Of a stretch of 32,733 nt of DNA, positions 1 to 32,733 are shown piece by piece. Made by a program: the position numbers and the translations under genes. Source of the DNA: Actinomycetota bacterium (GTDB lineage: Bacteria; Actinomycetota; CADDZG01; WHSQ01); assembly GCA_009379915.1 (NCBI GenBank), contig WHSV01000003.1:11309-44041 (forward strand), in the 5' to 3' direction. A model generated the notes under the pieces. It ran no database searches, had not been told where the DNA came from, and was given only the letters and a program-made list of their open reading frames with translations. Within the stretch, counting starts at the first letter, position 1. Each line of letters starts with the position of its first letter.

Positions 1-63
1 CCCCGCGCGTCTCCTGCGGTCCGGCCGAGCCCGCCCCGCGCGTCTCCTGCGGTCCGGCCGAGC
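1..63. repeat. Two tandem copies of a 30-bp GC-rich unit
   Basis: The 30 bases at 1-30 recur without mismatch at 34-63, giving a period of 33 bp. The array may continue upstream of the window. The period is a multiple of three, and one frame is open through both copies to a stop at 103-105. It could therefore be the tail of a repeat-bearing gene or just an intergenic repeat; nothing else supports a gene. Confidence 0.8.
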
Positions 64-91
64 CGCAAGGACGTCTGCTGGAACTTATTTG

Positions 92-105
92 TTAGTTGTG
101 GCTAA
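92..105 (+). promoter_or_regulatory. Possible DtxR/MntR-type operator before the regulator gene
   Basis: TTAG and CTAA form an inverted pair separated by six bases, ending four bases before the ATG at 109. Metal regulators of the DtxR/IdeR family bind palindromes containing TTAG and CTAA half-sites and often control their own gene. The match is short, so self-regulation is an inference. Confidence 0.3.
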
Positions 106-108
106 GTT

Positions 109-828
109 ATGCGGATGCGACAGTCAACCTCGCCCGCGATTCAGGATTACCTCAAGGCCATCTACAAGCTCTCCCTCGAGGATGGAGACGCCGGAGAGAG
201 TGCCGTCCCGCCGAGCCGGCCCTCCGTCTCGACGACGGCCGTCGCCGCCCGTCTCCGCGTCTCGGGAGCGTCGGCGACGAACATGTTGAAGCGTCTCGAC
301 TCTATGGGGCTCGTGACCTACACCCGCTATCGGGGGGTCGAGCTGACCGAGGCCGGGAGCAAGATCGCGCTGGAGGTGCTGCGGCACCACCGACTGCTCG
401 AGACCTATCTCGCCGAGGCACTGGGCGTGCCCTGGGAGCGGGTTCACGAGGAGGCCGAGGTGCTGGAGCACGTCCTGTCGGAGGACCTCGAGGAGCGCAT
501 CGCGGTCCTGTTGGGCGATCCCACGACCGATCCCCACGGCCATCCCATACCGACCCGGGAGCTCGAGATGCCCGAGTCAGGCGTTGCGCCGCCCGCCAGG
601 CGAATGTGGGAGCTTGCCGAGGGGGAGTCCGCCTCGGTCGAGCGCGTGTCCGACGAGACCACCGAAGCGCTGCGCTATCTCGGTGATCTAGGAATCCGGC
701 CGGGGACGCGCATAGAGATCGTGGGTCGAGGGCCCGTGTCGGGACCACTGTTTCTGAAGGTCTCCGGTGGGCCCGGTGACGTACAGGCGCTGAGCAAGGA
801 ACTGGCGGAGTCGGTGTGGGTCGGTTGA
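109..828 (+). CDS. DtxR/MntR-family metal-dependent transcriptional regulator
   Basis: A 239-residue cytoplasmic repressor of the DtxR/IdeR/MntR family. It has an N-terminal winged helix (about residues 9-82), a metal-binding dimerisation domain (about 83-150) and a C-terminal FeoA/SH3-like domain (about 170-239). The metal motif aligns with IdeR H98-C102-E105-H106 as H113, E117, E120 and H121. The cysteine used by iron sensors is therefore a glutamate, as in manganese sensors. A proline- and serine-rich insert (about 25-41) lies between the first helix and the helix-turn-helix. No clear Shine-Dalgarno precedes the ATG at 109, so a leaderless message is possible. The following sequence is a remnant of a Mn/Zn ABC transporter, which fits manganese control. 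The family is certain; the metal is inferred. Confidence 0.9.
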   Translation: MRMRQSTSPAIQDYLKAIYKLSLEDGDAGESAVPPSRPSVSTTAVAARLRVSGASATNMLKRLDSMGLVTYTRYRGVELTEAGSKIALEVLRHHRLLETYLAEALGVPWERVHEEAEVLEHVLSEDLEERIAVLLGDPTTDPHGHPIPTRELEMPESGVAPPARRMWELAEGESASVERVSDETTEALRYLGDLGIRPGTRIEIVGRGPVSGPLFLKVSGGPGDVQALSKELAESVWVG

Positions 829-1525
829 CGCTCCCGCACCGCGCTGGCGGGGTGTCTGGTCGCGGCTCTAACGGCTTGCGGGCCCGTTCAAGCGGGGGGT
901 GCGCCGGACCCTCGGGAGATCGCCACCCGCGAGATCAAGGTCGTGACGACCATCGGCCAGATCGGAGACGTCGTGAAGAATATCGCGGGCGATCGCGTCG
1001 ACCTCGTGGAGTTGATGGGACCGGGAATCGACCCGCACCTCTATCGCGGCCCTGATGATCGCCCCGCCCGCAACCGCGTACCTGCTGAGCGACCGCCTCT
1101 CCCACATGATCGGCCTGAGCGCGCTGATCGGCGTTTCAAGCGCGCTCGCGGGCTTCTGGTTGGCCCATTGGCTCGACGCATCCATCGCGGGCTCCATGGC
1201 AACGATCGCGGGAGTCCTGTTCGGTCTCGCGTTTCTGTTCGCCTCCGATCGGGGGCTTGTCGCGCAGCGCCGCCGGCGACGACGGCAGCGGTGGGAGTTC
1301 GCCCAGGAGATGCTCGTCGTGCACCTGCTTCACCACGAGGACCTCCCCGAGGCGGACGAGGAGAATCGCGTCGCTCACCTTCAAGAGGGTCTTCGCTGGG
1401 AGGGTGGTTTCACCGACGAGGTCGTCGGCCGAGCGCGGCGCAGGGGACTCATCTCCGAGCGGGACGGGCTGCTGACGTTGACGGACGTTGGGCGCGCCCA
1501 CGCGCGCCGATCCTTCGCGGCCTGA
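829..1525 (+). pseudogene. Remnant of a Mn/Zn ABC transporter: binding-protein 5' end fused out of frame to permease 3' end
   Basis: From 829 one frame reads as a lipoprotein signal with an LTAC lipobox (Cys codon 877-879). It continues as the start of a TroA/MntC/ZnuA-type metal-binding protein (IKVVTTIGQIGD, then LMGPGIDPHLYR), and homology stops near 1045-1050. Another frame then reads as the last membrane helices of a TroC/MntB permease (ALMIAPPATAYLLSDRL) with a C-terminal winged-helix extension, ending at 1525. The rest of the binding protein, the ATPase and most of the permease are missing. The binding-protein frame also has no ATG, GTG or TTG between its in-frame stop at 826-828 and the lipobox. 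The permease tail could start at ATG 1055, but a functional product is unlikely. A real deletion or an assembly join are both possible. Confidence 0.75.
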
Positions 1526-1537
1526 TTCAATCAAGCC

Positions 1538-2311
1538 ATGGATCACCCAGTTGAGCGCGAGCCGGATCTCGCAGAGGAGCGTCTGCCGGTCGTCGTCGAC
1601 GGCCTGCGCCTGCGCGGGCGCGCCTACGTGCCGAGAGACGCACAGGGCCTTGTCCTTCTTCTTCACGGCCTCCCGTCCAGCAATCCACCCGACCCGGACG
1701 ACGCGGGCTACCCGGGGGTCGCCCGCCGTCTCGCAACCGAGGGGTTCGCCGCGGCCTGGGTCGACATGAGAGCCGTCCGCTCGTCGCCGGGGTACTTCTC
1801 CATCAACGGATGGGTCAGGGATGCCACCGCGGCTCTTTTCGCGGCAACCTCGTTGAAGGGTGTGCCGGGACCGGCGGCCATCGTCGGCTCCTCTGCAGGC
1901 GGCGCGGTAGCGACCGAGGTTGCCCGGGGAGGAGCGCCGCTCACGGCGCTGGCTCTTCTCGCCGCTCCGGCCGCGTGGGTCTCGTTCGCCGGCGACCCCC
2001 ACGAGGGCCTCAGGCGCATCACCCAGGAGGCCGGCATGGCGGTGGCGCCGGAGGTCGTCTCCGATCCCACGGCATGGGCGGCGGAGTTCGACGAGGTGTG
2101 CACCGAGCGCTCGATAGGACACCTTTCCTGCCCGGTTCTCGTGGTGCATTCACGGGACGATGACGTCGTTCCCGTCGACCATGCGCAGCGAATCGCAGAG
2201 AGGGCGCGCAGGCCCGAGCTTCGGATCATCGAGGGGGCGGGGCATCAGCTTCGTCGCGACGAGACGGCGCTCGGCCTCGTGACCGATTTTCTGCGACGGA
2301 CCCTTAAATGA
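1538..2311 (+). CDS. Alpha/beta hydrolase (dienelactone-hydrolase-like)
   Basis: A 257-residue soluble hydrolase of the alpha/beta fold. The oxyanion-side motif LLLHGLPSS lies near residue 40. The nucleophile elbow GSSAGG puts the catalytic serine near residue 115. The acid is probably in the VVHSRDDDVVP segment, and the histidine is in GAGHQL near residue 235. This order of strand, nucleophile, acid and histidine is standard for small esterases and acyl hydrolases; no signal peptide is visible. The substrate cannot be inferred. The stop codon overlaps the next start in an ATGA tetranucleotide, so the next gene is translationally coupled. No typical Shine-Dalgarno was found before the ATG at 1538. 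Confidence 0.85.
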   Translation: MDHPVEREPDLAEERLPVVVDGLRLRGRAYVPRDAQGLVLLLHGLPSSNPPDPDDAGYPGVARRLATEGFAAAWVDMRAVRSSPGYFSINGWVRDATAALFAATSLKGVPGPAAIVGSSAGGAVATEVARGGAPLTALALLAAPAAWVSFAGDPHEGLRRITQEAGMAVAPEVVSDPTAWAAEFDEVCTERSIGHLSCPVLVVHSRDDDVVPVDHAQRIAERARRPELRIIEGAGHQLRRDETALGLVTDFLRRTLK

Positions 2312-2613
2312 GTGCGGCGGTCACCGTTCTGGTACTGGTGGCGATCGCCTTCGTCGTGAGCGTGGGGCTCGCGGCGACCCTCGACGTCTATGCCGCCGTG
2401 ATCCTCGGGGGCATCCTTGCCTTCGGAGCACTCGCACTGGCGATCACCAGACGCGCGCAGTCCGGCGCGATCGGCCCGGGACGTTGCCACGAATGCGGCG
2501 GGGTCGTATCGCGGAGCGCTCCTTACTGCAAGCACTGCGGGACCGGTCGGGGCCGTGAGGGGGGCCCGCGGACGGGGGGAGCGCCCGCGGGCCCGGATCA
2601 CGATGAGGTTTAG
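2308..2613 (+). CDS. Small membrane protein with a C-terminal zinc ribbon
   Basis: A 101-residue protein with two hydrophobic segments (about residues 3-23 and 28-47) followed by a zinc-ribbon motif of two CxxC knuckles, CHEC and CKHC, and a glycine- and acid-rich tail. The ribbon probably lies in the cytoplasm. It overlaps the hydrolase gene by four bases, so the two probably share a transcript. Membrane-anchored zinc ribbons of this size are common hypothetical proteins and no function is claimed. The 3' end overlaps the 3' end of the convergent gene on the other strand by four bases. Confidence 0.7.
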   Translation: MSAAVTVLVLVAIAFVVSVGLAATLDVYAAVILGGILAFGALALAITRRAQSGAIGPGRCHECGGVVSRSAPYCKHCGTGRGREGGPRTGGAPAGPDHDEV

Positions 2614-2858
2614 TTATGTGTCCGGGGGCCGAGCCCGGTGAGTTGAACGCACCGGTCGGCTCGCACGAGGAAGGCCGCCTCCTGGTTGCGTTCGAGAGCC
2701 AGCCTGGCGCCGAGCGACACGACTCGCAGGCCGAGCGCCGATCGAACGCTCCGCCGCGGGCGGCGGGGGAGCTCGCCGGCCAGTCGCCGCCTGTCGGCCT
2801 CCCGAATCCGGTCCTCGAAGATCAGGCCCGCAACGTCTGAAGAAATAATTGGGTGCAT
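2610..2858 (-). CDS. Small basic hypothetical protein, divergent from the CGNR regulator
   Basis: An 82-residue protein rich in arginine, starting MHPIISSDVAGL and continuing with an arginine-rich amphipathic stretch. The overall pattern, a short N-terminal helix with EDRIREADRRR followed by a basic and then hydrophobic segment, resembles small conserved actinobacterial proteins of unknown function. A ribosome site (AAAGGAAC) lies about ten bases before the ATG, which favours this strand over the plus-strand frame covering the same bases. It is divergent from the CGNR gene and shares its upstream region. Function unknown. Confidence 0.5.
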   Translation of the reverse strand: MHPIISSDVAGLIFEDRIREADRRRLAGELPRRPRRSVRSALGLRVVSLGARLALERNQEAAFLVRADRCVQLTGLGPRTHN

Positions 2859-2887
2859 GTCCCCTGTTCCTTTCTACGAGCCGGGCG

Positions 2888-2938
2888 TGTAAGCTTTGTT
2901 CCAAGAGTTGCTCCTTACAATAGTGACAGAGGTGTAAG
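2888..2938. promoter_or_regulatory. Three alternating TGTAAG / CTTACA boxes with a -10 element
   Basis: TGTAAG occurs at 2888-2893 and 2933-2938, with its reverse complement CTTACA at 2914-2919 between them. The second and third form a perfect 6-bp inverted repeat around 13 bases, and the first and second another around 20 bases. A -10-like TACAAT lies at 2916-2921. The array sits between a CGNR-family regulator and a divergent small gene, so it is a plausible operator, perhaps for the CGNR protein itself. Confidence 0.4.
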
Positions 2939-2945
2939 AAGTCAA

Positions 2946-3512
2946 GTGAATTTCAGCCATTACAGCGAGGCCCCCATCCGCTTTGCGGCGGACCTGGTCA
3001 ACACCGGGCCGCTGGACCGGGAGTCCTTCGAGGATCTCGAGACGGTCGCCGACCTCAGGGCGTTTCTGGCCGGCAGCGGCTTCCTCGACGTCGACGATCC
3101 GGAGGCGCTGACCGAAGACGATCTCGAGGCCTTCAGGCGGCTCAGGACCCAGCTCGCCGACGTCTTTCTGGCGAGCGACGAGAGAACCGCGGCGCGCAGC
3201 GTCAACCAGATACTCGACGAGTGTCGCTCCGTCCCTCATCTGACCGATCACGACGATGCGCCGTTGCACCTCCACTACGCGGCCCCCGAGGCCGCACCCG
3301 CCCAGAAGGCGGGCGCGGCGAGTGCGATGGGGCTTGCGCTCGTCCTCGTCGAGGACGGACTGAAGCGCTTTGGGGTGTGCGCCAGCGACGACTGCATCGA
3401 CGTCTTCGTCGACACCTCCAAGAACTCGTGCCGTCGCTTCTGCTCGGACAAGTGTTCGAACCGAACCGCGGTTGCCGCCCACCGAGCCAGAGAGCGCAGC
3501 AAGACTCAGTAG
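2946..3512 (+). CDS. CGNR zinc-finger protein (ABATE-domain transcriptional regulator)
   Basis: With the GTG start at 2946 the product has 188 residues. An N-terminal ABATE-type domain (FAADLVNTGPLD near residues 13-24) is followed by a linker and the C-terminal CGNR zinc finger. The cysteines are C145, C150, C166 and C170, the last within CSNR (the CGNR signature with Ser for Gly), followed by a basic helix AAHRARER. Proteins of this family are thought to be DNA-binding regulators; the ligand of the ABATE domain is not known. GTG 2946 is preferred because homology starts there and upstream codons overlap the promoter boxes. The repeated TGTAAG boxes just upstream suggest self-regulation, by inference. 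Confidence 0.85.
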   Translation: MNFSHYSEAPIRFAADLVNTGPLDRESFEDLETVADLRAFLAGSGFLDVDDPEALTEDDLEAFRRLRTQLADVFLASDERTAARSVNQILDECRSVPHLTDHDDAPLHLHYAAPEAAPAQKAGAASAMGLALVLVEDGLKRFGVCASDDCIDVFVDTSKNSCRRFCSDKCSNRTAVAAHRARERSKTQ

Positions 3513-3582
3513 TCGGGTCGTCTCTGTGGGGGCTTTATCGTCGGGGTTCACACAAACCGAGACCCAACGGTGGGAGGTTGTC

Positions 3583-5007
3583 GTGGCTGAAGGATCGGAC
3601 TCCTTCGATCTCGTAATTCTGGGTGGTGGGAACGCCGGATACGCGTGCGCGTTCCGAGCCGTGAAGCTGGGGATGTCCGTCGCGATGGTCGAGAAGGAAA
3701 AAGTCGGGGGAACCTGCCTTCACCGCGGATGCATTCCGACCAAGGCGCTGCTCCACTCCGCCGAGTTGCTCGATGAGATCCGCCACGCGGGACAGTTCGG
3801 CATCAAGGCCGACGACAACCCCGGATACGACTGGGACCAGGTCAAGAGGTTCAAGGACTCCGTGGTCGGAAACATGTACAAGGGTCTGGCCGGACTCGTG
3901 AAACGTAAGAAGATCGAGCAGATCGACGGTTGGGGAAGACTCGCGGACAACAAGACCGTCATCGTTCAGACCGAGGCGGGAGAACGATCGGTCAGGGCCG
4001 ACAAAGCCGTTGTCCTGGCGACGGGCTCGGTGCCGCGCGACCTCCCCTTCATCCAGGCCGACGGTAAGCGAGTGCACAACTCGAACCACGGTCTGGAGGC
4101 CGACGACGTGCCCGGATCCGTGGTCGTGGTCGGCGGCAACTACATCGGCCTCGAGTTCGCGAGCGTTTTTCGCAGCTTCGGAGCGGAGGTCACGGTCGTC
4201 GAGATGCTCCCGAAGATCGCGCCCGCCGAGGACTCGGACATCTCGGAGGCTCTGCTCAAGTTGTTGCAGAAGCGCGGGATCAAGTTCGAGCTCGGCGTGA
4301 AGGTGACCGACGCGAAATCTTCGGACAAGGGCGTCGCCGTGTCGGTGGAAAAGGACGGCGAGACCAAGTCGATCGAGGCCGACCGGATGTTCGTCGCGAT
4401 CGGACGCGCACCGAACACCGAAGACATGGGCTTCGAGGAGGCCGGGCTCAAGCTCGACAAAGGCTTCATCGTGGTCGACCAGATGTTCTCGACGGGGGTC
4501 GACGGCGTGTACGCGATCGGCGACGCCATCCACGTGCCGGACGCCAACTGGATGCACCCGCAGCTCGCTCACGTTGCGTTCATCGAGGGCTTCAAGGTGG
4601 CGGAGCACCTCGCAGGGGAGACCCCCGTTCCGGTCGACTACAAGAACATCGCTCACGTTATCTACTGCCAGCCCGAGGTCGCTTCGGTCGGCCTGACCGA
4701 GGACAAGGCCAAGGAGCTGGGGCTCGAGGTCTCGACTGCGCGCTTCCCCTTCGCGGCAAACGCTCGTTCGGTGATGCTCGGCGGCGGTCAGGGGTTCGTA
4801 AAGACCGTGGCCGAGAAGAACGGAGCGGTGGTGGGCGTCCACGCGGTGGGGGCGAGGGTCTCGGATCTCATCACCGAGGCCCAGCTCGCGACGTCGTGGG
4901 AGGCGTTCCCGGACGAGCTGGCCGAGCTGATCCACCCCCACCCGACGCTGTCCGAGGCGATCGGGGAGACGTTCATGGACCTGGCGGGCAAACCGCTGCA
5001 TCACTAG
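3583..5007 (+). CDS. lpd: Dihydrolipoyl dehydrogenase (E3)
   Basis: A 474-residue flavoprotein that reoxidises dihydrolipoyl groups of 2-oxoacid dehydrogenase complexes with NAD+. Visible elements are the FAD-binding GGGNAGYACA (about 14-23), the redox disulfide C45/C50 in GGTCLHRGCIPTK, the NAD-binding GGNYIGLEFAS (about 184-194), the second FAD motif GVYAIGDA and the C-terminal catalytic pair H453/E458 in HPHPTLSE. All catalytic residues are present and the length is normal. The GTG start at 3583 is chosen because GGGAGG lies at 3572-3577. It stands alone between the CGNR gene and a terminator-like hairpin, but the E2, E1-alpha and E1-beta genes follow within 6 kb, so it probably serves that complex. 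Confidence 0.97.
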   Translation: MAEGSDSFDLVILGGGNAGYACAFRAVKLGMSVAMVEKEKVGGTCLHRGCIPTKALLHSAELLDEIRHAGQFGIKADDNPGYDWDQVKRFKDSVVGNMYKGLAGLVKRKKIEQIDGWGRLADNKTVIVQTEAGERSVRADKAVVLATGSVPRDLPFIQADGKRVHNSNHGLEADDVPGSVVVVGGNYIGLEFASVFRSFGAEVTVVEMLPKIAPAEDSDISEALLKLLQKRGIKFELGVKVTDAKSSDKGVAVSVEKDGETKSIEADRMFVAIGRAPNTEDMGFEEAGLKLDKGFIVVDQMFSTGVDGVYAIGDAIHVPDANWMHPQLAHVAFIEGFKVAEHLAGETPVPVDYKNIAHVIYCQPEVASVGLTEDKAKELGLEVSTARFPFAANARSVMLGGGQGFVKTVAEKNGAVVGVHAVGARVSDLITEAQLATSWEAFPDELAELIHPHPTLSEAIGETFMDLAGKPLHH

Positions 5008-5034
5008 CGACTACGGGGTAGTAAGACTACGAGT

Positions 5035-5058
5035 GAGCCCGGGTTCCGTCCCGGGCTC
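5035..5058 (+). terminator. Probable intrinsic terminator after lpd
   Basis: A perfect 9-bp stem (GAGCCCGGG / CCCGGGCTC) with a 6-base loop starts 27 bases after the lpd stop and is followed by the weakly T-rich CTTGATTT. The stem is strong; the T tract is poor, as is common in GC-rich genomes. Confidence 0.6.
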
Positions 5059-5096
5059 CTTGATTTGACTCAGAATCGGGCATGGAGGTGCTCCCT

Positions 5097-5924
5097 TTGA
5101 AACGACACAGAATTCTGACGCTTGCGACCGGCCTCCTACTGGTCCTGGCGGCCTGCGGCGGAGATGGCTCGGACGGAGATGCCGCCTCCGACGAGCGCCC
5201 GCCTGAGGAGGTTCTCGCGGCTGCGGGAACGGCCACCGAGGAGTCGGGGACGGCTCGCATCGCGAGCGACCAGGTCACTTCGGCCCAGAGCCAGGAGTTC
5301 ACGACGACGGTCGAGGGAATCGTCGATCTCGAGTCCGGCGACTCGGAGTCCACGCTGGAGCTCGTGCTCCCCGGCCAAGAGCCACAGTCCGCGGAACTGA
5401 TCACCGACGGCGCGACCGGTTACATCGAGGCGAGCGCATTTCCCGGAGCACCTACGGACTCCCGGTGGATAAGCATCGACTTCGAGTCCGTGGGGGCCCA
5501 GATGGGGATAAACGTCGAGGCCTTCCGGCAGAACGGCGCGGGACAGCTCGCATATCTCTCGGAGGTAGCCGAAGTCGAAGAGGTGGGAACGGAAACGATC
5601 AGAGATGTGGAGACGACGCACTATCGTTTCACGGCCGACATCGCCGCCCTCGCAGAGAGTGGACCCGAAGAGCTGCGTTCCTCATACGAACAGCTGGTTG
5701 AGATCACGGGGGCCGAAGAGGTACCGACCGAGGTATGGATCGACGGCGACGATCGTGTGCGCCGGATCGTGACCGAGGTGGAGATCGAACAGCAGGGTCA
5801 GCAGTTCACTCAGCAATCTACGGTCGAGTACTACGAGTTCGGTGTCGAGCTCGACGTGCAGCCGCCGCCGGAGGAGGACACGGTGGACATCACCGAGCTC
5901 GGGGGTGGAGGCCAGGCTCCGTAA
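5097..5924 (+). CDS. Secreted lipoprotein, LppX/LprG/LolA-like fold suspected
   Basis: With a TTG start at 5097 the product has 275 residues. It begins with a basic n-region (MKRHR), a hydrophobic core and the lipobox LAAC with C20 as lipidation site. An acidic low-complexity linker and a beta-rich body follow. The body has alternating phrases such as TARIASDQVTS, GYIEAS and VPTEVWIDGDDRVRRI, typical of LolA-like or DUF6612-type lipid-binding lipoproteins. TTG is preferred over ATG 5082 because GGAGG at 5084-5088 overlaps that ATG and is spaced eight bases from the TTG. A role in binding a hydrophobic ligand at the cell surface is a fold-based guess. It lies between lpd and pyk on the same strand. 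Confidence 0.8.
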   Translation: MKRHRILTLATGLLLVLAACGGDGSDGDAASDERPPEEVLAAAGTATEESGTARIASDQVTSAQSQEFTTTVEGIVDLESGDSESTLELVLPGQEPQSAELITDGATGYIEASAFPGAPTDSRWISIDFESVGAQMGINVEAFRQNGAGQLAYLSEVAEVEEVGTETIRDVETTHYRFTADIAALAESGPEELRSSYEQLVEITGAEEVPTEVWIDGDDRVRRIVTEVEIEQQGQQFTQQSTVEYYEFGVELDVQPPPEEDTVDITELGGGGQAP

Positions 5925-5982
5925 GCGGTGGGAGGATGCTCCCGGAAACGAGCGGCCGAAACCGACCGGGGAAGGTCCGACC

Positions 5983-7404
5983 ATGAAGAGGCGAACGAAG
6001 ATCATCGCCACGATCGGCCCCGCAACGCGCGACCCCGAGAGTCTCGAGAAGCTCCTCGTCGCTGGGGTGGACGTCGTGCGTTTGAATTTCGCGCACGACA
6101 GTCCCGACAATCACTTTCGCACGGCCGAGCTGGCTCGCAAGATTGCCGGTGCACACCAGCGGAGCGTGGGTGTGCTCATCGATCTACCCGGACCCAAGAT
6201 GCGTACGGGGCCCATCGCCGGCGACGAGGTCGAGTTACACGCGGGCCAGCGATTCGTGCTCACGCGGGAGCGCATCGATGGCAACAAGCGGGGAGTCTCG
6301 ACCACCGTGACGGCGCTCGCCCAAATGCTGTCCGAGGGAGATGAGATCTACCTCGCCGACGGTGAGATCGTGCTGCGGGTTGCGGTCATCGAGGGCTCGG
6401 AAGTGCACACCGAGGTTCTGACACAGGGAATTCTTCGCTCTCGCAAAGGGATGCACATTCCGGGGGCCGAACGTCAAATCCAAGCCTTCACGGATGCGGA
6501 TCGGGAGACCCTCGAGCTTGCGCTCAAGATGAAGGCGAACTTCATCGGCCTATCGTTCATTCGCGACGCGGACGACCTCAGGCGGGCGCGCGAGGCGCTG
6601 CCCAAGCGGGGTTACAGGCCGCACCTTCTGGCGAAGATCGAAACCCGTTCCGCGCTCGACAACCTGGGCGAGATCATCGACGCTTCCGACGCGGTCATGG
6701 TCGCCCGCGGAGATCTGGGCATCCAGACGCCGCTTCGCCGGGTGCCGTTGCTGCAAAAGGAGATCATCCGGCTCTGCAACCAACGGGGCGTACCCGTTGT
6801 GACCGCGACTCAGATGCTCGAGTCCATGACACGATCGTCGCTGCCCACGCGCGCGGAGGTGACCGACGTGGCCAACGCCGTATTGGACGGCACCGACGCG
6901 CTGATGCTGTCGGAGGAGACGGCGGTGGGCGACTACCCCGCGACGACGGTCGAGACGATGGCGGCGATCGCTGAGGAGTCGGAGCAGCAGGCTCGGGTCC
7001 ACGCAGAGCCCGAGACCCGGAGGAGGGACGACGACCGCGTCTCCTGGGCCGTCGCTCACGCAGGTGTAGCTGCAGCGGAGGACCTGGGAGTGCAGGCCAT
7101 CCTTTGTCCCACTCGAACCGGATCGACGGTGCGGCGCGTGGCAGCGTTTCGGCCCAGCATGCCGGTCGTGGGGATAGCGTCGCGCGATCAGACCCTCGGC
7201 GTATTGGCCTTGAATTGGGGGGTAATCCCGCTCTATACGAGGGATCTGGGTGAGGCGCGCGACATGCGCGAGGAGACTGACAGAGCTGTGTCTGCGGCTC
7301 GCGCCGCCGGGCTCGCAAACGAGAGGGAACTCGTCGCGGTCGTAGCGGGAAGTCCCGGCCCCCGAGCCGGGCGCACGGACTTCATGCGCATAGTCAGGTG
7401 CTGA
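5983..7404 (+). CDS. pyk: Pyruvate kinase
   Basis: A 473-residue glycolytic enzyme that converts phosphoenolpyruvate and ADP to pyruvate and ATP. Family blocks seen in order are KIIATIGPAT, VVRLNFAHDS, LIDLPGPKMRTG, FIGLSFIRDADD, the active-site LLAKIET, MVARGDLGIQ, ATQMLESM with PTRAEVTDVANAVLDG, and the C-terminal domain with CPTRTGSTVRRVAAFRP. Two small departures from the common pattern are NFAHD for NFSHG and GIQTP for GVE; catalytic lysine, arginine and acidic residues are kept. ATG 5983 is chosen because homology begins there and GGGGAAGG lies just upstream. Pyruvate made here may feed the nearby 2-oxoacid enzymes. Confidence 0.96.
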   Translation: MKRRTKIIATIGPATRDPESLEKLLVAGVDVVRLNFAHDSPDNHFRTAELARKIAGAHQRSVGVLIDLPGPKMRTGPIAGDEVELHAGQRFVLTRERIDGNKRGVSTTVTALAQMLSEGDEIYLADGEIVLRVAVIEGSEVHTEVLTQGILRSRKGMHIPGAERQIQAFTDADRETLELALKMKANFIGLSFIRDADDLRRAREALPKRGYRPHLLAKIETRSALDNLGEIIDASDAVMVARGDLGIQTPLRRVPLLQKEIIRLCNQRGVPVVTATQMLESMTRSSLPTRAEVTDVANAVLDGTDALMLSEETAVGDYPATTVETMAAIAEESEQQARVHAEPETRRRDDDRVSWAVAHAGVAAAEDLGVQAILCPTRTGSTVRRVAAFRPSMPVVGIASRDQTLGVLALNWGVIPLYTRDLGEARDMREETDRAVSAARAAGLANERELVAVVAGSPGPRAGRTDFMRIVRC

Positions 7405-7417
7405 GGGCCGCGGCCCT
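7404..7417. terminator. Perfect 14-bp palindrome overlapping the pyk stop codon
   Basis: AGGGCCGCGGCCCT is self-complementary and begins in the last base of the pyk TGA. It could fold into a short hairpin that slows polymerase or protects the 3' end, but no T tract follows. Terminator function is doubtful. Confidence 0.25.
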
Positions 7418-7531
7418 GTCCTCGGCCGAGCGGTAATCTCAGGGGACGACCACACTTTCTGCAGCAGATCACGCAGGGATGAACGGTGCTTCACGGAGGG
7501 TTTCTCGTCCTAGAGGAGGGTTCGCACCCGG

Positions 7532-8959
7532 ATGGCTACTGAGATCAAGATGCCGCAACTCGGCGAGTCGGTTGTCGAAGGAACCATCACCAGGTGGCTC
7601 AAGCAGGAGGGGGACACCATCCAGGAGGACGAGCTCCTCGTCGAGGTCTCCACCGACAAGGTCGACTCCGAGGTTCCCTCCTCGGCATCCGGCACGATCG
7701 AGCGGATCCTGGTCCAGGAGGGCGACACGGTGAAGGTCGGAACCGCGATCGCGCTGGTCGGCGAGGGCGGCGAGTCCTCGGGGAACGGCCGGGGGCCCGC
7801 AGGGGAGCAACAGGAGGAAGCTTCCGAGGCGCCGGTGCAGCAGGCCGGAGAGGAGCAACAGGAGCCCGCCGCGGATTCCGGGGAGTCGGACCGGCAGGCG
7901 GCTCGAGCGGAGTCGGAAACCGCCGGGGACGAGGCCGAGGAGGCCGTCGCCGCCAAGGAGGGCACCGCCTCCGACAAGGCTGCGGCCGCGGGGGACACCT
8001 CGAAGCGGGGGATCATCTCGCCGCTCGTGAGGCGCCTGGCGGACGAGCATTCAGTCGAGCTCGACCAGATCGAGGGCACGGGAACCGGTGGCCGGATCCG
8101 CAAGCAGGACATCCTGAAGTTCGTCGAGCGGCAGAAGGCCCGACCCGCGGCGGTGGCGACCGAGCAGGCCGAGGCGGCGCCGGCTCCGAAAGAGCGCAAG
8201 CCCGAGGCCCAGCCGGCCGCGGTCTCTCGAGAGGCCGGAGAGCGCGAGACCCTCGTGCCGTGGAACAACATCCGCCGGCGCACCGCGGAGCACATGGTGG
8301 CCAGCTCCCGCGAGGTCGCTCGGGCCTGGAACGCGGTCGAGGTCGACTGGTCGAACGTCGCCAAGCTGCGCGCACAGGCCAGGGAATCGTTCAGGGCCAA
8401 GGAGGGTTTCGGCCTCACCTACATGCCGTTCCTCGCGAAGTCGCTCTGCGAGACGCTGCTCGAGATGCCGGTCATCAACTCCACCTACGACCCGGACCAG
8501 CAGGGGAACGTCGAGAAGCACTACGTGAATCTCGGCATCGCGGTCGCGCTCGAGGGGGGCGGGCTCATCGTGCCGGTGATCAAGAACGCAGACGAGAAAA
8601 ACCTCATCGGACTTGCGCGCGGTGTCTACGACGTCGCGACGCGCGCTCGTTCCAAGAAGCTGACGCCGGACGATCTCACGGACGGGACCTTCAGCATCAC
8701 GAACCCGGGTCCGTTCGGATCGATCATGTCGGTCCCGATCATTCCTCGGAGCCAGACCGCCATCCTAGCCTTCGAGGCAATCACCAAGCAGGTCGTTGCG
8801 ACAGAGGACGACCAGATCGCCATCCGCCATATGGGCATCCTCGACATGTCGTGGGATCACCGGGCTATCGACGGAGCGGAGGCGGCGCAGTTCTTGGCCC
8901 GGTTGAAGGAGCGCATCGAGACGAGTGACTTCTCGGCGGAGTTGCAGCAATATTCATGA
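7532..8959 (+). CDS. bkdC: Dihydrolipoamide acyltransferase (E2) of a 2-oxoacid dehydrogenase complex
   Basis: A 475-residue E2 core protein. The N-terminal lipoyl domain (about 1-78) carries the lipoylated lysine K43 in STDKVDSEV. A long acidic, Ala/Glu/Gln-rich linker follows (about 80-155), then the peripheral subunit-binding domain (about 161-199, ISPLVRRLADEH...GTGGRIRKQDIL), a second linker and the acyltransferase domain (about 240-475). The catalytic H443 and D447 lie in DHRAIDG. A single lipoyl domain is present. GAGGAGG is placed suitably before the ATG. The stop overlaps the lipB start in ATGA. The acyl group is more likely branched-chain than acetyl, judging from the E1-alpha motif downstream; the E2 sequence alone does not decide it. 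Confidence 0.95.
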   Translation: MATEIKMPQLGESVVEGTITRWLKQEGDTIQEDELLVEVSTDKVDSEVPSSASGTIERILVQEGDTVKVGTAIALVGEGGESSGNGRGPAGEQQEEASEAPVQQAGEEQQEPAADSGESDRQAARAESETAGDEAEEAVAAKEGTASDKAAAAGDTSKRGIISPLVRRLADEHSVELDQIEGTGTGGRIRKQDILKFVERQKARPAAVATEQAEAAPAPKERKPEAQPAAVSREAGERETLVPWNNIRRRTAEHMVASSREVARAWNAVEVDWSNVAKLRAQARESFRAKEGFGLTYMPFLAKSLCETLLEMPVINSTYDPDQQGNVEKHYVNLGIAVALEGGGLIVPVIKNADEKNLIGLARGVYDVATRARSKKLTPDDLTDGTFSITNPGPFGSIMSVPIIPRSQTAILAFEAITKQVVATEDDQIAIRHMGILDMSWDHRAIDGAEAAQFLARLKERIETSDFSAELQQYS

Positions 8960-9678
8960 GCGTGCAACCGGTGCTGACGGCTTCCTGGCTCGGCCGCGTC
9001 GACTACGGCGCTGCCTGGGAAGCGCAGCGCGAGCTGTTTCTGGCACGTCTCGACGCGGACCGCGGCGACTCGTTGATGCTGCTCGAGCACCCGCCCACCT
9101 ACACGCTGGGACGGAGAGCGCTCGAGGACGACCTCGTCTACAAGGAGGCGCAGCGAGCTGCGTGGGGAATCTCGTTGTTCAACGTTGACCGTGGGGGCCG
9201 CGCGACCTATCACGGTCCCGGCCAGCTCGTCGGGTACCCGATCATGGCGCTGGGCGGCAGCGAAGCGAACCACCGCTACGACATCATCAGCTACCTCCGC
9301 AAGCTCGAGGATGTCGTGATCGCCGTTGCAGCCGATCTGGGAGTCGAGGCCCATCGCGACAAGGAGCACACGGGTGTGTGGGTCGGCACCAACAAGATCG
9401 GCGCGATCGGAGTCAAGATCACGCGCGGGATAACCATGCACGGATTCGCCTTCAACGTATCCACCGATCTAACGATGTTCGAGGGCATCGTTCCCTGCGG
9501 AATCGCAGGTCGCTGGGTGACGTCGGTGCTCGCCGAGACGGGTGAGCACCACGGAGTCAAAGAAGTCGCTAACCTGGCGGCCGGCCACCTGGCCTCGGTC
9601 TTCGATCGGTCGCTCGTGTGGACTCACCCCAAGAACCTGTTGGTCGGCGGCCTCGCAGGGGCCGGTCGAGGTCGCTGA
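8956..9678 (+). CDS. lipB: Lipoyl(octanoyl) transferase LipB
   Basis: A 240-residue enzyme that moves octanoate from acyl carrier protein to lipoyl-domain lysines, the first step of lipoate assembly. The signature RGGRATYHGPGQLVGYP spans about residues 79-95. The acyl-accepting C181 is in IVPCGI and the catalytic K147 in NKIGAIGVKI. The gene overlaps the E2 stop by four bases and lies 37 bases before E1-alpha, so it is made from the same message as the E2 it modifies. LipB is often near lipA, but placement between E2 and E1 genes is less usual. Confidence 0.97.
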   Translation: MSVQPVLTASWLGRVDYGAAWEAQRELFLARLDADRGDSLMLLEHPPTYTLGRRALEDDLVYKEAQRAAWGISLFNVDRGGRATYHGPGQLVGYPIMALGGSEANHRYDIISYLRKLEDVVIAVAADLGVEAHRDKEHTGVWVGTNKIGAIGVKITRGITMHGFAFNVSTDLTMFEGIVPCGIAGRWVTSVLAETGEHHGVKEVANLAAGHLASVFDRSLVWTHPKNLLVGGLAGAGRGR

Positions 9679-9715
9679 ACCAAAGCCCCGAAGATTTCAA
9701 GGAGGAGATCGGCAG

Positions 9716-10717
9716 ATGGGCAAGGGTCAGGACGGACACACCGAGTTGGGACTCAAACAGGAGGACCTTCTCGCCATGCACCGGTTCATGCTGCTGGCTC
9801 GCTATTGCGACGAGCGTCAGTGGGCGCTGAACCGCCAGGGCAAGGCTCCCTTCGTGGTGCCGGTATCGGGCCACGAGGCGGCCCAGGTCGGATCCATATG
9901 GGCGTTCGAACGGGGCAAGGACGTCTTCTGCCCCTACTACCGCGACATGGCTCTGTGTCTCGCTGCCGGATTCACTCCAAAGGATGTCTTCGCCGGGCTG
10001 TTCGGAAAGTTCGACGATCCGTCGTCCGGAGGCCGCCAGATGCCCGCTCACTGGGGTAGCCGCAAGCTGAACATCATCACCGGCTCGTCTCCGATCTCGA
10101 CGCAGATATTGCACGCCGCCGGAATCGCCTACTCCAAGAAGTACAAGCACGAGGACTCGGTCGTGGGGACTTGGTTCGGAGAGGGCGGGACGTCCGAGGG
10201 TGACTGGCACGGCGCGATGAACTTCGCCGGGATCCACAAGCTCCCACTCGTTTTCTTCTGCGAGAACAACCAGTACGCGATCAGCGTGCACGAGTCGAAG
10301 CAGGTAGCGGGCCGCGTGTACAAGCGCGCCGAGGGCTACGGGATGCCCGGCTTCGAGGGCGACGGCAACGACGTGCTCGAGTCGTACCGGCTCGCGAAGG
10401 ACGCCGTCGACCGGGCGCGGGCCGGCGAGGGCCCTTCGCTCATCGAGCTGCGCACGTACCGCTTCTACTCACACACCTCCGACGACGACGACCGCACGTA
10501 CAGGTCGCGCGAGGAGGTCGAGGAGTGGCGCAAGAAGGATCCGATCCTGCGTTTCGAGAAATACCTCACCGACGCCGACGTGCTCGACGACAAGGGCCTC
10601 GAGTCCATGCGCGAGGAAGCCAAGTCCGACGTCGCCGACGGAGTCAAACAGGCGAACGAATCCGAGTTCCCGGATCCCTCCACGGGAGCGCTCCACGTCT
10701 TCCAGGAGGCGCAGTGA
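9716..10717 (+). CDS. bkdA: 2-oxoacid dehydrogenase E1 alpha subunit, branched-chain type
   Basis: A 333-residue thiamine-diphosphate subunit that decarboxylates a 2-oxoacid and passes the acyl group to E2. The cofactor motif runs from G155-E156-G157 (GEGGTSEGD) to N184/N185. The GEG form rather than GDG is what branched-chain E1 alpha subunits often show. The mobile loop YRFYSHTSDDDDRTYRS (about 243-259) also resembles that group. AAGGAGGAG lies about eight bases before the ATG at 9716. The stop overlaps the E1-beta start by one base (TGATG). The adjacent pyk gene is a weak argument for pyruvate as substrate, so specificity is inferred. Confidence 0.93.
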   Translation: MGKGQDGHTELGLKQEDLLAMHRFMLLARYCDERQWALNRQGKAPFVVPVSGHEAAQVGSIWAFERGKDVFCPYYRDMALCLAAGFTPKDVFAGLFGKFDDPSSGGRQMPAHWGSRKLNIITGSSPISTQILHAAGIAYSKKYKHEDSVVGTWFGEGGTSEGDWHGAMNFAGIHKLPLVFFCENNQYAISVHESKQVAGRVYKRAEGYGMPGFEGDGNDVLESYRLAKDAVDRARAGEGPSLIELRTYRFYSHTSDDDDRTYRSREEVEEWRKKDPILRFEKYLTDADVLDDKGLESMREEAKSDVADGVKQANESEFPDPSTGALHVFQEAQ

Positions 10718-11700
10718 TGGCGGAGAAAACGCTGATCCAGGCGGTACACGACACCCTCCAGGAGGAGATGCAGCGCGACGACCGCGTGATCGTGCTCGGC
10801 GAGGACGTGGGCGCACGCGGCGGTGTCTTCCGCGCCACCATGGGTTTTCTCGAGGAGTTCGGCGAGGAGCGGGTACTCGACACCCCTCTGGACGAGTGTC
10901 TCATCGCCGGTGTCGCGATCGGCATGGCGCTCGATGGGCTGCGGCCGGTGGCCGAGATGCAGTTCGCAGACTTCATCTTCCCCGCGTTCAACCAGATCGT
11001 GTCCGAAGCCGCACGGATTCGCTACCGGAGCAACAACGACTTCAACGTCCCGATGGTGATTCGCACCCCATGGGGTGGTGGAGTTCACGGCGCGCTGTAC
11101 CACTCGCAGTCGATCGAGGCTTTCTTCGCGCACGTTCCGGGCATCAAAGTCGTCGCACCGTCCACTCCGTACGACGCCAAGGGAATGCTGATCCAGGCGC
11201 TCGAGGACGAGGACCCCGTTCTCTATCTCGAGCACAAGAAGACCTACCGGCTCATCAAGGGCGAGGTTCCGGACGAGCGCTACGCGGTCGAGTTCGGCGT
11301 GGCCGAGGTGCGACGTGAGGGCGCGGACCTGACCTGCGTCTCCTACGGGCTGATGCACCACTTCTGTCTCGAAGCAGCCGAGAAACTGGCGGGCGAGGGG
11401 ATCGATGTCGAGGTCATCGACCTGCGCAGCATCTACCCCCTCGACATCGACACCGTGCTGGAGTCGGTCGGCAAGACCGGCAAGGCGATGGTGGTCTACG
11501 AGGACAACAAGTTCCTCGGGGTGGGGGCCGAGGTCGCCGCTCAGATCGCCGAGCGGGCCCTGTTCGACCTCGACGGTCCCATCGTGCGCATCGCCGGCCC
11601 GCACGTGCCGGCGATGCCGTACGCGCCGACGCTCGAGGGCTGGTTCATGCCGAACCCCGACAAGATCGAACAAGAAATGCGCAAACTAGCCGGCTTTTAG
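10717..11700 (+). CDS. bkdB: 2-oxoacid dehydrogenase E1 beta subunit
   Basis: A 327-residue partner of E1 alpha. It has the transketolase pyrimidine-binding domain at the N-terminus (LGEDVGARGGVFRAT, DTPLDECLIAGVAIGMAL, EMQFADFIFPAFNQI) and the C-terminal domain with DLRSIYPLDIDTV and the cofactor-proximal MVVYEDNK. It ends with MPYAPTLEGWFMPN. The length is typical. It is the last gene of the E2-lipB-E1alpha-E1beta series, which has three overlapping or nearly touching junctions and reads as one operon. The stop is followed at once by the 60-bp repeats. Confidence 0.94.
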   Translation: MAEKTLIQAVHDTLQEEMQRDDRVIVLGEDVGARGGVFRATMGFLEEFGEERVLDTPLDECLIAGVAIGMALDGLRPVAEMQFADFIFPAFNQIVSEAARIRYRSNNDFNVPMVIRTPWGGGVHGALYHSQSIEAFFAHVPGIKVVAPSTPYDAKGMLIQALEDEDPVLYLEHKKTYRLIKGEVPDERYAVEFGVAEVRREGADLTCVSYGLMHHFCLEAAEKLAGEGIDVEVIDLRSIYPLDIDTVLESVGKTGKAMVVYEDNKFLGVGAEVAAQIAERALFDLDGPIVRIAGPHVPAMPYAPTLEGWFMPNPDKIEQEMRKLAGF

Positions 11701-11820
11701 AATCTGAGCGCGGGAGCTCCCGCCAACCGGGCTTTCTCGCACAAAGAAATCCGGCCTCGGAATCTGAGCGCGGGAGCTCCCGCCAACCGGGCACCACGGC
11801 ACAAAGAAACCGTCCGCCCG
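11701..11820. repeat. Two tandem 60-bp repeats with palindromic core
   Basis: Units at 11701-11760 and 11761-11820 share their first 32 bases exactly and a later CACAAAGAAA block; the rest differs. Each contains the perfect 14-bp palindrome GCGGGAGCTCCCGC. The first unit starts right after the E1-beta stop, so the transcript end would carry two hairpins. A minus-strand frame through both reads a repeated peptide (GWRELPRSDS), but the mixed conservation does not look like protein selection. Confidence 0.8.
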
Positions 11821-11960
11821 GACGGGGACGGGGTGAGTTGGTGGCGCGGGTTGGTGGGCCCGCTCCGTGGGGTCTCGGCCTGGCGAAAAGCACAACCCGG
11901 CATCCAAGGGGGAAAGTTGATGGGTTGCGGGGGCCTGGTACGCCCGCTCGGATGGGGAAT
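11821..11960. repeat. Two degenerate ~80-bp-spaced repeats in the gap before lipA
   Basis: The stretch near 11836-11873 (AGTTGGTGG, later CCCGCTCCGTGGGG) resembles the stretch near 11916-11957 (AGTTGATGG, later CCCGCTCGGATGGGG), about 80 bases apart, with small insertions. These may be decayed copies of one element. No gene was seen here on either strand. Confidence 0.35.
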
Positions 11961-12086
11961 CGCTCACCTTCGCCAAGTGAAGACCGGTGAGCGGCACCCA
12001 GATAGCAGAGGGGTGCGAGCAGGCGGATCTACGTTCGCTCACTCAGCGGGCGTGGATCCACAAACATGTGGGACGGGATCCTCCCA
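11961..12086. other. Chain of four hairpins; candidate structured RNA or cis-element
   Basis: Consecutive inverted repeats are seen. CGCTCACC / GGTGAGCG pairs 11961-11968 with 11986-11993. GCACCC / GGGTGC pairs 11994-11999 with 12011-12016. GGATCTACG / CGTGGATCC pairs 12025-12033 with 12051-12059, with one G-U pair and an inner CGCT / AGCG. TGGGA / TCCCA pairs 12069-12073 with 12082-12086. CGCTCAC occurs again at 12036-12042, so GTGAGCG (11987-11993) could pair with either copy. No known RNA family was recognised. The strand of transcription is unknown; the next gene is lipA. Confidence 0.35.
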
Positions 12087-12159
12087 GGCCAACCCAGCAC
12101 CCATTCCCCTTCGATGCCGGTTTTCGATCTTGCGCCACCGACGGACGCCGGACTTCGCT

Positions 12160-12190
12160 TTGATCGGTTGCCCGGCCCGCGCAATACACT
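12160..12190 (+). promoter_or_regulatory. Candidate lipA promoter giving a leaderless message
   Basis: TTGATC (12160-12165) and TACACT (12185-12190) are separated by 19 bases. The -10 ends seven bases before the ATG at 12198, so transcription would begin at or next to the start codon. No Shine-Dalgarno is present, which agrees with leaderless translation, common in actinobacteria. Confidence 0.4.
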
Positions 12191-12197
12191 GACCCGC

Positions 12198-13202
12198 ATG
12201 GCTCAGACACCTCTCATCCCCACCATCAAGACCCGCAAGGACGTCGAGCGCGACCTCCGGCGCGGAGTTCCCCTGCGCAGCGCACCCGGACAGGACGCAC
12301 CCAGGCCGCAGCGACGACCGGAGTGGCTCAAGGTCAAAGTCCAGCGGGGCGAGAACTTCACCGAGCTGCGCAACATAATGCGCGAACGCGGACTTGCAAC
12401 CGTGTGCGAGCAGGCCAACTGTCCCAATATCTACGAATGTTGGGAGGCGCGCGAGGCGACCTTCCTGTTGTGCGGCGATCTCTGCACTCGACGTTGTGGT
12501 TTCTGCGACGTCATGACGGCCAAGCCGCAGGCCCTCGATACCGAGGAACCCACCAAGGTCGCCGAGGCCGTGCGCCTCATGGGTCTGAAGTTCGCCGTAG
12601 TGACCGGAGTCGCTCGTGACGATCAAGACGACGCTGCGAGCGCGCACTGGGCCTCGACGATCAGGGCCGTTCGCGAGGCGGTGCCGGGCTGCGGCGTCGA
12701 GGTGCTCATTCCCGACTTCAAGGGCCGGCGTGAGGCTCCGCGCGACTCGTTGAAACGGGTGATCGAGGCCGGGCCCGACGTGCTCGCTCACAACCTCGAG
12801 ACCGTCCCCCGCCTGCATCCGAGCATCCGCCCCGGCTTCGGCTATCGGGCGAGCCTCGATCTGCTTGCGTGGGCCAAGGAGCTGAACCCCCATCAGGTCA
12901 CGAAGTCGAATCTCATCGTGGGCATGGGCGAGACGGAGGACGAGCTACGTCAGGCGATGCGCGACCTCAACGAGGTCGGCTGCGACATCCTCACGATCGG
13001 CCAGTACCTGCAGCCGAGCGTGTCGTGGCATCTCGCCGTCGATCGGTGGGTGCATCCCGACGAGTTTGAACGGTTCAAGACCTACGGGGAAGGCGAGCTT
13101 GACTTCGCATGGGTCGAATCGGGCCCCCTCGTGCGCTCGAGCTACAAGGCGGGACGGCAGTTCCGAGCCGCCGCGGACAGGATCGCAGCCAGCGCTCGCT
13201 AA
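12198..13202 (+). CDS. lipA: Lipoyl synthase LipA
   Basis: A 334-residue radical-SAM enzyme that inserts two sulfur atoms into octanoyl-lysine to form lipoyl-lysine. The auxiliary cluster cysteines are C70, C75 and C81 (CEQANCPNIYEC). The radical-SAM cluster cysteines are C96, C100 and C103 (CTRRCGFC). The C-terminal RSSYKA carries the serine that ligates the auxiliary cluster. ATG 12198 is chosen because homology starts there and a leaderless promoter fits; the frame is open further upstream but those residues do not match the family. LipA acts after LipB, encoded 2.5 kb upstream, on the E2 lipoyl domain of the same block. Separate promoter elements suggest lipA is transcribed on its own. 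Confidence 0.97.
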   Translation: MAQTPLIPTIKTRKDVERDLRRGVPLRSAPGQDAPRPQRRPEWLKVKVQRGENFTELRNIMRERGLATVCEQANCPNIYECWEAREATFLLCGDLCTRRCGFCDVMTAKPQALDTEEPTKVAEAVRLMGLKFAVVTGVARDDQDDAASAHWASTIRAVREAVPGCGVEVLIPDFKGRREAPRDSLKRVIEAGPDVLAHNLETVPRLHPSIRPGFGYRASLDLLAWAKELNPHQVTKSNLIVGMGETEDELRQAMRDLNEVGCDILTIGQYLQPSVSWHLAVDRWVHPDEFERFKTYGEGELDFAWVESGPLVRSSYKAGRQFRAAADRIAASAR

Positions 13203-13356
13203 CCCATCCATGGTGGACAAAGGCATTGGCCGCGGGCGATCGCGACCTCGGCCGTAGATATCGTCTTCGTTCTGCGTCTTTTGTCATGGTCGCGGGCGCG
13301 CTGAGGAGACCGGCAATACCATTTCGCACGGCCCTGGAGACCCGTCCAGGAGAAGC

Positions 13357-13503
13357 TCAGTCGAGCAGCGCTTCCGCGGCGACCTCTTCGACCTGGCCGC
13401 ACTTGCAGCAGAATGCCTTCGTCGGGTCCCGGGTGTCCCGGCACCAGATGGTCGTCGCATTGCAGTTCGAACAATTGTGGATCTTGTCGACGATCGGCGT
13501 CAT
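13357..13503 (-). CDS. 48-residue zinc-ribbon protein
   Basis: A very short gene with start ATG at 13503-13501 and stop TGA at 13359-13357. The product has paired cysteines C11/C14 (CSNC) and a second knuckle at C32, C33 and C35 (CCKCG), plus C21, and an acidic C-terminal tail EEVAAEALLD. The spacing fits a rubredoxin- or zinc-ribbon-like metal site. A promoter-like pair lies about 50 bases upstream on the same strand. It is convergent with lipA and lies downstream of the PLP enzyme gene. Function unknown; such stand-alone ribbons may bind nucleic acid or protein. Confidence 0.65.
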   Translation of the reverse strand: MTPIVDKIHNCSNCNATTIWCRDTRDPTKAFCCKCGQVEEVAAEALLD

Positions 13504-13552
13504 TGGCCCGTTTCCGTCCTACTCGTGCTTCCTCTGTGGGCAGGAACGGCTG

Positions 13553-13580
13553 AAAATATGAGCACTAGGACGACCTGCAA
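13553..13580 (-). promoter_or_regulatory. Candidate promoter of the 48-residue gene
   Basis: Read on the minus strand, TTGCAG (13580-13575) and TATTTT (13558-13553) are 16 bases apart, and the -10 lies about 50 bases before the ATG at 13503. The spacing is acceptable; the -35 differs from TTGACA at two positions. Confidence 0.35.
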
Positions 13581-13602
13581 ACCGACTAGGTTGCAGGAGA
13601 AA

Positions 13603-14709
13603 TCAGGAGGTGGCATCGAGCGCCCGACGAAGGTCGGCCCACAGGTCCTCGACGAATTCGACTCCGACGTTGAGCCTGAGCAAGCCCTCGGGAACCGCCT
13701 CCTCACCCGGATACTTGCTGCGCCGGTCGATCGTGGTCTCGAGTCCGCCGAGGCTGGTGGCGTCGACGACCACCTCCAGCGCTCCGGTGATCCGATCGGC
13801 CACCTCCGCGTTCGAGACCTCGAAGCAGACCATGGCGCCGAAACCATCCATCTGCCGGGCCGCGACCTCGTGACCGGGGTCGTCGGGCAGGCCCGGATAA
13901 CGCACGCGGGAAACGACGGGGTGCGTATCGAGCCGCCGAGCGAGCTCACCGGCGTTCGCCTGCGCGCGTTCCAGCCGCAGGGGCAAAGTCCGCAGACCTC
14001 GGAGTGCGAGCCACGACTCCATCGGGCCGGCGATCGCGCCGTAGAGCGAGCGGAGTTCGAGCAACTCGTCGAAGGTCTGCTCGTCGCGCGTCACCACGGC
14101 CCCCAGTAACACGTCGGAGTGACCCGAGATGTACTTGGTGACGCTGTGAACGACGATGTCCGCGCCGAGATCCAGAGGTTGTTGCAGCAACGGCGTTGCG
14201 AACGTGCTGTCCACCGCGACCTGCACGCCGCGCTGGTGCGCCCCCTTCGCTAGAACGGCGATGTCGGCCACGTTCATGAGCGGATTGGTCGGAGTCTCGA
14301 GCCACAGCAGCTCTGCTGCCGCGCACGCCTCGAGCACCGAGGTCGTTTCGGACACATCGACCTCTTTGTATGAGAGCCGCCCGTGCTCAGCGGCTTCATG
14401 GACGAACTTGCGTGTGCCGTAGTACGCGTCGAACGGCATGACCACGCCGGAGCCCACCGGAAGGAGTTCAAGCACTGCGCTGATGGCGCCCATCCCGGAC
14501 GAGTACACCAAGGCCCGGCCCCCCTCGAGAGCTCCGAGCACGTCTTCGAGCGCGCTCCAGTTCGGATTCCCGTGCCGCCCGTAGATGCGCTCGCCGCCGG
14601 GGTGGAAAGTAGAGCTAAGGTTTACGGGAAGGCTCGTCGGGGCGCCGGGCTGTTTCGTGCCTCGCCCCGCAATCACGGCGACGGTCGAGGGGTGCAACTT
14701 CTGATTCAC
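13603..14709 (-). CDS. Cys/Met-metabolism PLP enzyme (cystathionine gamma-synthase type)
   Basis: A 368-residue fold-type-I PLP enzyme of the trans-sulfuration family. Key features are the phosphate-binding YSSGMGAISAVL (about 69-80), LETPTNPLMNV (about 137-147), D167 in VDSTFATPLLQQPL contacting the cofactor nitrogen, and the Schiff-base K192 in HSVTKYISGHSDVLLG. The C-terminal SLGGLETTIDRRSKY is the substrate-binding block. The start is GTG at 14709 with GAGGAG a few bases upstream. Members act as cystathionine gamma-synthase, gamma-lyase, O-succinylhomoserine sulfhydrylase or methionine gamma-lyase; sequence reading does not separate these. The methionine synthase locus 13 kb away is on the other strand. 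Confidence 0.9.
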   Translation of the reverse strand: MNQKLHPSTVAVIAGRGTKQPGAPTSLPVNLSSTFHPGGERIYGRHGNPNWSALEDVLGALEGGRALVYSSGMGAISAVLELLPVGSGVVMPFDAYYGTRKFVHEAAEHGRLSYKEVDVSETTSVLEACAAAELLWLETPTNPLMNVADIAVLAKGAHQRGVQVAVDSTFATPLLQQPLDLGADIVVHSVTKYISGHSDVLLGAVVTRDEQTFDELLELRSLYGAIAGPMESWLALRGLRTLPLRLERAQANAGELARRLDTHPVVSRVRYPGLPDDPGHEVAARQMDGFGAMVCFEVSNAEVADRITGALEVVVDATSLGGLETTIDRRSKYPGEEAVPEGLLRLNVGVEFVEDLWADLRRALDATS

Positions 14710-14842
14710 GGGCGGCTCCTCGGCTCGATCCGAACGGTTACAGGCTCATGCTCGTAGCGACGGTACCGCCGACCCGGTTGCGAGATCGGGGCGGCCTGAG
14801 GCACATGGGCACAAATGGGCTTCGAGCCGGGGCGGCTCCCGT

Positions 14843-14848
14843 ATGATG
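14843..14848 (+). promoter_or_regulatory. -10 element upstream of the ferredoxin gene
   Basis: TATGAT lies 76 bases before the ferredoxin ATG in the 215-bp divergent gap. No convincing -35 is seen at the usual distance; TTCGAG (14821-14826) is the nearest candidate. Confidence 0.35.
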
Positions 14849-14924
14849 CGCCTCATCGACGTACTTACGGATCATGAGTGCGAACGAGAATCGTCTCGAA
14901 GAGGAAGAGTAGGAGTAGGCGGCC

Positions 14925-15227
14925 ATGACGTACATCATTGCTGAGCCGTGCATCGGCGTGAAGGACAGAGCATGCGTCGACGAGTGCCCGGTTGACTGCA
15001 TCTACGAGGGCGAAGAGCAGCTCTTCATCCACCCCGAGGAATGTGTCGACTGCGACGCCTGTCTTCCCGCATGCCCGGTCGACGCGATCTTCCCGGGCGA
15101 CAGCGTTCCCGCCGAATGGGCCGAGTTCATTCCCAAGAACACGCAGTGGTTCGAGGAGCACCCGGACGCGTCCGGAGGAGCGATGGAGAGCCCCTTCGCG
15201 CCCGCCGAGGAGCGCGGCGAAGAGTAA
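14925..15227 (+). CDS. fdxA: Seven-iron ferredoxin FdxA
   Basis: A 100-residue low-potential electron carrier. The cysteines are C9, C17, C21 and C25 in the N-terminal half and C40, C43, C46 and C50 ([12 protein letters not shown]) in the second motif. The first motif lacks the cysteine at position 12, the mark of one [3Fe-4S] plus one [4Fe-4S] cluster. The C-terminal [15 protein letters not shown] extension is typical of FdxA. GGAGTAGGCGG lies before the ATG. The gene lies about 350 bases upstream of korA and on the same strand, so it is the likely electron acceptor of the 2-oxoacid:ferredoxin oxidoreductase. Confidence 0.95.
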
Positions 15228-15277
15228 TCGCGCAGCTCCCGCAGGACTGGCCGAACCACATCGGTCGCCGCGTCACC

Positions 15278-15442
15278 ATGCGGTGGCTGAATCGCGATGA
15301 CGGGGACACACAGTCCGAGCTCTACGGAGTCCTGCAGTCGGTCTTCGAACGCGACGGCGGTCAGGTTCTCAAGGTCTTGGACAAACGGGGCCAGACTCAC
15401 ATCGTCAGAGTCGAAGACATCGTCGCGGCCCGCATTCGATGA
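15278..15442 (+). CDS. Small SH3-like domain protein, start uncertain
   Basis: From the first usual start codon (ATG 15278) the product has 54 residues. The protein-like sequence extends further upstream in the same frame, from ATC 15227, which overlaps the ferredoxin TAA. It reads LPQDWPNHIGRRVTMRW and then a beta-rich segment ending VRVEDIVAARIR. The GRRV...VEDIVA pattern resembles the SH3-like domain found in front of some actinobacterial acetyltransferases (Rv0428c type); here it stands alone. No ATG, GTG or TTG exists between the ferredoxin stop and 15278, so either translation starts at a rare codon or the domain is shortened. Its function is unknown. Confidence 0.6.
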   Translation: MRWLNRDDGDTQSELYGVLQSVFERDGGQVLKVLDKRGQTHIVRVEDIVAARIR

Positions 15443-15572
15443 GGGCCAGGTCCCGGCCTACCAATCCCTCCTTTCTCTGGTCGGTAGATCCGAATAAGTT
15501 GGGGTACGCGCCCGTTAGGATGGGTGCCGAAACGACTCATGACCCTTTAAAACAGGGCGGAGAGGACAAGTA

Positions 15573-17432
15573 GTGTCGACCCAGATCGCCCCACCGAAGC
15601 AGCCCGGGGCTGATCGCAAGGAACTAGATCAAGTAGTCATCCGCTTCGCAGGAGACTCGGGTGACGGAATGCAGCTCACCGGCGAGCGCTTCACGAGCGC
15701 GACTGCCTTCTTTGGCAACGACCTTGCGACCCAGCCCGACTTTCCCGCGGAGATTCGAGCCCCCGCCGGCACCATTCCGGGTGTCAGCGCGTTCCAGATT
15801 CAGTTCAGCGACCACGACATCCTGACACCCGGGGACGCTCCGAGCGTGCTCGTGGCAATGAACCCGGCGGCCCTCAAGGCTCATCTGAAGGAGCTATTGG
15901 TTGGCGGCTTGCTGGTCGTCAACTCGGATGCGTTCGACAAGCGCAACCTCGACAAGGTGGGCTACGACTCCAACCCGCTCGAGGACGACTCACTCAAGAG
16001 CTATCAGGTCTACGACATCGCCATGACCTCCATGACACTCGAGGCGGTCAAGGGGGTCGGCCTCAACAAGAAAGAGGCGGGGCGCTGCAAGAACATGTTC
16101 GCCCTCGGCGTCATCTCCTGGATGTACGGGCGACCGCTGAAGCCCACCATCGACTGGCTCGACAAGAAGTTCGCGCGTAAGCCCGAACTCGCAGAAGCCA
16201 ACACGAAAGCGTTGAAGGCCGGGCACGCTTTTGGCGAGACCGCCGAGCTGACCGCATTCGAGGTCAAGCCGGCCACCATCGCCCCGGGAACGTATCGGCG
16301 CATAACGGGAAACCAGGCGATCGCCTACGGGCTTCTCGCGGCGAGCGTGCAGAGCAAATTGCCGCTGTTCCTCGGGAGCTATCCGATCACGCCGGCCTCC
16401 GACATCCTGCACGAGCTCTCGCGACACAAGAACTTCGGCGTTCGAACCATCCAGGCCGAGGACGAGATCGCGGCCGCCGGAATGGCCCTGGGAGCGGCGT
16501 TCTCCGGTCATCTCGGAGTGACGACCACATCCGGTCCCGGACTCGATCTCAAGAGCGAGACCCTCGGGTTGGCCATCGCCCTCGAGCTCCCGATGATCGT
16601 CGTCGACATCCAGCGCGGAGGTCCATCGACGGGGCTTCCCACCAAGACCGAGCAAAGCGATCTGCTTCACGCGATGTACGGTCGCCACGGCGAGTCTCCG
16701 CTTCCGATCGTCGCGAGTTACTCACCGGCCTCCTGCTTCTGGGCGGCCGTCGAGTCGGCTCGGATCGCCATCAAGTACATGACGCCGGTCATTCTCCTGA
16801 GCGACGGCTACATCGCCAACGGCGCGGAGCCGTGGAGGATCACGGCCCTCGGGAAGCTTCCCGACATCTCGCGCGACTTCACCACGCAGCCCAACATGGG
16901 TGACGACTTCTGGCCCTATCTCCGCGACGACGTGACGTTGTCACGCCCGTGGGCGATTCCGGGAACTCCCGGCCTCGAGCACCGCATCGGAGGCCTCGAG
17001 AAGGCCGACGGAACGGGCAACATCTCCTACGAGCCCGAGAATCACGAGTTAATGAGCGAATTGCGCGCGGCCAAGATCAAGGCCATCGAGGAGGACATCG
17101 ATCCTCTCGAGTGGCGCGGCGACGAGGACGCCAACGTTCTGGTTCTCGGTTGGGGCGGAACCTACGGCGCCATCGGAGCCGCGTGCAGAAGCCTGCGCCA
17201 TGCCGGCAAGAAGATTGCGCACGCTCACATCCGCCATCTCTCTCCGTTCCCCAGGAACACGGAAGACGTGCTGGGACGTTTCGACAAAGTGATCGTCCCC
17301 GAGCTCAACATGGGCCAGCTCTCGAAGCTGATCCGTGCGGAGTTCCTCATCGACGCACAGTCGATTAGCAAGATGCAAGGGCAGCCGTTCAGGTCGTCCG
17401 AGCTCGAACAGATGATCCTGGAGAGGATGTAA
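15573..17432 (+). CDS. korA: 2-oxoacid:ferredoxin oxidoreductase, fused gamma-alpha subunit
   Basis: A 619-residue subunit of the KorAB type, which oxidises 2-oxoglutarate (or a related 2-oxoacid) to the acyl-CoA with ferredoxin as acceptor. The N-terminal gamma domain (about 10-200, IRFAGDSGDGMQLTGERF...FPAEIRAPAGT) is followed by the alpha domain (about 240-619). Recognisable blocks are GNQAIAYGLLAA, GSYPITPASDILHEL, TIQAEDEIAAAGMALGA, TTTSGPG and DIQRGGPSTGLPTKTEQSD. The GTG start at 15573 follows GGAGAGG by about seven bases. Together with korB it would bypass the NAD-linked 2-oxoglutarate dehydrogenase. The exact substrate is inferred. Confidence 0.94.
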   Translation: MSTQIAPPKQPGADRKELDQVVIRFAGDSGDGMQLTGERFTSATAFFGNDLATQPDFPAEIRAPAGTIPGVSAFQIQFSDHDILTPGDAPSVLVAMNPAALKAHLKELLVGGLLVVNSDAFDKRNLDKVGYDSNPLEDDSLKSYQVYDIAMTSMTLEAVKGVGLNKKEAGRCKNMFALGVISWMYGRPLKPTIDWLDKKFARKPELAEANTKALKAGHAFGETAELTAFEVKPATIAPGTYRRITGNQAIAYGLLAASVQSKLPLFLGSYPITPASDILHELSRHKNFGVRTIQAEDEIAAAGMALGAAFSGHLGVTTTSGPGLDLKSETLGLAIALELPMIVVDIQRGGPSTGLPTKTEQSDLLHAMYGRHGESPLPIVASYSPASCFWAAVESARIAIKYMTPVILLSDGYIANGAEPWRITALGKLPDISRDFTTQPNMGDDFWPYLRDDVTLSRPWAIPGTPGLEHRIGGLEKADGTGNISYEPENHELMSELRAAKIKAIEEDIDPLEWRGDEDANVLVLGWGGTYGAIGAACRSLRHAGKKIAHAHIRHLSPFPRNTEDVLGRFDKVIVPELNMGQLSKLIRAEFLIDAQSISKMQGQPFRSSELEQMILERM

Positions 17433-17436
17433 GAGA

Positions 17437-17541
17437 ATGAGTGATCGTCTCGACGATCGCGGGCATTGCCCGACGGCGGCGAATCGCCGGCGTGAGCGGA
17501 GTCTCGCATCGCGCGACGAAGCGGGAGGGGAACAGGAATGA
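17437..17541 (+). CDS. Possible 34-residue leader ORF between korA and korB
   Basis: An ATG four bases after the korA stop opens a 34-codon frame whose TGA overlaps the korB ATG as ATGA. It has GGAGAGG about a dozen bases upstream. Its first codons (ATGAGTGATC) nearly repeat the korB start (ATGAGCGATC). Its third-position GC is lower than in the flanking genes, which argues against a conserved protein. It may serve only to couple korB translation to korA, or may be chance. Confidence 0.25.
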   Translation: MSDRLDDRGHCPTAANRRRERSLASRDEAGGEQE

Positions 17542-18602
17542 GCGATCCGATAGCAATGGCGACCCAGGGCCGGGGGGTGACCGAGGCCTCGGACGGCGTC
17601 GGCACGCTTACGCGCAAGGACTTCGAATCCGACCAGGAGATCCGCTGGTGTCCGGGATGCGGGGACTACGCGGTGCTGAGCGCAGTTCAGAACGTCATGC
17701 CCGAGCTCGGGATACCGCGCGAGAAGATCGTGTTCATCTCGGGCATCGGTTGCTCGAGCCGCTTTCCGTACTACATGAACACCTACGGACTGCACGGGAT
17801 CCACGGCCGGGCGGCGGCCATCGCCACAGGCATCGCCACCGCTCGCCCCGATCTGCAGGTGTGGGTGGTGACCGGCGACGGCGACGGTCTCTCGATCGGT
17901 GGAAACCACCTCATCCACGCACTGCGTCGGAACGTGAACCTCAAGATTCTGTTGTTCAACAACCAGGTCTACGGACTGACGAAGGGCCAGTACTCGCCGA
18001 CCTCCGAGATGGGCAAGGTCACCAAGTCGACGCCGTTCGGGTCGCTCGAGCGACCCTTCAACCCTGTATCGATCGCGCTGGGGGCCGAGGCGACGTTTGT
18101 GGGACGCACGATCGACGTCGAACGCAAACACCTTCCCCAGATGCTCAGGCAGGCGGCCGCACACCGCGGCAGCGCGTTCATCGAGATCTACCAGAACTGC
18201 AACATCTTCAACGACGGCGCGTTCATCGCGCTGACCGGCAAGGAGAAGTCTCAGAACCGCATCTATATCGAGCACGGACAACCGATCCGCTTCGGCCCGA
18301 ACAACGAGCGCGGCGTGGTGGCCACCAGCACCGGACAACTCGAGATTGTCGACGTGGCCGAGGTGGGGGAGGACAAGCTGTTGGTGCACGACGCCCACCG
18401 AGGAGACCCGGGCCTTGCCTTCTCGCTGTCACGGCTTGCCGACGGACCGACCACACCCACCCCGCTCGGCATCTTCCGACAGGTCGAGGCACCCGTCTAC
18501 GGGGACGGAATGGAGTCGCAGCTGCGCGCCGCGGCCGAGCAGCAGGGGCCCGGCGATCTCGCGGAACTGCTGATGACCGGCGACACGTGGACCGTCGACT
18601 AA
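17538..18602 (+). CDS. korB: 2-oxoacid:ferredoxin oxidoreductase, beta subunit
   Basis: A 354-residue thiamine-diphosphate- and Fe-S-binding subunit. The WCPGCGDYAVL motif (about 37-47), GIGCSSRFPYYM and the cofactor motif VTGDGDGLSIGGNH followed by NNQVYGLTKGQ are all present. A third cluster-ligand region with NCNIFND lies later. The length is typical of KorB rather than the shorter pyruvate-type beta subunit. GGAGGGG is seven bases before the ATG. The partner korA ends 105 bases upstream. It is followed at once by a small acidic protein gene. Confidence 0.95.
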   Translation: MSDPIAMATQGRGVTEASDGVGTLTRKDFESDQEIRWCPGCGDYAVLSAVQNVMPELGIPREKIVFISGIGCSSRFPYYMNTYGLHGIHGRAAAIATGIATARPDLQVWVVTGDGDGLSIGGNHLIHALRRNVNLKILLFNNQVYGLTKGQYSPTSEMGKVTKSTPFGSLERPFNPVSIALGAEATFVGRTIDVERKHLPQMLRQAAAHRGSAFIEIYQNCNIFNDGAFIALTGKEKSQNRIYIEHGQPIRFGPNNERGVVATSTGQLEIVDVAEVGEDKLLVHDAHRGDPGLAFSLSRLADGPTTPTPLGIFRQVEAPVYGDGMESQLRAAAEQQGPGDLAELLMTGDTWTVD

Positions 18603-18607
18603 GGCCT

Positions 18608-18826
18608 GTGGAAGAACGCAGGGACGAAGCCGTCGATGAGCGCGCCGCCGAGCTTCAGGTCGAGACCACCGACGAGGACCTCAAGGATCCCGAGGTCGCG
18701 CGCGACGCCGCGGATCAGATTCTGAAGGAGTCGCGCCGACGCACCGAGCAAGCCGAGGATCTCGACCCCGACGACGACGACGTCGTCAGACGGTCGAGCG
18801 AAGAGACCGCCACCGAGCCCGAGTAG
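18608..18826 (+). CDS. Small acidic protein of unknown function
   Basis: A 72-residue, highly charged protein starting at GTG 18608, five bases after the korB stop. It reads as helical segments (ERRDEAVDERAAE, PEVARDAADQILKESRRR), a run of aspartates and the ending RRSSEETATEPE. This layout, a DPEVARDAA block and a terminal RRSSEE block, is recalled from small conserved actinobacterial hypothetical proteins; that could not be checked here. The frame also runs unbroken antiparallel to nothing else, and codon third positions are GC-rich. The Shine-Dalgarno is weak, so translation is probably coupled to korB. Confidence 0.6.
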   Translation: MEERRDEAVDERAAELQVETTDEDLKDPEVARDAADQILKESRRRTEQAEDLDPDDDDVVRRSSEETATEPE

Positions 18827-18829
18827 CGA

Positions 18830-19198
18830 CTACTCCGGCGACGGCGTGATACGCACCTCGGCGAAGCTTCCCTCACCGTCCTCGCCGATTTCCAGCACCT
18901 CGATGGAATAGTCGCCGGCCGTGAAGGAGTCGCCTTCCTGCAGTCCGGTGAACTTTTCGGATGTCTCGGCGTCGGGATCGTGGCCAAAGACGCTGAACTG
19001 GGCACCCGATTCGAGGATGTTTCCCACGCCGACATCGAGCTCGCCGAGCGACGGCTGGGTTCCCTGGTAGATCTTCTGGCTCAGCGAGTCGTCCTCGGCG
19101 CCTCCACCGTTGTCGCCGCCGCTGTCACCTCCGCAGCCCGCGAGCAGCAACCCAGCGGCAAGCAGCAGGAACGCCATGGGCTTTCTAGTCCCGCTCAA
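18830..19198 (-). CDS. Small lipoprotein next to the calpain-like protease
   Basis: A 122-residue lipoprotein. The TTG start at 19198 is chosen because it supplies the basic n-region (SGTRKP) before the hydrophobic core; ATG 19177 would leave the signal without positive charge. The lipobox is LLAGC, with C22 lipidated. A Gly/Asp/Glu-rich linker follows, then a beta-rich domain (SFTAGDYSIEVLEI, SFAEVRITPSPE) about 75 residues long. The gene overlaps the end of the calpain-like gene by 14 bases, so the two are co-transcribed and probably coupled. A role as membrane-side partner, inhibitor or anchor for the protease is inference only. Confidence 0.75.
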   Translation of the reverse strand: MSGTRKPMAFLLLAAGLLLAGCGGDSGGDNGGGAEDDSLSQKIYQGTQPSLGELDVGVGNILESGAQFSVFGHDPDAETSEKFTGLQEGDSFTAGDYSIEVLEIGEDGEGSFAEVRITPSPE

Positions 19199-20543
19199 GA
19201 TCGTTCACCACCACCGCATTGAGGTTGTCCTGAAATTCCTCGAAGGTCAGCACGGTATCGCCCTCACTCGTGCCCCACGGATTGCGGATCGTCACGGTGC
19301 CGGCCTCCGGATCGACATCGGTCACATAGTAGGCGTGGGATGCATAGAGCTCGCTGTCCTCGTAGAGCGGCTTCTTCTCGCCGTCGTCGCTGCTGAGGGT
19401 CTCGACCGTGATCGCCGAACCATCGTTAAGCGAGTCGTGGAGAGCCTCGATGCTCACGTCGCCGGCGTCGGAGCGATCGCTCTCGCTCCCGGTGAGGTGC
19501 TCCAGGGCTTCGTTGGTGAAGCCTCCCTCGATCTCTCCGTAGCTCCCGTGGTACTGGGCGTAGGCCTTCTCGATCAGCATGACCCAGAGCTCCGGGTTGG
19601 TTTCGCCGTCGGGCACATCGCCGGGACCCGCGAATTCGGTCGAGCCATCGGTGGCCGGGATGTGGGGACCGACCACGATGTCGACCGGGTCGCCGTCGTC
19701 GTAGAAGGTGACGGTGAAGGTTCCATTCTCGTTCGGACGAATGATGTCGCGGATTAGTTCCGGGTTCTGCTGAGCGACCTCGGCAAGGGATGCGAGCAGG
19801 TAGCAGTCACCCAGGCCCTGTTGGTCGATATCGCTCGGATGGATGGGATGGTCGTCGTCGCCCCGGATGAAGAGGTCACCGGCAAGGTCCTCGTAGTCCG
19901 CGTCGTCGAGCCCATCGTTCTCGACGTCGTCGAAACGAGGGTCCAGATCGTCGGTCAGAGCCATGATGCGCTCGAGGGTCTCGGGGGACGCCTTCTGGGC
20001 GATTGCGTTGAAGAAGGCGCGCCGCTCGCTCTCGTCGGTCCCGAAGAAGCCCTCGCCCATCCCGACAAGAATGAGCGCGAGCTCGGCGTCGTCCAGGTTG
20101 GCGATGACGGCGTTGAACTCGGCCGGGTCGAGGTCGTCGAGGATGTCGGCGATGGCGTCGTGATCGGCTCCCCAGAAACCGCGGAGCTCGTCCCTGATGT
20201 CCTCGGTGGCGTCCTCGACTATGTCGGGATCGGCCTCGACAGCATCCGGGTCGGCGTCGTCGGGATCGTCCGAGCCCCCCGGAGTGTCTCCTTCTTCACC
20301 CTCTCCGTCATCGGAGTCGGGATCGGTGGCGCTCACCTCCCCCTCGGCGACCGAGACACCGTCACCACACTCGCCGCCGGTCACCGAACAGATGGCCTCC
20401 TGCACCTTGTCCACGACCGTGGCGCCGATGTCGGACGCGGACATCACCACCAGGGCGACGACGGCCGCGACGAGGGCCAGAACGCCGACGTACTCCGCCG
20501 AGGTTTGGCCCTGCTGGCCGCGCGCGACCCGGAGACGTCCCAT
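19185..20543 (-). CDS. Calpain-family cysteine protease with a type IV prepilin-like N-terminus
   Basis: A 452-residue protein. Residues 9-18 (RGQQGQTSAEY region) match the prepilin-peptidase site: G12 is followed by Q13, with glutamate E17 at +5, and then one membrane helix (about 19-37). A short segment with C52 and C59, an extremely acidic linker (about 66-118) and a helical region follow. The C-terminal calpain domain (about 230-452) has Q241 and catalytic C247 in QQGLGDCYLL, then LWVMLIEKAYAQYHGSYGEIEGG, H403 in SHAYYVTDVD and N421 in IRNPWG. The triad is complete, so activity is expected outside the membrane. It is the first gene of a two-gene minus-strand unit with the lipoprotein. Confidence 0.88.
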   Translation of the reverse strand: MGRLRVARGQQGQTSAEYVGVLALVAAVVALVVMSASDIGATVVDKVQEAICSVTGGECGDGVSVAEGEVSATDPDSDDGEGEEGDTPGGSDDPDDADPDAVEADPDIVEDATEDIRDELRGFWGADHDAIADILDDLDPAEFNAVIANLDDAELALILVGMGEGFFGTDESERRAFFNAIAQKASPETLERIMALTDDLDPRFDDVENDGLDDADYEDLAGDLFIRGDDDHPIHPSDIDQQGLGDCYLLASLAEVAQQNPELIRDIIRPNENGTFTVTFYDDGDPVDIVVGPHIPATDGSTEFAGPGDVPDGETNPELWVMLIEKAYAQYHGSYGEIEGGFTNEALEHLTGSESDRSDAGDVSIEALHDSLNDGSAITVETLSSDDGEKKPLYEDSELYASHAYYVTDVDPEAGTVTIRNPWGTSEGDTVLTFEEFQDNLNAVVVNDLERD

Positions 20544-20643
20544 GGAGCAAGCCTAGGGAGTCGCCCATCCCGGCACATGGGTCCGAGGACCTATGTTGGG
20601 CGGTGGGCCGGGCCCAGATCGTGCCGTGTATCGTGCCCAGACT

Positions 20644-22257
20644 ATGAACGCGCCACATCAGGGACACGGCGGATTGGCCGTAACCCATACGCTCAAGGCG
20701 CTCGGCGTAACCAACCTCTTCACCCTCACCGGTGGCCACATCTTTCCGATCTTCGACGGCGCCGTGGCCGACGGCATCCGACTCGTCGACGTGCGGCACG
20801 AACAGAGCGCGGCGTTCGCGGCGGAGGGTTGGGCCCGGCTCACGCGCTCGCTCGGCGTCTGCGCGGTGACCGCGGGTCCCGGCGTCACGAACGCGATGAG
20901 CGCTCTCGCCCAGGCGAGGTTCAACCAGGCCCCCGTTCTCGCGCTGGCCGGGAGGGCCCCCGCCTTCCGATGGGGCAAGGGGTCGCTCCAGGAGATCGAC
21001 CACGTTCCGTTCGTCGATCCCCTTGCTCCGGCTCGGACCGTGAACGACTTCACCGACATCCCCACCGCCGTCATGGGGGCCGCGGAGGATGCGCTGAGCC
21101 CGCGGCGCGGCCCCCGCTTCCTCGACTTTCCACTCGACGTCCTGTTCAGCACCGGTGAGTTCGAGGTGCCGGCGCGGGAGCCTCAGACTTTCGACTTCGA
21201 GGAAGCCGGCGTGGGACGCCTCATAGAGGAATCCGAGCGTCCCGTCATCATGGCCGGCTCGAACGTCTTCATGGACGGTGCCGAGAAGGCGCTCGGATCC
21301 CTCGTCGAGAGGGCCCGCGTTCCGGCCTTCATGAACGGTCAGGGGCGCGGCTGCATCTCCGCCGACCACGAACTCGCGTTCGCGCGCGGCCGTTCGCAGG
21401 CACTCAGCGAGGCGGACCTCGTGATCGTCGCCGGAACGCCGTTCGACTTTCGGCTCGGCTTCGGGGAGAGCTTTGCTCCGGGCGCGAAGGTCGTGCATCT
21501 CGACTCGTCTCCCGACCTGATCGCCGAGCACGTCGGTCTCGCGGCGTCCATGGGCGGGCCGCTCAACCACGTCCTCGAGGGCATCGCCGACAGCGTCGAG
21601 TACCCACCCGACACGAAGGGGTGGATCGAGTCGCTGCGCGCCACCGAGGAGGCCGAGCGCGAATCTGCGCAGGCCGAGCTGCACGCGACGTCATCCCCGA
21701 TTCATCCCATGCGCATCTACGGAGAACTGATTCCGCTGCTCGAGCGCGACGCGATCGTCATCGGCGACGGCGGCGACTTCGTCTCCTACGCGGGGCGAGA
21801 GGTGCCCTCATACGAACCGGGTTGCTGGCTCGACCCGGGTCCCTTCGGTTGTCTCGGGGTCGGACCCGGTTACTCGATGGCGGCCAGGCTGGCGCACCCC
21901 GACCGGCAGGTGGTGCTGCTCTACGGTGACGGTGCGCTGGGGTTCTCGGGGATGGAGCTCGAATCCCTCGTGCGCCTGAACCTTCCGGTGGTGGCGATCG
22001 TGGGCAACAACGGCATCTGGGGACTCGAGAAGCACCCGATGCGGGCGCTCTACGGGTACGACGTCGCGGCGGAGCTTCAGCCCGAGCTGCGCTACGACCT
22101 GATGATGGCCAGCTTCGGGGGCCGGGGCGAATTCGTCACCGATCCCGACGACATCGCTCCCGCATTGAAACGAGCCTTCGCGTCGGGAGAACCCACTCTG
22201 GTCAACGTCGCCACCGATCCGTCGATCGCCTATCCGAGGTCGTCCAACCTCGCCTGA
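20644..22257 (+). CDS. Thiamine-diphosphate enzyme, acetolactate-synthase-like (IlvX group)
   Basis: A 537-residue enzyme of the acetolactate synthase / benzoylformate decarboxylase fold. The catalytic glutamate E53 is in VRHEQSAAFAAEGWARL. The central domain spans about 185-320. The C-terminal cofactor motif runs from YGDGALGFSGMELE to VGNNGIWGLEKHPM. The ending NVATDPSIAYPRSSNLA is typical of the actinobacterial IlvX-like group. That group is usually annotated as acetolactate synthase, but its reaction is not well established; oxalyl-CoA or 2-hydroxyacyl-CoA lyase relatives are alternatives. ATG 20644 is chosen because homology begins there. It is divergent from the calpain gene and convergent with the PHP gene, so it is probably a single-gene unit. 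Confidence 0.9.
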   Translation: MNAPHQGHGGLAVTHTLKALGVTNLFTLTGGHIFPIFDGAVADGIRLVDVRHEQSAAFAAEGWARLTRSLGVCAVTAGPGVTNAMSALAQARFNQAPVLALAGRAPAFRWGKGSLQEIDHVPFVDPLAPARTVNDFTDIPTAVMGAAEDALSPRRGPRFLDFPLDVLFSTGEFEVPAREPQTFDFEEAGVGRLIEESERPVIMAGSNVFMDGAEKALGSLVERARVPAFMNGQGRGCISADHELAFARGRSQALSEADLVIVAGTPFDFRLGFGESFAPGAKVVHLDSSPDLIAEHVGLAASMGGPLNHVLEGIADSVEYPPDTKGWIESLRATEEAERESAQAELHATSSPIHPMRIYGELIPLLERDAIVIGDGGDFVSYAGREVPSYEPGCWLDPGPFGCLGVGPGYSMAARLAHPDRQVVLLYGDGALGFSGMELESLVRLNLPVVAIVGNNGIWGLEKHPMRALYGYDVAAELQPELRYDLMMASFGGRGEFVTDPDDIAPALKRAFASGEPTLVNVATDPSIAYPRSSNLA

Positions 22258-22260
22258 TGC

Positions 22261-23286
22261 TTAGCGGTCGGCGACCCAGGCGAGAAGCTCGTCGGCGGAC
22301 ATGTAGTTGAGGATTCGCTCTCTCGGAGCTCCTGCGGCGAGCACGGTCGCGATGCCCATGTCCATGTAGTCGAGCTCGTGGATGTAGTGGGAGTCGGTTC
22401 CAATCGAGATGTAGCACCCCGCTTCGACTGCGCGCGCTGCGAGCTCGGCGTTCAGATCCTGGCGGTTCGGGTTGCAGTCGATCTCGACTGCCTTCCCGAC
22501 CTTCGCCGCTTCCGCGAACACCTTCTTCCAATTGGCGTGGAGCCCGGCGCGCGTGCCGTACATGCGCCCGCGCGGATGACCGAGCACGTGGAAGTTCGGA
22601 TTGCGCACGGCGGCGAGGTAGCGATAGGTCTGATCCTTGTCCGTCTGGAGGCTCGAGTGAAACGAGCCGAGGACGAGGTCGAGGCCCTCGAGGTCACCCG
22701 GGTCGGTGTCGCCCTCTCCGGACGGTGCGATGTTCATCTCCAGCGCGTGGAGCACGCGGAAGCCCGAGTCGGACAGCGCGTCGTTGACCTCGGCGATCTC
22801 CCGAGCTTGCATCCGCATCTCGTCCGGCGTCATGCCCCCGGCGACCTTGAGCCCCTGTGAGTGGTCGGTGATCGCGACGTACGAGTAACCGAGAGCGCGC
22901 GCGGCTTCCGCCATCCCTTCGATGGACACGGTTCCATCGCTATAGGTGGTGTGCATCTGCAGGTCCGCGTTGATGGCCTCGCGCCACTCCGGGTGTCCTT
23001 CGACTATGGCCGAGCTCACCGAGCGGGTCGAGAAGCCGGTCCGCGATTCCGGTGGGTCTCCGACCTCGGGTGCCTGGTTCATCCAGCCCTCTATGCGACG
23101 AGCGAGCTTGTCGCCGACGCCCGGGAGCTCCGTGAGTGATCTCCCCCCATCGAGGACGTCCCGAGCCTCCTCGACCCACGCGAGCGCAGAGCGCGAAGCC
23201 TTCCGGTAGGCCCGCTGGCGGTAGGACTCGGCCTGATCGGCCGAGCGCGCAAGCAGGTCGGCTATCTGCAGGTTGGTGAGCGACAT
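22261..23286 (-). CDS. HhH-PHP protein: PolX-like ends without the polymerase core
   Basis: A 341-residue protein with an N-terminal helix-hairpin-helix (LTELPGVGDKLARRIEGW, about 51-68) joined through a short linker to a PHP phosphoesterase domain (about 107-341). PHP ligands are visible: H112, D141/H142 (ITDHS), E183, H210 (GSFH), H237 (GHPRG), and D298/H300 (GTDSH). The usual first His of the HxH motif is Gln (Q110). Bacterial family X polymerases are near 570 residues with palm and fingers between HhH and PHP; those are absent. It may be a DNA-end or phosphoester-processing nuclease. Start ATG 23286. Confidence 0.85.
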   Translation of the reverse strand: MSLTNLQIADLLARSADQAESYRQRAYRKASRSALAWVEEARDVLDGGRSLTELPGVGDKLARRIEGWMNQAPEVGDPPESRTGFSTRSVSSAIVEGHPEWREAINADLQMHTTYSDGTVSIEGMAEAARALGYSYVAITDHSQGLKVAGGMTPDEMRMQAREIAEVNDALSDSGFRVLHALEMNIAPSGEGDTDPGDLEGLDLVLGSFHSSLQTDKDQTYRYLAAVRNPNFHVLGHPRGRMYGTRAGLHANWKKVFAEAAKVGKAVEIDCNPNRQDLNAELAARAVEAGCYISIGTDSHYIHELDYMDMGIATVLAAGAPRERILNYMSADELLAWVADR

Positions 23287-23371
23287 ACGCGCGAGAGCCT
23301 AGTTGGCCTCACGCGTCCTGAGTACAGGCGGGAACGCCTTCGAGAAACGGACAAGGCAGGCACAGCCGTGG

Positions 23372-23398
23372 TTGTTGTCGAGAGACCTTGGGTATCTT
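23372..23398 (+). promoter_or_regulatory. Candidate tldD promoter giving a leaderless message
   Basis: TTGTTG (23372-23377) and TATCTT (23393-23398) are 15 bases apart, a little short. The -10 ends six bases before the ATG at 23405 and no Shine-Dalgarno is present. Confidence 0.35.
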
Positions 23399-23404
23399 CG
23401 GTCG

Positions 23405-24850
23405 ATGCGCCAATTATTGACAACCGCGCTCGACGCCGCTACCGACGCGGGCGCCACCTACGTCGATGTGCGCGTTCTGGAAGCCGTGTCCGAGTCCCTG
23501 TCGACGCGAGGGGCCATCGTCGAGGGCTTGGATCGCTCGGAGTCGCTCGGTTACGGGGTGCGGGTGCTACGCAACGGGGCGTGGGGGTACGCGGCCTCTC
23601 CCAGGCTCGACCTCGGCGAGGTGTCTCGCATCGCCCGTATGGCCGTCGAGGTGGCCGAGGCGAGCTCGACTTCACAGACGCGCCCCGTCGAGCTCGTTGA
23701 CGAACCCGTGCACGTGGCCACTTGGGTCACCCCTGTGGAGCGCGACCCGTTTGCCGTGTCACTCGAAGAGAAGCTGGGCCCGCTTCTCGAGGCATCCGAA
23801 GCAATGGAACGAGTGAAGGGCATACGGGTGGGTCGCGGGACCATGGATCTCCACCGACAGCGCAGTTGGTTTCTGACGTCGGAGGGCACCGATCTCGATC
23901 AGACCATCGTCAACGTGGGGGCCGGAATCGAAGCAACGGCGGTGAACGACGGCGACGTGCAGCAACGCTCGTACCCAGGTTCCTTTCGCGGCCACTTCGA
24001 GGCCGGCGGGTACGACATCGTGGAGCGGATGGACCTCGCCGGCAACGCCGAGCAGACGGCGGAGGAGACGCTGGCCCTGATACGCGCTCCGGAGTGCCCG
24101 GCCGGGACTACCACCCTCGTGCTCGACGGCCATCAGGTCATGCTCCAGGTGCACGAGTCGGTGGGTCATCCGACCGAGCTGGACAGGGTGCTCGGGATGG
24201 AGGCCGCCTTCGCCGGCACGTCCTTCGTCGGTATCCCCGAACTCGGCTCGCTCCGTTACGGCTCCGAGCACGTAACGATCCAATCGGACGCAACGAGCCC
24301 CGGCGGTCTCGGCACCTACGGCTACGACGACGAGGGGGTTGAAGCACAACGCGTCGATCTCGTGCGCGAGGGCATCCTCGTCGGTTTCCAGAGCTCGCGC
24401 GAGACCGCCGCTGCGATGGGGGCCGACCGGAGCAACGGAACGATGCGCGCCGAGGGGTGGGAGAACTTCCCCCTGATCCGCATGCCCAACATCAACCTTC
24501 TTCCCGGATCCGGTTCGCTCGAGGACCTCATCTCCGAAGTCGAGGAGGGCGTGTACATGTCGACGAACAAGTCCTGGTCGATCGACGACAAGCGCAAGAA
24601 CTTTCAGTTCGGATGCGAGATCGGGTGGGAGATCAAACGCGGCAAGTTGACCAGAATCGTGAAGAACCCTCGCTACACGGGCATCACTCCGGTCTTTTGG
24701 GGATCGTGCGACGCGGTCGCCGGCGAGGACGAATGGCGTATGCACGGCACCCCCAACTGCGGGAAGGGCCAGCCGGGGCAAACCATGCGAGTGGGGCACG
24801 GCACGGCCCCAGCTCGTTTCCGAGGTGTCTCGGTGGGCGTATCTCAGTGA
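23405..24850 (+). CDS. tldD: TldD-family metalloprotease
   Basis: A 481-residue zinc protease subunit. The metal motif is H250-E251-xxx-H255 (HESVGHPTELD), within a region that matches the modulator-of-gyrase family. C-terminal blocks include GTYGYDDEGVEAQ, a NGTMRAEGWENFPLIRMPNIN segment, STNKSWSIDDKRKNFQFG and GSCDAV, with a late cysteine region CGKGQPGQ. TldD acts as a heterodimer with PmbA/TldE inside a closed chamber and degrades unfolded peptides. In some bacteria it cuts leader peptides from modified peptides. ATG 23405 is chosen from homology and the leaderless promoter; the stop overlaps the next gene's GTG (GTGA). Confidence 0.94.
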   Translation: MRQLLTTALDAATDAGATYVDVRVLEAVSESLSTRGAIVEGLDRSESLGYGVRVLRNGAWGYAASPRLDLGEVSRIARMAVEVAEASSTSQTRPVELVDEPVHVATWVTPVERDPFAVSLEEKLGPLLEASEAMERVKGIRVGRGTMDLHRQRSWFLTSEGTDLDQTIVNVGAGIEATAVNDGDVQQRSYPGSFRGHFEAGGYDIVERMDLAGNAEQTAEETLALIRAPECPAGTTTLVLDGHQVMLQVHESVGHPTELDRVLGMEAAFAGTSFVGIPELGSLRYGSEHVTIQSDATSPGGLGTYGYDDEGVEAQRVDLVREGILVGFQSSRETAAAMGADRSNGTMRAEGWENFPLIRMPNINLLPGSGSLEDLISEVEEGVYMSTNKSWSIDDKRKNFQFGCEIGWEIKRGKLTRIVKNPRYTGITPVFWGSCDAVAGEDEWRMHGTPNCGKGQPGQTMRVGHGTAPARFRGVSVGVSQ

Positions 24851-26217
24851 GCCGTGACTTTGCCGAGGTCCCGGTCGATCACGCGGATGCACGCCGGGCG
24901 GCCGAGTCGGTTCTCGATTTCCCCGGTGCCGACGACGTCGAGGTCTCGGTCATGGGCTCACAGACCGGGGTCACCCGTTACGCGTTGTCCGAGATAATCC
25001 AGAACACCGTTCGAAACGAAGTGCGCGCCTACGTTCGTGTCGTAACCGGACGGCAGGTCGCCACGGCGGTTACGACGCAACTGGACGCCGGCCACATGAA
25101 CCGGGCTGCCGCGAGTGCACTCGAGGCGGCACGCCAATCTCGCCCCGACGAGGAGTGGCCGGGCCTTCCATCACCCGACGTGGTCGGACACGCTCAGGGG
25201 TGCTGGCGCTACGACGACGCCACGGCCGCTGCGACACCCAAGGAGCGCGCCGCGCAGGTCGTCCGGCTACTGAGCGCTTCGGAAGCCGACAACACGTCCG
25301 GCGTCTTCGAGACGAGCGCTCACAGCTTCTCCGTGCTGTCGTCGGCCGGAGTGGATTGCGCGGACGCGCACACCCGGTGCGTGACCACATGTCTCGTGGA
25401 TACTGGTGAGGCGACGGGCTGGGGGGAAGATTCCTCTCACAGACTCGACCGGGTGGACGCGGAGGCGGCCGCGCGGCGCGCTCTCGACAAAGCCAGAAGG
25501 GGTACCGGAGCCATCGACGCGCCGACGGGTCGCCACCAGGTAGTGCTCGAACCGGCGGCGGTCGCCACGATGCTCGAGTATCTGTCCTACTGCGGGATGG
25601 GGGCCAAGCAGTTCATCGACGGCGAGAGCTTCCTGATCGGTCAGACCGGCAAGCAGCTCGCCGCGCCCGGGATCACTCTTGCCGATGACGTATGGCACGC
25701 GCATTCGGTGGGAATCGGTTTCGACTTCGAGGGAGTGCCCAAGAAGCGTGTCGCGGTCATCGACCAGGGGACCGCTACAGGGCCCGTGACCGATTGGCGA
25801 ACCTCGCGAAAGCTGAAGACCGAGCCCACGGGGCACTACTCGGGGTCCACCGAGTTCGGGCCCTACGCCTCTCATCTAGTTCTCGATCGAGGTGGTGACT
25901 CTCTCGACGAACTCATCTCGGGCGTGGACGACGGGCTGCTGGTCACCCGGTTCCACTATGTCAACGTGCTCGATCGCCCGTCGACGCTGCTCACCGGCAT
26001 GACCCGCGATGGGACGTTTCGCATCACGAAGGGCGAGGTCGGGGGCGCGGTCCACAACTTCCGCTTCGCCCACAGCGTTCTGGACGCTCTTAGGTCGACC
26101 TCGGGAGTGGGCCGGGAACTTGCCGCCTTCGCCCCGGACTACGGCTCGTTCGGCGGTACCGTTGCCCCAGCGTTGCGGGTCGAGGACTTCAACTTCGCCT
26201 CGACCACCTCGCACTGA
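24847..26217 (+). CDS. pmbA: PmbA/TldE-like partner of TldD
   Basis: A 456-residue member of the same family without an HExxxH motif, as expected of the TldE/PmbA subunit. Visible blocks are TRYALSEIIQNTVRNEVRAYV at the N-terminus, WGEDSSHRLDRVD in the middle, then QVVLEPAAVATMLEYL and, near the C-terminus, TKGEVGGAVHNFRFAHSVLDAL. It starts at GTG 24847 overlapping the TldD stop by four bases, so the subunits are made in matched amounts. No modified-peptide precursor or tailoring enzyme is seen nearby, so a general proteolytic role is more likely than peptide maturation. Confidence 0.9.
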   Translation: MSRDFAEVPVDHADARRAAESVLDFPGADDVEVSVMGSQTGVTRYALSEIIQNTVRNEVRAYVRVVTGRQVATAVTTQLDAGHMNRAAASALEAARQSRPDEEWPGLPSPDVVGHAQGCWRYDDATAAATPKERAAQVVRLLSASEADNTSGVFETSAHSFSVLSSAGVDCADAHTRCVTTCLVDTGEATGWGEDSSHRLDRVDAEAAARRALDKARRGTGAIDAPTGRHQVVLEPAAVATMLEYLSYCGMGAKQFIDGESFLIGQTGKQLAAPGITLADDVWHAHSVGIGFDFEGVPKKRVAVIDQGTATGPVTDWRTSRKLKTEPTGHYSGSTEFGPYASHLVLDRGGDSLDELISGVDDGLLVTRFHYVNVLDRPSTLLTGMTRDGTFRITKGEVGGAVHNFRFAHSVLDALRSTSGVGRELAAFAPDYGSFGGTVAPALRVEDFNFASTTSH

Positions 26218-26247
26218 ACGGATTCACAAGTTCTCTAATCGAGGTCG

Positions 26248-26439
26248 ATGCACGAGGTCTGGCACATCACGGTTCTGGCGGCCACGCTCTTCGCCGCGGC
26301 CGGGGGAGCGATCCTCCTTCTGGCTCCGCTGGTGTTCGACGCGCCGCCCCCCGGCCTCGGGCGTTACCGGCCCGCTCTGCTGACGGGGATCGGGGCGGCG
26401 ATTGCTTTGGTCGTCCTGGAATGGACAGTTGTGCACTGA
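26248..26439 (+). CDS. Small two-helix membrane protein
   Basis: A 63-residue protein, MHEVWHITVLAATLF onward, with two hydrophobic helices (about residues 5-30 and 43-60) joined by a proline-rich loop DAPPPGLGRYRP. GAGG lies four bases before the ATG. It begins 30 bases after the TldD/PmbA pair on the same strand and may belong to that transcript. No function is recognisable. Its high GC and hydrophobic pattern support it as a real gene more than its length does. Confidence 0.6.
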   Translation: MHEVWHITVLAATLFAAAGGAILLLAPLVFDAPPPGLGRYRPALLTGIGAAIALVVLEWTVVH

Positions 26440-26497
26440 CGTTACATATACTGGAGTTGCGCCCAGAGCGTGGGCCCACATTAAGGAGGATCTACCT

Positions 26498-26872
26498 GTG
26501 GCGATGACCGACAACGCCCAGAAGACGGTTTTTATAACGGCCTCGGCCGCATCCAAGGTCACCGAACTCCTTCAGCGCGAGATGGCCGCCTCTCCCGAAG
26601 AGCACGAGGGCAAGGAGTACGCCCTCAGAGTCGGCGTCCAGCCCGGGGGTTGCGCGGGGTTGCGTTACGCCCTGTACTTCGACGACCGCCAGCTCGATGG
26701 CGACGAGGTCGTGACCCACGACGACGTGACGATTCGCATGGACAAGATGAGCGCCCCCTACCTGCGTGGCGCCACGGTTGACTACGTCGACGGGCTCCAG
26801 CAGTCCGGTTTCACCATCGACAACCCGAACGCCAAGGGCTCTTGCGCCTGCGGCGACTCGGCCCAGTTCTAG
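26498..26872 (+). CDS. erpA: A-type Fe-S cluster carrier (ErpA/IscA/HesB family)
   Basis: A 124-residue protein that carries or inserts iron-sulfur clusters. The three cluster cysteines are in GGCAGLRY and the C-terminal CAC motif (GSCACGDSAQF), with the usual spacing. ITASAASKVTELL at the start and MDKMSAPYLRGATVDYVDG in the middle are family blocks. GTG 26498 is preferred to ATG 26504 because AAGGAGGA lies seven bases before the GTG. Clients near at hand that need clusters are LipA, KorB and FdxA. It seems to be a single-gene unit followed by a strong hairpin. Confidence 0.94.
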   Translation: MAMTDNAQKTVFITASAASKVTELLQREMAASPEEHEGKEYALRVGVQPGGCAGLRYALYFDDRQLDGDEVVTHDDVTIRMDKMSAPYLRGATVDYVDGLQQSGFTIDNPNAKGSCACGDSAQF

Positions 26873-26891
26873 AGCCTCAACAGCCTGTTCG

Positions 26892-26917
26892 GCGCCGCCT
26901 CCGGCCGGGGGCGGCGT
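26892..26917 (+). terminator. Hairpin after the erpA gene
   Basis: GCGCCGCC (26892-26899) pairs with GGCGGCGT (26910-26917) over 8 bp with one G-U pair and a 10-base loop, 19 bases after the stop codon. No T tract follows; it may be a factor-dependent or 3'-end-protecting structure. Confidence 0.35.
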
Positions 26918-27167
26918 CGTCGCGTTGAACCCAAAGGCGGCACCGACTAGGGGAACTGGACTCGGGGCCGGCTTTCGGGACCCGCTCGTGCCTGATGCGT
27001 TCCGTGACCAGGAGATGGTGCATGGTGCAGCGTTCTTGGACACGAAAGAGCGAACCGGTTTTCGGCACTTCGAAGCGCCGATCTCGAACTACCGAGCCGA
27101 CCCCATGACAAACTTCGCCTTTGACGCCGTTTCGTGACCCTGACACAAGTGGGACGGCGCGTTCGCG
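26918..27167. other. Gap without a recognised gene
   Basis: Open frames cross this stretch on both strands but none has a recognisable domain, a ribosome site or a start that avoids the erpA gene or the riboswitch. No tRNA with a GTTCRA loop was found. It may be decayed sequence. Confidence 0.5.
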
Positions 27168-27173
27168 TATGAT
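27168..27173 (+). promoter_or_regulatory. -10 element for the riboswitch-controlled methionine unit
   Basis: TATGAT lies eight bases before the first base of the SAM aptamer, so transcription would start at its P1 stem. CTGACA (27140-27145) resembles a -35 but is 22 bases away, longer than usual. Confidence 0.5.
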
Positions 27174-27180
27174 GGGCTCG

Positions 27181-27298
27181 CTCATCGAGAGCGGAGGAGG
27201 GTCCGGCCCCGTGAATCCGCCGCAACCACAGATGGCAGGCCTGCAGGTGCGAATCCCGGAAGTGCGCGCCGCCATCGTGCAGCGCGTAGGAGGATGAG
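27181..27298 (+). promoter_or_regulatory. SAM-I (S-box) riboswitch
   Basis: The aptamer begins CTCATCGAGAG and ends GATGAG, giving a perfect 6-bp P1 stem. In between are the conserved GGAGGG, the GGCCCCGTGAA block, GCAACC and GGTGCGAATCCC, in the order of the SAM-I consensus. SAM-I aptamers lower expression of methionine genes when S-adenosylmethionine is plentiful. It stands 78 bases before the split methionine synthase genes, so it should control both. Confidence 0.93.
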
Positions 27299-27319
27299 CG
27301 AATAAGGGCGACCTCGCCA

Positions 27320-27336
27320 CTTCCGGGACCCGGGAG
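27320..27336 (+). terminator. Hairpin likely to be the riboswitch expression platform
   Basis: CTTCCGG (27320-27326) pairs with CCGGGAG (27330-27336) over seven pairs with one G-U and a 3-base loop. It is followed by AGGTTCTTTAT with a short T-rich tract. Its position 21 bases after the aptamer fits a terminator switched by SAM; no matching anti-terminator was worked out. Confidence 0.45.
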
Positions 27337-27375
27337 AGGTTCTTTATCGGTCGACAAAGGGAGAGGTTGCAGCGC

Positions 27376-28365
27376 ATGGCGATAACCACCACGGTCATCG
27401 GCTCGTACCCAAAGCCTCCGGACGAGGGCCGGGCCTTCGTGGTCAGGCAGACACTTCACAAGCTCGAGCGCAAAGAGGCGACCGAGGAGGACCTCCGGGG
27501 CGCCCAGGACGACCTCGCTCGTTCGATCGTCGGCGAGCAGGAAGTCGCCGGAATCGACATCGTCACCGACGGCCACGCTCGCTGGGACGACATCCTCACC
27601 CCCTTCGCCAGGCACATCACGGGGTTCGAGATCGGAGGTTTGCTGCGCTGGTTCGACAACAACGTCTACTACCGGCGTCCGGTGTGCGTCGGGGATCTCG
27701 AATGGGGCGGGCCCTCTTCGGTCGACGCCTGGCGTTTCGCACACTCCGTGGCCTTGAAGCCGGTGAAGGCGGTCCTACCCGGACCCATAACCTTCGCTCG
27801 GCTCTCGGTTGACGAGCACTACGGTACCCACGAGGAGTTCGTGCTTGCGATCGCTCGGGTGCTGGCCCAGGAGGCCTTCGAGCTCGAGGCGGCCGGTGCC
27901 CGATACCTCCAGATCGACGAGCCCGCGCTGCTCGACGCACCCGAGGACCTGGTGCTCGCGAAGAAGGCCCTCGAAATCATCACCGGAGAACTGAAACCGA
28001 GCGCCACCGAGGTGACGCTGGCCACGTATTTCGGCGACGCCAAGAGGTTGGGCGAGGAGATCTACGACCTGCCGGCAGATGTCTTCGGGTTCGACCTCGT
28101 TGCCGGTCCGGAGAACAGGGCGATCGTCGACGCGCTGCCGGGCGGCAAGAAAGTGCAGGCCGGACTGGTCGACGCTCGGAACACGAAGCTCGAGGATAAG
28201 GATGACCTGGCGCGCGACATCGTCACGCTCGCGGAGCGGTTCGGTGCCGACCGCGTACGGGTCGCTCCCTCGTCGGGGCTCGAGTTCCTGCCGCGCGAGA
28301 AAGCCCGCGCAAAGTTGCTACACCTAGCACAGGCGGCGCGCCGTGCAGAGACAAACGGAGGGTGA
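27376..28365 (+). CDS. Methionine synthase MetE N-terminal-half-like protein
   Basis: A 329-residue barrel protein of the UROD/MetE-like superfamily. Features that match the N-terminal half of MetE are TVIGSYPKP at the start, YLQIDEPALL (about 177-186), LATYFG (215-220), FDLVAGPEN (239-247), GLVDARNTKLEDK (263-275) and VAPSSGLEFLPREK (296-309). It lacks the HxC and final Cys zinc ligands of the catalytic half. In full-length MetE this half folds as a second barrel that helps bind folate. ATG 27376 is chosen because GGGAGAGG ends nine bases upstream. It lies under the SAM-I riboswitch and seven bases before the C-half gene, so the pair looks like MetE encoded in two pieces. Confidence 0.85.
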   Translation: MAITTTVIGSYPKPPDEGRAFVVRQTLHKLERKEATEEDLRGAQDDLARSIVGEQEVAGIDIVTDGHARWDDILTPFARHITGFEIGGLLRWFDNNVYYRRPVCVGDLEWGGPSSVDAWRFAHSVALKPVKAVLPGPITFARLSVDEHYGTHEEFVLAIARVLAQEAFELEAAGARYLQIDEPALLDAPEDLVLAKKALEIITGELKPSATEVTLATYFGDAKRLGEEIYDLPADVFGFDLVAGPENRAIVDALPGGKKVQAGLVDARNTKLEDKDDLARDIVTLAERFGADRVRVAPSSGLEFLPREKARAKLLHLAQAARRAETNGG

Positions 28366-28372
28366 GCGTTTC

Positions 28373-29356
28373 ATGACCGCTAACGCGATGCAGGGACCGG
28401 GACTGTGGACGACGTCGGTGGGAAGCTTTCCCAAGCCCGACTACATCAAGAAGGCGCGGAGCCGGTTCGCTCGCAAAGAGATCAGCCGGGAGGAACTGCT
28501 CGACCTAGAACGACAGGCAACGAAGGAGTGGATCGAGTTCCAGGACTCGATCGATATCGATCTCGCAGTCGATGGCGAGATGTACCGCGGCGACATGGTG
28601 GCGTTCTTCGCCGAGGAGTTGCCGGGACTCGAGATTGGGGGCCTGGTTCGTTCCTACGGGAACCGCTACTACAGGAAGCCCATCGCCACGGGGCCCGTGG
28701 GGCGGGATCATGCGGTCACGGTGGATTGGTGGCGCTACGCCCAATCCCTGACGGACAAACCCGTAAAGGGCATGCTCACCGGTCCGTACACGATCTGCGA
28801 CTGGTCGTTCAACGAGCACTACTCGACGCGTAGAGATCTCGTCCTCGACCTTGCAAAGGTGATTCGTGATGAGGCGCTTGATTTGGAACGTGCCGGCGCC
28901 AAATTCATCCAGATCGATGAACCCGCTGCCTCGACGCGCATGGACGAACTCGATCTCGTAATCGAGTCGATGGCGGTCGTGACCGAGCCCCTCAGCGCCC
29001 ACACCATCACGCACATCTGCTACGGCGACTTCCACAACGCCTACCCGAAGATGCTCGATATCCCCGTCGACCAGATCGATCTCGAGTTCGCAAACTCGGA
29101 CTATTCCCTGCTGGAGGAGTTCTCGGATCACCCGTTTACGAAATACATCGGCTTCGGTGTGGTGGACGTTCACAGCCACCATGAGGAGACGGTGGAGGAG
29201 ATCGCCGAAGGCATTCGCAGGGGCCTGAAGCACATTCCGGCCGACCGCATCTTCGTCGACCCCGATTGCGGCCTGAAGACACGCACGGTCGAAGAGGCGA
29301 AGACCAAGCTGACGAACATCAAGAAGGCCGTCGACGTAGTGCGTGCGGAGCTGTAG
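28373..29356 (+). CDS. Methionine synthase MetE C-terminal-half-like (catalytic) protein
   Basis: A 327-residue cobalamin-independent methionine synthase domain. It transfers a methyl group from a methyl-folate to homocysteine at a zinc site. The expected ligands are all present: H214 and C216 (THICYGDF), E238 (LEFANSD) and C299 (DPDCGLKTR). TTSVGSFPKP at the start and FIQIDEPA (178-185) are family blocks. Full MetE is about 750 residues; this gene and the preceding one add up to 656. GGAGGGTGA lies before ATG 28373 and overlaps the previous stop. Alternative: a core-MetE or MesA-like enzyme with another methyl donor, with the first gene a separate relative. Confidence 0.9.
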   Translation: MTANAMQGPGLWTTSVGSFPKPDYIKKARSRFARKEISREELLDLERQATKEWIEFQDSIDIDLAVDGEMYRGDMVAFFAEELPGLEIGGLVRSYGNRYYRKPIATGPVGRDHAVTVDWWRYAQSLTDKPVKGMLTGPYTICDWSFNEHYSTRRDLVLDLAKVIRDEALDLERAGAKFIQIDEPAASTRMDELDLVIESMAVVTEPLSAHTITHICYGDFHNAYPKMLDIPVDQIDLEFANSDYSLLEEFSDHPFTKYIGFGVVDVHSHHEETVEEIAEGIRRGLKHIPADRIFVDPDCGLKTRTVEEAKTKLTNIKKAVDVVRAEL

Positions 29357-29382
29357 GTCGTAGACTTCAAGCGATAGCCCAG

Positions 29383-29464
29383 ACCCCGGGGGAGCTCCAC
29401 CTGGAGCTGAGAGGCCGCAAGGCGACCCCATGAACCTGATCCGGTTAGTACCGGCGAAGGGAGT
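29383..29464 (+). promoter_or_regulatory. TPP (THI-box) riboswitch
   Basis: The conserved order is plain: GGGGGAGC, then GCTGAGAGG, GACCCC, TGAACCTGATCCGG, TTAGTACCGGCGAAGGGAG. The final GAAGGGAG also holds the Shine-Dalgarno of the next gene, nine bases before its ATG. Ligand binding should therefore hide the ribosome site, a translational control. End points are approximate by a few bases. It begins about 27 bases after the methionine synthase stop. Confidence 0.95.
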
Positions 29465-29472
29465 GGAACGCC

Positions 29473-30906
29473 ATGACAAGCGTCGGCGAACGCGTTGCTC
29501 CTTCCGAGGAGTGGGGCATCGAACCCGTGCCACCAGAACGGCGGGCGCTGTCCGGCTTCGATCTTGCGATCCTGTGGGGAGATCTGGGTGTCGGTCTGCT
29601 CGTGCTGGTTACCGGCGGCTTGCTCGTGCCGGCCCTGTCGTTCACCGTCGCCCTAGCGGCCATCGTTGTCGGCTCGGTCATCGGATCGGCAGCCCTGGGC
29701 ATTACGGCGGCCATCGGAGCCCGGGAGGGTATGCCCACGATGGCTCTCTTCCGCCCCCTTCTCGGCGTGCGCGGGTCGTGGATTCCCAGCTTGCTGAACT
29801 TCGCCCAGCTCGTCGGTTGGACGGCGGTCGAGCTCTGGGCGATGTCGTTGGTAGCGGACATCGTGTCCCGCGAGGTCCTCGGGTGGTCCGTCCGTTATCT
29901 GTGGTTGGGGATCTTCGCCGTGCTCTGCACGACACTCGCGTTGTGGGGCCCGGTAGGGGTGACGCGCGCGTATCTGAAGTCGTTTGGAGCATGGGTCGTC
30001 GTGGCGATCTGCGTCGCCCTCACCTTCTTTCTACTGAACGACGAGGGCATTCGGGCCACGTTGAGGGCTCCGGGAACCGGTGGGTGGCCAACCTTCGGAC
30101 TGGCCGTGGATCTCGTCATCGCAATGCCCATCTCTTGGCTGCCGTTGGTCGCGGACTATTCCCGTTTCGGGCTGCGTGCGCGGTCATCGGGGTGGGGGAC
30201 CGGACTCGGATATCTCGTGGCGAACATCTGGCTCTACACGCTCGGGGCGATGATCGTGCTGGGCGCGGGAGGTACTGCCGAGCCGGCCGGCATTGCGCTT
30301 GGCGTCCTCGCGATTGCCGGTGGAACCGTCGCCGGCCTTCTGTTTCTGGTGGGTCTTCTGGTCGGCGAGACCGATGAGGCCTTTGCGGATATCTACTCGG
30401 GTGCGGTCTCGTTGCAGAACATCTGGCCTCGGACGTCTCGCGTCGTGCTCACCGTCGTCATCGCGGCGATTGCCACCGGACTGGCCGCCACTCTCACAAT
30501 GCAGCTCTACGAGAACTTCTTGTTCCTCATCGGATCCGTGTTCATCCCACTTTTCGGCGTGCTCGTGGCGTCGCATCTGAGCCGCGAGGCGCGCTCGGGC
30601 GGATCGCAGAACGGCAGTGTCGGCCGGGCGCGCTCGGGAGTGCGTTGGGTTGCCGTTTCCTCTTGGGTGATGGGTTTCTTGGCCTATCACTGGATCGCCC
30701 CTACCGGGCCGGACTGGTGGTTGGACCTCTCTGTCTCGTTGTTTGGATCGCCTCTGTCCGAGCGCTGGGCGTGGCTGGGAGCTTCCGTCCCGTCCTTCTT
30801 AACCGCGGCAACGCTGTCCTGGCTGTTGGCTCGACTATCATCGCGTCGAGCAAACGAGCAGAAAGGCGATGATGAAGATTCAGGCTACGTGCGACACGTG
30901 CGGTAG
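29473..30906 (+). CDS. cytX: NCS1-family permease, CytX-like (thiamine pyrimidine precursor uptake)
   Basis: A 477-residue membrane transporter with about 12 hydrophobic helices. WGIEPVPPERRALSGFDLAILWGDLGVGLLV begins the first helix region; the NFAQLVGWTAVELW segment (about 109-122) and MPISWLPLVADYSRF (about 218-232) are typical of nucleobase:cation symporter-1 proteins. A basic cytoplasmic loop near 365-390 and an acidic-basic tail follow. The TPP riboswitch upstream indicates a thiamine-related substrate, and CytX proteins under THI boxes are thought to import hydroxymethylpyrimidine. Substrate is inferred from the riboswitch. The 3' end overlaps the next gene by 38 bases. Confidence 0.92.
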   Translation: MTSVGERVAPSEEWGIEPVPPERRALSGFDLAILWGDLGVGLLVLVTGGLLVPALSFTVALAAIVVGSVIGSAALGITAAIGAREGMPTMALFRPLLGVRGSWIPSLLNFAQLVGWTAVELWAMSLVADIVSREVLGWSVRYLWLGIFAVLCTTLALWGPVGVTRAYLKSFGAWVVVAICVALTFFLLNDEGIRATLRAPGTGGWPTFGLAVDLVIAMPISWLPLVADYSRFGLRARSSGWGTGLGYLVANIWLYTLGAMIVLGAGGTAEPAGIALGVLAIAGGTVAGLLFLVGLLVGETDEAFADIYSGAVSLQNIWPRTSRVVLTVVIAAIATGLAATLTMQLYENFLFLIGSVFIPLFGVLVASHLSREARSGGSQNGSVGRARSGVRWVAVSSWVMGFLAYHWIAPTGPDWWLDLSVSLFGSPLSERWAWLGASVPSFLTAATLSWLLARLSSRRANEQKGDDEDSGYVRHVR

Positions 30907-31159
30907 AAAATTTCTGTTGTCGCAGATCGGCCCTCAATCGGACGCCCCCGGCCGCTGCCCGTTTTGTGGAGCTAGATTCGCGCGACATTACAACTCGGTC
31001 TTGGTGGATGCCGTGGGGGGCGTCGAGAACGAGACTCAACGCTTCATCAATCTCCTGGCGAAGCTCCAGGCGATGGAAACCGGGTTCGATATCGACATCA
31101 AGGCGTTGTTGTCCCAGCTCGAACGAGACGTGCTAGGGCACGAGAGATCATCGACCTAG
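30869..31159 (+). CDS. Small zinc-ribbon / helical protein
   Basis: A 96-residue protein. The N-terminus has a zinc ribbon with C8/C11 (CDTC) and C30/C33 (CPFC); the rest, from about residue 50, is helical (ENETQRFINLLAKLQAME, IDIKALLSQLERDV). AAAGG lies four bases before ATG 30869 and seven before ATG 30872, so the second ATG is equally possible. It overlaps the permease gene by 38 bases and its stop abuts the start of the receiver-domain gene, which suggests the two small proteins act together. Function unknown. Confidence 0.75.
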   Translation: MMKIQATCDTCGRKFLLSQIGPQSDAPGRCPFCGARFARHYNSVLVDAVGGVENETQRFINLLAKLQAMETGFDIDIKALLSQLERDVLGHERSST

Positions 31160-31543
31160 ATGACGGAGCCCTTGCAAACGGTCTTGGTGGTCACTGACGA
31201 TCATCCCATGACCTCCGAGATCGCTTACGCATTTCCCGATGAGGTGACCGTTTCGTTTGCGGAGGATGCACGCGAGGCGTTGCAGCTCATGAGAGAAACC
31301 ACTCCGTCAGTCGTCATCATGGACATACGCACGGGAAGTGCCGGAGGTTACGGGCTCTCGCGCGACATGGCCGCAGATGATCGCCTCCGTGACGTTCCTC
31401 GTTTCATCTTGCTGGAGCGCAGAGAGGACTCCTGGTTGGCAAAACAGGCCGGCGCGACCCTCTCTCGCGTCATGCCGATTCCCAATGAGGAGCTCGTCGA
31501 AGAGGCCCTCGCGCTGACCTCCGGGCGGAGCGTCTCCCACTAG
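31160..31543 (+). CDS. Stand-alone receiver-like domain, degenerate
   Basis: A 127-residue CheY-like fold. The acid pair D13/D14 (VVTDDHP) and the phospho-acceptor D55 (VVIMDIRTG) are present. The usual Thr/Ser after the fourth strand is E86 (ILLERRED), and the Lys of the KP motif is replaced in RVMPIP. No output domain or histidine kinase is nearby. It starts directly after the zinc-ribbon gene stop with no gap. It may bind phosphate poorly and act as a protein-interaction module; that is inference. Confidence 0.8.
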   Translation: MTEPLQTVLVVTDDHPMTSEIAYAFPDEVTVSFAEDAREALQLMRETTPSVVIMDIRTGSAGGYGLSRDMAADDRLRDVPRFILLERREDSWLAKQAGATLSRVMPIPNEELVEEALALTSGRSVSH

Positions 31544-31614
31544 CGACTCGCCCAAAACCCGTAGCTATGGGCTTTCCGGGTCGTTGACATTTGCAAAGTC
31601 CCAGGTCAGACCCA

Positions 31615-31643
31615 TTGCAGGTGGCTAATCCCATCCGTAGAAT
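31615..31643 (+). promoter_or_regulatory. Promoter of the whiB gene
   Basis: TTGCAG (31615-31620) and TAGAAT (31638-31643) are exactly 17 bases apart, in an AT-richer stretch. The expected start near 31650 leaves a leader of about 70 bases before ATG 31721. A further TTGACA lies at 31583-31588 without a clear -10. Confidence 0.55.
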
Positions 31644-31720
31644 TACAACATTGTTATTCACGGATGGCACTCCGAGGGGGAGCAGTAATCGGGGGGCCTC
31701 GGGAAAGAAAGGCCGGGGGA

Positions 31721-31993
31721 ATGCAGCGGATCACGACAAGACTTCTGCAACCAGTTGAGTGGCAGAGCGCTGCTCGGTGCTCGGAGGTCGACCCAGAGAT
31801 CTTCTTTCCAGAGCGCGGTGGTTCATCGAAGGCCGCGCGCGCGGTGTGCTCCGGTTGTCCCGTACGAGTGCAGTGTCTCGAGTACGCACTCAACAACAAA
31901 GAGCAGTTTGGGATTTGGGGCGGAACTTCAGAGCGTGAGCGACGACGACTTCGCAAGGAGCGCACTCTTCGACGGTTGCGTGCAGTCTCGTAG
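31721..31993 (+). CDS. WhiB-family Fe-S transcriptional regulator
   Basis: A 90-residue member of the actinobacterial WhiB family. The [4Fe-4S] cysteines are C20, C43, C46 and C52 (CSGCPVRVQC), followed by GIWGG (64-68) and a basic C-terminal tail ERERRRLRKERTLRRLR that contacts DNA. The frame is open from ATG 31664, but ATG 31721 fits the family length and follows GGCCGGGGG closely. WhiB proteins bind sigma-factor domain 4 and sense redox or nitric oxide. Which subclass (WhiB1, 2 or 7 type) is not clear. It has its own promoter and a hairpin terminator some 200 bases downstream. Confidence 0.94.
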   Translation: MQRITTRLLQPVEWQSAARCSEVDPEIFFPERGGSSKAARAVCSGCPVRVQCLEYALNNKEQFGIWGGTSERERRRLRKERTLRRLRAVS

Positions 31994-32190
31994 TTCACGA
32001 AACGAGCCGCGAAACCAACGCATGCTCGTAACCGTGAACGACGCCGCGTCACCATTTCACTAGGTTCGGAACTCGTTGAGTAGACATTTGAACACGCGGG
32101 GAGCACGCGTACTCGTTGGAAGCAAAGTCAAGTACACACGCGCAAAAGCTTGATTACTCGACGTAAATGTTGCCTAATTGTTGATTGAAT

Positions 32191-32210
32191 GCGCGCTTGT
32201 GCGCGTTTTT
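32191..32210 (+). terminator. Intrinsic terminator between whiB and the histone-like gene
   Basis: GCGCGC (32191-32196) pairs with GCGCGT (32201-32206) around a TTGT loop and runs into TTTTT, a clear stem plus T tract. The rest of the 315-bp gap (31994-32308) is AT-richer than its surroundings and holds no gene; ACTCGTTG occurs twice in it. Confidence 0.65.
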
Positions 32211-32222
32211 GGGTAAAGAAAG

Positions 32223-32285
32223 CTTCGTCGTTCGCATACTGCGCACGGCCGAAGAGGACGAGACGAAGTTGTAGAAACTTCGTCG
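32223..32285 (+). promoter_or_regulatory. Two competing hairpins in the leader of the histone-like gene
   Basis: GACGAAGTT (32262-32270) pairs with AACTTCGTC (32276-32284) over nine bp around a GTAGA loop, 12 bases before the ribosome site. CTTCGTCG also occurs at 32223-32230, so GACGAAG could instead pair upstream. The two folds exclude each other. Confidence 0.4.
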
Positions 32286-32308
32286 AGGCATGAATGGAGG
32301 TGCCGGGG

Positions 32309-32733
32309 TTGGCAGCTAAGAAGACCACGGGCAGGAGGAAGAGTGCGCGTCGCAAGACGACTCGGAAACCTGCGGCTCGTAAGTCGTCTGCGCGTAAGTC
32401 GACGAGCCGAAAGAGCACCGCACGGAAGACGACGGGTCGCAAGAAGGCCACGGGTCGCAAGAAGGCCACGGGTCGCAAGAAGGCCACGGGTCGCAAGAAG
32501 GCCACGGGTCGCAAGAAGGCCACGGGTCGCAGGAAGAAGGCGACCCGCAAGAGCACCGCACGGAAGTCGACCGGCCGTAAGAAGGCCACGGGCCGCAGGA
32601 AGAAGGCGACCGGCCGTAAGAAGGCAACGGGTCGCAAGAAGGCTGCGGGTCGCAGGAAGAAGGCGACCCGCAAGAGCACCGCACGGAAGTCGACCGGTCG
32701 CAAGAAGGCTACGGGCCGCAGGAAGGCCACCGG
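32309..32733 (+). CDS. Histone-H1-like lysine/arginine-rich protein, 3' end outside the window
   Basis: An open frame of 141 full codons running off the window end. TTG 32309 is chosen because GGAGG (32296-32300) lies eight bases upstream; ATG 32292 opens a frame that stops after nine codons. The product begins MAAKKTTGRRKSARRK and continues as tandem short units of the form TGRKKA, with ARKST and RRKKATRKS variants, so it is almost wholly Lys, Arg, Thr, Ala and Gly. Such tails occur in bacterial H1-like nucleoid proteins (Hc1/Hc2-like) and in the C-terminus of actinobacterial HU. No globular domain is seen in this part. Binding to DNA or RNA is inferred from composition. Confidence 0.8.
   Translation, partial: MAAKKTTGRRKSARRKTTRKPAARKSSARKSTSRKSTARKTTGRKKATGRKKATGRKKATGRKKATGRKKATGRRKKATRKSTARKSTGRKKATGRRKKATGRKKATGRKKAAGRRKKATRKSTARKSTGRKKATGRRKAT
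32432..32521. repeat. Five perfect tandem copies of an 18-bp unit in the histone-like gene
   Basis: ACGGGTCGCAAGAAGGCC repeats five times without a mismatch from 32432 to 32521, followed by variants. A larger block (AGGAAGAAGGCGACCCGC plus what follows) also recurs about 120 bases further on. Identity at the DNA level, including wobble bases, points to recent slippage or recombination rather than selection on protein only. Confidence 0.9.

What the first reader, a model, noticed from the sequence alone, without database searches (positions are those of the whole stretch)
18830..20543. Calpain-like protease carrying a type IV prepilin leader, coupled to a lipoprotein
The protein has a G12/Q13 cleavage site with Glu at +5 and a following hydrophobic helix, as in Flp/TadE pilins. 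A very acidic linker then leads to a complete calpain triad (C247, H403, N421). Prepilin peptidase processing could place a calpain on a pilus-like fibre or leave it tethered outside the membrane. The acidic linker suggests calcium dependence. The overlapping lipoprotein gene gives a likely surface partner. I know of no described system of this kind.
Basis: partly seen in the sequence, partly recalled or inferred. Interest (0 to 1): 0.68.

Follow-up and report, generated by a model that had tools for sequence, protein, structure and literature searches.

The report
Pilin-tagged calpain toxin with lipoprotein partner
A bacterial relative of the animal protease calpain carries the tag that normally sends pilin subunits to the cell surface, and is made together with a small surface lipoprotein that is probably its inhibitor; the same tag sits on many other toxin-like enzymes, so this looks like a little-noticed way for bacteria to display or deliver protein weapons.

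Summary
In detail: window 19185-20543(-) encodes a Flp-type (type IVb) prepilin leader (G12|Q13, Glu+5), a linker, a helical domain and an intact calpain (C247/H403/N421). A lipoprotein gene overlaps its 3' end. The genome has a prepilin peptidase and a Tad locus with a bona fide Flp pilin.

Relatives take it further. Two other prepilin-calpain-lipoprotein pairs exist, in another actinomycetotal class and in an acidobacterium; in the latter the pair lies between two Tad T2SSF (TadB/TadC-type) genes. Related calpains carry other export modules (WXG100), yet the gene directly downstream belongs to the same small all-beta family, related to DUF6406. It ranked first in its own locus in 9 of 9 held-out tests. 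In related genomes the same leader is fused to Rhs shells, HINT plus RNase A toxin, EndoU, thermolysin and hydrolases, often with a lipoprotein next door.

Best reading: a polymorphic-toxin-type effector. Prepilin peptidase/Tad puts the calpain outside the membrane or on a fibre, and the lipoprotein is its immunity inhibitor. Architecture is shown; export, toxicity and inhibition are inferred. The acidic-linker/calcium idea fails (linker not conserved). Known parts: modular pilins, WXG100 calpains, one passing note of Flp-fused toxins.

The parts
19185..20543 (-). Prepilin-leader calpain, 452 aa
   Evidence: ORF; Peptidase_C2 E=2.7e-32; model pLDDT 83.8, pTM 0.77; best solved fold matches are calpain cores
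20508..20543 (-). Class III (prepilin) leader peptide, residues 1-12, cleavage predicted after G12
   Evidence: Flp-only HMM E=2.1e-15; G12, Q13, E17 invariant in three prepilin-calpains
20379..20507 (-). Pilin-like hydrophobic helix, residues 13-55, with Glu+5 (E17)
   Evidence: helices 16-35 and 37-55 in the model (pLDDT about 50-70 here); homologous to the genome's Flp pilin
20367..20390 (-). Cys pair C52/C59 after the helix; marks large leader proteins, absent from true short pilins
   Evidence: C-x(3-14)-C in 22 of 24 large leader proteins and 0 of 8 short ones
20232..20366 (-). Acidic low-complexity linker, residues 60-104
   Evidence: 40% D/E, no K/R; not conserved in L053
19956..20231 (-). 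Helical domain, residues 105-196, shared with the G229 calpain and, in part, G122
   Evidence: model helices 106-196 at high pLDDT; G122 match covers query residues 131-449
19203..19880 (-). Calpain catalytic domain, residues about 222-447; Q241, C247, H403, N421
18830..19198 (-). Partner lipoprotein, 122 aa, overlapping the calpain stop; candidate immunity/inhibitor protein
   Evidence: held-out HMM rank 1 in its locus, E=0.014; profile homology to DUF6406-like partners E=5.4e-5, probability 66.6
19133..19198 (-). Lipoprotein signal peptide with lipobox LAGC22
   Evidence: sequence; lipid-Cys invariant in five partner lipoproteins
18833..19132 (-). Mature partner domain: seven strands, all-beta
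   Evidence: AlphaFold2 pLDDT 85.4, pTM 0.71; no confident match in PDB

Best explanation
The pair is a polymorphic-toxin-type effector and its immunity protein. The calpain is made with a type IVb (Flp-type) prepilin leader; prepilin peptidase cuts after G12; the hydrophobic helix keeps the protein in the cytoplasmic membrane with the protease outside, and the Tad machine either displays it at the tip of a fibre or releases it on contact. There the calpain cleaves surface proteins of neighbouring, probably related, cells. The translationally coupled lipoprotein sits on the outer face of the producer's own membrane and blocks the protease. SHOWN: leader, intact calpain, partner family and its strict adjacency, Tad and peptidase genes in the genome, a homologous pair between Tad genes, and the leader's reuse on toxin domains. 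INFERRED: processing, Tad-dependent export, inhibition by the lipoprotein, toxicity and target.
For: Leader homologous to real Flp pilins. Prepilin peptidase and Tad locus in the genome. In acidobacterial L053 the prepilin-calpain (891-2060) and its lipoprotein (2048-2455) lie between two T2SSF genes (1-891 E=2.8e-20; 2452-3333 E=5.5e-17), i.e. between TadB/TadC-type genes. Partner family: 9 of 9 held-out partners rank first in their own locus and directly after the training set among 707 ORFs; over 7,830 ORFs the first hit not next to a calpain is at E=0.18, and three untrained partners (L038, L055, L056) appear directly downstream of calpains. Partner location varies: lipoprotein in window, G229, L053, L054, L057; no signal sequence in Streptomyces and Promicromonosporaceae. 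The calpain's export module varies too: WXG100 on L054 (4.7e-8), L055 (1.4e-7), L057 (5.7e-4); in the tree the nearest row to the window's calpain is WXG100-type L054 (46% over 218 columns), although the region is unresolved. The same leader carries RHS/DUF6531 (L158, L163, L176), PT-HINT + RNAse_A_bac (L177), PT-HINT (L173), EndoU (L162), M4 (L168, + lipoprotein), DUF6782 peptidase (L157, + lipoprotein), Abhydrolase_8. Calpain is patchy: 1 of 24 genomes of the class, 5 of 396 of the phylum. Precedent: TilA, a lipoprotein immunity for a T7-secreted lipase toxin (PMC10730906).
Against: No experiment. Prepilin-calpains are rare: three found. The window pair is not next to Tad genes. No direct evidence that a 440-residue passenger passes the machine or enters a fibre. 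The partner has no recognised inhibitor fold, and its link to DUF6406 is by profile only; Pfam itself gives no match. The calpain tree does not resolve whether the leader was swapped.
Confidence: 0.58

Rival explanations
1. A surface or fibre-bound housekeeping protease (nutrient acquisition, surface remodelling) with a dedicated inhibitor that guards against premature or ectopic activity, as staphostatin does for staphopain; not a weapon.
For: Protease/adjacent-inhibitor pairs without toxin function exist: staphopain/staphostatin and SpeB/Spi, with lipoprotein-type inhibitors in Bacteroides (PMC2873492). Modular type IV pilins with grafted functional modules, peptidase included, are widespread (PMC8179133). 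A leader-tagged M4 thermolysin with a lipoprotein (L168) looks like a digestive enzyme.
Against: The same leader carries Rhs, HINT + RNase A and EndoU toxin domains; the calpain also occurs on WXG100 modules with the same partner family; the patchy distribution is that of conflict genes.
Confidence: 0.25
2. A Tad-pilus processing or quality-control protease that cuts pilins or other Tad components, held in the membrane by its pilin-like helix.
For: The L053 pair sits between two Tad T2SSF genes.
Against: Calpain is absent from nearly all relatives (1 of 24 in the class), at least some of which have Tad genes (e.g. G002); WXG100 relatives have no leader; the window pair is far from the Tad locus.
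Confidence: 0.07
3. The lipoprotein is an activator, chaperone or receptor for the calpain, not an inhibitor.
For: Adjacency and co-inheritance do not tell inhibitor from activator.
Against: Variable location (lipoprotein or leaderless) that goes with different export modules, and low sequence conservation (about 20%), are typical of immunity proteins; the order effector then immunity gene is the usual one.
Confidence: 0.1

Closest known systems
Bacterial calpains, MEROPS C2 (Rawlings 2015, PMC4631099), including WXG100-calpains of Herpetosiphon and Segniliparus
   Same: Same catalytic domain and Cys/His/Asn triad; patchy bacterial distribution; a reviewer there already suggested that the WXG100 forms are T7SS toxins
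   Different: That text mentions no pilin leader and no lipoprotein; here the module is a Flp-type leader and a partner gene family is found
Modular type IV pilins such as PilB of Streptococcus sanguinis (Raynaud 2021, PMC8179133)
   Same: Class III signal peptide and pilin helix with a functional module grafted on, probably shown at a pilus tip
   Different: That survey used IPR012902 pilins; here the leader is Flp-type (type IVb), there is no pilin globular domain, and the modules are toxin-type enzymes with adjacent immunity-like genes
Polymorphic toxin systems (Zhang 2012, PMC3482391); ARC toxins (PMC12605009)
   Same: Shared N-terminal trafficking module, interchangeable C-terminal effector, adjacent immunity-like gene; lipoprotein immunity known for Imm65; PMC12605009 lists Flp pilins once among fused modules
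   Different: Zhang 2012 mentions neither pilin nor calpain in the text held; PMC12605009 treats Flp pilin as an anchoring element in one sentence, without leader, Tad link or partner
TslA/TilA, T7-secreted lipase toxin with lipoprotein immunity (PMC10730906)
   Same: Effector acting outside the membrane paired with a lipoprotein immunity protein encoded in the same cassette
   Different: Different enzyme, secretion route and immunity family
Staphopain/staphostatin and Bacteroides C10/Bfi pairs (PMC2873492)
   Same: Papain-fold protease encoded next to a small beta-rich inhibitor
   Different: No pilin leader; staphostatin is lipocalin-like by structure, while our partner model gave only weak lipocalin hits (E about 0.2 and above)
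DUF6406 (PF19944)
   Same: Small protein directly downstream of Streptomyces calpains, with the GDxFPV motif; profile-profile match to the lipoprotein partners
   Different: No signal peptide; the window lipoprotein does not match PF19944 directly

Membership tests
Calpain (C2) peptidase | Peptidase_C2 domain above the curated cut-off | tested here: met
   112.5 bits against cut-off 23.8; fold match to calpain cores E=4e-16
Calpain (C2) peptidase | Cys/His/Asn triad and oxyanion Gln | tested here: met
   Q241, C247, H403, N421 invariant in 27 sequences
Calpain (C2) peptidase | Calcium-binding sites of the classical protease core | tested here: inconclusive
   By alignment to the residues listed in PMC4631099: site-1 D96 and E175 correspond to D238 and E318, both kept in three prepilin-calpains; site 2 is mostly missing because the protein ends soon after
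Type IVb (Flp) pilin | Class III leader G|x4-E followed by a hydrophobic helix | tested here: met
   Flp-only HMM E=2.1e-15; E17 invariant in 15 leaders
Type IVb (Flp) pilin | Short protein (about 50-80 aa) matching Flp_Fap PF04964 | tested here: not met
   452 aa; no PF04964 match. It carries a Flp leader but is not a Flp pilin
Type IVb (Flp) pilin | Incorporation into a fibre | not testable with these tools
   needs microscopy or biochemistry
Polymorphic toxin system | N-terminal trafficking module shared among proteins with different C-terminal effectors | tested here: met
   same leader on Rhs, HINT/RNase A, EndoU, M4, DUF6782, hydrolases
Polymorphic toxin system | Same effector domain found on other trafficking modules | tested here: met
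   calpain on WXG100 modules
Polymorphic toxin system | Cognate immunity gene directly downstream | tested here: inconclusive
   homologous gene family directly downstream in 13 loci; inhibition itself untested
Polymorphic toxin system | Toxicity to cells that lack the immunity gene | not testable with these tools
   experiment needed
DUF6406 (PF19944) | Match above the Pfam cut-off | tested here: not met
   window lipoprotein has no Pfam match; Streptomyces partners match at 8e-26 and 2e-19; profile-profile E=5.4e-5 supports distant homology only
Tad-exported protein | Tad machinery and prepilin peptidase in the genome | tested here: met
Tad-exported protein | Gene lies in a Tad locus | tested here: inconclusive
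   not in the window genome; yes in L053

The most novel reading that the evidence does not exclude
The Flp-type prepilin leader plus the Tad machine form an unrecognised delivery or display route for polymorphic toxins in Actinomycetota and at least one acidobacterium, marked by a Cys pair after the pilin helix. Calpain with a DUF6406-like immunity family is one interchangeable warhead that moves between this route and type VII secretion.
Probability: 0.42. Interest if true: 0.82.

Novelty: new variant of a known kind. Interest (0 to 1): 0.63.

Why it matters
Whether Tad systems secrete toxins is open: in Myxococcus the Tad-like Kil apparatus is needed for contact killing, but it is said to be unclear if it is a toxin-secretion device (PMC8460266). 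Proteins that carry a Flp leader on one end and a calpain, RNase A or Rhs toxin module on the other, with an immunity-like gene next door, would make that question directly testable. It would also give bacterial calpains and the unannotated DUF6406 family a likely function: protease effector and inhibitor.

Tried and rejected
Calcium dependence from the acidic linker: rejected, since the L053 orthologue's linker has no acidic residue in 45. Chance prepilin-like motif: rejected by homology to the genome's own Flp pilin. A solved-structure relative for the lipoprotein: none by fold (best E 0.16, weak lipocalin hits) or by sequence profile (best E 0.3). A tree to show swapping of the leader: unresolved, two changes against a shuffled mean of 2.7. 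Direct Pfam or NCBIfam assignment of the lipoprotein: none above cut-off. More prepilin-calpains: only L053's own genome in 396 genomes of its phylum and only G229 in 66 genomes of its class. Plasmid collection: six weak calpain matches, none covering most of the query. Promoter and terminator scan: nothing. Literature searches for prepilin/Flp with polymorphic toxins returned only PMC8460266 and PMC12605009 as relevant; subscription journals are not held.

Full report
WHAT IS THERE. Window 19185-20543 (-) encodes a 452-aa protein and 18830-19198 (-) a 122-aa lipoprotein whose TTG start overlaps the protease gene by 14 nt. The larger protein begins MGRLRVARGQQG|QTSAEYVGVLALVAAVVALVV, a class III leader with Gly(-1) and Glu(+5). 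It is homologous to real Flp pilins: it matches the genome's own 70-aa Flp pilin on contig C66 (47% over 45 aa, E=3.5e-7), and an HMM trained only on seven short Flp pilins finds it at E=2.1e-15 among 7,830 ORFs. After the helix come a Cys pair (C52, C59), an acidic linker, a helical domain (106-196) and a calpain domain (Peptidase_C2 E=2.7e-32). The predicted structure (mean pLDDT 83.8) matches human calpain cores (E=4e-16). Q241, C247, H403 and N421 are invariant across 27 bacterial calpains.

SURROUNDINGS. The pair sits on the opposite strand between what look like housekeeping genes (a ferredoxin oxidoreductase beta-subunit-like ORF and a thiamine-diphosphate enzyme-like ORF, read from sequence). 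Calpain is rare in the neighbourhood of this genome: 1 of 24 genomes of the class and 5 of 396 of the phylum. The genome has one A24 prepilin peptidase above cut-off (PilD type, A24_N_bact + Peptidase_A24) and a Tad locus on C66 with T2SSE, two T2SSF, TadE-like and Tad-like proteins and the Flp pilin. The window pair is not near it.

OTHER PREPILIN-CALPAINS. G229, from another class of the phylum, has a full-length orthologue (39% identity) with leader GQGTAEYV, followed by an overlapping lipoprotein gene (L037 4722-6155 and 4286-4729, -). The best match in the collection of 84,980 prokaryotic genomes, from Acidobacteria RIFCSPLOWO2_12_FULL_66_21 (L053), also has the leader (GQTTTEYV; leader HMM E=5.5e-6) and an overlapping lipoprotein. 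The pair lies between two T2SSF genes (E=2.8e-20 and 5.5e-17), that is, between TadB/TadC-type genes. G12, Q13, E17, Y18 and the active site are invariant in all three.

THE PARTNER IS A FAMILY. Genes directly downstream of related calpains in Acidobacteriota, Chloroflexota, Streptomyces-like genomes and Promicromonosporaceae resemble each other and the window lipoprotein. In a leave-one-out test each of nine partners ranked first among all ORFs of its own locus and directly after the eight training sequences among 707 ORFs (window E=0.014). Over 7,830 ORFs in 1.19 Mb the profile found partner genes of 13 calpain loci, three of them not used in training (L038, L055, L056), before the first unrelated ORF at E=0.18. 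The lipoprotein group and the leaderless group, two members of which are DUF6406 (E=8e-26, 2e-19), match by profile-profile comparison with E=5.4e-5, probability 66.6. The predicted fold is a seven-stranded all-beta domain (pLDDT 85.4) without a confident PDB relative.

THE CALPAIN CHANGES VEHICLES. Its relatives are attached to WXG100 domains in Anaerolineales (E=4.7e-8, 1.4e-7) and, more weakly, Herpetosiphon (5.7e-4). WXG100 calpains of Herpetosiphon and Segniliparus are known (PMC4631099). In the tree the row nearest to the window's calpain is the WXG100-type L054 (46% over 218 columns), but this part of the tree is unresolved.

THE LEADER CHANGES PASSENGERS. A leader profile found matches in all ten related genomes searched, most on ORFs of 300-1,500 aa. 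Passengers by Pfam: RHS repeats with DUF6531 (L158, L163, L176), PT-HINT + RNAse_A_bac (L177), PT-HINT (L173), EndoU (L162; leader GQATSEYV), thermolysin M4 (L168), DUF6782 metallopeptidase (L157), Abhydrolase_8 (L160, L170, L178). The proteases and several members of an unannotated domain type (L008, L161, L175, L177) are followed by lipoproteins. A Cys pair 30-62 residues after the cleavage site occurs in 22 of 24 large leader proteins and in none of 8 short ones, a simple marker of the effector class. These counts rest on my regular expression and on a small set of genomes.

MECHANISM. Most likely (0.58) this is an effector/immunity pair: prepilin peptidase releases the leader peptide, the helix holds the calpain outside the membrane or in a Tad fibre (tip presentation would follow the modular pilin PilB, PMC8179133), the calpain attacks surface proteins of neighbours, and the lipoprotein protects the producer at the place where the enzyme acts, as TilA does for the lipase toxin TslA (PMC10730906). 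Shown: architecture, homology, adjacency, genomic presence of the machinery, module exchange. Inferred: cleavage, export route, inhibition, toxicity, targets. The main rival (0.25) is a non-weapon surface protease with a safety inhibitor, like staphopain/staphostatin (PMC2873492). Site-1 calcium ligands in the core (D238, E318) are present, site 2 is mostly missing, so calcium dependence is open; the acidic linker says nothing about it.

NOVELTY. Each part has a known relative: bacterial calpains, modular type IV pilins, polymorphic toxins, lipoprotein immunity, and one sentence naming Flp pilins among modules fused to ARC toxin domains (PMC12605009). In the literature I could search I found no description of Flp-leader effectors as a class, of prepilin-calpains, or of a calpain/DUF6406-like partner family. 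Hence a new variant of a known kind, with a reasonable chance of being a new delivery route.

Noticed in passing
L008:5580-6983 (+) and 7026-7559 (+); similar in L161, L174, L175, L177, L026, L027: A recurrent, unannotated ~400-aa domain behind the same prepilin leader, often followed by a lipoprotein; no Pfam or NCBIfam match in those scanned. Probably a second effector/partner pair of the same class and the commonest passenger of the leader in the genomes seen.
   Followed up: partly
L009:4684-7032 (-) (own genome, contig C23): Prepilin leader ORF followed by YD-repeat-like ORFs in a region interrupted by stop codons: an apparently decayed leader-Rhs gene in the window's own genome.
   Followed up: partly
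L058-L062, L064, L067, L069, L071, L075, L077, L083, L094: Myxococcal calpains are followed by a different conserved ~120-aa gene (MAKPPEPIDEVLP...), not found by the DUF6406-like partner profile: perhaps another calpain partner family.
   Followed up: no
L163, L158, L176: Rhs proteins with a Flp-type prepilin leader and Glu+5, in actinomycetotal genomes with Tad pilin genes; in G278 the leader-Rhs lies about 8 kb from a short Flp pilin gene.
   Followed up: partly
window 32310-32733 (+): ORF running off the window end that encodes tandem (K)KATGRKK-type basic repeats, like a histone H1-like DNA-binding protein; the mirrored minus-strand ORF (LRPVAF repeats) is its shadow.
   Followed up: no
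L053:3701-7041 (+): FHA-domain proteins directly downstream of the acidobacterial Tad genes and calpain pair.
   Followed up: no
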